From an uncultured Alistipes sp. (GTDB lineage: Bacteria > Bacteroidota > Bacteroidia > Bacteroidales > Rikenellaceae): DNA of 44,235 nt. The translations under genes were made by a program, and so were the position numbers. Location of the stretch: positions 1 through 44,235 of the forward strand of contig CALUOX010000009.1 of assembly GCA_944322375.1 (NCBI GenBank), in the 5' to 3' direction. The notes beneath the pieces are model-generated. The model saw nothing but the letters and a program-made list of their open reading frames with translations. It was not told the DNA's origin and did no database searches. Each line of letters opens with the position of its first letter. The first letter of the stretch is position 1. This document shows positions 1-44,235 of this stretch, piece after piece.

Positions 1-53
1 CGGTCGCTGACCTGGGTGGTGGCGGCGTTGTCGGCGTAAACGATTTTGCTCAT
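1..53 (-). CDS. Cysteine desulfurase (NifS/IscS type), N-terminal fragment
   Basis: Only the first 17 codons are in the window; the gene runs off the left edge. The peptide begins MSKIVYADNAATTQVSD, which matches the start of class V aminotransferase-fold cysteine desulfurases (YxDNAATT), the PLP enzymes that take sulfur from cysteine for Fe-S clusters and thiolated tRNA. The subtype (IscS, NifS or SufS) cannot be told from this piece. The start is the ATG at 53-51. No other in-window features bear on its regulation. Confidence 0.85.
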   Translation of the reverse strand, partial: MSKIVYADNAATTQVSD

Positions 54-222
54 AGCTACCAATCTCCCTTATCTTATAAGCTGGGGCGTCCCCGGCGCGG
101 GGCCGGAAGGGGCGGCGCGCGGGGAGATATTTCCAGCAATAATCATATACCAATCAAGTATATTTTTCAAGATGTTTTTTCAGATTCTTTCCCGCCGCGG
201 CCGGGATGTTCCGCCGGGAGGG

Positions 223-651
223 TCACCGGGCCTTGAATTTCTCCCACTGGGCCACCGCCATCCGGTCGCAGAGCTCATTTTCCGGGTGGCCGGCATGGCC
301 CTTCACCCAGACGAAACGTACATGATGCCGGCGATAAACCCGCAGGAAGCGGCGCCAGAGATCGGGATTCTTCTTTCCCTGAAATCCCTTCTTCTCCCAG
401 CCGAAGAGCCAACCCTTGACAACGGCATCGACGACGTACTTCGAGTCGGAATAGACCACCACGTCGCTGCCCTCGAACTTGAGCATTTCGAGCGCAACGC
501 AGACGGCCGTCAGTTCCATGCGGTTGTTGGTCGTCAGGCGGTACCCCGCCGCAACCTCCTTCCGAAACGGACCGCTGATCAGCACCGCGCCGTAACCACC
601 ACGACCGGGGTTTCCCAGCGCCGAACCGTCGGTATAGATCGTTATCTCCAC
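223..651 (-). CDS. rnhA: Ribonuclease HI
   Basis: This is a 142-residue RNase HI, which cuts the RNA strand of RNA-DNA hybrids using two metal ions. All four catalytic carboxylates can be read: D8 in YTDGS, E46 in RMELTA, D69 in YSDSKY and D129 in ELCDRM, with the accessory histidine at H119 (KGHAGH). The basic handle segment WxxxGWxxKKGF-like is present (WLFGWEKKGFQGKK). I chose the GTG start at 651 because it gives the usual N-terminus (MEITIYTDGS). An in-frame ATG at 705 would add 18 residues encoded by the hairpin after valS, which is unlikely. It lies downstream of valS on the same strand, 94 bp away. Confidence 0.9.
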   Translation of the reverse strand: MEITIYTDGSALGNPGRGGYGAVLISGPFRKEVAAGYRLTTNNRMELTAVCVALEMLKFEGSDVVVYSDSKYVVDAVVKGWLFGWEKKGFQGKKNPDLWRRFLRVYRRHHVRFVWVKGHAGHPENELCDRMAVAQWEKFKAR

Positions 652-668
652 AGGTCGATTCCATATGC

Positions 669-692
669 AAACCGGCAGGAATCCTGCCGGTC
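669..692 (-). terminator. Hairpin after valS
   Basis: A near-perfect inverted repeat (ACCGGCAG/CTGCCGGT) lies just downstream of the valS stop. On the minus strand it is followed by a short TTTG rather than a long T run, so it may be only a weak terminator. It separates valS from rnhA. Confidence 0.5.
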
Positions 693-745
693 TGCCCGTT
701 ATCACTCCGACTCCGCCCGTGTTGCGGCAGAGCCATTCGCATTCG

Positions 746-3376
746 TTATTTCAACGCTTCGAGCCGTTCACGGATCGCCGCGATCTTCGCCTCGGCATCG
801 GCCTTCTTGGCCCGTTCCTTGGCTACAACGGCTTCGGGTGCCGACTGCACGAAACGTTCGTTGGCGAGTTTACGCTCCACGCTGGCGAGGAATCCTTCGT
901 AATAGGCCAACTCTTCACCGAGCTTTGCCGCTTCGGCCGCACGGTCGATCCGATCGCCCAGCGGCACGAAATACTGCGTGGTCTTTACGATGAAGGCCGC
1001 AGCCGTCGGGTCCTTCTCCGTCACGGGTTCGATGGCCGACAGATTGGCCATCTTGCTCAATACGGGAGCGAACTCCGCCGGATAGTTTTCATCGGCCACC
1101 ACACGCAGCACAAGGGCATCGCGCTGCGGCAGATTCTTCTGCTTGCGGATGTTGCGCACGGCCGTAATCACCTCCTTGACCAGTTCGAAACGCGCCAGCA
1201 TCGCTTCGTCAACCGTTCCCTGCGCTTCGGGCTGGCGGGCAACCATGATCGACTCCCCTGCCTTGCGGGGTTCGAGGTCCTGCCAGATCTCCTCCGTCAC
1301 GAAAGGCATGAAGGGGTGCAGCAGCCGCAGCAGCGCATCGAAGAAGTGCTTCGCCTGCGCAATTGTCCGACTATCAACGGGCGAGCCGTAGGCCGGTTTG
1401 ATCATTTCGAGATACCAGCCGCTGAAGTCGTCCCAGAAGAGTTTGTAGAGCAACATGAAAGCCTCCGAGATCCGGTAGCTGCGGAAATCCTCGTCCAGCG
1501 CGGCAACGGCACGCTGCAGCGTCTGGGCAAACCACTCGCCCGCGAGGCGGTCGTTGTCGCTCTGCGGCAGGTTTTCGTCCACCTTCCAACCGTTCACCAA
1601 CCGGTAGGCATTCCAGATCTTGTTGCCGAAATTACGTCCCTGTTCGCAGAGCGCCTCATCGAACATCACGTCGTTGCCGGCCGACGACGACAACAGCATC
1701 GCCACGCGCATGCCGTCGGCGCCGTACTGCGCGATCAGATCGAGCGGATCGGGCGAATTGCCCAACTGTTTCGACATCTTGCGGCCGATCTTGTCGCGCA
1801 CGATACCGGTAAAATAGACATTCCCGAAGGGTTTCTCTCCACGATACTCGTATCCGGCCATGATCATGCGGGCCACCCAGAAGAAGATGATGTCGGGACC
1901 CGTCACCAGATCGTTCGTCGGATAGTAGTAACGGATCTCCGCATTGTCGGGATGGCGAATGCCGTCGAAGACCGAAATGGGCCACAGCCACGACGAGAAC
2001 CATGTATCGAGCACATCCTCGTCCTGCCGCAGATCCGCCGCCTGGAGCGTTGCGTCACCGGTCTTCTCGCGGGCCAGCCGCAACGCCTCGTCGGCTGTCT
2101 CGGCCACGACATATCCCCCTTTGGGCAGGTAGTAGGCCGGGATGCGCTGGCCCCACCACAGCTGCCGCGAGATGCACCAGTCCTTGATGTTCTCCATCCA
2201 GTGACGGTAGATGTTCCTGTATTTTTCGGGCACGAAACGGATCTCGTCCTCCAGCACGGCGCGTGTGGCGGGCTCCGCCAGCTCCTTCATCGAGAGGAAC
2301 CACTGCATCGAGAGTTTCGGTTCGATGGCCACGCCCGTACGTTCGGAGTAACCCACGTTGTTGGTGTAATCCTCGGTCTTTTCGAGCAGGCCCGCACGAC
2401 GCAGATCCTCTTCGATGACACGGCGCAGTTCGAAACGGTCCATGCCGACATACATGCCGACCTTGTCGTTGATCGTTCCGTCGTCGTTGAAGATGTCGAT
2501 CGTCTCCAGGCCGTATTTTTCGCCCAGCATGTAGTCGTTGACGTCGTGCGCCGGCGTAACCTTCAGGGCGCCGGTACCGAAAGCGATATCGACATAGGTG
2601 TCGCGGATCACCGGTATCGAGCGGTTGACCAGCGGCACCGTGACGCGGGCGTCGTCGGCAAGCCACTTGTAACGTTCATCCTCCGGATTGACGCAGAGCG
2701 CCGTATCGCCGAGGATCGTTTCGGGACGGGTCGTAGCCACCACGAGATACTTGTCCGTCCCTTCGACCCGATAACGCAGGTAGTAGAGCTTTCCGTGCGA
2801 CTCCTTGAACACCACCTCTTCATCCGAGAGGGCGGTTTTGGCCGCCGGATCCCAGTTGACCATGCGCACGCCGCGATAGATGCGGCCCTTGCGATAGAGG
2901 TCGCAGAAGACCTTGATGACACCCTCGGTGCGGATGTCGTCCATCGTAAAGCAGGTGCGGTCCCAGTCGCACGAAGCGCCGAGTTTGCGCAGCTGCTTGA
3001 GGATCACGCCGCCGTACTGCTCCTTCCACTCCCACGCATAACGGAGGAACTCCTCGCGCGTGAGCGACGACTTCTCGATTCCGCGCTCCTTGAGCTTGGC
3101 CACCACCTTCGCTTCGGTAGCGATCGACGCATGGTCCATGCCGGGCACCCAGCAGGCGTTCTTCCCCTGCATGCGGGCACGGCGTACAAGCACATCCTGC
3201 AGCGTATTGTTGAGCATGTGACCCATATGGAGCATACCCGTCACATTGGGGGGCGGGATAACGATCGTATAGGGTTCACGCGCATCGGGTTCGGAATGGA
3301 AAAGTTTGTGCTCCAGCCAATAGTCGTACCACTTCTGTTCGATCTGCTGCGGAGCATATTTGTCAGCAATCTGCAT
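746..3376 (-). CDS. valS: Valyl-tRNA synthetase
   Basis: This 876-residue class Ia synthetase charges tRNA-Val in the cytoplasm. The HIGH-type motif is HMGH at about residue 50 in the context [15 protein letters not shown]. The KMSKS loop is [12 protein letters not shown] in the middle of the protein. The editing domain lies between them, and the C-terminal stretch rich in Glu, Ala and Lys (about the last 65 residues) is the ValS coiled-coil arm. The length is normal for bacterial ValS. The ATG at 3376 is preceded by a Bacteroidota-type promoter. A long open frame on the opposite strand (665-3610) is a GC-rich shadow. Confidence 0.97.
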
Positions 3377-3417
3377 AGGTTATATTATTTGTGTTATTTT
3401 CGGCTCATACCAAGCTA

Positions 3418-3448
3418 CAAAGGTACAAAACAATGCGCAATTCGCAAT
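3418..3448 (-). promoter_or_regulatory. valS promoter
   Basis: On the minus strand a TACCTTTG -7 box (3425-3418) lies about 42 bp before the valS ATG. An ATTG at 3448-3445, 19 bp upstream, could be a weak -33 element. Confidence 0.6.
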
Positions 3449-3535
3449 ATTTTTTCATGGTTTTCGCCATTGGGCAACTGCGTGCGGGAGGCCCTTTGCA
3501 ACGTTGGTTCCACCGGCTTGTTTTTTCAAAGCGGA

Positions 3536-3567
3536 TTTGTGGAATCGGAATCGAATCCATACCTTTG
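3536..3567 (+). promoter_or_regulatory. Promoter of the BACON/LRR lipoprotein gene
   Basis: TTTG at 3536-3539 and TACCTTTG at 3560-3567 are separated by 20 bp, which fits the Bacteroidota primary sigma consensus. The gene's ATG is 40 bp downstream. Confidence 0.7.
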
Positions 3568-3606
3568 CAGACGATTGCAAACACACGTGAAATACCCCGA
3601 ACCATC

Positions 3607-5049
3607 ATGATTTTTTTCAATTTTGAGTACAGCCGCCGGATGTTGGCAATGGCGATTTTCCTTCTGTTCTGCACAGCCTGCTCATCGGACAGCAACGCAC
3701 CGGGCGACACTCCGGACATACCGGCTCCGCCGACAGAAGTCTCGCTGCCGATCGACACCGAACAACCGATCGAAGAGATCACCTTCACTGCCACCGCCGC
3801 ATGGCATGTCGAGGTAATAAGCTCCACCCGAAGCGATGAAACCCCCGACTGGATTGCCATCTACCCTGTCGAAGGAATGCCGGGCGACGTGAAACTGACG
3901 GCAGTTGCGCATCCCAACACGACAGGGCAGCTCCGCACAGCCACCATCATCCTGCACGACGGCGACCAAAGCAAGGAATACACCCTCACGCAGTCAGCTG
4001 CAGCAAGTGCAACGACGAGCCAGACACTCTATTCGGTCATGCCTGATGCGCAAACGCTGGAGATCGCCGTTACGGCCAACACGGCCTTTCGCGCACAAGT
4101 CTCCCCCTACGAAGGGGAATCCGGCTCATGGCTCGAACTGACAAGCGATGCAGGAGCCTCGACGCTCACCTTCCGCATGAGCGTGAACGACCGTATGGAG
4201 GCACGCTACGCCCTTGTCGAACTGCTCTCGGCATCGACCGGCCGACAACTGGGCTGCTGCATCGTCAAACAGGCCGGCATCCGCTCCATCGAAGGCTCTG
4301 AAGAGCTCGACATCCCCGATGCGGCGTTCAACGCCTATCTGGTCAAAAATTACGACACCAACGGCAACGGCCGCATGTCGCGCGGCGAGATGAGTGCCAT
4401 CGAATACCTCAACTGTGCGGGTCTCGGCATCGCTTCGCTCAAGGGCATCGAATATTGCGACAACCTGATCTATCTCGATTGCAGCCGCAACAACCTCACC
4501 GAACTCAACGTGACGGAGTGCATGAAGTTGCAGACGCTCAACGCAGAAGAGTGCTCCCTGACGTCCATGTACCTGAGCAACAACCGTGAACTGACCGAGA
4601 TCCGGCTGAACGACAATCCGTTGCAGACAATTCTGCTGGGTATTCTTCCGAAGCTCCGTCAGCTTGTCCTCTCGAATACCCGCATCACATCGCTCGACGC
4701 ATCGTGGTGCAGCGCTTTGGAACTGGTTTCCGCCTCGGACTGCCGTCTTTCGACAATCAATCTCTGGGGTTGCAAAAAACTGAGAAGCCTCTATCTGTCG
4801 GGGAATGAATTGCGGCACCTCGATCTCCGCACCTTTCCCGATCTGGTGGAGTACGAGGCGCATCTGACCAACAATCCGAAGATGGAGTCAATCCACGCCA
4901 ATGTAGCACCCTCCTACTCTCCCACCGAACCGATCGTACTGTGGTACACCGAAACGGGCAAACACTGCATGTACAAGCCATACGTTTACGTCAAAGGCAA
5001 ACTGATCAGCCAACAGATCGACGTCGGACCCGATTTCCCCATTCCGTAA
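3607..5049 (+). CDS. Lipoprotein with BACON-like domains and leucine-rich repeats
   Basis: This is a predicted 480-residue surface or periplasmic lipoprotein of unknown function. The N-terminus has a hydrophobic stretch ending in a Cys (FLLFCTAC, Cys25), consistent with a lipid-attachment site. Two all-beta regions follow (about 35-130 and 135-225), with the WIAIYP and WLELTSD segments and the TLTQSA-like endings seen in BACON domains. Around residue 262 is an EF-hand-like loop, DTNGNGRMS, and then leucine-rich repeats to about residue 460 (LIYLDCSRNNLTELNV and similar). BACON domains are often found in carbohydrate- or mucin-binding proteins of gut Bacteroidota, so a surface binding role is an inference. 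The open frame extends upstream to 3391 but lacks a signal there, so I start at 3607; Met12 is an alternative. Confidence 0.8.
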   Translation: MIFFNFEYSRRMLAMAIFLLFCTACSSDSNAPGDTPDIPAPPTEVSLPIDTEQPIEEITFTATAAWHVEVISSTRSDETPDWIAIYPVEGMPGDVKLTAVAHPNTTGQLRTATIILHDGDQSKEYTLTQSAAASATTSQTLYSVMPDAQTLEIAVTANTAFRAQVSPYEGESGSWLELTSDAGASTLTFRMSVNDRMEARYALVELLSASTGRQLGCCIVKQAGIRSIEGSEELDIPDAAFNAYLVKNYDTNGNGRMSRGEMSAIEYLNCAGLGIASLKGIEYCDNLIYLDCSRNNLTELNVTECMKLQTLNAEECSLTSMYLSNNRELTEIRLNDNPLQTILLGILPKLRQLVLSNTRITSLDASWCSALELVSASDCRLSTINLWGCKKLRSLYLSGNELRHLDLRTFPDLVEYEAHLTNNPKMESIHANVAPSYSPTEPIVLWYTETGKHCMYKPYVYVKGKLISQQIDVGPDFPIP

Positions 5050-5072
5050 CGGACTAAAACAGCACGTCGCAT

Positions 5073-5110
5073 ACGACGGCCGGAAATCCACCAGTGATTC
5101 CGGCCGTCGT
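5073..5110 (+). terminator. Hairpin after the BACON/LRR gene
   Basis: A 13-bp perfect stem (ACGACGGCCGGAA/TTCCGGCCGTCGT) begins 23 bp after the stop codon. It has no strong T run, so termination is likely but not certain. The rest of the gap up to lon (5111-5336) shows only imperfect inverted repeats around 5170-5215 and no gene. Confidence 0.6.
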
Positions 5111-5336
5111 CATTCAGCAAAACATCTCTACACAAACGACTAACAGTCCGTTTTTTAATCGAAATTCTCATACCGGTCGTCGTACCGTGCGGATCTCCCG
5201 AAGAGACCGTACGATCATACCCGTCCGGGCCTCTCACGGAATTACAGCATTGCGGGGGCACACCGACGGCACGGATCGTGTTGATAACTTCTTGACAAGC
5301 CGCCGGCAGGATAAAATAATATATGAAAAAAAGCGT

Positions 5337-5362
5337 TACCTTTGTGACTGAATTTTAGGAGG
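5337..5362 (+). promoter_or_regulatory. lon -7 box and strong Shine-Dalgarno
   Basis: TACCTTTG lies at 5337-5344, with no clear -33 box. AGGAGG lies at 5357-5362, 6 bp before the lon ATG. Such a canonical Shine-Dalgarno is uncommon in this phylum, where most genes in this window lack one. Confidence 0.65.
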
Positions 5363-5368
5363 AATTTT

Positions 5369-7834
5369 ATGAGCAAAAAAGATAAGATAGAACTCAAGGA
5401 GCTGGAGTCTCTGCCAGAGGTACTTGACGGCAACCACCGTGTAATCCCCATCGTGACGGGTGAGGACGACACGATCGAAGAGGTCACTGTACCCGAAGTG
5501 CTTCCGGTGCTTACGCTCCGCAGCTCGGTACTCTTTCCGGGCGCCATCACGCCGGTTACGGTAGGACGTGCCCGGAGCATGACGCTCGTGCGCGACACCA
5601 ATGCCCGCAACGGCCTGCTGGCCGCCGTACTGCAGCGGGACGGCGATGTCGAAGACCCGAAGGCCGAAGACATGTACCGCATCGGCACGGCCGCCCGCAT
5701 CATGAAGATTCTGGAGATGCCCAACGGCAACCTCACGGTAATACTGAACGGTCTGGAAAAGATCGAGATCGGGGAGTATGTCGCATCGGAACCCTACCTG
5801 CAGGCAAAAGTGACGCCGCTGAAGGACTCCACGCCGGACGAGAAGAACGTGGAGTTCAACGCGCTGGTGGATTCGATCCGCGACGTGGCGCTCAATATCA
5901 TCAACATCTCGCCGAACATGCCCAAGGAGGCGATCTTCGCCATCAAGAACATCGATTCGCGACGGGGGATCATCAACTTCATCTGCACGAACCTCGAACT
6001 TTCGGACGAGGACCGGCAGTCGCTGCTCGAAGCGCCGGGACTGCTGGCGCGGGCACGGAAACTGCTTGAAATCCTCATTCGCGACCAGCAGCTCATCGAG
6101 TTGAAGAACGAGATCCAGAACAAGGTCAAACAGGAGATCGACAAGCAGCAGCGCGACTACTACCTCCAGCAGCAGATGCGCACCATCCAGGACGAACTGG
6201 GAGACGGTGCCGATGCGGAGCTGGACGAACTGCGCGAACAGGCCAAGAAGAAGAACTGGCCCAAGGAGGTGGCCGAACTCTTCGACAAGGAGCTGCAGAA
6301 GCTCGAACGGCTCAATCCGGCCGTTGCGGAGTACTCGGTACAGGTCACCTACCTGCAACTGATGCTCGAACTGCCGTGGAACGACTGCACACAGGACAAC
6401 CTTGATCTGAAACGGGCCCGCGAGCAGCTGGACCACGACCATTTCGGACTGGAGGAGGTCAAGGAACGTCTGCTGGAGCATCTGGCGGTCATCAAGCTGA
6501 AGGGTGATCTCAAATCCCCCATTCTGTGCCTTTACGGACCTCCGGGAGTCGGCAAGACCTCGCTGGGCAAGTCGGTTGCAACGGCCCTGGGACGCAAATT
6601 CGGACGTATCGCGCTGGGCGGTCTGCACGACGAAGCGGAGATACGCGGACACCGCCGCACCTATATCGGCGCCATGCCGGGCCGTATCATACAGACGATC
6701 AAACGCTGCGGATCGTCCAATCCGGTGATCATTCTCGACGAGGTGGACAAGATCACGATCTCGAACCACGGCGATCCGTCGAGTGCCCTGCTTGAGGTGC
6801 TCGATCCGGAGCAGAACACGACGTTCCACGACAACTACCTCGATACGGAGTACGACCTTTCGAAGGTGCTCTTCATCGCCACGGCCAACAATGCGGGCAA
6901 CATCAACCCTGCATTGCGCGACCGTATGGAGATGATCAACATCCCGGGCTATATTCTCGAGGACAAGATCCAGATCGCACTGAACCACCTGCTGCCGAAG
7001 CAGCGCGAGGCCCACGGCATCAAGGAGAACGAGCTGACGCTCACGCCGGCCGTCGTGGAGCAGATCATCGCGGGCTATACGCGGGAGTCGGGCGTCCGGT
7101 CGCTGGACAAGCATATCGCCAAACTGGCACGGTCGCGGGCCAAGGACATCGCCTCGGGCGAGGCCTTCACGCCGGAGATCAGCGCCAAGGATGTGGAACG
7201 GATCCTCGGCAAACCGAAGTTCCTCAACGAGGCGTACGATGTCAGCGGCATCGTGGGTGTCGTGACGGGTCTGGCCTGGACGGAAGTGGGCGGAGACATT
7301 CTCTACATCGAATCGCTGCTCACGCCGGGCAAGGGGCATCTGAGTCTCACGGGCAACCTCGGCGACGTGATGAAGGAGTCGGCGACGATCGCCTACGAGT
7401 GGGTCAAGGCGCACTACAAGGAGCTGGAGATCGATCCCGAACGGTTCGAGAAGTTCGACCTGAACATCCATGTTCCGGAGGGTGCAATTCCGAAGGACGG
7501 GCCTTCGGCCGGCATCACGATGGTCACGTCGATCGTTTCGACCTATACGGGCCGGACGGTGCGCGACCGGATCGCCATGACGGGCGAGACGACGCTGCGC
7601 GGCCGTGTGACACCCGTCGGCGGCATCAAGGAGAAGATCCTCGCGGCCAAGCGGGCGGGCATTACGACCCTGCTGCTTCCGGAGGAGAACCGCAGGGATA
7701 TCGAGGAGATCAAACCGGAATACATCGAAGGTCTGACGTTCCACTATGTACGGACCAACGACGAAGTGCTGCATCTGGCGCTTGAGCCGAAAACGGCGTG
7801 CGCCGGCGGCGGCAAGCAACAGGAGAAACAATAG
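5369..7834 (+). CDS. lon: ATP-dependent protease Lon
   Basis: This 821-residue protein is the cytoplasmic AAA+ serine protease that degrades misfolded and regulatory proteins. In order it has the LonN substrate-binding domain ([11 protein letters not shown] near residue 50), a coiled-coil region, an AAA+ module with Walker A GPPGVGKT at 390-397 and Walker B IILDEVDK, and the protease domain. The catalytic dyad is visible: Ser713 in [10 protein letters not shown] and Lys756 in [14 protein letters not shown], 43 residues apart as in E. coli Lon (679/722). It is monocistronic as judged by its own promoter and a strong terminator. The C-terminal tail GGGKQQEKQ is short and probably flexible. Confidence 0.97.
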
Positions 7835-7843
7835 ACAAACAGC

Positions 7844-7895
7844 AGAAGACCGAAGTCGCAGGGGCGCCACCCGACGGCTTCGGTCTTCTTTTTTT
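7844..7895 (+). terminator. lon terminator
   Basis: A 12-bp perfect stem (AGAAGACCGAAG at 7844-7855 pairing with CTTCGGTCTTCT at 7878-7889) is followed by a T run. It ends only 9 bp before the kdsB ATG, so kdsB either relies on read-through or has a promoter inside lon. Confidence 0.85.
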
Positions 7896-7904
7896 CAGAA
7901 AGAG

Positions 7905-8672
7905 ATGAAACAGTTGAGATTCATGGCCGTCATACCGGCACGATACGCCTCGACGCGGTTTCCGGGCAAACCCCTGGCGATGCTGGGTGGGAAACCCGTG
8001 ATCCAGCGGGTCTGGGAGCGGGTGACGGAGGTCTTCGCCGATGCGGCCGTAGCGACCGACGATCAACGGATCGCCGATGCGGTAACGTCGTTCGGCGGAC
8101 GGGCCATTATGACCTCGACGGAACACCGGAGCGGCACGGACCGCTGTCGGGAAGCGGTCGAGAAGTCGGGCATCACCTGCGATGTGGTGGTCAACGTCCA
8201 GGGCGACGAACCCTTTATTGCCACATCACAGCTGCACGCCATCGCCCGCTGCTTCGACGACCCGACGACCGACATCGCCACACTCGTCAAGCCCTTCACC
8301 GAGGTGGATGGACTGGCAGCACTGGAGAACCCCAATTCGCCGAAGGTGGTGCTGGACTCCGAAAACCGTGCACTCTATTTCTCCCGTTCGGTCATCCCCT
8401 ATCTGCGGGGCGTACCGCGCGAAGAGTGGCTCTCGCACCATACGTTTTACAAGCACATCGGCATGTATGCCTTCCGCCGCGAAGTGCTGCAGGCCGTCAC
8501 CTCGCTGCCGCAGTCGCCGCTCGAACGGGCCGAATCGCTCGAACAACTGCGGTGGCTCGAAAACGGCTACCGCATCACGGTCGGCATCAGCGACGTCGAG
8601 ACGGTCGGAATCGACACGCCGGAGGATCTCGAACGGGCCGAACGCTTTCTTCAGAATCACACCGAACCATAA
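7905..8672 (+). CDS. kdsB: 3-deoxy-manno-octulosonate cytidylyltransferase (CMP-Kdo synthetase)
   Basis: This 255-residue enzyme activates Kdo with CTP to CMP-Kdo, the donor for lipopolysaccharide inner core. The N-terminal nucleotide-binding signature is VIPARYASTRFPGKPLA, followed by the VNVQGDEPFI and YFSRSVIPYLR motifs typical of KdsB. The length matches the family. I chose the ATG at 7905 because it yields the standard N-terminus and follows AGAAAGAG. kdsA and kdsD follow on the same strand, giving a compact Kdo cluster. Confidence 0.95.
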   Translation: MKQLRFMAVIPARYASTRFPGKPLAMLGGKPVIQRVWERVTEVFADAAVATDDQRIADAVTSFGGRAIMTSTEHRSGTDRCREAVEKSGITCDVVVNVQGDEPFIATSQLHAIARCFDDPTTDIATLVKPFTEVDGLAALENPNSPKVVLDSENRALYFSRSVIPYLRGVPREEWLSHHTFYKHIGMYAFRREVLQAVTSLPQSPLERAESLEQLRWLENGYRITVGISDVETVGIDTPEDLERAERFLQNHTEP

Positions 8673-8760
8673 GCCGGACGGGATGACGGCGACCTCCACG
8701 AATCCGACAGGCTTCGCAGAAAGCGCGTGGAAGGCCGCGAGATCCTTCGTCCGCACAGAC

Positions 8761-8793
8761 GTTCGCAACAACACGACAACGTTCGCAACAACA
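8761..8793 (+). repeat. Short direct repeat before kdsA
   Basis: GTTCGCAACAACA occurs at 8761-8773 and again at 8781-8793, ending 2 bp before the kdsA ATG. It lies in the 123-bp kdsB-kdsA gap and may be a small slippage duplication. Confidence 0.6.
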
Positions 8794-8795
8794 AT

Positions 8796-9548
8796 ATGAA
8801 AACAATCTTCATTGCAGGGCCGTGCGTGATCGAATCGGCCGAACTGCTCGACACGGTGGCGGGACGGCTCGTCGAACTAAACCGCCGTCTGGGCGTCGAA
8901 ATCATCTTCAAGGCGTCGTTCGACAAGGCAAACCGCACGTCGATCCATTCCTATCGGGGTGTAGGTCTGGAGAAGGGTCTGACGATGCTTGCCGACGTAC
9001 GTACGAAATGGGGGCTGCGGCTGTTGACCGACATCCACGAATCGTGGCAGGCCGCTCCTGTGGGTGAGGTCGTCGATGTCATTCAGATTCCGGCCTTTCT
9101 GTGTCGTCAGACCGATCTGCTGGTCGCTGCGGCAAAGACCGGGAAGACGGTCAATATCAAAAAGGCGCAGTTCCTCTCGGGCGCGGACATGCGCTACCCC
9201 TACGAGAAGGCGCGCGAGGCCGGAGCGCAGGAGGTATGGCTCACGGAACGGGGCAATGCATTCGGCTACAACAATCTGGTGGTGGATTTTCGCAACATCC
9301 CGGACATGCTGCACATCTCGCCGACAGTGATCATGGACTGCACCCACTCGGTACAACGGCCGGGAGCCGCCGGCGGCAAGACGGGCGGCAACCGGGAATT
9401 TGTTCCGGCGATGGCGCTGGCCGCCAAGGCATTCGGTACCAACGGCTACTTTTTCGAAGTCCATCCCGATCCGGACCGTGCACTCAGCGACGGTCCCAAC
9501 ATGTTGAAACTCGACGACCTCGAAGGCGTCATCAAAACCCTATTGTAA
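8796..9548 (+). CDS. kdsA: 3-deoxy-8-phosphooctulonate synthase (Kdo-8-phosphate synthase)
   Basis: This 250-residue TIM-barrel enzyme condenses phosphoenolpyruvate with arabinose 5-phosphate to Kdo-8-phosphate. Clear family motifs are IAGPCVIES at the N-terminus, FKASFDKANRTSIHSYRG, VIQIPAFLCRQTDL, VNIKKAQF and FFEVHPDPDRALSDGPN. It is shorter than the 284-residue E. coli enzyme because both ends are trimmed. The ATG at 8796 is the only start that gives the conserved first strand. The stop is 2 bp before kdsD, so the two are translated from one message. Confidence 0.95.
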   Translation: MKTIFIAGPCVIESAELLDTVAGRLVELNRRLGVEIIFKASFDKANRTSIHSYRGVGLEKGLTMLADVRTKWGLRLLTDIHESWQAAPVGEVVDVIQIPAFLCRQTDLLVAAAKTGKTVNIKKAQFLSGADMRYPYEKAREAGAQEVWLTERGNAFGYNNLVVDFRNIPDMLHISPTVIMDCTHSVQRPGAAGGKTGGNREFVPAMALAAKAFGTNGYFFEVHPDPDRALSDGPNMLKLDDLEGVIKTLL

Positions 9549-9550
9549 TA

Positions 9551-10516
9551 ATGGTACAGGAACAACGCAATGAAATTCTCACGGTTGCGCGCGAGGCGAT
9601 TCACACCGAAGCGGAGGCGCTGGAGAAGCTGGAGCAGTCGCTCGACGATCATTTTGTCGAGGCGGTTGAGATGATTCTCGACAGCCGGGGAAAACTCATC
9701 GTCACGGGAATGGGCAAATCTGGACTCATCGGCCGCAAGATGGCCGCGACATTTGCCTCGACGGGAACACCCAGTTTCTATCTTCACCCCGGCGAGGCCT
9801 TTCACGGAGATCTGGGCATGATCTCAAAGGAGGACATCATTCTGGCCATCTCCTACTCGGGCGAGACGGACGAGGTGCTCAAGATCGTGCCGTTCATCCA
9901 CGACAACGGCAACCGACTGATTTCGATGACGGGCAATCCCCGTTCGACCCTGGCCACACATTCGGACATTCACCTCGACGTATCGGTTGACCATGAAGCC
10001 TGCATTCTGCACCTTGCACCTACGACCTCGACGACGGCTCAGATTGCCATGGGGGATGCAATGGCCATTGCGCTGATGAAGCTGCGCAACTTCACGAGTC
10101 TCGATTTTGCACGGCTTCATCCGGGCGGAAGTCTGGGACGGCGGTTGTTAGCCACGGTCGGCGACGTGATGCGGCGGGACAATCTGCCTGTCGTGACGGC
10201 GGATTGTTCGGCCAAGGAGATGATCCACACGATCAGCCGCTGCGGACTGGGGCTGATCGTCGTCTGCGACGGGGACCGCATCGAAGGGATCATTACCGAC
10301 GGCGATATCCGGCGTGCGATGGAGCGTTATGGTGCGAAGTTCATCGATCTGCACGCCGGAGAGATCCTGACCCGCAATCCCAAACGCATCCACCCCGAGG
10401 AGAAGCTCATCGAGGCGGAGAAACTGATGACCAAACACAAGATCACATCGCTGCTGGTCACCGACAAGGAGGACCATCTGGTCGGAGTGATCCAGATCTA
10501 CGACATCAAGCTCTGA
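9551..10516 (+). CDS. kdsD: Arabinose-5-phosphate isomerase (KpsF/GutQ family)
   Basis: This 321-residue protein converts ribulose 5-phosphate to arabinose 5-phosphate, the substrate of KdsA next door. The first 190 or so residues form a SIS domain with GMGKSGLIGRKMAATFASTGTPS and the SYSGETDE sugar-phosphate loop. Two CBS domains follow (about 205-320) with GLGLIVVCDGDRIEGIITDGDI. It starts 2 bp after the kdsA stop. The order kdsB-kdsA-kdsD places three consecutive Kdo steps in one operon. Confidence 0.94.
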   Translation: MVQEQRNEILTVAREAIHTEAEALEKLEQSLDDHFVEAVEMILDSRGKLIVTGMGKSGLIGRKMAATFASTGTPSFYLHPGEAFHGDLGMISKEDIILAISYSGETDEVLKIVPFIHDNGNRLISMTGNPRSTLATHSDIHLDVSVDHEACILHLAPTTSTTAQIAMGDAMAIALMKLRNFTSLDFARLHPGGSLGRRLLATVGDVMRRDNLPVVTADCSAKEMIHTISRCGLGLIVVCDGDRIEGIITDGDIRRAMERYGAKFIDLHAGEILTRNPKRIHPEEKLIEAEKLMTKHKITSLLVTDKEDHLVGVIQIYDIKL

Positions 10517-10700
10517 GCCGGAAGAAGAGGGACAGCCATTTACCCTAACGGAAGAAGGGGTGAGTCATGGACGCCGTTGACGTATTCGGAACAGCATGCG
10601 GATTCATGGTCTAAACCCTTGTTATCAGGGATACGGCCGTTTACAAAGCAAAAAAGAGGTAACCGACATATTCTGTCTGCCTGAATGACATTTCATCGAT

Positions 10701-10737
10701 ACGGGCGGCGATGGAGATTCCACCGCCGCCGTTTTCT
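10701..10737 (+). terminator. Terminator-like hairpin downstream of kdsD
   Basis: ACGGGCGGCG pairs with CGCCGCCGT with one bulged G, and the stem is followed by TTTTC. It lies about 185 bp after the kdsD stop and may end that operon. Confidence 0.55.
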
Positions 10738-10801
10738 GTCCGCCCGTCTGAGCCCTGCAAAATCCCCGGAAATAGGTATTCCGCCATTCAACGGTCGTTC
10801 A

Positions 10802-10809
10802 TAACTTTG
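10802..10809 (+). promoter_or_regulatory. Orphan -7 box TAACTTTG
   Basis: The sequence ATAACTTTGC is a good Bacteroidota -7 element, but no TTTG is found about 20 bp upstream. It could drive gpmA through a leader of about 800 nt or be a relic promoter of the decayed ORF downstream. Confidence 0.4.
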
Positions 10810-10830
10810 CCGCAGGAAGCTGCCGCATGA

Positions 10831-11623
10831 ACTCCTCCATACGGAAAAGGGGCTGCAATCCGCATACACATGACAGGCCCCGCATGTAAACGGGGAGGCC
10901 GGCCGCTTCACAAAGGAACGATTTATGCAACGGGACAGGAGACGCTCAACCAAAAGCATCGCATCATGAACAAAATCGTCGAACGGCCGGACGGCAAGAC
11001 GGCATACCGTCCCACACCGAGAAGATATCGATAAACGAGGCGGCACCTCCCTTTCTCCCATACGGTCGAGGAGTCCAGCATGGAGTCCGACCGAAACATC
11101 CGCACACTTGCCTTCGGGTGCACCGACGAAAAGAGCCATACGCAACCGGGCACTCTCCACCCGATCGGCCTGTGTCGTTGCCGAATCGCCAACGGATACA
11201 TGGGGCGTGGCGTGTCGGATTGATCAATTGGAGCGGCAAGTCGCACGGCACCGACGACCTGCACGCTGCCGTCACGACGGCAGCCCACAACGGAGAGACA
11301 GGCGGCATGGGCGGATCAGCGTCTCAAGGCGTTCCAACGGCTCCTGCCCAAGGATGTGGAACTGCCGCATGCCGTATATTCGATCCAGGCATCACAATTG
11401 CCTGAACAGCTGCCGGAAGCGGCCGTAAGGACGGGTGAGGACAAGCCGGTCCGCCGGACGCAAAACCTTCCGACACGTCCACAGCCGAACAGAGAGCGGA
11501 ATGTTTCCGGCTCGCTCTCACCTATGGTCAGCGAGCCTGCCGGAAACGCCGGAAGAGGCATGCCTGCGGAGTTGCAGAATGAACAAACAACAACTGAAAT
11601 CGTCACAAAAAACAGGAAACAGA
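10831..11623 (+). pseudogene. Possible decayed ORF upstream of gpmA
   Basis: One plus frame reads through 10831-11760 with only two internal stops (TAA at about 11032 and TGA at 11221). It includes peptide-like runs such as LKAFQRLLPKDVELPHAVYS, with mostly G or C at third positions. I recognise no family. An alternative is plain non-coding DNA in a GC-rich genome, where open frames arise by chance. Low confidence; the frame ends inside the real gpmA gene. Confidence 0.2.
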
Positions 11624-12370
11624 ATGAAACGAATCGTATTGCTCCGTCACGGACAGAGCATCTGGAACAGGGAGAACCGCTTCACGGGATGGACCGACGT
11701 CGATCTGACCGACGAGGGCCTTGCCGAAGCGACCCGCGCCGGCGAACTTCTCCGCAATGAAGGTTTTGCCTTCGGCAAAGCCTATACCTCCTACCTTACA
11801 CGGGCCATACGGACCCTCGACCGGGTGCTTCTCGCGATGGATGAGGCGTGGATTCCGGTCGAAAAGACGTGGCGTCTCAATGAAAAGCACTACGGAGTAC
11901 TGCAAGGGCTCGACAAGAGCCAGACGGCAGCCACCTATGGCGAGGAACAGGTTCGGATCTGGCGCCGCAGCTACGACACCGCACCCGATCCGCTGCCGGA
12001 GGAGGATCCGCGCAATGCACGTTTCGATCCACGCTACGCCGAAGTTCCCGACGCCGAACTGCCGCGCACCGAGTCGCTCAAAGAGACCATCGCACGCATA
12101 CTGCCCTACTGGCAATGCGTGATCTTCCCCCCGCTGCGACAATACGGTTCGCTGCTGGTCGTGGCCCACGGCAACTCGCTGCGCGGAGTAATCAAGCATC
12201 TCAAAGAGCTCTCCGACACCGAGATCGTGGCACTGAATCTGCCGACAGCCGTGCCGTATGTATTCGAATTCGACGACGGTCTGCGCCTGCAACGCGACTA
12301 CTGCCTCGGCGATCCCGACGAGATCCGCCGGCGAGCCGAAGCCGTCGCCCGACAAGGGCGTGTCCGATAA
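11624..12370 (+). CDS. gpmA: 2,3-bisphosphoglycerate-dependent phosphoglycerate mutase
   Basis: This 248-residue enzyme interconverts 3- and 2-phosphoglycerate in glycolysis. The phosphohistidine motif [18 protein letters not shown] has His9 as the phosphorylated residue. Other family segments are [28 protein letters not shown] and the second histidine in [10 protein letters not shown]. The length is exactly that of the family. The ATG at 11624 gives the canonical [10 protein letters not shown] start, while the open frame continues upstream without similarity. mtaD converges from the right, 73 bp away, without an obvious terminator. Confidence 0.95.
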
Positions 12371-12443
12371 GTCGCGATGCCGGAAAGCAGGACTGCCCTG
12401 CAGCTCCCCCTCCGCCAGTTTTCAGCCATCCGGCAACCGGATA

Positions 12444-13751
12444 TCAACGCAAAGCCGCAATCCGCCGAACGATCGTCTCGCTCTTCTCGAAAAGCGCAGG
12501 CAGATCGGCATGCAGCAGACGCCCCTCTTCGACGACCGGTTCTCCATCGACCACGACCATCGTGACATCGGCCGCCTTGGCACAATAGGCCACATTGGCA
12601 ACGACGTCGTGACGCGGATGCCAGTGAGGCTTGCGGGTATCGAGCAGCACCAGATCGGCCAGTGCGCCTTCGCGCACCACGCCCAATTCTCCGGCATGGC
12701 CGATGGCCGCAGCACCGTTGACCGTCGCCATACGGAGCAGTTCATATGCCGGAACGGCACACGGATCCATCGTCGCAACCTTCTGAAGGAACGACGCATT
12801 GCGCAGCTCCTCCCACATGTCCAGATCGTTGTTCGAGCTGGGGCCGTCGGTTCCGACCGTACAGTTCACCCCTTCGGTGCGCAGCCGTTCGATGGGAGCG
12901 ATGCCGCTCGAGATCTTCATGTTGCTCGTCGGGCAATGGGCCACATGCACGCCCCGTTCGCGCAAGATGCGCCGGTCGTCATCACTCAGATGCACGCAAT
13001 GGGCCGCAATCAGCCGGTCGTTCAACAGACCGAGCGAGTCGAGACAGGCGACGGGCGACATGCCGTACCGCTCGCCAATGATACGCTGTTCGTCGAGCGT
13101 TTCCGAGATATGCGTCGTCATCGGGATGTCATACCGCTCGCATGCGGCCACACCGCGCCGCAGATTCTCCGTCGAACAGGTATAGGCTGCATGCGGAGCC
13201 AGACCGGCACGGATACGTGTCGAACCGGCACATTTCTCCAACAGTGCCGGCAGATCACGGTCGAAGGCTTCGAGCCGCGAATCGAGGTAGGAGCAGCAGA
13301 GCAGCGCCCGCATGCCGGACTCTTCGACGGCATCGAAAACGGCCTCCTCCGACCAATACATGTCAACCACCGACGTCGTGCCGCCCAACAGCATCTCGGC
13401 GGCCCCCAACAAGGCTCCCGTCCGAATATCGTCGTCGGTCAGATGCGATTCAAAGGGCCAGATGCAGTCGTTGAGCCACGTCATCAGCGCCATGTCATCG
13501 GCATAGCTGCGTTCGAGCGTCATGGCCATGTGGCAATGGGTGTTGACGAGTCCGGGCATCAGCACGCCGCCGCAGCCATCGACCACCCGCACATCCGGAT
13601 GCTCCTTGCGCCAGCGCTCCGCTTCGGACGCCTCGGCCGTAACCAAGGCTATGCGACGGCCCTCGACGCCGACCCAACCCGTGAAACAGTTCGCTTCACT
13701 TCGCTCGGCGGTCATCGGCAGCACCGTACAATTTTCAAATAACAGTGTCAT
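12444..13751 (-). CDS. Amidohydrolase, S-adenosylhomocysteine/5'-methylthioadenosine deaminase-like
   Basis: This is a 435-residue metal-dependent hydrolase of the ATZ/TRZ and MtaD group. Metal ligands can be seen in order: NTHCHMAMT after the first beta sandwich, HISETLDEQ, AAHCVHLSD and VGTDGPSSNND. The C-terminal strand region returns (DLVLLDTRKPHWHPRHDVVANVAY). Family members deaminate S-adenosylhomocysteine, methylthioadenosine or related purines; the exact substrate cannot be told here. Its ATG overlaps the stop of the preceding DUF1573 gene (ATGA), so it is the last gene of the tamB-exb-tonB operon by coupling. Confidence 0.88.
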   Translation of the reverse strand: MTLLFENCTVLPMTAERSEANCFTGWVGVEGRRIALVTAEASEAERWRKEHPDVRVVDGCGGVLMPGLVNTHCHMAMTLERSYADDMALMTWLNDCIWPFESHLTDDDIRTGALLGAAEMLLGGTTSVVDMYWSEEAVFDAVEESGMRALLCCSYLDSRLEAFDRDLPALLEKCAGSTRIRAGLAPHAAYTCSTENLRRGVAACERYDIPMTTHISETLDEQRIIGERYGMSPVACLDSLGLLNDRLIAAHCVHLSDDDRRILRERGVHVAHCPTSNMKISSGIAPIERLRTEGVNCTVGTDGPSSNNDLDMWEELRNASFLQKVATMDPCAVPAYELLRMATVNGAAAIGHAGELGVVREGALADLVLLDTRKPHWHPRHDVVANVAYCAKAADVTMVVVDGEPVVEEGRLLHADLPALFEKSETIVRRIAALR

Positions 13752-14209
13752 AATTTCTTTACATCGATCGAATTTCCACGAATGGTCAACAGGTTGCGTC
13801 CCTCGACCGACGTGGAAAAGATTTGAATAACCTTGCTGAAGGCGCCCGGCTCCTTCTTGTGAGGTTCATAGATGATCTTGATGACACCGCACTGCCCCGG
13901 TGCCACCGGACGTTTCGAGTAGGATGCCTTGGTACAGGTACAGGAGGTGATGACGCGCAGGATGACCAACGGTTCCGTGCCGTCATTCACGAAGGTGAAC
14001 TCCTTGACCAGATCGCCGCCGCGACGGGGAATATCTCCGAAATCGTGCGCCGTCTCCAGAAAATGGAGGTGTGCACCGCCCTGCACACGACCGGCCGCAG
14101 CCTGCATGCAGGCCGTATCGGCCTTTTCACGGTTGGGCTTCTGCCGCCGCTGCGCCGCTGCACCCGTACATACGAGCAATCCTATCATCAGAATCAGAAT
14201 TCCGCGCAT
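13748..14209 (-). CDS. Exported DUF1573 protein
   Basis: This 153-residue protein has a signal peptide (MRGILILMIGLLVCTGAAAQ) and one DUF1573 domain, an immunoglobulin-like fold with the hallmark HDFGDIPRRGGDLVKEFTF and the motif ITSCTCTKASYSKRPVAPGQ. The biological role of DUF1573 proteins in Bacteroidota is not known. They are exported and often sit near envelope genes, as here. It starts 2 bp after the tonB-like stop and overlaps the amidohydrolase by 4 bp. Confidence 0.85.
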   Translation of the reverse strand: MRGILILMIGLLVCTGAAAQRRQKPNREKADTACMQAAAGRVQGGAHLHFLETAHDFGDIPRRGGDLVKEFTFVNDGTEPLVILRVITSCTCTKASYSKRPVAPGQCGVIKIIYEPHKKEPGAFSKVIQIFSTSVEGRNLLTIRGNSIDVKKL

Positions 14210-14211
14210 AA

Positions 14212-14895
14212 TCAGTTCATCTTAAATACATAGGTAATCATTCCTCCCTGCACGAAGCTCTCGCTTTCGGTGAAACGGGCCTTCATGGCAGCGCGTTTGG
14301 CTGCTGCGACCAACGTCGCGTTGCTCGTCGTGGATCCCTGGGGATGAAATTCGGCGCTCGTCACGCGCCCCGAGGCATCGACCGTCACGTCGATGATCAC
14401 CTTGCCCGTCACATTGACCGTATAATCCGGTTTGGGCAACGCGCCCACCAGACCGCGACCCGCAAGACCCTTGTCCAGATCGCCGCTCACCAGATCGAGC
14501 CCCGAACCCGTACCCGACGCGGTATTCTTCTCATCTTTCGGAGCTTTGGGATTCCCCGTCTGTTCGGGTTCATCGGGACCGTCCTTCGCCATCTTGAAGA
14601 GTGCCCTGGGATTGACCGTGCGCGTCGCCTCATCCGAACCCTTGGCCTGATTGAACGACTCCTCGGCATCAACGGTCTGGTGTTCGGGTTCCGCAACGGC
14701 CGTCCGGGGCGGTTCGGGCGGCTCCTGCACGGGCGGCTCCACGAACTCCACAAGCATCCCCACCTCCGAAGGGGGACGGCCCGTCACATCGACCGATGCA
14801 AAGAGAAACGCTCCCCCCAGCAACACGACATAAAGCCCTGTCGCCACCCACGCCCAACGGCGCGAGGATCTCTTATCGGGATTGTAATAATACAT
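14212..14895 (-). CDS. TonB-like energy transducer
   Basis: This 227-residue protein has a short cytoplasmic N-terminus, one membrane segment (about 16-36, WVATGLYVVLLGGAFLFAS), a Pro/Glu-rich periplasmic linker (VEPPVQEPPEPPRTAVAEPE) and a C-terminal TonB-type fold (VTGKVIIDVTVDASGRVTSA). With ExbB and ExbD encoded upstream it would carry proton-motive energy to outer-membrane receptors. The C-terminal sequence is divergent, and a TolA-like role is possible. It is separated from exbD by an unusual 348-bp gap. Confidence 0.82.
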   Translation of the reverse strand: MYYYNPDKRSSRRWAWVATGLYVVLLGGAFLFASVDVTGRPPSEVGMLVEFVEPPVQEPPEPPRTAVAEPEHQTVDAEESFNQAKGSDEATRTVNPRALFKMAKDGPDEPEQTGNPKAPKDEKNTASGTGSGLDLVSGDLDKGLAGRGLVGALPKPDYTVNVTGKVIIDVTVDASGRVTSAEFHPQGSTTSNATLVAAAKRAAMKARFTESESFVQGGMITYVFKMN

Positions 14896-15243
14896 CTTTT
14901 CAATCTATAACAAAACCTTCCTTGATTCGAACCGGAGATCGCACCGCCCGTTTCGTCCGATACGGGCACGCCTCCCCGACTCTCAAGCGCCGGCATCGCA
15001 AAACGGCACGCCTCCGCATCCTGCCGGACATCTCCGCCGAATATCTCCGACCTTCGTTCCGCAATCCGCGGTCCGACTTCCGTCCTGCAACCTGCAATTC
15101 GCCTTCCGTCCCGCACACTGTGACCCTTCGCCGGCCGGAGGGACCCGGACGCAGAACAACCATACGCCCCGTCGCTTTTCGCCGCAACTTCACCGCCACC
15201 CGGCCGCATACATCCTGCGAACCGGTCGGCCATTCATGCGGCA
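14896..15243. other. Gap between exbD and tonB-like gene
   Basis: This stretch inside the operon has no clear gene. Degenerate units beginning CTTCsGTyC recur at about 15052, 15077, 15103 and 15126 (23-26 bp apart). A 114-codon frame (15244-14900) starts in a TGATG overlap with the exbD stop and ends 4 bp before the tonB ATG. That is suggestive of coupling, but the product is Arg-rich and resembles nothing I know. Confidence 0.5.
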
Positions 15244-15645
15244 TCAGGGCTGCGTAGCGAGAATCAGCTTGTAATTATGATCTTTGGCGATATTCATCAC
15301 CTTGACCACCTCGTCCACCGCAACGGTCTTGTCGCAATGCAACGAGACGGTCGGTTCCTCCTTTCCGTCGAGCCGTGAACGCAGCGCCTGCTCCACGCCC
15401 TTGATTCCATCGACCCGTTCCAGCTCCACGTAATAATTGTAGCGGTTTCCGTCCTGCTGGATCGAGACGGTCGTAATGGCCTTGTCCTTGAGCTGGTTGG
15501 CGCTTTTCGGCAACATCAGTTTCAGGGCATTGGGGTTGATGAGCGTCGTGGCAACCAGCAGAAAGATCAACAACAGGAACATCAGGTCGGTCATCGACGC
15601 CGCCGAATAGGATTTGTCCACCTTCGAACCGTGTTTGATAGCCAT
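15244..15645 (-). CDS. exbD: ExbD/TolR biopolymer transport protein
   Basis: This 133-residue inner-membrane protein has a single N-terminal membrane segment (MTDLMFLLLIFLLVATTLI) that contains the conserved Asp used for proton coupling (SMTDLMFLLLIF). The C-terminal periplasmic domain has the VSLHCDKTVAVDEVVKVMN segment. It is 7 bp downstream of exbB, and together they form the proton channel that energises TonB. Confidence 0.92.
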   Translation of the reverse strand: MAIKHGSKVDKSYSAASMTDLMFLLLIFLLVATTLINPNALKLMLPKSANQLKDKAITTVSIQQDGNRYNYYVELERVDGIKGVEQALRSRLDGKEEPTVSLHCDKTVAVDEVVKVMNIAKDHNYKLILATQP

Positions 15646-15652
15646 AGGGATC

Positions 15653-16324
15653 TTACTTTTGAACGGGTTGATTCAGAATATCCATGAAAGCGATCGAATT
15701 GGCCTCCATCTGGAAGACCAGTTTCTCAATGCGCGCCACCAGGTAGTTGTAACCGAAATAGGCCGGAATGCCGACGATCAGACCGGCGACGGTGGTTACC
15801 ATTGCGACATACATGCCGTTTGCCAGCAACGACAAGTCAACCGTACCTCCGGCCGCCGACATGTCCATGAATGTCTGGACCATGCCGAGCACCGTACCGA
15901 GAAAACCGATCATCGGCGCACCGCCGGCAATCGTCGCCAGCGCAGGCAGTCCGTTTTCGAGTTTCGAGACCTCGAGGTTTGCGACATTCTCGATGGCCGA
16001 CTGCACGTCGCTCATCGGACGGCCGAGCCGTTCGATGCCCTTCTCGACCATCCGGGCTATCGGCGTATCGGTTTTGCGGCAGAGATCGACGGCTGCCGCG
16101 ATCTTGCCGTCAAGGATGAAGTCGCGGATGCGGTTCATGAAGTTCATGTCGAAAGCCGACGCCTTGCGGATGGCCAGAAAACGCTCCACGAAGATAAAGA
16201 TCGTCACGCCGCCCAGAATCAGCAGCGGCCACATCAACCATCCGCCCTTCGTAAAGAGCTCCCACAATCCCATCCGGGTTTCCTCATTGACCGCAACTTC
16301 CGCGGCCTGCAAAAATGTAATCAT
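15653..16324 (-). CDS. exbB: ExbB/TolQ/MotA proton channel protein
   Basis: This 223-residue protein has three membrane segments: about 25-45 (LMWPLLILGGVTIFIFVERFL), about 135-155 (ATIAGGAPMIGFLGTVLGMVQ) and about 175-200. The MotA/TolQ/ExbB signature GGAPMIGFLGTVLGMVQTF lies in the second. It works with the ExbD encoded 7 bp downstream. It starts 24 bp after the tamB stop, which suggests cotranscription. Confidence 0.93.
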   Translation of the reverse strand: MITFLQAAEVAVNEETRMGLWELFTKGGWLMWPLLILGGVTIFIFVERFLAIRKASAFDMNFMNRIRDFILDGKIAAAVDLCRKTDTPIARMVEKGIERLGRPMSDVQSAIENVANLEVSKLENGLPALATIAGGAPMIGFLGTVLGMVQTFMDMSAAGGTVDLSLLANGMYVAMVTTVAGLIVGIPAYFGYNYLVARIEKLVFQMEANSIAFMDILNQPVQK

Positions 16325-16348
16325 AACGTTCGTAAAATTTTATTTAAG

Positions 16349-19300
16349 TTATTTATCTCCATTCGCATCACTGTTTTTCCGCTGCTGCGGAGCCCTTCCA
16401 GACAACGGCTGCGCCGCATTGTCCGAAGCGCCCGCAGGCGACTCCTCCGGTGGATCGGCTGCTGCAGGCGTCCCCGCCGCAGCGTCGGCGGCACGCTGCG
16501 CTTCGACGCGCCGCAACGAATCGGCCGCGCGCATCCGATCGTAAAGTTCCTGCCGCTTGCGCCGGCTGCGGAACTTGTTGCGGATACGGTCCCGCAGATC
16601 CCGCAGGTTGTTGAAATCCTCCTTGTAGTAGATACCGATACCGGTCTCCTGCAGACCCTGGTTTTCGTCGAAACGGTCGATCGTCTGCGTAAAGCCCTTC
16701 AGCTTGAGCGTTCCGGCCCGATCAATGAGCCAGGTCACGTATGCTTCGCCCATGAAATTGGACATCTGTTTATTGACCGCCTGACTGTTGTCGATCAGGT
16801 AGTTTCCTTCGACCTCGACGAACAGGCGGTTGTTGATGAGACTTTTCGAGAAACCGAAATCGACCTCGTCGCCCGACACCTCCGATTTGGGCCGGTAGCG
16901 GAAGACAATATTGTAATCATCCGACGAAAGCCAGTTGGACAGCTGATTCGACAACAGTTCGAATCCCGTCGCTGCGGAAGCCGATACACCGAGATTGTTC
17001 CCGCCCCCCGCCGTCTCCGAGTGGAAGCTGTTTGTCACCAGCAGGAACATGAACTGTTCGGCAATGGCCGACTGCGAATTGAGCGTGTTGGCCACAATGG
17101 TCTGATACTCCGCATCGGCAGTCGGGACCTTCACATCGAACGTCACGTTCGGATGGGTCAGCCGGTCGCTCAGATTGATGATGCAGTCAACCGGCACGGC
17201 CCGGTTGAGATTCAGATCGCTGCCCGACGAGACACTCGATCCGATCAACGGCTGCAGCGAGGTCTTCAGCTTGTAAACGGCATTGATGTTCAACCGGGCA
17301 TCGAGCGGCTCTCCGGTCCACTGAATGGTCGAACCGCTCTCGATAATGAACCGTTTGTTGATGATGTTCTGCAACGTGAAGAGATAGCTGCCCTCCGTAA
17401 TGGTGTAGTCGCCATACATCTCGAAGATGTTCGAGCTGGGGTTGATATGGATATTGAGCGTACCCTCGCCGCGGCCCCGGATGATGTCGCCGACCGTCGG
17501 GTCGATCACCAGCTGGAAGTCGGCATTAGGCAGGACATTGAGTGTCATGTCGATATCCATCGAACTGCCTTCGCTCATCCGGGGTTTGTGCTTGCGTTCG
17601 AACATCAGTTTCTTGCGTTCGAGGAAATCCAGGGTATCGGTTTTCGACTGGGGCGTTTCAAAGACGATGAAGTCGGCGCGGGCGACATTCGACTTGCTCG
17701 ACAGCGGCAGATAGAAGGCCGAGTTGTCGGCCGTTGCCGCCATGATATTCATCCGCACGCCCCCCTTGTCGCCCGTAATCGAAGCACGCCCCGACGCAAA
17801 GACCTTCCCGTAAAAGAGATCGTTGTCGTTCTGCGTGGTATTGAGCACCAGCATCTGCCGGGGATCGATCGTCAGAGCATAGGAGATGTTCGAGAGATGC
17901 TGCAGGCTGAGCGAGAAATCCAACATTCCGCGATTACCCAACGTATCGGTTACGGGGACCTGCTGCATGGACAGACGATTGTTCTCGACGGTTATGTCCG
18001 CGGCAGGCACGAGATAGCTGACCTGTGTATAATCGACTTTCGTCCGGAAATCACGGACATGCATGTTGCCGGACAGCTGTGCCTCGCGGCGGCGGCCCGT
18101 GAGCGTCAGCGCCACGTCGGCAGCCCCCCGCGTATCGGAAACGACGCCCTTGAGAATGGGATCGAGCAGGCTCATGCGCACCTCGGGAATGCGTATTTCT
18201 GCATAATACCGCACCGTACCGGGGACATAGAACCCCCGCACGAGCGTATCGCGCTTTTCACGGTTCGTCACGGTCAGACGAGCCCTGTCGTTCTTGAAAT
18301 CCCACATCGAGGTAAACCGCATCGGCGGAGCGGGTATATTGTTAATCTCCACGCTGTCCATAAGAATATCGGCCGTGATTTCGCTGCCGCGGAGGGCCGA
18401 CTTGACCACCGCCTCCCCGTCGGTCCGACCTTCGATCATGTACCCCATCTTCTCCACGACCTGGGTAAAGGGCGACAGATCGAAGTTCCGCAACCGCAAC
18501 AACACCGAATCGGTCCGCTGGCGGGATGCGATACCGTTGACGAGCAGTTCCTGACCGCGGTTCGTAATCCGGAAGCGGTTTATCTCCACACGAGCCGTAT
18601 CGATTCGGATATTGCGGGCGAAGATCTGCCACTGTTTGCCCTTGCGGTCGAGGTGCGACGGCAGAAGCTGGATGTCGATCACACGGCCCTGCTCCGACGA
18701 GTTCTCGACACGCGCCTCGAAGCCCAGCAGTGCCGACACCTGAGCCGTCGTATCGCGGAACCCGGCCGAAAGGCGCAGACGTTCGCTCCGCGCACCGCCC
18801 ATGACCGAGAGATGCGGCATGTGGAAGGTCCCCAGATAAAAATCCTCGGAACTGAGATAGACCGAGAGCGAATCGCCCTTGTTCGTGGCATTCAGGTTCA
18901 GACGAGTGGCCAGCATGCGTTCGCGTTCGACAAAATCCGAGGTGGCCTTGAGCGAAAGCTTGTCGTTTGCCGGATTGAACATCACCCGCAGCTGGGAGCC
19001 GTCGGCAACCTGAAGACCGGCTGCAATGGCATCCGCAATCGGAGTAAAACGCTTCACATCGACCGAAAGGACCGAATAGTCATCGACAATTCCCACGGTA
19101 CCCTCGCTCGACGCATGCACCTTTCCCTTTCGGTGCAACAACGGGACATATTTCTCGAAACTCGACCGCAGATATTCGAATACGGTCTTGTAATCGGTCT
19201 TGCTGCGGAACGTCGCGTCGGCAAAATCGGACTGCAGCGTAAGATATTTGCTTCGCTCGCTGTTCTGCCCCACGAAAGTTAGCAGATCCGTTTTCAACGT

Positions 19301-21034
19301 ATCGGCATTGTACCGGTATTCGACATTCCGCACCGTCACCTCGCCATTCATGTCATCGAGGGACCGGCCGCTCAGACAGGCGTTCAGCCGTCCCGAAAGG
19401 ATCGAGATGCTGTCCCGACGATTCAGGTTCAGCCGGGCCAGATCGGCATGAAGCAGTTCGAAATCGAAGTCGTAATGGGGAAGTTCATGACCGAACCCCA
19501 CTTCCCCCTCGAAGTCGAACTTCAACGCCGGATCGTCGGCATGCACACGCCCATCGAAATATTTCTCGGTCAACCGCCCGTCGAAGCGCAGCGAATCGTA
19601 GGCATAATCGTTGAATTCAAGTTGGGAGACCGCCCCGAGCAGTCGGACGTCCACGGCCTTGCGGCCCACTACGCCGTTCATGTCGGTTTCACAGCTGATG
19701 CTGCCCAGATTGGGCTGTCCGAGGATTTTCCCGGCCTGGAGCGCCTCTATGCGGAGCTGTCCGTCGAGTTTCCGCAACCGTTTCCGTCCGGACGGAGACA
19801 TCGAAAGTTGCGCGGAGAGCGCACCGGTCGGAGCCGAGAGCGCGAAGTGCGAGCGGAACGACGAGAGCGATCCGTCGATCGCACCGTCCAACGTCAGGTG
19901 TCCCGCACGCCCCAGCATTGCCAGAGTCTGTTTCGACAATCTTTTACCGGCGACGTTTGCCGCAACGTGGCCGATGTCGGCCGCGTTGGAGGAGAGTTCA
20001 TCGAACGTCAGTCCGAAACGCATCTTCCCGGTATCGGGAAGTCCCGTCACCCTGCCGTGCGCATGCAGACGGCTGTTTTTACCGAAGGCCAGACCGGCAA
20101 GTTTCACCTGGAAGTCGGAGACCGTACCGTCGAAGGTCAGGTTGATGTTGCGCAGCGCCAGATTCCACCTCCGGAGTCCGGGCGAGAAATAGGCCACATC
20201 ATCACTCGACAGCAGAGAGTTGCGGATCTCCACGTTCATGCTCACCTGATCGACATATTCCCGATATTCGAGCCAGGAGTTTCCGACGATCGACACCGAG
20301 GGGATAGAAACGTTGGAATGAGGTGTCACGAGCCGTGCGTCTTCCATCCCGATACAGCCGTTCGCCAGGAAGAATTTTCCACCGAAATCATTGATTGTCA
20401 GACCACTCTTTTCAACGGCCGAGAGCCTTCCGATCTGAGCTCCGATCGCGGCGCCTTCGATGGTAAAGTCATCGATCCGGGCATTGATATTGCGAATGTC
20501 CATGTCCGAATAATCGATCCCGTATTCGGGATTCCGATGCTGGAGCTTTTCGAGCCGGAACTCCATGTTTTCGACCGCGAGTGCGGAGATCGACAGTCGG
20601 AAGTCGCCCTTCTTCTCCCGCTCCGGGTTGCTGATTCGTTCGATGATCTGCTTGATGTTCATGACGCTGTCGGGCATTTCACGCAGGAAAAGCCGGGTAT
20701 TCGTCACACGGCCGTGCCGCAACGTGAAACCGTTTGTCAGGATTCCGAAACGGGTAATGAAGGCGTGCACCTTCCCCACATACAGCAGCGTGTCCCCGCC
20801 GAGATCCTCGACATACAGATCCTCGATTTTAACCCGGTCGAAGGGTCCCACATCGATATGCCCGACGTGCACGGTTGTCCCGAGTTTGCGGGAGGCGAAC
20901 CGGGTGGCCCAGTCCACGACACGATTTTGTACGGCATTGATGCTCAACAGCAAAGATGCGGCAAGAGGCAGAAAGATCAGCAACAGAATCGTCGCCGATA
21001 TCACTTTCCCCAATATTTTTGTAACTTTGCGCAT
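16349..21034 (-). CDS. tamB: TamB/AsmA-like translocation and assembly protein
   Basis: This very long protein (1561 residues) has an N-terminal signal anchor (ISATILLLIFLPLAASLLLSI), a long periplasmic region of repeated beta strands, and a C-terminal DUF490/TamB region (for example GRGEGTLNIHINPSSNIFEM and GSYLFTLQNIINKRFIIESG). TamB-like proteins form a hydrophobic groove across the periplasm and are implicated in outer-membrane protein insertion and phospholipid transport. A basic, Ala/Pro-rich tail follows. tsaD is transcribed divergently. It leads the exbB-exbD-tonB operon. A 1222-codon open frame on the other strand is a shadow. Confidence 0.9.
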   Translation of the reverse strand: MRKVTKILGKVISATILLLIFLPLAASLLLSINAVQNRVVDWATRFASRKLGTTVHVGHIDVGPFDRVKIEDLYVEDLGGDTLLYVGKVHAFITRFGILTNGFTLRHGRVTNTRLFLREMPDSVMNIKQIIERISNPEREKKGDFRLSISALAVENMEFRLEKLQHRNPEYGIDYSDMDIRNINARIDDFTIEGAAIGAQIGRLSAVEKSGLTINDFGGKFFLANGCIGMEDARLVTPHSNVSIPSVSIVGNSWLEYREYVDQVSMNVEIRNSLLSSDDVAYFSPGLRRWNLALRNINLTFDGTVSDFQVKLAGLAFGKNSRLHAHGRVTGLPDTGKMRFGLTFDELSSNAADIGHVAANVAGKRLSKQTLAMLGRAGHLTLDGAIDGSLSSFRSHFALSAPTGALSAQLSMSPSGRKRLRKLDGQLRIEALQAGKILGQPNLGSISCETDMNGVVGRKAVDVRLLGAVSQLEFNDYAYDSLRFDGRLTEKYFDGRVHADDPALKFDFEGEVGFGHELPHYDFDFELLHADLARLNLNRRDSISILSGRLNACLSGRSLDDMNGEVTVRNVEYRYNADTLKTDLLTFVGQNSERSKYLTLQSDFADATFRSKTDYKTVFEYLRSSFEKYVPLLHRKGKVHASSEGTVGIVDDYSVLSVDVKRFTPIADAIAAGLQVADGSQLRVMFNPANDKLSLKATSDFVERERMLATRLNLNATNKGDSLSVYLSSEDFYLGTFHMPHLSVMGGARSERLRLSAGFRDTTAQVSALLGFEARVENSSEQGRVIDIQLLPSHLDRKGKQWQIFARNIRIDTARVEINRFRITNRGQELLVNGIASRQRTDSVLLRLRNFDLSPFTQVVEKMGYMIEGRTDGEAVVKSALRGSEITADILMDSVEINNIPAPPMRFTSMWDFKNDRARLTVTNREKRDTLVRGFYVPGTVRYYAEIRIPEVRMSLLDPILKGVVSDTRGAADVALTLTGRRREAQLSGNMHVRDFRTKVDYTQVSYLVPAADITVENNRLSMQQVPVTDTLGNRGMLDFSLSLQHLSNISYALTIDPRQMLVLNTTQNDNDLFYGKVFASGRASITGDKGGVRMNIMAATADNSAFYLPLSSKSNVARADFIVFETPQSKTDTLDFLERKKLMFERKHKPRMSEGSSMDIDMTLNVLPNADFQLVIDPTVGDIIRGRGEGTLNIHINPSSNIFEMYGDYTITEGSYLFTLQNIINKRFIIESGSTIQWTGEPLDARLNINAVYKLKTSLQPLIGSSVSSGSDLNLNRAVPVDCIINLSDRLTHPNVTFDVKVPTADAEYQTIVANTLNSQSAIAEQFMFLLVTNSFHSETAGGGNNLGVSASAATGFELLSNQLSNWLSSDDYNIVFRYRPKSEVSGDEVDFGFSKSLINNRLFVEVEGNYLIDNSQAVNKQMSNFMGEAYVTWLIDRAGTLKLKGFTQTIDRFDENQGLQETGIGIYYKEDFNNLRDLRDRIRNKFRSRRKRQELYDRMRAADSLRRVEAQRAADAAAGTPAAADPPEESPAGASDNAAQPLSGRAPQQRKNSDANGDK
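21022..21029 (+). promoter_or_regulatory. Possible -7 box for tsaD
   Basis: TAACTTTG lies 85 bp before the tsaD ATG, inside the 5' end of the divergent tamB gene. No good -33 box is seen. Confidence 0.4.
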
Positions 21035-21056
21035 GGCAAAACAGCCGTTTAACCGA

Positions 21057-21064
21057 CAAATTTA
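21057..21064 (-). promoter_or_regulatory. Probable -7 box for the tamB operon
   Basis: The minus strand reads TAAATTTG, which fits TAnnTTTG, 23 bp before the tamB ATG. There is no exact TTTG upstream, only a T-rich run near 21086-21092. Confidence 0.5.
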
Positions 21065-21114
21065 AGGATTTTTAACGATTATCCGTTAAAAAAACGCACA
21101 AAACGCCCGACAAC

Positions 21115-22140
21115 ATGGACATCACCCTACTCGGTATCGAGTCCTCCTGCGACGACACGTCGGCGGCAGTGATCCGCAATACGACGTTGTTGTCAAACGT
21201 CATCGCCTCGCAGGCCGTACACATGAAGTACGGCGGCGTCATACCCGAACTGGCCTCGCGGGCCCATCAGCAAAACATCGTACCGGTCGTTGACACGGCG
21301 CTCAAGGAGGCGGGCGTCACGCTCGACCAGATCGACGCCATCGCATTCACACGCGGCCCGGGTCTGCTGGGCTCGCTGCTTGTGGGCGTATCGTTCACCA
21401 AGGGGCTGGCGCTGACGCACAACATTCCGATGGTCGAGGTCAACCACCTGCAGGGACACATCCTCTCCCATTTTCTCGATCTGCCGGACCGCACGCTGCC
21501 CCATCCCGATTTTCCGTTTCTCTGCCTGCTGGTCAGCGGAGGACACACCCAGATCGTGCGCGTAGCCTCTCCGCTCGAGATGGAGATCGTCGGCACGACG
21601 ATCGACGACGCTGCAGGAGAAGCCTTCGACAAATGTGCCAAAGTGATGGGGCTGGGCTATCCGGGAGGTCCGGTCATCGACCGGCTCGCCAGGGAGGGCG
21701 ATCCGAAGGCCTTCCATTTTGCACATCCTCATGTCGATGGGTTCAACTTCTCCTTCTCGGGACTGAAGACCTCGTTTCTCTATACGCTGCGGGATTCCGT
21801 AGCGGAGGACCCCGACTTCATCGAACGGCACAAGGCCGACCTGTGTGCGTCGCTGCAGCACACCATCGTGGAGATCCTGCTGCGTCAGCTTGCGCGGGCC
21901 GCCAAGGAGTACGGGATTCGCGACATCGCCATCGCCGGAGGTGTCTCGGCCAACTCGGGGCTGCGCAACGGCGTGGTGGAGGAGGGACGCCGCCGCGGCT
22001 GGCGAACCTTCGTTCCGGAGTTCAAGTTCACGACCGACAACGCGGCCATGATTGCCGTAGCCGGATACTACCACTACCTGCACGGCGATTTTTCATCCCT
22101 CGACGTATCGCCCGTGGCCCGTATCGAGGAGCTGCTCTGA
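21115..22140 (+). CDS. tsaD: tRNA N6-adenosine threonylcarbamoyltransferase
   Basis: This 341-residue essential enzyme transfers the threonylcarbamoyl group to A37 of ANN-decoding tRNAs. The ASKHA nucleotide-binding start is LGIESSCDDTSAAVI. The metal-binding HxxxH is in EVNHLQGHILSHFLD, and the glycine-rich motif LLVSGGHTQIV and IAGGVSANSGLR are typical. The length matches the family. It may be cotranscribed with nothing else, since the next gene has its own promoter. Confidence 0.96.
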   Translation: MDITLLGIESSCDDTSAAVIRNTTLLSNVIASQAVHMKYGGVIPELASRAHQQNIVPVVDTALKEAGVTLDQIDAIAFTRGPGLLGSLLVGVSFTKGLALTHNIPMVEVNHLQGHILSHFLDLPDRTLPHPDFPFLCLLVSGGHTQIVRVASPLEMEIVGTTIDDAAGEAFDKCAKVMGLGYPGGPVIDRLAREGDPKAFHFAHPHVDGFNFSFSGLKTSFLYTLRDSVAEDPDFIERHKADLCASLQHTIVEILLRQLARAAKEYGIRDIAIAGGVSANSGLRNGVVEEGRRRGWRTFVPEFKFTTDNAAMIAVAGYYHYLHGDFSSLDVSPVARIEELL

Positions 22141-22194
22141 GAGCCGGAAAAGCGAAAAACAGTCCAACGGATCGGATATTTCAACCATTTTCAT

Positions 22195-22246
22195 TATCTT
22201 TGCCGAAACGGACAAACAGCGGGGGCGTTCGCACGAACGCCCCCGC
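22195..22246 (+). promoter_or_regulatory. Promoter and leader hairpin of the FabK/NMO-like gene
   Basis: TATCTTTG (22195-22202) is a good -7 box. It is followed by a perfect 13-bp hairpin (GCGGGGGCGTTCG at 22219-22231, CGAACGCCCCCGC at 22234-22246) that would sit about 10 nt from the mRNA 5' end. There is no T run after it, so it is not a standard terminator. The ATG is at 22281. Confidence 0.6.
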
Positions 22247-22280
22247 TTCATTCCATCAAATTTCATATCAATATCTTACC

Positions 22281-23381
22281 ATGATGAAATCTCTCAAAAT
22301 CGGCGACCTGCTTGCACGCACCCCCATCGTACAGGGCGGCATGGGCGTAGGCATTTCGCTGTCGGGACTGGCGTCGGCCGTTGCCAACGAAGGCGGCGTG
22401 GGCGTCATCTCGTCGGCCGGACTCGGCGTCATCTACCACGATTACTCTTCCGACTACAATAAAGCCAGCATCTGGGGGCTGCGCGAGGAGTTGCGCAAGG
22501 CCCGTGCGAAGACACGCGGCATTATCGGCGTCAATGTCATGGTCGCCATGTCGAATTTCGCCGACATGGTGCGTACGGCCATCCAGGAGAAGGCCGACAT
22601 TATCTTTTCGGGTGCGGGGCTTCCTCTCAACCTCCCCTCGTTTCTGACCGAAGGCTGCCGGACCAAACTCGCCCCGATCGTTTCTTCGGCCCGTGCCGCG
22701 AAACTGCTGTGTCAGAAATGGTTTTCCGAATACCGTTACGTTCCCGACGCCATCGTCGTCGAGGGGCCGAAAGCCGGCGGACATCTGGGGTACAAGCGGG
22801 AGCAGATCGACGACGCGCACTACTCGCTCGAAGAGATTCTGCCCTCCGTCATCGACGAGGTTCACACCTTCGCGACGGAACACGACTGCCATATTCCGGT
22901 CATTGCCGGCGGCGGGGTCTATACGGGAGAGGACATCTACCGCATTCTCCATCTGGGGGCCGAAGGGGTGCAAATGGGTACCCGGTTCGTCGCTACCGAC
23001 GAATGCGACGCCGCACCGGCCTTCAAGGAGAGCTACGTGCACGCCCGCAAGGAGGACATCGAGATCATCCAGTCACCGGTAGGGATGCCGGGACGAGCCA
23101 TCCACTCGACCTTTCTGGAGAAGGTCAAGACGGGGCTGAAACGGCCGAAGAGTTGTCCGTTCAACTGCATCAAGACCTGCGACGTGACCCACTCGCCCTA
23201 CTGCATCATGCTGGCACTGTACAATGCCTTCCGGGGCAGGCTGGAGAACGGCTATGCCTTTTGCGGAGCCAATGCCTGGCGGACGGAAAAGATCCAGAGC
23301 GTCCGGGAACTGATCGCCACGCTCAAGCGGGAATACGAGAATTTTTCGCTGCGGGAGAGACTTTTCCGACGCAAGGAATAG
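22281..23381 (+). CDS. Nitronate monooxygenase / enoyl-ACP reductase II (FabK)-like flavoprotein
   Basis: This 366-residue FMN-dependent TIM-barrel protein has the NMO-family motifs PIVQGGMGVGISLSGLASAV at the start, GVNVMVAMSNFADMV, DAIVVEGPKAGGHLGY with the catalytic-region His, and IPVIAGGGVYTGEDIYRILHLGAEGVQMGTRF. The C-terminal part contains a group of cysteines (CPFNCIKTCDVTHSPYCIM) that is not in classical FabK and might bind a metal or cluster. The substrate cannot be assigned. The two consecutive Met codons at 22281 and 22284 make the exact start uncertain by one residue. Confidence 0.85.
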   Translation: MMKSLKIGDLLARTPIVQGGMGVGISLSGLASAVANEGGVGVISSAGLGVIYHDYSSDYNKASIWGLREELRKARAKTRGIIGVNVMVAMSNFADMVRTAIQEKADIIFSGAGLPLNLPSFLTEGCRTKLAPIVSSARAAKLLCQKWFSEYRYVPDAIVVEGPKAGGHLGYKREQIDDAHYSLEEILPSVIDEVHTFATEHDCHIPVIAGGGVYTGEDIYRILHLGAEGVQMGTRFVATDECDAAPAFKESYVHARKEDIEIIQSPVGMPGRAIHSTFLEKVKTGLKRPKSCPFNCIKTCDVTHSPYCIMLALYNAFRGRLENGYAFCGANAWRTEKIQSVRELIATLKREYENFSLRERLFRRKE

Positions 23382-23427
23382 AACTCCGGGTTTCGCGGAC
23401 ACGGACGGCGACAGGAGGAGCGGGGCT

Positions 23428-23667
23428 GAAAAACTGTTTTTGAACACGTTGCGCCCGGATTGACACCGTGGATTTTCACAGACAAGGACTACCCATCAAA
23501 CTGGAAACGACAGATTCGGAAAAACTGCTCTTGACTCGTTGTGCACGGATTGACACCGTGGATTTTTACACACAGGGACTACCGTCAGACTGGATGCGAC
23601 CGATTCGGGAAAACTGTTCTTGAACACGTTGCGCCCGTGTTGACACCGCGGATTTTTTGCGGACAAG
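23428..23667 (+). repeat. Three tandem units of a 90-bp repeat
   Basis: The core TGACACCGyGGATTTT recurs at 23461, 23551 and 23641, exactly 90 bp apart. Flanking matches include GATTCGGrAAAACTG and TTGAacaCGTTG. The third unit is partial. The repeats lie in the gene-free gap after the FabK/NMO-like gene; the rest of that gap up to 24004 holds only a terminator. The 90-bp period is a multiple of three, and a weak minus frame carries the repeat as 30-residue units, but I do not think it is a protein. Confidence 0.85.
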
Positions 23668-23772
23668 AAAGAGGCCGGCAGATAGGGACCCGGACCGTGC
23701 CGGGCACAATCTTCCTGCGGAAACCGACCGTAGAAAAAACCTTCTGATGCACCTCTTCCGACATGCACAGGC

Positions 23773-23808
23773 AAAGGGAGCAGTCTGAGATTCAGACTGC
23801 TCCCTTTT
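23773..23808. terminator. Strong bidirectional terminator
   Basis: GGGAGCAGTCTGA and TCAGACTGCTCCC form a 13-bp stem with a 3-nt loop, flanked by AAA on the left and TTTT on the right. It sits between the plus-strand FabK/NMO-like gene and the minus-strand gene ending at 24005, so it could stop both. Confidence 0.8.
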
Positions 23809-24004
23809 ATCCTCGATCACGGACTCCTTGCACTGACGTCAACTCCAATCAAGGATCAAAACTACGGCACAACCGGAATGATTGGAATGACAGTAATGCA
23901 GCCTCAGAGATTCTCCAAACGGAGAGCCGCATCGCTCTCCACGCCCTCCGACCGCTGCACAGCCCCGTTTTCGGACAGCGAAGCGTTGCCGCGAACACGG
24001 CGCG

Positions 24005-24493
24005 TCACGCCCCCTTTTTCCGATCCTTTATAATCTGCTCGATCGGCCGGACCTTGCCGATAGCACCGCGATTGGCTTCGTAATAGGCAACGACCGCGTC
24101 GATTCCCGCGTCGCTCACCGCCTTTATTTCCGGTTTCCCCTCGCGTTCAAGGGCATATTTCGCACCTCCGGCCAGATAAACCGCGAGGAACAACGTCGAT
24201 ATCTCTAACGACTCCTCCATGACCGGAACCAGCCTTGCGTCCATATCAAAAGTGACATCGGGGGTCAGACTCGACCACTTCGTCAGGAAGCCGGCCACCA
24301 GGAAACGATCCATCTTCGACGATTCGGCGTAGGGCGTCGAGAGCATCCATTCGGCGCAACGCAACACGTCGCCGTCATACCGGGCGCAATCCTCCGGTGT
24401 CTCCAATTTGAGGTTCTTCGGCACGGGAGCGTTCTGTGCCGACAGGCTCCAGGCCGATACGACGAGGAGCAAGGTCATCAACATGCGATACAT
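24005..24493 (-). CDS. Small exported protein of unknown function
   Basis: This 162-residue protein has a clear signal peptide (MLMTLLLVVSAWSLSAQ, cleavage likely before NAPVPK). The mature part is soluble and mixed alpha/beta, with no motif I can name. Its tail is basic (EQIIKDRKKGA). The start could be Met at 24493 or Met at 24484. It has a promoter of its own and shares a terminator with the gene on the other side. I do not recognise the family. Confidence 0.75.
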   Translation of the reverse strand: MYRMLMTLLLVVSAWSLSAQNAPVPKNLKLETPEDCARYDGDVLRCAEWMLSTPYAESSKMDRFLVAGFLTKWSSLTPDVTFDMDARLVPVMEESLEISTLFLAVYLAGGAKYALEREGKPEIKAVSDAGIDAVVAYYEANRGAIGKVRPIEQIIKDRKKGA

Positions 24494-24549
24494 AGGTTGA
24501 AAGTTTAGTGGTTAGCGGGTATGATTTTGCCGTTCATATCCCTGATTCT

Positions 24550-24581
24550 CAAAGATAGGAAAACTTGGCGAAACAGCCAAC
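24550..24581 (-). promoter_or_regulatory. Promoter of the exported protein at 24005
   Basis: The minus strand has TATCTTTG (24557-24550) with a degenerate TTGG element 20 bp upstream. The leader would be about 50 nt. Confidence 0.55.
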
Positions 24582-24869
24582 ATTTCCCCGGCAGAACACA
24601 ACACCGCCTTCTGATCTTTATTGCCCCTCCGGCTGCCATTCCAATACATTGTGCTCCGTTCGGCCAGCCCCCGAGCGCACCGACCGCACCGACCGTTCCA
24701 CCGGAGGAATCCGCAACAGTCGATTGCCGACCGGCCCCGGCTACTCCTCCGTGCCGTTGTTTCCGGCGACACGGACACCGTTTTTCGCCCCCGGCAAAAC
24801 AAGCGCCGGCGACAGGAAGTCGTCGGCGCCGAAAGTTCGAAACGGCATCCGCCTTCCGGTTGTCAATTG
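24582..24869. other. Gap downstream of glmS
   Basis: Together with 24494-24581 this 376-bp stretch has no gene I can support. The frames present are Pro/Arg/Ser-rich shadows. No clear glmS terminator was found. Confidence 0.4.
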
Positions 24870-26714
24870 CTATTCTACCGTCACCGATTTTGCCAGGTTG
24901 CGCGGCTGATCGACATTGCGCCCCTTATTGACCGCGACATAATAGGCCAGCAGCTGCAACGGCACCGAGGTCAGAATCGGCGAGAGACATTCGCTCACTT
25001 CGGGAATCTCGATCACATAATCGGCGATCTTCGCCGCCACGTCGTCGCCGCGCGTCACCAGCGCGATGATCCGGCCGTTGCGGGCCTTGATCTGCTGGAT
25101 GTTGCTTACGGTTTTATCGTAGATCTTGTCGCGGGGCGCGATGACGACCGTCGGCATGTCGTCGTCGATGAGCGCGATCGTACCATGCTTCATCTCGGCC
25201 GCCGGGCACCCCTCGGCATGGATGTAGGAGATCTCCTTGAGCTTGAGGGCCCCTTCGAGCGCCGCCGGATAGTTGTAGCCGCGTCCCAGATAGAGGAAGT
25301 TTTTCGCATAGGTGAAGATCTTCGAGAGATCCTTGATCCTGGCATCGAGCTTCAACACCTCCTTGAGCAGCTCGGGCAAACGCAGAAGATCGTGCGTCAC
25401 CTGCTCGAAGAGGTCGTCCGCGAGCGTACCCTTCATCCGGCCGAGCATGAGAGCCATCATTGCCAGGACGGTTACCTGACCGGTAAAGGCCTTTGTCGAG
25501 GCGACACCGATCTCGGGTCCGACATGGATGTAACATCCCGAATCGGTCGCACGGGGAATCGACGAGCCGATGACGTTGCAGATACCGAAGACGAAGGCAC
25601 CCTGCGCCTTTGCCAGCTCCAGAGCCGCAAGCGTATCAGCCGTCTCTCCGGACTGCGACATGGCGATCAGCACATCGTTGCTCCCGACCACGGGATTGCG
25701 GTAACGGAATTCGCTGGCATACTCCACCTCGACGGGAATACGGCACATGTCCTCGAAGAGATGCTTGCCGATCAGCGCGGCATGCCACGATGTTCCGCAC
25801 GCCACGATCAGAATCCTGTGCGCCTGCAGGAAACGCTCCTTGTTGTCCAACACACCCGAAAGGACGACATGATGTCCGTCCAGGCTCACACGTCCGCGGA
25901 TGCAGTCATGCAACGTCCGGGGCTGTTCGAAGATCTCCTTGAGCATGAAGTGGGGATAACCGCCCTTTTCGAGCTCCGAGATGCTCATCTTGAGTTTCTG
26001 GATATTGATCTTCGACTCCTTGCTCTCCATGTCATACACGTGGAGCGGCTCCCCGCGATTGATGACGGCGATCTCGTCGTCGTTGAGATAGACCACGCGA
26101 TTGGTATATTCGACAATGGGCGTTGCATCCGAAGCGATAAAATATTCGTCGTCGCCGATGCCGATCACCAGCGGACTGCTCTTGCGCGCCACGACGATCT
26201 GGTCGGGATTGCGCCGGTCCATGACGGCAATGGCGTAGGCTCCGATGATCTGGTGGCAGGTTTCACGCACCGCTTCGAACAACGAGCAGCCGGTATCGTT
26301 CCGAATGTAATCGATAAGCTGTACGACCACCTCGGTATCGGTTTCGCTGCGGAACGTATATCCGTGCTGTTCAAGTGCGGCCTTGATGACCGTATAGTTT
26401 TCGATGGTTCCGTTGTGCACGATGGCGATATTCCCCGACTGCGAGACATGGGGATGGGCATTCGTATCGTTGGGCTCGCCGTGCGTAGCCCAACGGGTAT
26501 GGGCAATACCGATCGTGCCGCTGCAGTCCTTCGACTCGGCGAAGTGTTCCAACGCCGCGACCTTGCCTTTTGCCTTATAGACGTTGAGGGTTCCGTCGTC
26601 CGCAATGAGCGCCACGCCGGCGGAATCGTAACCGCGATACTCCAGTTGATGCAGTCCCTTGATCAATACGGGATAGGCCTTTTTGCTTCCGATATATCCT
26701 ACAATACCACACAT
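24870..26714 (-). CDS. glmS: Glutamine-fructose-6-phosphate aminotransferase
   Basis: This 614-residue enzyme makes glucosamine 6-phosphate, the first committed step to peptidoglycan and lipid A sugars. The start MCGIVGYIGS puts the nucleophile at Cys2, as required for the N-terminal glutaminase domain, followed by AHTRWATHGEPND and HNGTIENY. Two SIS domains follow, with ACGTSWHAALIGK, AMSQSGETADTLAAL and GRGYNYPAALEGALKLKEIS. The C-terminus PRNLAKSVTVE is the conserved end that closes the active site. The long open frame upstream of 26714 is not translated, since a strong promoter lies there. I see no glmS ribozyme-like element. Confidence 0.97.
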   Translation of the reverse strand: MCGIVGYIGSKKAYPVLIKGLHQLEYRGYDSAGVALIADDGTLNVYKAKGKVAALEHFAESKDCSGTIGIAHTRWATHGEPNDTNAHPHVSQSGNIAIVHNGTIENYTVIKAALEQHGYTFRSETDTEVVVQLIDYIRNDTGCSLFEAVRETCHQIIGAYAIAVMDRRNPDQIVVARKSSPLVIGIGDDEYFIASDATPIVEYTNRVVYLNDDEIAVINRGEPLHVYDMESKESKINIQKLKMSISELEKGGYPHFMLKEIFEQPRTLHDCIRGRVSLDGHHVVLSGVLDNKERFLQAHRILIVACGTSWHAALIGKHLFEDMCRIPVEVEYASEFRYRNPVVGSNDVLIAMSQSGETADTLAALELAKAQGAFVFGICNVIGSSIPRATDSGCYIHVGPEIGVASTKAFTGQVTVLAMMALMLGRMKGTLADDLFEQVTHDLLRLPELLKEVLKLDARIKDLSKIFTYAKNFLYLGRGYNYPAALEGALKLKEISYIHAEGCPAAEMKHGTIALIDDDMPTVVIAPRDKIYDKTVSNIQQIKARNGRIIALVTRGDDVAAKIADYVIEIPEVSECLSPILTSVPLQLLAYYVAVNKGRNVDQPRNLAKSVTVE

Positions 26715-26750
26715 ATGGGAATCTTTTGATTGATTACTAATTAATTGGCG

Positions 26751-26782
26751 CAAAGATACAAAATGTCGGTCAGAGAAGCAAA
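26751..26782 (-). promoter_or_regulatory. glmS promoter
   Basis: The minus strand has TTTG (26782-26779), 20 bp, then TATCTTTG (26758-26751). This is a near-ideal promoter, with the glmS ATG 36 bp downstream. A second TATCTTTG on the same strand at 26910-26903 lacks a -33 box. Confidence 0.8.
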
Positions 26783-26929
26783 CCTCCGCCTTTCCAGCCA
26801 GGATGCGGAGATCCGGAGCAGCTGTTCCGGACAGGGATTCGGGCTCGAACCGAGTCCACCGTTTGTTTCCGTCGGGACGAAGTATCCGATCCAAAACGGA
26901 GCCAAAGATATAAAAACAACAGGGAAAAG

Positions 26930-26961
26930 TTGTGCCTGCTCGCTGATTTTTCGTAATTTTG
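26930..26961 (+). promoter_or_regulatory. Promoter of the MazG/HisE-like gene
   Basis: TTGT at 26930-26933 and TAATTTTG at 26954-26961 are 20 bp apart. The ATG follows 34 bp later. Confidence 0.6.
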
Positions 26962-26995
26962 TCCGATTGGAACAAACCGAAACACTGGAAGAACA

Positions 26996-27397
26996 ATGAA
27001 AAAGGAGTGGAATGACGTACGCGAATTTCATGAGAAGTTCGGACACCCGGTAGGAAAGCAACCGCATATGGTTGAACGGCATCGAGCCTTGAGCCGCGGC
27101 AAGTGGATGAACGAGGAGGTCGCGGAGTTTCTGGTGGCGCAGGACATCTACGAACAGGCCGATGCGATGATCGATCTGATCTATTTTGCGTTGGGGACGC
27201 TTGTCGAGATGGGTCTCGAAGCGGACGAGCTGTTCGACATCGTGCAGAAGGCAAACATGGCGAAGCTGTGGCCCGACGGGAAGCCGCACTACAATCCCAA
27301 GGACGGCAAGGTCATCAAGCCGGAGGGATGGGAGGATCCGGCGCCGAAGATCAAAGCCTATATCGATGCCGTGATCGCCCGCAAGGCGGAGAAATAA
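26996..27397 (+). CDS. MazG/HisE-like nucleotide pyrophosphohydrolase
   Basis: This 133-residue all-alpha NTP-pyrophosphohydrolase superfamily protein has the metal-binding pattern NEEVAEFLVA followed about 15 residues later by EQADAMIDLIY. Members split off pyrophosphate from nucleotides or from phosphoribosyl-ATP. The second half (MAKLWPDGKPHYNPKDGKVI) resembles single-domain phosphoribosyl-ATP pyrophosphohydrolase-like proteins in Bacteroidota. No other histidine genes are nearby, so a house-cleaning role is as likely as a HisE role. Confidence 0.8.
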   Translation: MKKEWNDVREFHEKFGHPVGKQPHMVERHRALSRGKWMNEEVAEFLVAQDIYEQADAMIDLIYFALGTLVEMGLEADELFDIVQKANMAKLWPDGKPHYNPKDGKVIKPEGWEDPAPKIKAYIDAVIARKAEK

Positions 27398-27803
27398 AGC
27401 GTCTGCGGAAAACCCGCAAAACGGGGGGGGGTGGAAAAGGACAACGGCGCCGGACCCGGCAGCGAGCGTTGTGAATCGACGACAATCGTCGAACCGGGTT
27501 AATTGTATATATCCCCGTATATCCCCGGAACCGACCGACACGACTCTGAACGCTTCTCTTCGATGTACGGGGAGGCAAATGACAGAAGCCATATGTTATA
27601 CAGCTTCCGGCGGAAAAGCCCGGAGAGGCATCATCCCATCCGTGGCGGCATCTATCCGACACCTTTCCACCTTGTAACAGCAAGGTAACAACAGATGCTC
27701 CGGCTGCCCGGGCCCCGAATGTCAGGATTTTCCCCGACGCGGCCGACGAGCCAGAAAGCTTAAGCACCATCTCCGGCGGCTTCGGCCAAAAACACCGGGG
27801 ATG
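27398..27803. other. Gene-free stretch with a G9 tract
   Basis: About 400 bp hold no gene. A run of nine G lies at 27423-27431. A near-duplicate TATATCCCCG occurs twice around 27507-27527. CCTTG/CAAGG forms a small hairpin near 27670. I see no terminator with a T run. Confidence 0.5.
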
Positions 27804-27835
27804 TTTGTTTTTGCACGCCGCTTGCACTATCTTTG
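27804..27835 (+). promoter_or_regulatory. engB promoter, possibly leaderless
   Basis: TTTG at 27804-27807 and TATCTTTG at 27828-27835 are exactly 20 bp apart. The last G of the -7 box is only 4 nt before the engB ATG at 27840, so transcription would start at or very near the start codon. Confidence 0.75.
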
Positions 27836-27839
27836 CCGT

Positions 27840-28436
27840 ATGGAAATCAAGCGCGCCCTCTTCAAGTGCAGCTCGCAGAACGTCTCGCAGGTACCGCGCG
27901 ACGCACTGCCCGACTTCGCCTTCATCGGGCGGAGCAATGTCGGCAAGTCGTCGCTCATCAATCTGCTCACCGGACACGGATCGCTGGCCAAGGTCTCCGG
28001 CACCCCCGGCAAGACGCGGCTTATCAACCATTTCCTCGTCGATGACCGCTGGTATCTGGTCGATCTGCCCGGCTACGGTTATGCACGTGTGTCGAAGAGC
28101 GAGCGGGGTGCATTCTCGAAACTCATCATCGACTACATCTTCAACTGCGAACGGTTGCATTTTCTCTTCGTGCTCGTCGATTCGCGGCTCGAACCGCAGG
28201 CCATCGATCTGCGGTTCATACGGCTTCTGGGCGAACACGGCGTACCGTTCGGCATCGTCTTCACGAAGACCGACAAGCTGTCACGCAACCAGCTGGAGAG
28301 CAATGTCACCCGCTACAGGAAGCAACTGCTGACGGAGTGGGAGGAGCTGCCGCCGCTCTTTTTCGCATCGAGCGCCAAGCGCACGGGGCGCACCGAAATA
28401 CTGGACTTCATCGAAAAATGTTTGACCGGGATGTAA
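27840..28436 (+). CDS. engB: Ribosome biogenesis GTP-binding protein EngB/YsxC
   Basis: This 198-residue GTPase is needed for large ribosomal subunit assembly. GTPase motifs are G1 GRSNVGKSS, G2/G3 region GTPGKTRLINHF and DLPGYGYARV, G4 TKTDKL and G5 ASSAKR. The N-terminus MEIKRALFKCSSQNVSQVPR has the usual spacing to the P-loop of EngB proteins, which supports the ATG at 27840. A longer frame begins at 27801 but would overlap the promoter. Confidence 0.94.
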   Translation: MEIKRALFKCSSQNVSQVPRDALPDFAFIGRSNVGKSSLINLLTGHGSLAKVSGTPGKTRLINHFLVDDRWYLVDLPGYGYARVSKSERGAFSKLIIDYIFNCERLHFLFVLVDSRLEPQAIDLRFIRLLGEHGVPFGIVFTKTDKLSRNQLESNVTRYRKQLLTEWEELPPLFFASSAKRTGRTEILDFIEKCLTGM

Positions 28437-28452
28437 AAAAGCCGGAGAATCG

Positions 28453-28484
28453 TTTGCCCGACTTTTCCAGTATGCTTATATTTG
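28453..28484 (+). promoter_or_regulatory. prs promoter
   Basis: TTTG at 28453-28456 and TATATTTG at 28477-28484 are 20 bp apart. The leader of about 95 nt contains a 9-bp hairpin (GTCGCTCCG at 28527-28535 with CGGAGCGAC at 28548-28556). Confidence 0.75.
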
Positions 28485-28584
28485 CAACGTCAAACCATCC
28501 ATATCCTGATGTTTCACGCCGAGAGGGTCGCTCCGCACGGATGCGACCGGAGCGACGCGGACAGCGAAATTCAACAAAACGATT

Positions 28585-29526
28585 ATGGCGATACACAAAA
28601 TCAAGTTCTTTGCAGGTCGCGGCTCCCGCTACCTGGCAGAGAAAATCGTAGCGAGTTACGGCACAAAGCTCGGAGAATCCGAAGTGCTGAATTTCAGTGA
28701 CGGGGAGTTTCAGCCCTGTTTTCTGGAGTCGATCCGGGGTTGCACGGTCTTCATCGTACAATCTACCTTTCCGCCGACGGACAATCTCATGGAGCTGTTG
28801 ATGATGATCGATGCCGCAAAACGCGCTTCGGCCTATCAGGTGATCGCCGTAATGCCCTACTTCGGCTGGGCGCGTCAGGACCGCAAGGACCGTCCGCGAG
28901 TTCCGATAGGCGCCAAGCTGGTTGCCAATCTGCTTGTTGCGGCCGGCGTGGACCGCATCATGACGATGGACCTGCACGCCGACCAGATTCAGGGATTCTT
29001 CGATGTACCGGTCGATGCACTCTATGCCAGCGGCATCTTCGTACCCTATATCCAGAGCCTCAACATCCAGGATCTCTCGATCGCGGCACCCGACATGGGC
29101 GGAGCCAAACGGGCCAACACCTATGCCAAATATCTCCACACGCCGATCATCATCTCGCACAAGGAGCGCGCGAAGGCCAACGTTGTGGGCAAGATGACGG
29201 CCATCGGCGATGTCGAGGGGCGGAACATCATCATCGTCGATGACATGATCGACACGGCCGGTACGATCTGCATGGCTGCCGACATGCTGATGAACAAGGG
29301 CGCCAAGAGCGTCCGGGCAGCCATCACGCACCCCGTGCTTTCGGGCAAGGCCTACGACAAGATCAACGCCAGCGCGCTGGAGGAGGTTATCGTCACCGAC
29401 ACGATTCCGCTGCGCGAAGGCGAGGACCTGCACAAATTCACGGTGCTGTCGGTTGCCGACATCTTTGCGGACGTCATCGAGCGGGTACACAACTACAAGG
29501 AGATCTCGTCGATCTTCTTCAAATAG
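28585..29526 (+). CDS. prs: Ribose-phosphate pyrophosphokinase (PRPP synthetase)
   Basis: This 313-residue enzyme makes PRPP from ribose 5-phosphate and ATP for nucleotide, histidine and tryptophan synthesis. Family motifs include FSDGEFQPCF, PYFGWARQDRKDRPRVPIGAK (flexible ATP loop), MDLHADQIQGFFDVPVD and the PRPP-binding IIIVDDMIDTAGT. The length is standard. It has its own promoter and a strong terminator, so it is probably monocistronic. Confidence 0.96.
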   Translation: MAIHKIKFFAGRGSRYLAEKIVASYGTKLGESEVLNFSDGEFQPCFLESIRGCTVFIVQSTFPPTDNLMELLMMIDAAKRASAYQVIAVMPYFGWARQDRKDRPRVPIGAKLVANLLVAAGVDRIMTMDLHADQIQGFFDVPVDALYASGIFVPYIQSLNIQDLSIAAPDMGGAKRANTYAKYLHTPIIISHKERAKANVVGKMTAIGDVEGRNIIIVDDMIDTAGTICMAADMLMNKGAKSVRAAITHPVLSGKAYDKINASALEEVIVTDTIPLREGEDLHKFTVLSVADIFADVIERVHNYKEISSIFFK

Positions 29527-29549
29527 ACGGGTTTCGGCCCTTGAAGACG

Positions 29550-29584
29550 GGGAGCGCCGCACAATCTGTGCGGCGCTCCCTTTT
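29550..29584 (+). terminator. prs terminator
   Basis: GGGAGCGCCGCACA (29550-29563) pairs with TGTGCGGCGCTCCC (29567-29580) and is followed by TTTT. The stem is a perfect 14 bp. Confidence 0.88.
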
Positions 29585-29612
29585 CCGATTCCGTGATTTT
29601 TGCGTATCTTTG
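29581..29612 (+). promoter_or_regulatory. Promoter of the MgtC-family gene
   Basis: TATCTTTG at 29605-29612 has TTTT 20 bp upstream, shared with the prs terminator tail. The leader to the ATG at 29765 is about 145 nt and contains hairpins, such as GCCGGA/TCCGGC at 29697-29712. Confidence 0.6.
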
Positions 29613-29764
29613 ACAGCGTTCCGGACTTCGCGCCGGCAGGGAACACCCCGCTGCACCCGCATCCGGATTTCGCGGAGTTCCAGGAACAGACCTTGCGCCG
29701 GAAGAGTCCGGCACGGATTTTACCCGTTCCACTCATCGGCAATTTATCTATTGGAGAGCTGCAT

Positions 29765-30439
29765 ATGGATCAAATGACATGGACCTTCATCCTCCGGCTT
29801 GTCGTAGCCGGTCTGCTGGGCACCGTCGTCGGCATTGAACGCGAGTGGCGCGTCAAGGAGGCGGGATTCCGGACACACTTTCTGGTATCGTTGGGCAGCG
29901 CCCTCTTCATGATCGTCTCCCAATGGGGTTTCGAGGAGTTTCTCGCGGCCCACGACGGACTGCGTCTCGATCCCAGCCGCGTGGCCGCCCAGGTCGTGAG
30001 CGGCATCGGTTTTATCGGAGCCGGAGCCATCATCTTTCATCGGCAGATCGTGCGCGGACTTACGACGGCCGCAAGCCTGTGGGCCATTGCGGGGGTAGGC
30101 ATGGCCACCGGCGCCGGCATGTATGCCGTAGCAGGAGCCGCAACCCTGCTGACACTCGTAGGGCTGGAGGTGCTCAACCTCTTCTTCGGAGGGCTGGGAT
30201 CCTACCGCACGGGGCTCGTCTTCTCCGCGACCGAACGCGAAGCCATCCAGTCGGCACTGGAGTCATTGCGTCAAAACGGTTACACGATCGTCTCCTACGA
30301 ACTGGAACAGGAACGGAATGCCAGTACGATCATCTATCGCGCCAGTCTGCTGATACAAATTCGCAAGAATCGTCGTCAGGATTCATTCGTGGAGCTTCTG
30401 CAACGCGATCCCCGCATACTGGTCGAACGTGTAGCCTGA
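29765..30439 (+). CDS. MgtC/SapB family membrane protein
   Basis: This 224-residue protein has four or five hydrophobic segments in the first 140 residues, with the family signatures GLLGTVVGIEREW, RTHFLVSLGSALFMI and GIGFIGAGAII. The C-terminal soluble part (RTGLVFSATEREAIQSALESL) resembles the ACT-like domain of MgtC relatives. MgtC proteins in other bacteria act in magnesium stress and envelope energetics; most members here are uncharacterised. The start ATG at 29765 follows TTGGAGAG. Confidence 0.87.
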   Translation: MDQMTWTFILRLVVAGLLGTVVGIEREWRVKEAGFRTHFLVSLGSALFMIVSQWGFEEFLAAHDGLRLDPSRVAAQVVSGIGFIGAGAIIFHRQIVRGLTTAASLWAIAGVGMATGAGMYAVAGAATLLTLVGLEVLNLFFGGLGSYRTGLVFSATEREAIQSALESLRQNGYTIVSYELEQERNASTIIYRASLLIQIRKNRRQDSFVELLQRDPRILVERVA

Positions 30440-30457
30440 CCGCCGACCCGACAGGTC

Positions 30458-30533
30458 GGGCCGACTTACTCCAACCGATCCGGCTTACCCCTCTCGATCC
30501 GGCTTACCCCGACCGGTCCGACTTGAGTTCTCA
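30458..30533 (+). repeat. Four tandem copies of a 19-bp repeat
   Basis: Units starting GGGCCGACTTAC, GATCCGGCTTAC, GATCCGGCTTAC and GGTCCGACTTGA begin at 30458, 30477, 30496 and 30515, exactly 19 bp apart. They lie directly after the mgtC-family gene. The rest of the gap (30534-30811) shows scattered AACCGrAA-like echoes but no gene. Confidence 0.75.
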
Positions 30534-30811
30534 TCCTCCCATAACCGGAACTCCATCGCACAGCCGGACTTTTTGCCCATCCACAACCGAAAACACCGTC
30601 AAACGTCCGGCCTCCCCGGCCGTTCGAGCGCCTTATCTTATGGTTCGAGTGCCAACCTTCGGAAACCATACCCCGCAACCGGAATATCCATACCCTTCGG
30701 AGATGCACCCCGCAACCGAAAACGCCGCTTTGAGGACAAGGTCCACCCACAACTGGAAGTATCGACAGACGGCTGAAAATCCGAAGGATCAGCTGCCAAA
30801 GTATCCAAACC

Positions 30812-30842
30812 GAGAAGGGCGTCCATGCAGGACGCCCTTCTC
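30812..30842 (-). terminator. Terminator-like hairpin
   Basis: GAGAAGGGCGTCC (30812-30824) pairs perfectly with GGACGCCCTTCTC (30830-30842), with a 5-nt loop. It lies 73 bp beyond the stop of the minus-strand lipoprotein gene; only short T runs follow. Confidence 0.6.
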
Positions 30843-30914
30843 AAATATCCGGGAAACCGCAGCGTTCACCGATACAGCCGGATCGAAACCCGCCGACGCA
30901 ATGCCTCGGAGCGA

Positions 30915-32282
30915 TCAATAACGGAATACGTTGGCCCAACGTTTCGCACCGGGGCCGTGCGAAGCAAAACCAAGATAGAGATTTCCATGTTTCATCTTGA
31001 TGCCTTCGGCCTCCATGTATCCTTTTGCGTCGCTGCCGCAGATTCCGGCCGCCACCAGCGCCGCCTCGTCCTCAATGGCCTGAATGCGGGTGCGGGGGAC
31101 AACGATCGTTCCCGTCATGTCGAGCACCGTTACGAATGCAATCGATTTGGGCTGGTTGTTGACCGCCTCGCCCTCAAAGAAATAAAGCAACCCGTCCTGC
31201 ACGTCAAATCCCTGGAAATCATACTGGCTCAGATTGCCGGTCCCCGGAACCGAGGTGGTAAAGGAGCCTATGGGAGTCACCGACGTCAGGTCGTGCGCCT
31301 CGATGGTTCGCGTTTCGGATTTCTGCGGAGCATCGGTCTCCTCGCCGCCATAGGTCTGCTTGCGCAGGGTGACACTGCTCAGCGGCGTGGCCATCGCCTC
31401 GCTCAGCCGATAGAAATAGAAATCGCGGACCCCGGTCGTCGAGGCCGTAATACAGAGCACGTCGTTATCCATGTCGATGGCCGGGTGAACATTCCATTTG
31501 TTCTTGATGAAGAAGGTTTCGCCGCTGCTCAGATCGACGCGCTTTCCCGCTTCGTACTTCACGCGCGACACAGTATTGCTCTGGCTGTAGGATCCGTCCG
31601 AAAGTTTGTTCCCGTTGCTGCCGACCCAGATATACCGATCGGCCCCATCCTCTTCGACGGCGAAGTTGGTGCCGTGCCCGAACCAACGCAGTGTCATGAA
31701 GTCTTTGGGCGACTGGTTGGGCGCACCCCGCAGGACATAGATCAGTTCGGGATCGTTGCCGCCCAACTGCATGTACCAGAGTGTACCGTCGCTCTCGACA
31801 TCGAAACACTGCATGACACTGTTCCGTTCGAGATAGACCGACTGACTGTAAACGAGCGCATCGGAGAGAGGCTCCGAGAGGCTCTCCGCCAGCGAGGCGT
31901 CGATCTGACGGCGCACCGTCACCCCTGCAGCCGCGGATACGCCGTCACCGGCCGATTCGCAAAAAATGGTTGCCGTACCGGCCGCATGTCCCGTCACACG
32001 CCCCTGCGCATCGACGGTGGCGATTTTCGGCGAGGAGCTGCGCCAGCTCAGACCGTAGGGATTCGCAGCCGTATCGTAGGTCTCGGCCGCCGTGGAGCCG
32101 CTGCGGAAGACGCGGACGTGCAGCTGCACGGTCTCCTCCGGCTCTATCGTGAGCGCCTTCTCTTCAATAATGATGGTTCCAATCCCAAAGGACTCCTCCT
32201 CTTTCTGGCAAGCCGGAAAGAGCTGTGTTCCGACAAGGAGCAACGACAGCAGAGAGACTCGGAATGCAACAAGTTTTTTCAT
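30915..32282 (-). CDS. Lipoprotein with Ig-like (BIG2) domain and beta-propeller-like region
   Basis: This is a predicted 455-residue lipoprotein. The signal peptide ends in FPAC (Cys25), consistent with lipidation. Residues about 35-125 form a BIG2-like domain (IEPEETVQLHVRVF, SSPKIATVDAQGRVTGHAAG). The remainder has repeated strands such as VMQCFDVESDGTLWYMQLGG and DRYIWVGSNGN, which remind me of helveticin-J-like or other propeller proteins; this link is tentative. No partner genes are adjacent. A surface role is an inference. Confidence 0.72.
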   Translation of the reverse strand: MKKLVAFRVSLLSLLLVGTQLFPACQKEEESFGIGTIIIEEKALTIEPEETVQLHVRVFRSGSTAAETYDTAANPYGLSWRSSSPKIATVDAQGRVTGHAAGTATIFCESAGDGVSAAAGVTVRRQIDASLAESLSEPLSDALVYSQSVYLERNSVMQCFDVESDGTLWYMQLGGNDPELIYVLRGAPNQSPKDFMTLRWFGHGTNFAVEEDGADRYIWVGSNGNKLSDGSYSQSNTVSRVKYEAGKRVDLSSGETFFIKNKWNVHPAIDMDNDVLCITASTTGVRDFYFYRLSEAMATPLSSVTLRKQTYGGEETDAPQKSETRTIEAHDLTSVTPIGSFTTSVPGTGNLSQYDFQGFDVQDGLLYFFEGEAVNNQPKSIAFVTVLDMTGTIVVPRTRIQAIEDEAALVAAGICGSDAKGYMEAEGIKMKHGNLYLGFASHGPGAKRWANVFRY

Positions 32283-32453
32283 GTTCCGTTGTTGTTTGTC
32301 AACATTTAATTTCAGATCCCGTCAGATCCCGATCGTCCGGCTCGTACAAGACCAGCCTCCGCAGACGGCGGACAGGACTGCCCGTCCGACAGGAGGGGCT
32401 TCCGACGAATTTTCGGCCGGTTTTCCATTTGCGGCGCATCGGACCCCGACATG

Positions 32454-32483
32454 CAAAGATAGGAAAATAATCGGCATTCCAAA
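32454..32483 (-). promoter_or_regulatory. Promoter of the BIG2 lipoprotein
   Basis: The minus strand has TTTG (32483-32480), 18 bp, then TATCTTTG (32461-32454). The leader would be about 165 nt with no other gene in it. Confidence 0.6.
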
Positions 32484-32517
32484 AGGAGCAAAGAGAAAAA
32501 ACAAGGCAAACCGGGTC

Positions 32518-32565
32518 TGCTGAAACCCGTTTCAGCACCGGGAAGCCTCGGTCATGAGGCTTCCC
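32518..32565. other. Two adjacent perfect hairpins
   Basis: TGCTGAAAC/GTTTCAGCA (32518-32537) is followed 2 bp later by GGGAAGCCTC/GAGGCTTCCC (32540-32565). No T run follows either. They lie between the two divergent promoters of the lipoprotein and rpmI. Confidence 0.65.
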
Positions 32566-32668
32566 GTCGTCGTGTGCGGAAATTCCGCTTCCGGGGTGAA
32601 ACCACAACGCGCAACGAATCTTCGGGGCAAAAAAAAGGAATCGGGAAGAGAATCTTGAAAAAAATTCG

Positions 32669-32676
32669 TATCTTTG
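32669..32676 (+). promoter_or_regulatory. rpmI-rplT -7 box
   Basis: TATCTTTG lies 34 bp before the rpmI ATG. No exact -33 TTTG is found at the usual distance. Confidence 0.65.
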
Positions 32677-32709
32677 CACGCTATGTTTAACTAAAGTACA
32701 ATTACGACA

Positions 32710-32904
32710 ATGCCAAAAATGAAAACAAATGCCGCTGCAAAGAAGCGTTTTACTTTCACCGGCACAGGTAAGATCAAGCGCAAACACGCTTATCACAGTC
32801 ACATCCTGACCAAAAAGACGAAAAAACAGAAGCGCAACCTCTGCTATTCGGGCACGGTTTCGCCGGCCGACGAGGCCAAAATCAAGAACCTGCTGGTCAA
32901 ATAA
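32710..32904 (+). CDS. rpmI: 50S ribosomal protein L35
   Basis: This 64-residue, very basic protein has the L35 hallmark start [20 protein letters not shown] and the [11 protein letters not shown] segment. Its length matches L35. It has its own promoter and precedes rplT by 101 bp. infC, which commonly lies upstream, is absent here. Confidence 0.96.
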
Positions 32905-33005
32905 GACCGGTGTGAGTTCGGAACAAATTATTAACACGGAGCGAATCAGCCCCGAAGAACGTGAGAGAATCACGTCGCTGACAGCTCTATCAAAAACTTT
33001 TACGT

Positions 33006-33353
33006 ATGCCACGTTCAGTTAACGCTGTTGCGTCCCGCGCAAGAAGAAAAAAGGTTTTGAAGCTTGCCAAAGGTAACTTTGGTTCAAGGGGAAATGTCTG
33101 GACCGTAGCGAAAAACACGGTCGAGAAGGGTCTGCAGTTTGCCTATGCACACCGTCAGATCAAAAAACGTACATTCCGCTCGTTGTGGATTACGCGTATC
33201 AACGCAGCCGTCCGCGCACAGGGAATGACCTACTCGGAGTTCATCGGTAAAGTCAACGCCAAGGGAATCGCCCTCAACCGCAAGGTTCTGGCCGATCTTG
33301 CGATGAACGAACCGAAGGCATTCGAAGCAATTGTAAAAATGGTTAAAGAATAG
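33006..33353 (+). CDS. rplT: 50S ribosomal protein L20
   Basis: This 115-residue rRNA-binding protein begins [23 protein letters not shown] and has [20 protein letters not shown], both diagnostic for L20. In other bacteria L20 represses its own operon through a leader structure. The 101-bp spacer after rpmI could serve this, but I could not identify a matching structure. A strong terminator follows 107 bp downstream. Confidence 0.97.
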
Positions 33354-33460
33354 CGATCGACGATCGTACGACAGCAGTTTTCGCTGCCGAACGGTCAACG
33401 ATCGAGGAGTGTTGCGCCATAGCGACCGGTCCTGCCGGAAACGCGACAGCTCTCAAAAGA

Positions 33461-33496
33461 ACGGGACGACGATTCACGAATCGTCGTCCCGTTTCG
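33461..33496 (+). terminator. rpmI-rplT terminator
   Basis: ACGGGACGACGATT pairs with AATCGTCGTCCCGT (14 bp, short loop) and is followed by TTCGTTT. Confidence 0.8.
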
Positions 33497-33526
33497 TTTA
33501 CGAGATGCCCCGGCAAGGCAACGACA

Positions 33527-33934
33527 TCAGCAGGCACCCTTGGCGGTGCGATATGCATCGATCAACTCCTCGGGCGTGCAGCGCGTATAGATGATCCGGA
33601 TGATCTGATACCCTTCGTCGGGCGACACGCCGATCTTTTCGGCGACCTTTCCCGCCGCCTTGCGCAAACGATTGATCTCCTCCTGTTTCTCGAAACGACG
33701 GCCAAACTGCTGCCCGGTTTCAATCAACCACTCATATACCTCGACATTGAGCGCATTGTCGGGCGTAATCCCCTTGGCCAGCATGAAAAGGCCCTTCTGA
33801 CGCTCTTCGGCTTCGGTTTGCTTCCGTTCGACGTATCCCTCATAGAGATCATCCTCTTTCGAGGGCTGTTTTTTCCACCAGAAATAGACGATCGCGATGA
33901 CGGCGATGATAATGATAGTTGTCAACATACGCAA
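33527..33934 (-). CDS. Small single-span membrane protein of unknown function
   Basis: This 135-residue protein has an N-terminal membrane segment (MLTTIIIIAVIAIVYFWW) and a charged helical cytoplasmic or periplasmic part, rich in Glu, Lys and Arg. No family is recognised. The start could be Met at 33934 or 33928. It converges on rplT. Confidence 0.7.
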   Translation of the reverse strand: MRMLTTIIIIAVIAIVYFWWKKQPSKEDDLYEGYVERKQTEAEERQKGLFMLAKGITPDNALNVEVYEWLIETGQQFGRRFEKQEEINRLRKAAGKVAEKIGVSPDEGYQIIRIIYTRCTPEELIDAYRTAKGAC

Positions 33935-34036
33935 ATGTGTTTAAGTTAGCAGGTGTTGTTTTTGTTAAAGTGTTGTTTGACAGGGAGCAAGATAATAATA
34001 TTTTTTCAAATCGCCAAATTGCCGCCGCAACGGTCC

Positions 34037-34108
34037 GACGATCGGACAAGGAGCTGGAATGACGATCGATCAAGAAGTTGGAACGATGATCGGTCAAGGG
34101 ACTGGAGC
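34037..34108 (+). repeat. Three tandem copies of a 24-bp repeat
   Basis: Units GAyGATCGG/ATCAAG..TGGAAy begin at 34037, 34061 and 34085, each 24 bp, with 3-7 differences between copies. A plus frame would encode the 8-residue repeat SWNDDRSR, but no start or homology supports a protein. Confidence 0.8.
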
Positions 34109-34164
34109 CGGATTCCGGAAACCGCGCCATGGGCTTCCTCCCGCTTCCGTGCCGACAGCCGATA

Positions 34165-34292
34165 CGGAACGACGGTATTCCGAAACAACGGCACTCCGAA
34201 GCAATGGTGCTCCAAGACGACGATGTCCCGAAACGACGGCACTCCGAAGCAATGGTGCTCCAAGACGACGATGTCCTGAAACGACGGTCCCC
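34165..34292 (+). repeat. Eight tandem copies of a 16-bp repeat with 48-bp higher order
   Basis: Eight 16-bp units run without gaps, for example CGAAACGACGGCACTC, CGAAGCAATGGTGCTC and CAAGACGACGATGTCC. These three types recur in the same order, so the array also has a 48-bp period (units 2-4 and 5-7 are almost identical). It ends 24 bp before the -7 box of the AlkD-like gene. Confidence 0.88.
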
Positions 34293-34315
34293 GAAGCGGA
34301 ATACAAAAAAATCGC

Positions 34316-34323
34316 TATCTTTG
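34316..34323 (+). promoter_or_regulatory. -7 box of the alkD-like/fur genes
   Basis: TATCTTTG lies 31 bp before the AlkD-like ATG. The expected -33 position falls at the end of the 16-bp array and has no TTTG. Confidence 0.6.
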
Positions 34324-34353
34324 TTCTCGTTACGCCCGATCAATCGACAGACC

Positions 34354-35034
34354 ATGACCATCACCGAACAACTTGCGGCGTTGTCCGATGCCGGCAATGC
34401 GCTTTTCACGGCAAAGCTCACACCGGGGATCGACCCCGCGACGCTGCTGGGCTGCCGCATCCCGCAGCTGCGTCAGCTGGCGCGCCGGCTGCGCGGAAGC
34501 AGCGAAGCCGCGGCATTCATCGCCGCGCTACCGCACCGCTACCACGATGAAAACAACCTGCACGGACTTCTGTTGGGACAGATCCGCGATCCGCAGCAGG
34601 CGCTGACGGCCCTCGAACGTTTTCTGCCCTGCATCGACAACTGGGCGACGTGCGACATTACGGCCGGCAGCATGACGGCACTGGGCCGGGATCCGGGACT
34701 CGTCATGCCGCACATCGAGCGCTGGCTGACCGCAACGCATACCTATACGGTTCGGTTCGGCATCGTGACGCTGCTCGGGCACTACCTCGGCGAACGGTTC
34801 GAACCCCGTCACGCGGCACTTGTCGCAGCCGTACAAAGCGACCAATACTACATCAACATGGCCCGGGCATGGTATTTCAGTACGGCGCTGGTCAAGCATT
34901 ACGACACCATCCTCCCCTGGTTTACCGAACGCCGGCTCGACCGCTGGACACACAACAAGTCGCTGCAAAAGGCCCGCGAAAGTCTGCGAATCGATGCCGA
35001 GCGCAAGACCGCCCTGCAACAGCTCAAATATTGA
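34354..35034 (+). CDS. DNA alkylation repair protein (AlkD-like)
   Basis: This 226-residue protein is built of HEAT-like helical repeats as in AlkD glycosylases, which remove bulky alkylated bases. Supporting segments are LLGCRIPQLRQLARRL, HDENNLHGLLLGQI, LPCIDNWATCDITAGS (with the Asp expected near the lesion) and YYINMARAWYFSTALVKH. The length matches the family. The regulator gene follows 11 bp later, so the two are probably cotranscribed, although no functional link is obvious. Confidence 0.85.
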   Translation: MTITEQLAALSDAGNALFTAKLTPGIDPATLLGCRIPQLRQLARRLRGSSEAAAFIAALPHRYHDENNLHGLLLGQIRDPQQALTALERFLPCIDNWATCDITAGSMTALGRDPGLVMPHIERWLTATHTYTVRFGIVTLLGHYLGERFEPRHAALVAAVQSDQYYINMARAWYFSTALVKHYDTILPWFTERRLDRWTHNKSLQKARESLRIDAERKTALQQLKY

Positions 35035-35045
35035 ACCCGACTACC

Positions 35046-35492
35046 ATGGAAACCGACCGCCACGACTACACGGAGGTGCTGACACGCCACGGCATCCGCC
35101 CCACGGCCATCCGACTGCTCATCTACAGGACGGCTCTTCGCTTTCACGATACGTTCAGCATGGCCGAACTGGAGGATGCACTGGAGAGTGTGGACAAATC
35201 CACCGTTTTCCGCACGTTGTCGCTCTTTGCCGCCCGGCACCTCGTACACGAGATCGAAGACGGCACCGGCTCGACGAAATATTGTCTGTGCCGCAACGAC
35301 CACCCCTGCGGCATCAATGAACTGCACTGTCATTTCCATTGCGAGAGTTGCCACAAGACCTTCTGTCTGGATCACACGCACATCCCCGTCGTGCGCTATC
35401 CGGCAGGGTTCGAGGTGCGGCAGATCGACTACCTGCTCAAGGGGCTGTGCCCCGAATGCCGCGCCAAACAGCACTCCGGGTCCGAACGGTAA
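35046..35492 (+). CDS. Fur family transcriptional regulator, Zur-like
   Basis: This 148-residue regulator has an N-terminal winged helix (HGIRPTAIRLLIYRTALRF and VDKSTVFRTLSLFAARHLV) and a C-terminal metal-binding part. Visible ligands are HCHFHCESCHKTFCLDH (residues 94-110, with Cys99 and Cys102) and CPEC (Cys135 and Cys138), which form the structural zinc site typical of Fur/Zur. The HxHFHC motif is the regulatory region. Whether it senses zinc, iron or another metal cannot be decided. The locus downstream (PqqD-like, His-rich, receptor and HMA genes) is the likely target. Confidence 0.88.
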   Translation: METDRHDYTEVLTRHGIRPTAIRLLIYRTALRFHDTFSMAELEDALESVDKSTVFRTLSLFAARHLVHEIEDGTGSTKYCLCRNDHPCGINELHCHFHCESCHKTFCLDHTHIPVVRYPAGFEVRQIDYLLKGLCPECRAKQHSGSER

Positions 35493-35509
35493 CGGCACCG
35501 ACATGTATT

Positions 35510-35545
35510 TTGCAACCCGGTTGCAACAAAATTCCGCTACTTTTG
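35510..35545 (+). promoter_or_regulatory. Inverted repeat operator and promoter after the Fur-family gene
   Basis: TTGCAAC-CCG-GTTGCAA (35510-35526) is a perfect 7-bp inverted repeat. A -7 box TACTTTTG lies at 35538-35545, so the repeat covers the -33 region and could let a dimeric repressor block it. No TTTG is found at the expected place. Confidence 0.55.
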
Positions 35546-35596
35546 TTCCCGGAAATCGAAACCCGCCCGTACCCTCCCGCCGGAGCGCCCGGCAAA

Positions 35597-35740
35597 AAAG
35601 AGAGGCGCCCGATAGAAAGGGAGAGGCATCCGGCAGAGAGGAAAGACGCCCAATAGAAAGGGAGAGGCGTCCGACAGAAAGAGAAACGTCCCGGTAGAAA
35701 AGAGAGACATCCGACAGAAAAAGAGAGGCATCCGGGGAGG
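35597..35740 (+). repeat. Seven degenerate copies of a 21-bp repeat
   Basis: Units resembling GAGAGGCrTCCGACAGAAAGA recur with starts 19-21 bp apart. The array fills most of the 304-bp gap between the Fur-family gene and the pqqD-like gene, and would lie in the leader of transcripts from the upstream promoter. Confidence 0.75.
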
Positions 35741-35764
35741 ATTGATGACGAATAAAAAATTTTT

Positions 35765-35779
35765 CGTACCTTTGGTACG
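35765..35779 (+). promoter_or_regulatory. Palindromic -7 region before the pqqD-like gene
   Basis: GTACCTTTGGTAC with flanking C and G (CGTACC-TTT-GGTACG) is a perfect inverted repeat that contains the -7 box TACCTTTG (35767-35774). The ATG follows 22 bp later. A protein bound here would cover the promoter. Confidence 0.6.
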
Positions 35780-35796
35780 TCAAGACAAAACGAACA

Positions 35797-36060
35797 ATGA
35801 GAATTCGCGAAGCATACAAGGTCCGGGAGATGGCCGGCGAGCACGTAGTTATCATGCAGGGCCGCAAGGGCGTTGACATGACGCGCATCATCTCGCTCAA
35901 CGACAGTTCCCTGTACCTTTGGAACGCACTGGCCGGAAAGGATTTCGAGGTCGAAGACGTAACCCGTCTGCTCACCGACCGCTACGAGGTCGATCCGGCA
36001 ACGGCGGCACGTGATGCGGCGGCATGGGTGGAGAAACTCCGTGAATGCAATCTCATCTGA
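35797..36060 (+). CDS. PqqD-like small protein
   Basis: This 87-residue protein resembles the PqqD/RRE fold: MTRIISLNDSSLYLWNALAG, then DVTRLLTDRYEVDPATAARDAAAWVEKL. In RiPP systems such domains bind the leader peptide for a maturase; many stand-alone relatives in Bacteroidota have no known role. No radical-SAM or other maturase is next to it. It precedes the His-rich protein by 15 bp. Confidence 0.8.
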   Translation: MRIREAYKVREMAGEHVVIMQGRKGVDMTRIISLNDSSLYLWNALAGKDFEVEDVTRLLTDRYEVDPATAARDAAAWVEKLRECNLI

Positions 36061-36075
36061 CACAACCAACGACAA

Positions 36076-36498
36076 ATGAAACGGCTGCAACTGCGACGAC
36101 TCCTCTTCCTGCTGCTTCTGACACTGAGCTACACGGGCTCGGTGGCGGGCGACGCATGGATGATGTGGGATCACCTGCGCACGTTTCACGGGATCGAGCA
36201 TGTCTGTCACCACGATGATGCAGCCGGAGAGTGCACGGCCCATCACGCCTCGATGCAGTGCCACTGCTATGGCGGACACGGCGATGCCGACCATCTGCTC
36301 TACGTCGTCGTAACGAACGACGCCTCGCAGCGGCATCACGCTCCCGTCGCCACGCTTCCGCCCTGCCGCACGCAGGCGCTGCCCGATCCGGAGAGTGCTC
36401 TTCTGCATTCGCTCCACCGGATTCAACGAAGCATTGCACTTCTGTCCGCCCCGGCGCTCTCGTCGCGGGGTTTGCGGGCCCCTCCTGTTCTGGCATGA
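36076..36498 (+). CDS. Exported His/Cys-rich small protein
   Basis: This 140-residue protein has a signal peptide (LLFLLLLTLSYTGSVAGD). The following 60 residues are rich in metal-ligand residues, with HGIEHVCHHDD, HHASMQCHCYGGHGDADH and several further histidines, and four Cys. The tail is Leu/Arg/Pro-rich. I cannot assign a family; metal binding is the natural inference, supported by the receptor and HMA genes downstream. Gap to the receptor gene is 65 bp. Confidence 0.72.
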   Translation: MKRLQLRRLLFLLLLTLSYTGSVAGDAWMMWDHLRTFHGIEHVCHHDDAAGECTAHHASMQCHCYGGHGDADHLLYVVVTNDASQRHHAPVATLPPCRTQALPDPESALLHSLHRIQRSIALLSAPALSSRGLRAPPVLA

Positions 36499-36563
36499 TC
36501 CGTTCAAGGCCGGCGTCAGGAACGCCAGCCGAGCATATCATGTCCAATCAACAGGAATCCAAG

Positions 36564-38912
36564 ATGAAAAAAATACTTTTGCAACTTTCACTCATTCTGG
36601 GCCTTGCAACATCCGTTTCGGCCCAGGAAATAAAAGGCACCGTCACCGATACCGAGAATCAGCCGCTTGTCGGCGCCTCGGTCTATTGGGCCGGTACAAC
36701 CATCGGAGCAAGCACCTCGGTCAACGGAGACTATTCGGTGCATCGGGTAAAGAATTACGACCTGCTGGTCGCCTCCTACCTGGGATATGTCAACGACACG
36801 ATCCGCATCGAAGCGGGCGTCGCGGAACAGAACTTCCAACTCAAGAGCGAAGGGGTCGATATCGAGAGCGTCGTGGTGGAGAGCACGCTGGGCGGCAACT
36901 ACATCAAGCGTGACGGCATTCTGAAGGGCGAAACCATCTCGTTTGCGGGTCTGTGCAAGATGGCCTGCTGCAACCTGGCCGAGTCGTTCGAGAACTCGGC
37001 TTCGGTCACGGTGGGTTACAGCGACGCCATATCGGGAGCACGCCAGATCAAGATGCTGGGACTGGCCGGCACCTACACGCAGATCCTCGACGAGAACCGT
37101 CCGATCATGCGGGGCCTGTCCGCCCCCTACGGGCTGAGCTACACGCCGGGCATGTGGCTCAACTCGATCCAGGTCTCGAAAGGCATCTCGTCGGTCACGG
37201 CGGGGCATGAGGCCATTACGGGCCAGATCAACCTCGAACACCGCAAGCCGACGGACGATGAACGGCTCTTCGTCAACCTCTACTTCGACGACGAGCTGAA
37301 ACCGGAACTGAATCTCTCGACGGCCCTGCCGGTCACGGCGGACAAGAAACTGACAACCGTCATCCTGGCCCACGGCTCGATGGACACAAAGTCATACGAC
37401 CACAACCACGACGGCTTCCGCGATCTTCCGGAGACGAAGATGGCCCACTTTGCAAACCGCTGGCTCTATGCGGCCGACAACGGACTGCAGCTGCGCTGGG
37501 GTTTCAAGGTTACGGCCGAGAACCGGCTGGGCGGACAGATGGGATACAGGAACTCGATGCGCGAGGAGATGATCCAGCGGGCACCGGATCCCGACCCGAT
37601 CTACGGATCGCTGATCCGCAACCGGGAGTTCAACGGCTACATCAAACTGGGCATGCCGGTAGGGGCTGCGGTCTATGACGAGGAGGAGCAGGAGGAGCTG
37701 CGTTCGAACATCGCCATCGTGGCCGATTTCGACCACTTCAACGAATCCTCCTACTTCGGGCTGAACGACTACGCGGGCAACGAGAACTCCGTATCGCTCA
37801 ACGCCATGTACAGCCACTATTTCACCTACCGGTCGTCGCTGATCATGGGCGTATCGGCCCATCTGCAGTCAATCAACGAACGTCTGGTCAACGACTTTGT
37901 CGAGCAACAGAAGATCGAGGGCCGCACCTACACGATGGACCGCAACGAAAACGAAGCCGGCATCTATGCCGAATATACCTATTCGATCAAGGATCGCTTC
38001 TCGTTGGTAGCGGGGGCGCGCGGCGACTACAACTCATTCTATGACAAGTATTTCTTCACACCGCGCGGCCACATCAAATGGAATATCACGCGCCTGCTGA
38101 CACTGCGGGCCTCGGCGGGTCTGGGATACCGCTCGACGAACCTCATCACGGACAACATCGGCATTCTGGCCACAGGACGCCGCATCGCTTTCGACGGATA
38201 CTCCTGGAACTCCTACTACAATTTCGAGGAAACGTTCCGCAATTTCGACCGGATGGAGAAGGCGCTCACCTGGGGCGGCAGCCTTACACAGACCTTCGGA
38301 CTCGTCAAGGCGGAGGATGCGACGCTGAGTTTCGACTACTTCCGCACGCGCTTCTACAATCAGGTGGTGGCCGATCAGGAGTACAACGCCACCGAGGTGA
38401 TGTTCTACAACACCGACGGGCGCTCCTACACCGATACGTTCCAGGTGGATTTCACCTGGACGCCGGTCGAGCGGCTCGACATCTTCGCCACCTACCGCTA
38501 CACGAATTCGGCGATCACGCTCAACCGCCCCAGCGGCCTGCAGGAGCGGGTGGAGCGGCCGCTCGTAAGCCGTTACAAGACGTTGCTGAACGTGCAATAC
38601 GCCACGAAGTTCCGCCGCTGGACCTTCGATGCGACCGCACAGCTCAATGGTCCGATGCGTCTGCCGTCGATGACGGGCAACCCCGCGATCACGGAGCTCT
38701 CACCCAGCTATCCGATCTTCTTTGCGCAGGTAAGCCGCAAGATCAAGAAGGTGGATCTCTATCTGGGTTGCGAGAACATCGGCAACTACCGGCAGAAGAA
38801 TCCGATCATCGATCCGCAGCACCCCTTTGCCACGACCTTCAACTCGTCGGTCGTATGGGGACCGTTGATGGGCCGGAAGTTCTACATCGGGCTGCGCTGG
38901 AACCTCTATTGA
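36564..38912 (+). CDS. TonB-dependent receptor with Cys-rich plug motif
   Basis: This is a 782-residue outer-membrane receptor. The signal peptide ends about residue 20 (SVSAQE). Residues 22-97 are a carboxypeptidase-regulatory-like domain (IKGTVTDTENQPLVGASVYW). The plug has CKMACCNLAESFENSASV (Cys131, 135, 136) and GARQIKMLGLAGTYTQILDE, then a beta barrel that ends GRKFYIGLRWNLY with an aromatic terminal residue. The CxxxCC in the plug is unusual and may bind a soft metal. I chose the ATG at 36564; Met at 36540 would add eight residues. It probably imports a metal or metal complex, with TonB energy. Confidence 0.88.
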   Translation: MKKILLQLSLILGLATSVSAQEIKGTVTDTENQPLVGASVYWAGTTIGASTSVNGDYSVHRVKNYDLLVASYLGYVNDTIRIEAGVAEQNFQLKSEGVDIESVVVESTLGGNYIKRDGILKGETISFAGLCKMACCNLAESFENSASVTVGYSDAISGARQIKMLGLAGTYTQILDENRPIMRGLSAPYGLSYTPGMWLNSIQVSKGISSVTAGHEAITGQINLEHRKPTDDERLFVNLYFDDELKPELNLSTALPVTADKKLTTVILAHGSMDTKSYDHNHDGFRDLPETKMAHFANRWLYAADNGLQLRWGFKVTAENRLGGQMGYRNSMREEMIQRAPDPDPIYGSLIRNREFNGYIKLGMPVGAAVYDEEEQEELRSNIAIVADFDHFNESSYFGLNDYAGNENSVSLNAMYSHYFTYRSSLIMGVSAHLQSINERLVNDFVEQQKIEGRTYTMDRNENEAGIYAEYTYSIKDRFSLVAGARGDYNSFYDKYFFTPRGHIKWNITRLLTLRASAGLGYRSTNLITDNIGILATGRRIAFDGYSWNSYYNFEETFRNFDRMEKALTWGGSLTQTFGLVKAEDATLSFDYFRTRFYNQVVADQEYNATEVMFYNTDGRSYTDTFQVDFTWTPVERLDIFATYRYTNSAITLNRPSGLQERVERPLVSRYKTLLNVQYATKFRRWTFDATAQLNGPMRLPSMTGNPAITELSPSYPIFFAQVSRKIKKVDLYLGCENIGNYRQKNPIIDPQHPFATTFNSSVVWGPLMGRKFYIGLRWNLY

Positions 38913-38924
38913 TCCATTAATGCC

Positions 38925-38983
38925 GGACGGATGCTGCAAGCAGCATGAGGATTTGCCGATGCAGCAAAAGGGCATCCGTCCGA
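38925..38983 (+). other. Intercistronic stem-loop region between receptor and HMA genes
   Basis: An 11-bp perfect long-range stem (CGGACGGATGC at 38925-38935, GCATCCGTCCG at 38973-38983) and an alternative inner hairpin TGCTGC-AA-GCAGCA (38933-38946) lie after the receptor stop. They overlap by three bases, so they may be mutually exclusive or cooperate. No T run follows, so this is more likely an mRNA-stability element than a terminator. Confidence 0.55.
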
Positions 38984-39036
38984 CATCACATCATACACTA
39001 ACAGAAAGCCAAGTAACTAACCAACACGAAACGATT

Positions 39037-39354
39037 ATGAAAAAGATTCTATTCGTCTGCCTTGCGGCAGCACTGAGCCTGAGTGTCGGGACACTCTCGG
39101 CCAAGAACGACAAAAAGGCGAAGACCGTCACGACGGTCTTCACGACCGACATCGACTGCGAACACTGCGCGGACCGCATCATGGCGAATATTCCCTTTGA
39201 GAAGGGGGTCAAGGATGTCAAGGTGGATGTTCCCAGCAAGGAGGTAACGGTCGTGTACGACGCAACGAAAAACACGCCTGAAGGGCTGATCAAGGGCTTC
39301 TCGAAGATCCGCGTCAAGGCGGAGGTCAGTGCACCGGAGACCCCGAAGCAATAA
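39037..39354 (+). CDS. Exported heavy-metal-associated (HMA) domain protein
   Basis: This 105-residue protein has a signal peptide (KKILFVCLAAALSLSVGTLSA) followed by a ferredoxin-like HMA domain. The metal site is CEHC (Cys41, Cys44) in TTDIDCEHCADRIMANIPFE, and the fold continues with VKDVKVDVPSKEVTVVYDATK. HMA domains carry Cu(I), Zn or Cd; a periplasmic version may pass metal on from the receptor. It ends with a strong terminator. Confidence 0.88.
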   Translation: MKKILFVCLAAALSLSVGTLSAKNDKKAKTVTTVFTTDIDCEHCADRIMANIPFEKGVKDVKVDVPSKEVTVVYDATKNTPEGLIKGFSKIRVKAEVSAPETPKQ

Positions 39355-39397
39355 CTTGAGGCCGGCAGACCGGTCCGCCGGCTGCCTCCAAAACGGG

Positions 39398-39434
39398 ACG
39401 AGCCGTCCGCAACTGGTTGCGGACGGCTCGTTTC
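39398..39434 (+). terminator. Terminator of the receptor/HMA operon
   Basis: ACGAGCCGTCCGCAAC and GTTGCGGACGGCTCGT form a 16-bp perfect stem with a 2-base central gap, followed by TTTCG. Confidence 0.85.
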
Positions 39435-39521
39435 GTATTCATAAACACTGGAGTGCTAACAGAAAGCACCTGTAAGGGAAACAATCAGCGTTATTATCGG
39501 CTAATCTGCTACGGTCCCTTC

Positions 39522-39533
39522 TGTTGCAACAGG
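39522..39533. promoter_or_regulatory. Perfect palindrome CTGTTGCAACAG
   Basis: This 12-bp palindrome contains GTTGCAAC, which is also the half-site arrangement found before the pqqD-like gene. It lies in the 158-bp gap between the terminator and the next (minus) gene, and no promoter is obvious beside it. Confidence 0.35.
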
Positions 39534-39592
39534 CTGAATTGAAACAGCACGTCTTTGTCGACAACAGAGTCTCAGTCCGGACCTGTGCATCT

Positions 39593-40303
39593 TTATTCCA
39601 TCGGGAAGATCCGCACGTCGGTCACATCGGCCACCTCGCGCGCCAACCGATCGATGTCGGTCTTCTCCTCGACCTCTCCGTAGTGATAGGGATAGAAGAT
39701 CCGGGGCCGCAGGGTCCGTACCGCCTCAACGGCCTCATCCACCGTCATCGTATAGGGCTGGTTGACCGGCAGGAAGGCCACATCGAGATCCTTCAGTGCC
39801 AGCATCTCGGGCGTCGGTTCACTGTCGCCGGCGATGTAGATGCGCGTGCCGCCCAACGTCAGCAGATAGCCGCAGTCCTCCCGTTCACGGGGATGGAACT
39901 GCAAATGACCCTCGCTGGTATTGTACGCTGCAACGGCTTCGACATGAATGCACGGGAAGGGCTCCGACACCGCACCCGGTTTCATCGCCTCGCATCCGCC
40001 GCCGAGCATATCGGCCGAGGTATGGTCACAGAGGATGACCGTCTGCGGCGTCTTCACGGCATCGATGGCGGCACGGTCGAGATGATCGTAATGCGAATGG
40101 GTCACCAGAATCACATCCGCCTTGGGCAGTCTCCCGTAATCGGCATACATCGCCACCGGATCGACATAGATGTGCCGGCCGGCAAACTCAATCGCCAGCG
40201 ATGCATGCTTGAAGAAGGTAAAGGTGATCGGCGAGCCGTCACGCGACGTCACCGTATCGGTCGGCCAGGCCGGCGACTCCTTTTTTCTGAACAGTCCGAA
40301 CAT
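39593..40303 (-). CDS. Metallo-beta-lactamase-fold hydrolase
   Basis: This 236-residue protein of the MBL superfamily (UPF0173/UlaG-like) has the metal motif VTHSHYDHLDRA, a further metal-binding residue in IYIAGDSEPTPEM and a closing His in FYPYHYGE. The substrate is unknown. The N-terminus includes MFGLFRKKESPAWP, with no signal peptide, so it is cytoplasmic. A weak -7 box TATCTTCG lies on the minus strand at 40337-40330. Confidence 0.85.
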   Translation of the reverse strand: MFGLFRKKESPAWPTDTVTSRDGSPITFTFFKHASLAIEFAGRHIYVDPVAMYADYGRLPKADVILVTHSHYDHLDRAAIDAVKTPQTVILCDHTSADMLGGGCEAMKPGAVSEPFPCIHVEAVAAYNTSEGHLQFHPREREDCGYLLTLGGTRIYIAGDSEPTPEMLALKDLDVAFLPVNQPYTMTVDEAVEAVRTLRPRIFYPYHYGEVEEKTDIDRLAREVADVTDVRIFPME

Positions 40304-40329
40304 AACGATGAAACTTGAATGGTTCGCAA

Positions 40330-40337
40330 CGAAGATA
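40330..40337 (-). promoter_or_regulatory. Weak -7 box of the MBL-fold gene
   Basis: The minus strand reads TATCTTCG, one mismatch from TAnnTTTG, 27 bp before the ATG. No -33 box was found. Confidence 0.4.
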
Positions 40338-40440
40338 CGAATTTTCCGCTACAATTCGCCCCTGCACACAAAATTTCGGAATATCCCGCTATTCCGGCCT
40401 TCGCGGCCGGCACATTACCGTCCGGCCGCAAGTCACGACC

Positions 40441-40540
40441 CTTTCCCGGCCCGGCACCTCCCTTTTTCAGACCGTCACGCACCTTTCGGCTCGCACCTCT
40501 CCCCCGAGACCGACACATCCCTTTTCGGCCCGGCACATCC
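40441..40540 (+). repeat. Degenerate 20-bp repeat array
   Basis: Units beginning CTTTCCCGG, CTTTTTCAG, CTTTCGGC, CCCGAGAC and CTTTTCGG start at about 40441, 40462, 40483, 40502 and 40521, and end in CACmTCC-like sequence. The copies are diverged. They lie in the 477-bp gap between the MBL-fold gene and the MFS gene; the rest of the gap holds only the terminator near 40670. Confidence 0.45.
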
Positions 40541-40651
40541 ACTCCACGCATCCCGTCCCCTGCCCCTCCGTCGGTTCGATATCCGCACGGGCGGTTCGGC
40601 CGAACCCCGTTCCATCCAACCGCTGCCAGTACAAAAAGCCGCCGAATTGTC

Positions 40652-40696
40652 GCACAGAAAAAAAACAGGCCCTGCCGCAACGCTGTTACGGCAGGG
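40652..40696 (-). terminator. Terminator of the MFS gene
   Basis: On the minus strand, CCCTGCCG and CGGCAGGG form an 8-bp stem (40696-40670) followed by a run of eight T. Confidence 0.8.
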
Positions 40697-40780
40697 TCGG
40701 ATCTTACAATGCAGGGAGTGCAGTCAGTGAATCGGTCGTCCTTGCCGCACGATTCTCTGCCTGCACTTGCGGCGTACACG

Positions 40781-42010
40781 CTATCTGGCGGTTTTTGCCG
40801 GCGAGATGAAGTAGGTCATGACGGCACTCAACAGATAGAGCACGGAGAGGGTCCAGGCCACGCCCTCGTATCCGATGGGGCCGGCCAACAAGGCAACCAG
40901 CAGCGGACCGATAAAGGTCGAGAGACCGGCACCCAGATTGAGCACCGAGACGGCGGCACCCTTGTCCTTTTCCACAAGCGACGGCACCAGGGCGCTCAGC
41001 GGAACGAATCCGGCCAGCATGATGCTCCAGGCCGTACCGCATAGCATGATAAACCAATAGTTGTTGTATATCACGGGAGCATAGAAGAAGAGGAGCACCG
41101 TGACCGCACAGCCGATGCTTCCGAACCAGATGACGGTCCGTCCCCAACCGATACGGTCCCCGACGATTCCAAAGACGAGATTGAAGACGATATTGATCAT
41201 GAAGATCGAGCCCCAGATTGAGGCCCACGCGAAGTCATCGACCCCGTAATCCTTCATGTACAGGGGCATGAAGACGACGAACGCGAACTGCGAGGAGGTA
41301 TTGATGATCCGCACGATACCGCCCATCAGCACCTTGGGTTCGCGCTTCATGATGGCGAGACCGTTCAACAGCTCCTTGAACTTGGAGGCTCCGGAGGCCT
41401 TTTCATCCACACCGGCGGCGAAGAGGTTCGTATCGTCGCATTTGTTGATCCACAGTGCGAGCAGCGTACCGACCGAAGTGAAGATAAGAGCCGTAAAGAG
41501 TGCCGGCACGGGTCCGAAATGCTGCATGGCAAAGACGCCGTAATAAGCACCGAGGACGTTCAGCCCGCCCGTAAAGACGAACCAGAACCACCCCTGCGCG
41601 GAGCTGAGGCGGGATTTCTCGACACGATAGGTGATCCACACCATGAATGTATATGCGAACAACGGATATCCCATACCCTTGATGGCATAGGTAATCAGGA
41701 GAGTCGGATAGTTCATGGAGGTCATACCGATCCCCGCAAAGCTCGACATGCCGATCAGATAGGCCAGATACCCAAAGAACATTGTCCGTTTCACGCCGAA
41801 TGTCTCGGCGATGACCCCCGACATCCACGAAGCGAGTGCGACCACAATGCCATAGACACTGAAGAGCAGAGCGGAATTGAACCCCTGCGCATCGATGTAC
41901 TTGCTGAGCCAGGTCAGTTCGACGCCGTCCCCGATCATGAAGATCATCACACCGAGGAATCCCCACGTCAAGGTACGTGGCAGTCCGATTTTGTCAAGAA
42001 AAGCTGTCAT
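40781..42010 (-). CDS. MFS transporter, polyol-permease-like
   Basis: This 409-residue inner-membrane protein has twelve predicted membrane segments. The start LGVMIFMIGDGVELTWLSKYI and the SWMSGVIAETFGVKRTMFFGY loop resemble RbtT/DalT-type polyol permeases. An acidic-basic central loop (KCDDTNLFAAGVDEKASGASK) follows segment six. The substrate is not certain, as no catabolic genes are adjacent. It has its own promoter and terminator. Confidence 0.8.
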   Translation of the reverse strand: MTAFLDKIGLPRTLTWGFLGVMIFMIGDGVELTWLSKYIDAQGFNSALLFSVYGIVVALASWMSGVIAETFGVKRTMFFGYLAYLIGMSSFAGIGMTSMNYPTLLITYAIKGMGYPLFAYTFMVWITYRVEKSRLSSAQGWFWFVFTGGLNVLGAYYGVFAMQHFGPVPALFTALIFTSVGTLLALWINKCDDTNLFAAGVDEKASGASKFKELLNGLAIMKREPKVLMGGIVRIINTSSQFAFVVFMPLYMKDYGVDDFAWASIWGSIFMINIVFNLVFGIVGDRIGWGRTVIWFGSIGCAVTVLLFFYAPVIYNNYWFIMLCGTAWSIMLAGFVPLSALVPSLVEKDKGAAVSVLNLGAGLSTFIGPLLVALLAGPIGYEGVAWTLSVLYLLSAVMTYFISPAKTAR

Positions 42011-42061
42011 AAGAAAAGATCTTGGTTTCGTTTAAGGTTGCATATTTTCTTTTACGCTCTT

Positions 42062-42088
42062 CAAAAGTAATAAAAATTATCATTCAAA
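42062..42088 (-). promoter_or_regulatory. Possible MFS gene promoter
   Basis: The minus strand has TTTG (42088-42085) and TACTTTTG (42069-42062), only 15 bp apart, which is shorter than usual. The region is AT-rich and a regulator may be needed. Confidence 0.45.
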
Positions 42089-42180
42089 TAGCATTATCGA
42101 TCAAAAAAGATACGCTTTGCATCAAAAAGAAAGTTGCAGAGACCTGTCGCATGGCAGCGGATCCACGTTTTCCAAAGAGA

Positions 42181-42221
42181 AAAAAACGGACAGACGCGAC
42201 GGAATACCGCCGCGTCTGTCC
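42181..42221 (-). terminator. Terminator of the coiled-coil lipoprotein gene
   Basis: On the minus strand GGACAGACGCG and CGCGTCTGTCC (11 bp) form a stem followed by seven T. Confidence 0.85.
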
Positions 42222-42238
42222 CTATCGTATCCGCTGCC

Positions 42239-43120
42239 TTATTTATAACTGATGACCAGCACCTTCGAAGCGTTCCAGAAACGTTCGGGATCGGTAATCA
42301 CCAACTTGTAAACCACCCCGTCGGCGTTGCTGATCAACTCATAGGAGTCGGCCGGATGGGATGTCACCAGCTTTACGCGCTTGTGTTCGATCAGGATCTC
42401 GGTAAGGGTCCGCAGATCGGCCTTGATGAAGTTGTCCAGATCGGCGGTTTCACCGACCGTCAGCGTACGTCCGATGAAGCCCTGCTTGGTGACGATACCG
42501 GCCGTACGCAGATCCTTCTCCGCGCCCACAATGTAATAGACCGTATTGAGCCGGTCCTCCAATACGTTCTTGACCCCTGAGAGGCTGTCGACTTCAGCCG
42601 TGCGCACCGCAACCTCGGCTTCACGCGCAGCGACCTTTTCAGTCAGCGTATCCACCTTCAATCCCATCTGCGCCAGCTCCTTGCGCAATGATTCTACTTC
42701 GCTGTTCTTCTCAGCGAGCTCTCCTTCGAGATTGCGGATCATCTTTTCCAGCCCTTCGATCCGCAGATTGGCCTTGCGCAACTGCGATGAGGCACTCTGT
42801 AACGATGCGATTTTACGTTTGTTCTCCTGCAACAGCTGATCGATGGCCTCGATATCGTCCTGAATCTCGGCCACGGGCTGACGCACCCCTTCACGATTGC
42901 GGGCCACCGAGACCAGATTCTCCCGCACGCGGATCTGCGCGAGGTTCTCCGAGATGGTGTTTATGTCTGCGAACACGGCCTCGATCAACGAGTCTTTGCT
43001 GTTGACAACCAGTTGCAGAGAGTCCCGCTGGCCCTCGGTCTGTTCGGCGCTTCGGCGACTTACGCACGATACAAGCACACACGCAGTGCAAAGTATCGAC
43101 AAGAAAATGTGTTTCATCAT
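42239..43120 (-). CDS. Coiled-coil lipoprotein of unknown function
   Basis: This is a predicted 293-residue lipoprotein. The signal peptide ends in CVLVSC. The central region (about 60-190) is a long coiled coil (LQSASSQLRKANLRIEGLEK, KNSEVESLRKELAQMGLKVD), followed by a compact C-terminal domain (VYYIVGAEKDLRTAGIVTKQ) with strands up to the end. Its role is not known to me; similar proteins occur widely in Bacteroidota. Start Met at 43120 or 43117; the frame upstream lacks a signal. Confidence 0.78.
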   Translation of the reverse strand: MMKHIFLSILCTACVLVSCVSRRSAEQTEGQRDSLQLVVNSKDSLIEAVFADINTISENLAQIRVRENLVSVARNREGVRQPVAEIQDDIEAIDQLLQENKRKIASLQSASSQLRKANLRIEGLEKMIRNLEGELAEKNSEVESLRKELAQMGLKVDTLTEKVAAREAEVAVRTAEVDSLSGVKNVLEDRLNTVYYIVGAEKDLRTAGIVTKQGFIGRTLTVGETADLDNFIKADLRTLTEILIEHKRVKLVTSHPADSYELISNADGVVYKLVITDPERFWNASKVLVISYK

Positions 43121-43144
43121 TTTGATGGATTTGTTCTTTTGGCG

Positions 43145-43179
43145 CGAAGATAGAGAGAAAAACAACAGGTTGTATCAAA
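43145..43179 (-). promoter_or_regulatory. Promoter of the coiled-coil lipoprotein gene
   Basis: On the minus strand TATCTTCG (43152-43145) lies 24 bp before the ATG, and TTTG at 43179-43176 is 23 bp upstream. Confidence 0.45.
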
Positions 43180-43574
43180 AAAAGAGGTCTGTTTCAACAG
43201 TTTTGTATGATTCTCCGCCTTGCAGGGGTGACTCTGCGGGAATCGGGGCCTCGGGAGCTCCGCATCGGAGAGCCGGACGAACGCTCCGACAACATTTTCC
43301 GCTCCGTTCTCCCCGATTATGCAAATCGCACAGAATCTTCATCTTCAAGCTCATTCCGCTCGCAGAGGAAGAACTCCAAGGTCCGTTTTTCGGTTTCATT
43401 CACACCTTTCCTCTCCTTACGTGGCTGCACCCCGAATAACCCATCCCGATCGAACCGCCTCCAAAACAGTCTCTCCACGCACCTCCGCTTCCGACATTCG
43501 GCCCATCCTCCTGTTACCTGCCGCACCCTTGGTCTTCCGCCACAACCGAACCTTGCCCGAAAACTTCATTTTCT
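43180..43574. other. Gene-free stretch before recQ
   Basis: No gene, RNA or terminator is seen. Frames on both strands are short and Ser/Arg/Pro-rich. Confidence 0.4.
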
Positions 43575-43606
43575 TTTGGCTCGACCCCCGACTTTCCGTA
43601 TCTTTG
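43575..43606 (+). promoter_or_regulatory. recQ promoter, possibly leaderless
   Basis: TTTG at 43575-43578 and TATCTTTG at 43599-43606 are 20 bp apart, an ideal match. The -7 box ends 5 nt before the recQ ATG. Confidence 0.78.
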
Positions 43607-43611
43607 TACAG

Positions 43612-44235
43612 ATGGAAACTTCCGACAAAGAGATACACGAACAACTGTTGCTGATCCTCAAACGCTACTGGGGCTACGACCGGTTCCGTCCCATGCAGGA
43701 GGAGATCATCCGCTCGGTCCGCGACGGCCGCGACACGCTGGCGCTGATGCCCACCGGCGGCGGCAAATCGCTGACCTACCAGGTGCCTGCCCTGCTGCAC
43801 AAAGGTTTGTGTATCGTCGTCACCCCGCTCATCGCCCTGATGAAGGATCAGGTGGACCGGCTGCGGCGGCTGGGAATCAACGCCACCGCAATCCACTCGG
43901 GGGTCACGCCGCGCAAGATCGACATCGCCCTGGACAACTGCGTCTATGGCGACGTCAAGTTTCTCTATGTCGCACCCGAACGTCTTGCCACCGAAGCCTT
44001 CCGGCTGCGGGTGCAGCGCATGCCGGTAACGCTCATCGCCGTTGATGAAGCGCACTGCATTTCACAATGGGGGTACGATTTCCGTCCCTCCTACCTGCGT
44101 ATCGCCGAATTGCGGAGGCTGTTGCCCGACGTCCCGGTGCTGGCGCTTACCGCCTCGGCCACACCGGCCGTCGCCGACGACATCATGCGGCAGTTGCACT
44201 TCACCGAACCGCATATCCTGCGCAGCTCCTTCGCT
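43612..44235 (+). CDS. recQ: RecQ-family ATP-dependent DNA helicase, N-terminal fragment
   Basis: The first 208 residues are present and the gene continues beyond the right edge. Helicase motifs are visible: motif 0 FRPMQEEIIRSV, motif I MPTGGGKSLTYQ, motif Ia VVTPLIALMKDQ, motif II VDEAHCISQWG and motif III LALTASATP. RecQ unwinds recombination intermediates and stalled forks. The start at 43612 gives the expected N-terminus just before motif 0. Confidence 0.93.
   Translation, partial: METSDKEIHEQLLLILKRYWGYDRFRPMQEEIIRSVRDGRDTLALMPTGGGKSLTYQVPALLHKGLCIVVTPLIALMKDQVDRLRRLGINATAIHSGVTPRKIDIALDNCVYGDVKFLYVAPERLATEAFRLRVQRMPVTLIAVDEAHCISQWGYDFRPSYLRIAELRRLLPDVPVLALTASATPAVADDIMRQLHFTEPHILRSSFA

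Follow-up and report, generated by a model that had tools for sequence, protein, structure and literature searches.

Does the TonB-dependent receptor of this locus scavenge metal under scarcity, or is it switched together with the genes of metal export? The question is raised by a row of five plus-strand genes (35046-39354) encoding a Fur-family regulator, a PqqD-like protein, a His/Cys-rich protein, the receptor and an HMA protein. They lie in the window, as we call the whole analysed stretch of 44,235 nucleotides from an uncultured Alistipes sp., whose genome is 98% complete. The original prediction read the row as a metal uptake route under Fur/Zur control. Its description of the layout, namely the five genes in a row, two inverted repeats before the PqqD-like gene, an exported CEHC HMA protein and a strong terminator after the HMA gene, was borne out by open reading frames, Pfam scores and the features that follow.

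35046..35492, plus strand: Fur-family regulator (P0001), 148 amino acids (PF01475, 35.3 bits; cut-off 23.1)
35510..35526, plus strand: likely operator TTGCAACCCGGTTGCAA, a perfect 17-bp palindrome between fur and pqqD; sole match in the genome with 0-1 mismatch, with the same motif and spacing in relatives
35538..35545, plus strand: -7 promoter box TACTTTTG, 12 nt past the 16-base operator core
35585..35734, plus strand: degenerate tandem repeats, within the leader that runs from the operator promoter to pqqD
35765-35779, before pqqD: second inverted repeat CGTACCTTTGGTACG, which includes the -7 box TACCTTTG
35767..35774, plus strand: another -7 box, TACCTTTG, likely the promoter of pqqD itself (TAnnTTTG at most 100 nt upstream of pqqD in 63/65 loci)
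35797..36060, plus strand: PqqD-like protein, 87 amino acids (PF05402, 59.1 bits; cut-off 23.4)
36076..36498, plus strand: exported-looking His/Cys-rich protein (P0003), 140 amino acids, signal-like N-terminus, C-terminus RAPPVLA, HYC_CC_PP-like
36540..38912, plus strand: TonB-dependent receptor, plug motif ACCNL (TonB barrel, 59.2 bits; cut-off 27)
39037..39354, plus strand: exported-looking HMA protein with a CEHC site (PF00403, 42.7 bits; cut-off 24.8)
39393..39436, plus strand: terminator-like hairpin after the HMA gene (-37.8 kcal/mol, z -8.2)

Degenerate tandem repeats with periods of 16-48 lie on both sides of the fur region (34036-34287 and 35585-35734). The relative locus L035 has an unchanged gene order, and its proteins show identities to those of the window of 94% for the receptor and 89% for the Fur.

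The gene neighbourhood is beyond chance. A protein scan with PqqD returned 44 loci, 42 of them from Bacteroidales, mostly Alistipes, and two distant (L077, L078); among the 42, the receptor follows PqqD in 39 and the HMA gene in 38, at similar distances. Receptor and HMA gene are both absent from L043, L064 and L075, and L048 stops inside the receptor. The close PqqD relatives of the first three loci (L043:6001, L064:4796, L075:3342) stand in a context of peptide type, with ABC-transporter-, kinase- or peptidase-like genes nearby (names by reading). Upstream of the receptor, the His/Cys-rich gene, recognised by a C-terminal PP, was present in 80 of 92 distinct loci (the rule missed 12, two of these Alistipes-type), and RA directly precedes the PP in all 77 Alistipes-type rows. 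At the order level, 14 loci gave an HMA gene in seven (tblastn), an HMA-like domain that seems to form part of the receptor itself in two more, L085 and L090 (by reading), and a small Cys/His-rich protein in 11 (by reading); none has a Fur of the window's kind. The set of small protein, receptor and HMA recurs at the order level and is thus a Bacteroidales theme. The expected synteny of the four genes held in that they are not shuffled in relatives; it did not extend to PqqD throughout, which lies upstream of 65 of the 79 Alistipes-type receptors and of none of the 13 order-level ones, part of whose loci have little upstream DNA. PqqD looks like an Alistipes addition to the set. Fur, which had been taken for a fixed part of it, adjoins only 15 of the 79 Alistipes-type receptors, a share inflated because some loci were fetched through Fur, and is an accessory.

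The receptor has a plug domain of 22.1 bits, slightly below the Pfam cut-off of 23.9, and at 50.9 bits against the SusC/RagA profile TIGR04056 (cut-off 368) it falls outside that family. The CxxxCC described in its plug is present as LCKMACC, but only the ACC part is invariant across 41 aligned receptors. In a structure comparison many TonB receptors matched, OprC and ZnuD both placing within ranks 26-46 (TMq 0.54-0.56); the plug is poorly defined in the predicted structure (residues 98-169, pLDDT <50). An OprC-like copper site at CxxxCC is unsupported, ACC alone being invariant and the plug poorly modelled.

The His/Cys-rich protein P0003 has no Pfam family over the cut-off and no NCBIfam match up to E 1, and lies outside HYC_CC_PP (NF047658), whose members it resembles as a small exported-looking protein beside the same receptor type. 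Seven order-level small proteins gave one match to this family over the cut-off (L089, 49.9 bits; cut-off 28), two under it (L081, L086) and four without match. No paper on HYC_CC_PP was found in the open-access literature; an earlier description elsewhere is possible. The statement that no named system has this exact set therefore meets a partial precedent, with the L089 protein in HYC_CC_PP and a small Cys/His protein, receptor and HMA together elsewhere. No radical SAM partner of PqqD was noticed on reading the open reading frames of window positions 32000-42000 and of the relatives' loci. PqqD might still belong to a RiPP metallophore route, though no modifying enzyme was noticed alongside and the His/Cys-rich protein looks exported.

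The regulator is the sole PF01475 match in its genome. H68, C82, H94, H96, C99, C102, C107, C135 and C138 are invariant in 35/35 aligned Fur rows, and C99, C102, C135 and C138 make up the CxxC...CxxC site that had been pointed out, predicted to be a structural Cys4 site. Regulatory zinc ligands of the Zur type might be among H68, C82, H94 and H96. In mycobacterial FurB/Zur (2o03) the counterpart of C82 is a Cys and that of C107 a Glu, and a sensor with invariant C82 and C107 besides H68, H94 and H96 would be suited to zinc-like or softer metals. PgFur of Porphyromonas gingivalis is likewise a non-canonical Bacteroidales Fur with two CXXC motifs (PMC6613475); whereas PgFur, in the available part of that paper, lacks histidines important for metal binding, the window subfamily keeps H68, H94 and H96 and adds Cys.

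Furs resembling P0001 (E <=1e-10) occur in 47 of 268 family genomes. Among 42 family loci around such Furs, a census that omits six weaker matches (L192-L197, 28-33% identity) and L127 (Fur cut by the contig end), 15 contain the cassette, 23 an exporter (ATPase 11, RND 8, CDF 4) and four neither. Order-level Fur loci, 20 in number and drawn from the better-scoring of the 102 genomes with a match among 295, contain an exporter in 18 cases and a receptor in none. What stands of the proposed uptake locus is a conserved metal-handling locus with a metalloregulator; what does not is a Fur of the uptake type, since its relatives adjoin exporters. On contig C3 of G060 (L263 and L264, 54-88 kb) five subfamily Furs are clustered with CDF and RND genes, and three of the five operator sites are identical. 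A PF01475 match was found in 14 of the 101 genus genomes; the other 87, many of these incomplete, gave none, and iron and zinc control there may therefore use other regulators.

The palindrome at 35510-35526 is likely the operator of the window Fur, and the fur loci of relatives carry a matching one. With two mismatches allowed, pattern and reversed control gave equal numbers of matches (11 and 11 per strand), and ten genome sites with two mismatches were set aside. Chance occurrence of the palindrome was rejected, given the sole copy with 0-1 mismatch in the genome and reversed controls of 0. Scanning 49 family loci, and leaving uncounted the operators with no downstream TAnnTTT, this box starts exactly 12 nt past the 16-base core in 39/39 family operators that have one, and in 32/32 (Fur-proximal loci) once seven loci chosen by spacing are removed; a wider look over 0-23 nt downstream placed 33/33 boxes at 12. 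The strict rule gave no operator in 10 of the 49 (L122, L123, L164, L169, L176, L183, L187, L189, L190 and L191); L122 has an operator before CACCTTT, L176 is a Fur locus with a Cu-type ATPase, and L187 and L189-L191 have no recognised target. At the order level the first box stands at 12 (16 times), 13 (2), 0 (2), 4 (2) and 16 (1); of the five cases at 0, 4 or 16, L265 and L271 (sites of G472 and G524) are also boxed at 12, and in the remaining three the operator is one already counted, read on the opposite strand.

The operator sits at the place expected of a -33 element. None of 33 operator promoters has a TTG whose end lies 17-22 nt ahead of the -7 box; the clade's 207 TAnnTTTG promoters contain 55 of these, and TTG is commonest there at this distance, with a peak at 20. 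The background promoters show further TTG peaks at 12, 14 and 25 nt, and those at 14 and 25 stem from the arms of the operator itself. The fixed spacing and the missing -33 element suggest promoters that need their regulator; the -33 region is equally a classic place for a repressor to bind.

The exact operator-promoter pattern occurs at 28 sites in 26 of the 268 family genomes, and its reversed control at none. In the 4.5 kb downstream of each of the 28 lies the cassette (14) or an exporter (14: ATPase 6, RND 5, CDF 2, SO_0444 permease 1), labels that derive from similarity to a few query proteins in genomes that are partly incomplete. The exporter need not directly follow the operator: the CDF of G085 begins 1047 nt downstream. 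One example of each class scored over its NCBIfam cut-off: an ATPase of the Cd-type subfamily with 521 bits (cut-off 313.5), an RND pump with 828.7 (701.5), a CDF protein with 252.2 (82.4) and an SO_0444 permease with 366.6 (300). A P0001-like Fur is present in 23 of the 26 genomes with an exact site versus 24 of the 242 without (Fisher p 3e-17); the exceptions are G078, which has a C-terminal Fur fragment just before the operator, G085 and G186. G121, G182 and G066 (77-89% complete) each have one subfamily Fur, whose neighbour is an ATPase gene preceded by an operator of its own; a further operator precedes the receptor or cassette on another contig than fur.

In 295 order-level genomes there are 45 exact sites in 32 genomes, with a control of 0. 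The 37 sites examined, two of them from the family set, precede an exporter in 28 cases, a receptor or cassette in two (the window and G510) and other genes in seven: methyltransferase-like (4), aldo/keto-like (1), outer-membrane-like (1) and a ZIP transporter (1), all named by reading except the ZIP transporter and the L325 methyltransferase. G510 belongs to another bacterial family, and its sole exact operator stands before a receptor that shares the ACCNL plug. Neither an HMA nor a small protein was seen next to this receptor, and the Fur of G510 does not adjoin an exporter. The ZIP transporter (L333:912-1661) and the methyltransferase-like genes (L325, L327, L330 and L332) are operator-preceded genes of other Bacteroidales, and the regulon may therefore extend beyond export. 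In L324 and L335-L339 small His- or Cys-rich exported-looking proteins, like the small protein of the cassette, come first in operator-driven RND operons. In the window's own genome no P1B heavy-metal ATPase reached the cut-off, and a single partial RND, located at the edge of a contig, fell slightly short of it, so that the switch there seems to work for the cassette only.

It might be asked whether the operator reaches the cassette at all. Fur could control only itself or a leader transcript, with the cassette driven from pqqD's own promoter at 35767; pqqD has a -7 box of its own in 63/65 loci, and in the window it is separated from the operator promoter by some 250 nt that include repeats. 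Yet 16 of 18 operator receptor loci have the operator 41-126 nt ahead of where the receptor match begins, and the operators of G121, G182 and G066 precede a receptor on a contig other than that of fur, which makes such a leader-only control very unlikely. Operator control is itself confined to a minority of cassettes: 61 of the 79 Alistipes-type receptors have no operator in 900-1250 nt of upstream DNA, and the cassette therefore mostly works without Fur control.

Fur-family regulators of exporters have precedents, taken here from the available parts of the papers. The arrangement resembles the Zur regulon of Caulobacter crescentus, in which one Fur-family protein stands over TonB receptors and an RND/ZntA exporter operon (PMC4176598) whose first listed gene is CC2720, a DUF2946 protein. 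Caulobacter Zur activates the exporters czrCBA-zntA and represses the TonB receptors, and one regulator can therefore treat the two oppositely; unlike there, receptor and exporters here share one operator-promoter geometry (PMC4176598). Zur of Streptomyces coelicolor likewise activates a metal exporter gene, zitB, with a footprint from -78 to -40 relative to the transcription start, whereas the operator core here lies 13-28 nt before the -7 box (PMC11077047). At zrf/zra of Corynebacterium glutamicum, which encode CDF and ATPase exporters, the Zur site lies over the -35 region, as a 10-1-10 direct repeat in contrast to the inverted repeat here (PMC6103462); that regulon also includes the znuABC uptake genes. 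Exporters are turned on at high zinc in all three, by activation in Caulobacter (PMC4176598) and Streptomyces (PMC11077047) and by relief of repression in Corynebacterium (PMC6103462). The open-access literature gave no paper uniting Alistipes, TonB-dependent, metal efflux and Fur, none combining four of TonB-dependent receptor, Bacteroidetes, copper, PqqD and heavy-metal-associated, and, for TTGCAAC with Bacteroides and Fur, no title on metal regulation among the matches listed.

Because the same operator stands at the same spacing before P1B ATPases, CzcA/CusA pumps, CDF proteins and a Cu/Zn permease, the cassette would be expected to switch like these exporters, and the precedents, in which exporters come on at high zinc, would place it on at metal surplus. 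We put at roughly 60% the probability that an exporter-type Fur drives the cassette from this operator in the exporters' direction, most likely ON at surplus. The Fur of this exporter-serving Bacteroidales subfamily would bind the palindrome at 35510-35526, as co-occurrence and conservation suggest, and would control the -7 promoter 12 nt downstream and hence the pqqD, His/Cys-rich, TonB receptor and HMA genes, the probable signal being a metal of soft or borderline type (Zn/Cd, or Cu). The His/Cys-rich and HMA proteins may bind periplasmic metal and hand it on, and at the outer membrane the receptor may move a metal or the ligand of one.

In a Zur-type uptake locus the sign would be reversed, with metal-bound Fur repressing the operator promoter and scarcity turning on receptor, His/Cys-rich protein and HMA protein for import. 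Zur-repressed uptake genes are often TonB receptors, to judge from the available parts of two reports (PMC6103462, PMC4176598). The invariant H68, C82, H94 and H96, with C82 matching the Cys of 2o03, would suit such a sensor, as would an operator at the position of the -33 element and one order-level site before a ZIP transporter, normally an importer. The same promoter, with identical operator and 12-nt spacing, also precedes exporters, which surplus metal would then shut off, and simple reading beyond the sites brought no ABC zinc importer to notice; this kind of control is accordingly judged unlikely. A switch of metal exchange, in which shortage of a metal A or intrusion of a rival B makes the receptor import A and the pumps export B, would explain how one operator can stand before exporters, a ZIP transporter and a receptor that resembles an importer, and it would accommodate a copper-like HMA protein alongside a tested ATPase of Cd type. 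It requires two metals, which are nowhere indicated here, and an unusual sensor, and we regard it as distinctly unlikely.

Under the preferred reading, of a cassette switched on with the exporters, the direction of transport and the metal are less sharply defined. Import by the receptor is possible. The metal is ambiguous between Zn/Cd and Cu: the nearest solved relatives of the HMA protein are mostly copper domains, the RND example is nearer CusA (510 bits) than ZneA (463), and some Fur loci also contain Cu-type ATPases, while the operator-linked ATPase tested is of Cd type. More tentatively, and with the odds rather against it, receptor, exported HMA protein and His/Cys-rich protein might form an outer-membrane arm of metal defence, on at surplus, with Fur contacting RNA polymerase from a fixed operator that replaces the -33 element and with a receptor for tolerance instead of scavenging.

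A single group of 32 (SH-aLRT 93) takes in all 18 receptors that bear an operator. The G121 and G066 Furs (L131, L132) and that of G182 (L184) lie outside the adjacent cassette Furs, in other well-supported groups, which suggests more than one wiring event. No claim is made of an independent recruitment of the window's Fur, which groups with ATPase-linked Furs (support 80/79) but for which a single clade of cassette Furs is unrejected (AU p 0.203).

With these results a Bacteroidales Fur subfamily gains a rigid promoter geometry and candidates for its operator and regulon, and a recurrent, unexplained set of small protein, receptor and HMA is tied to the control of metal export. The arrangement suggests that in a group of gut bacteria a TonB-dependent receptor is co-switched with metal defence and not with metal starvation. 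If the proposed sign is true, receptors of this kind could no longer be annotated simply as scavengers.
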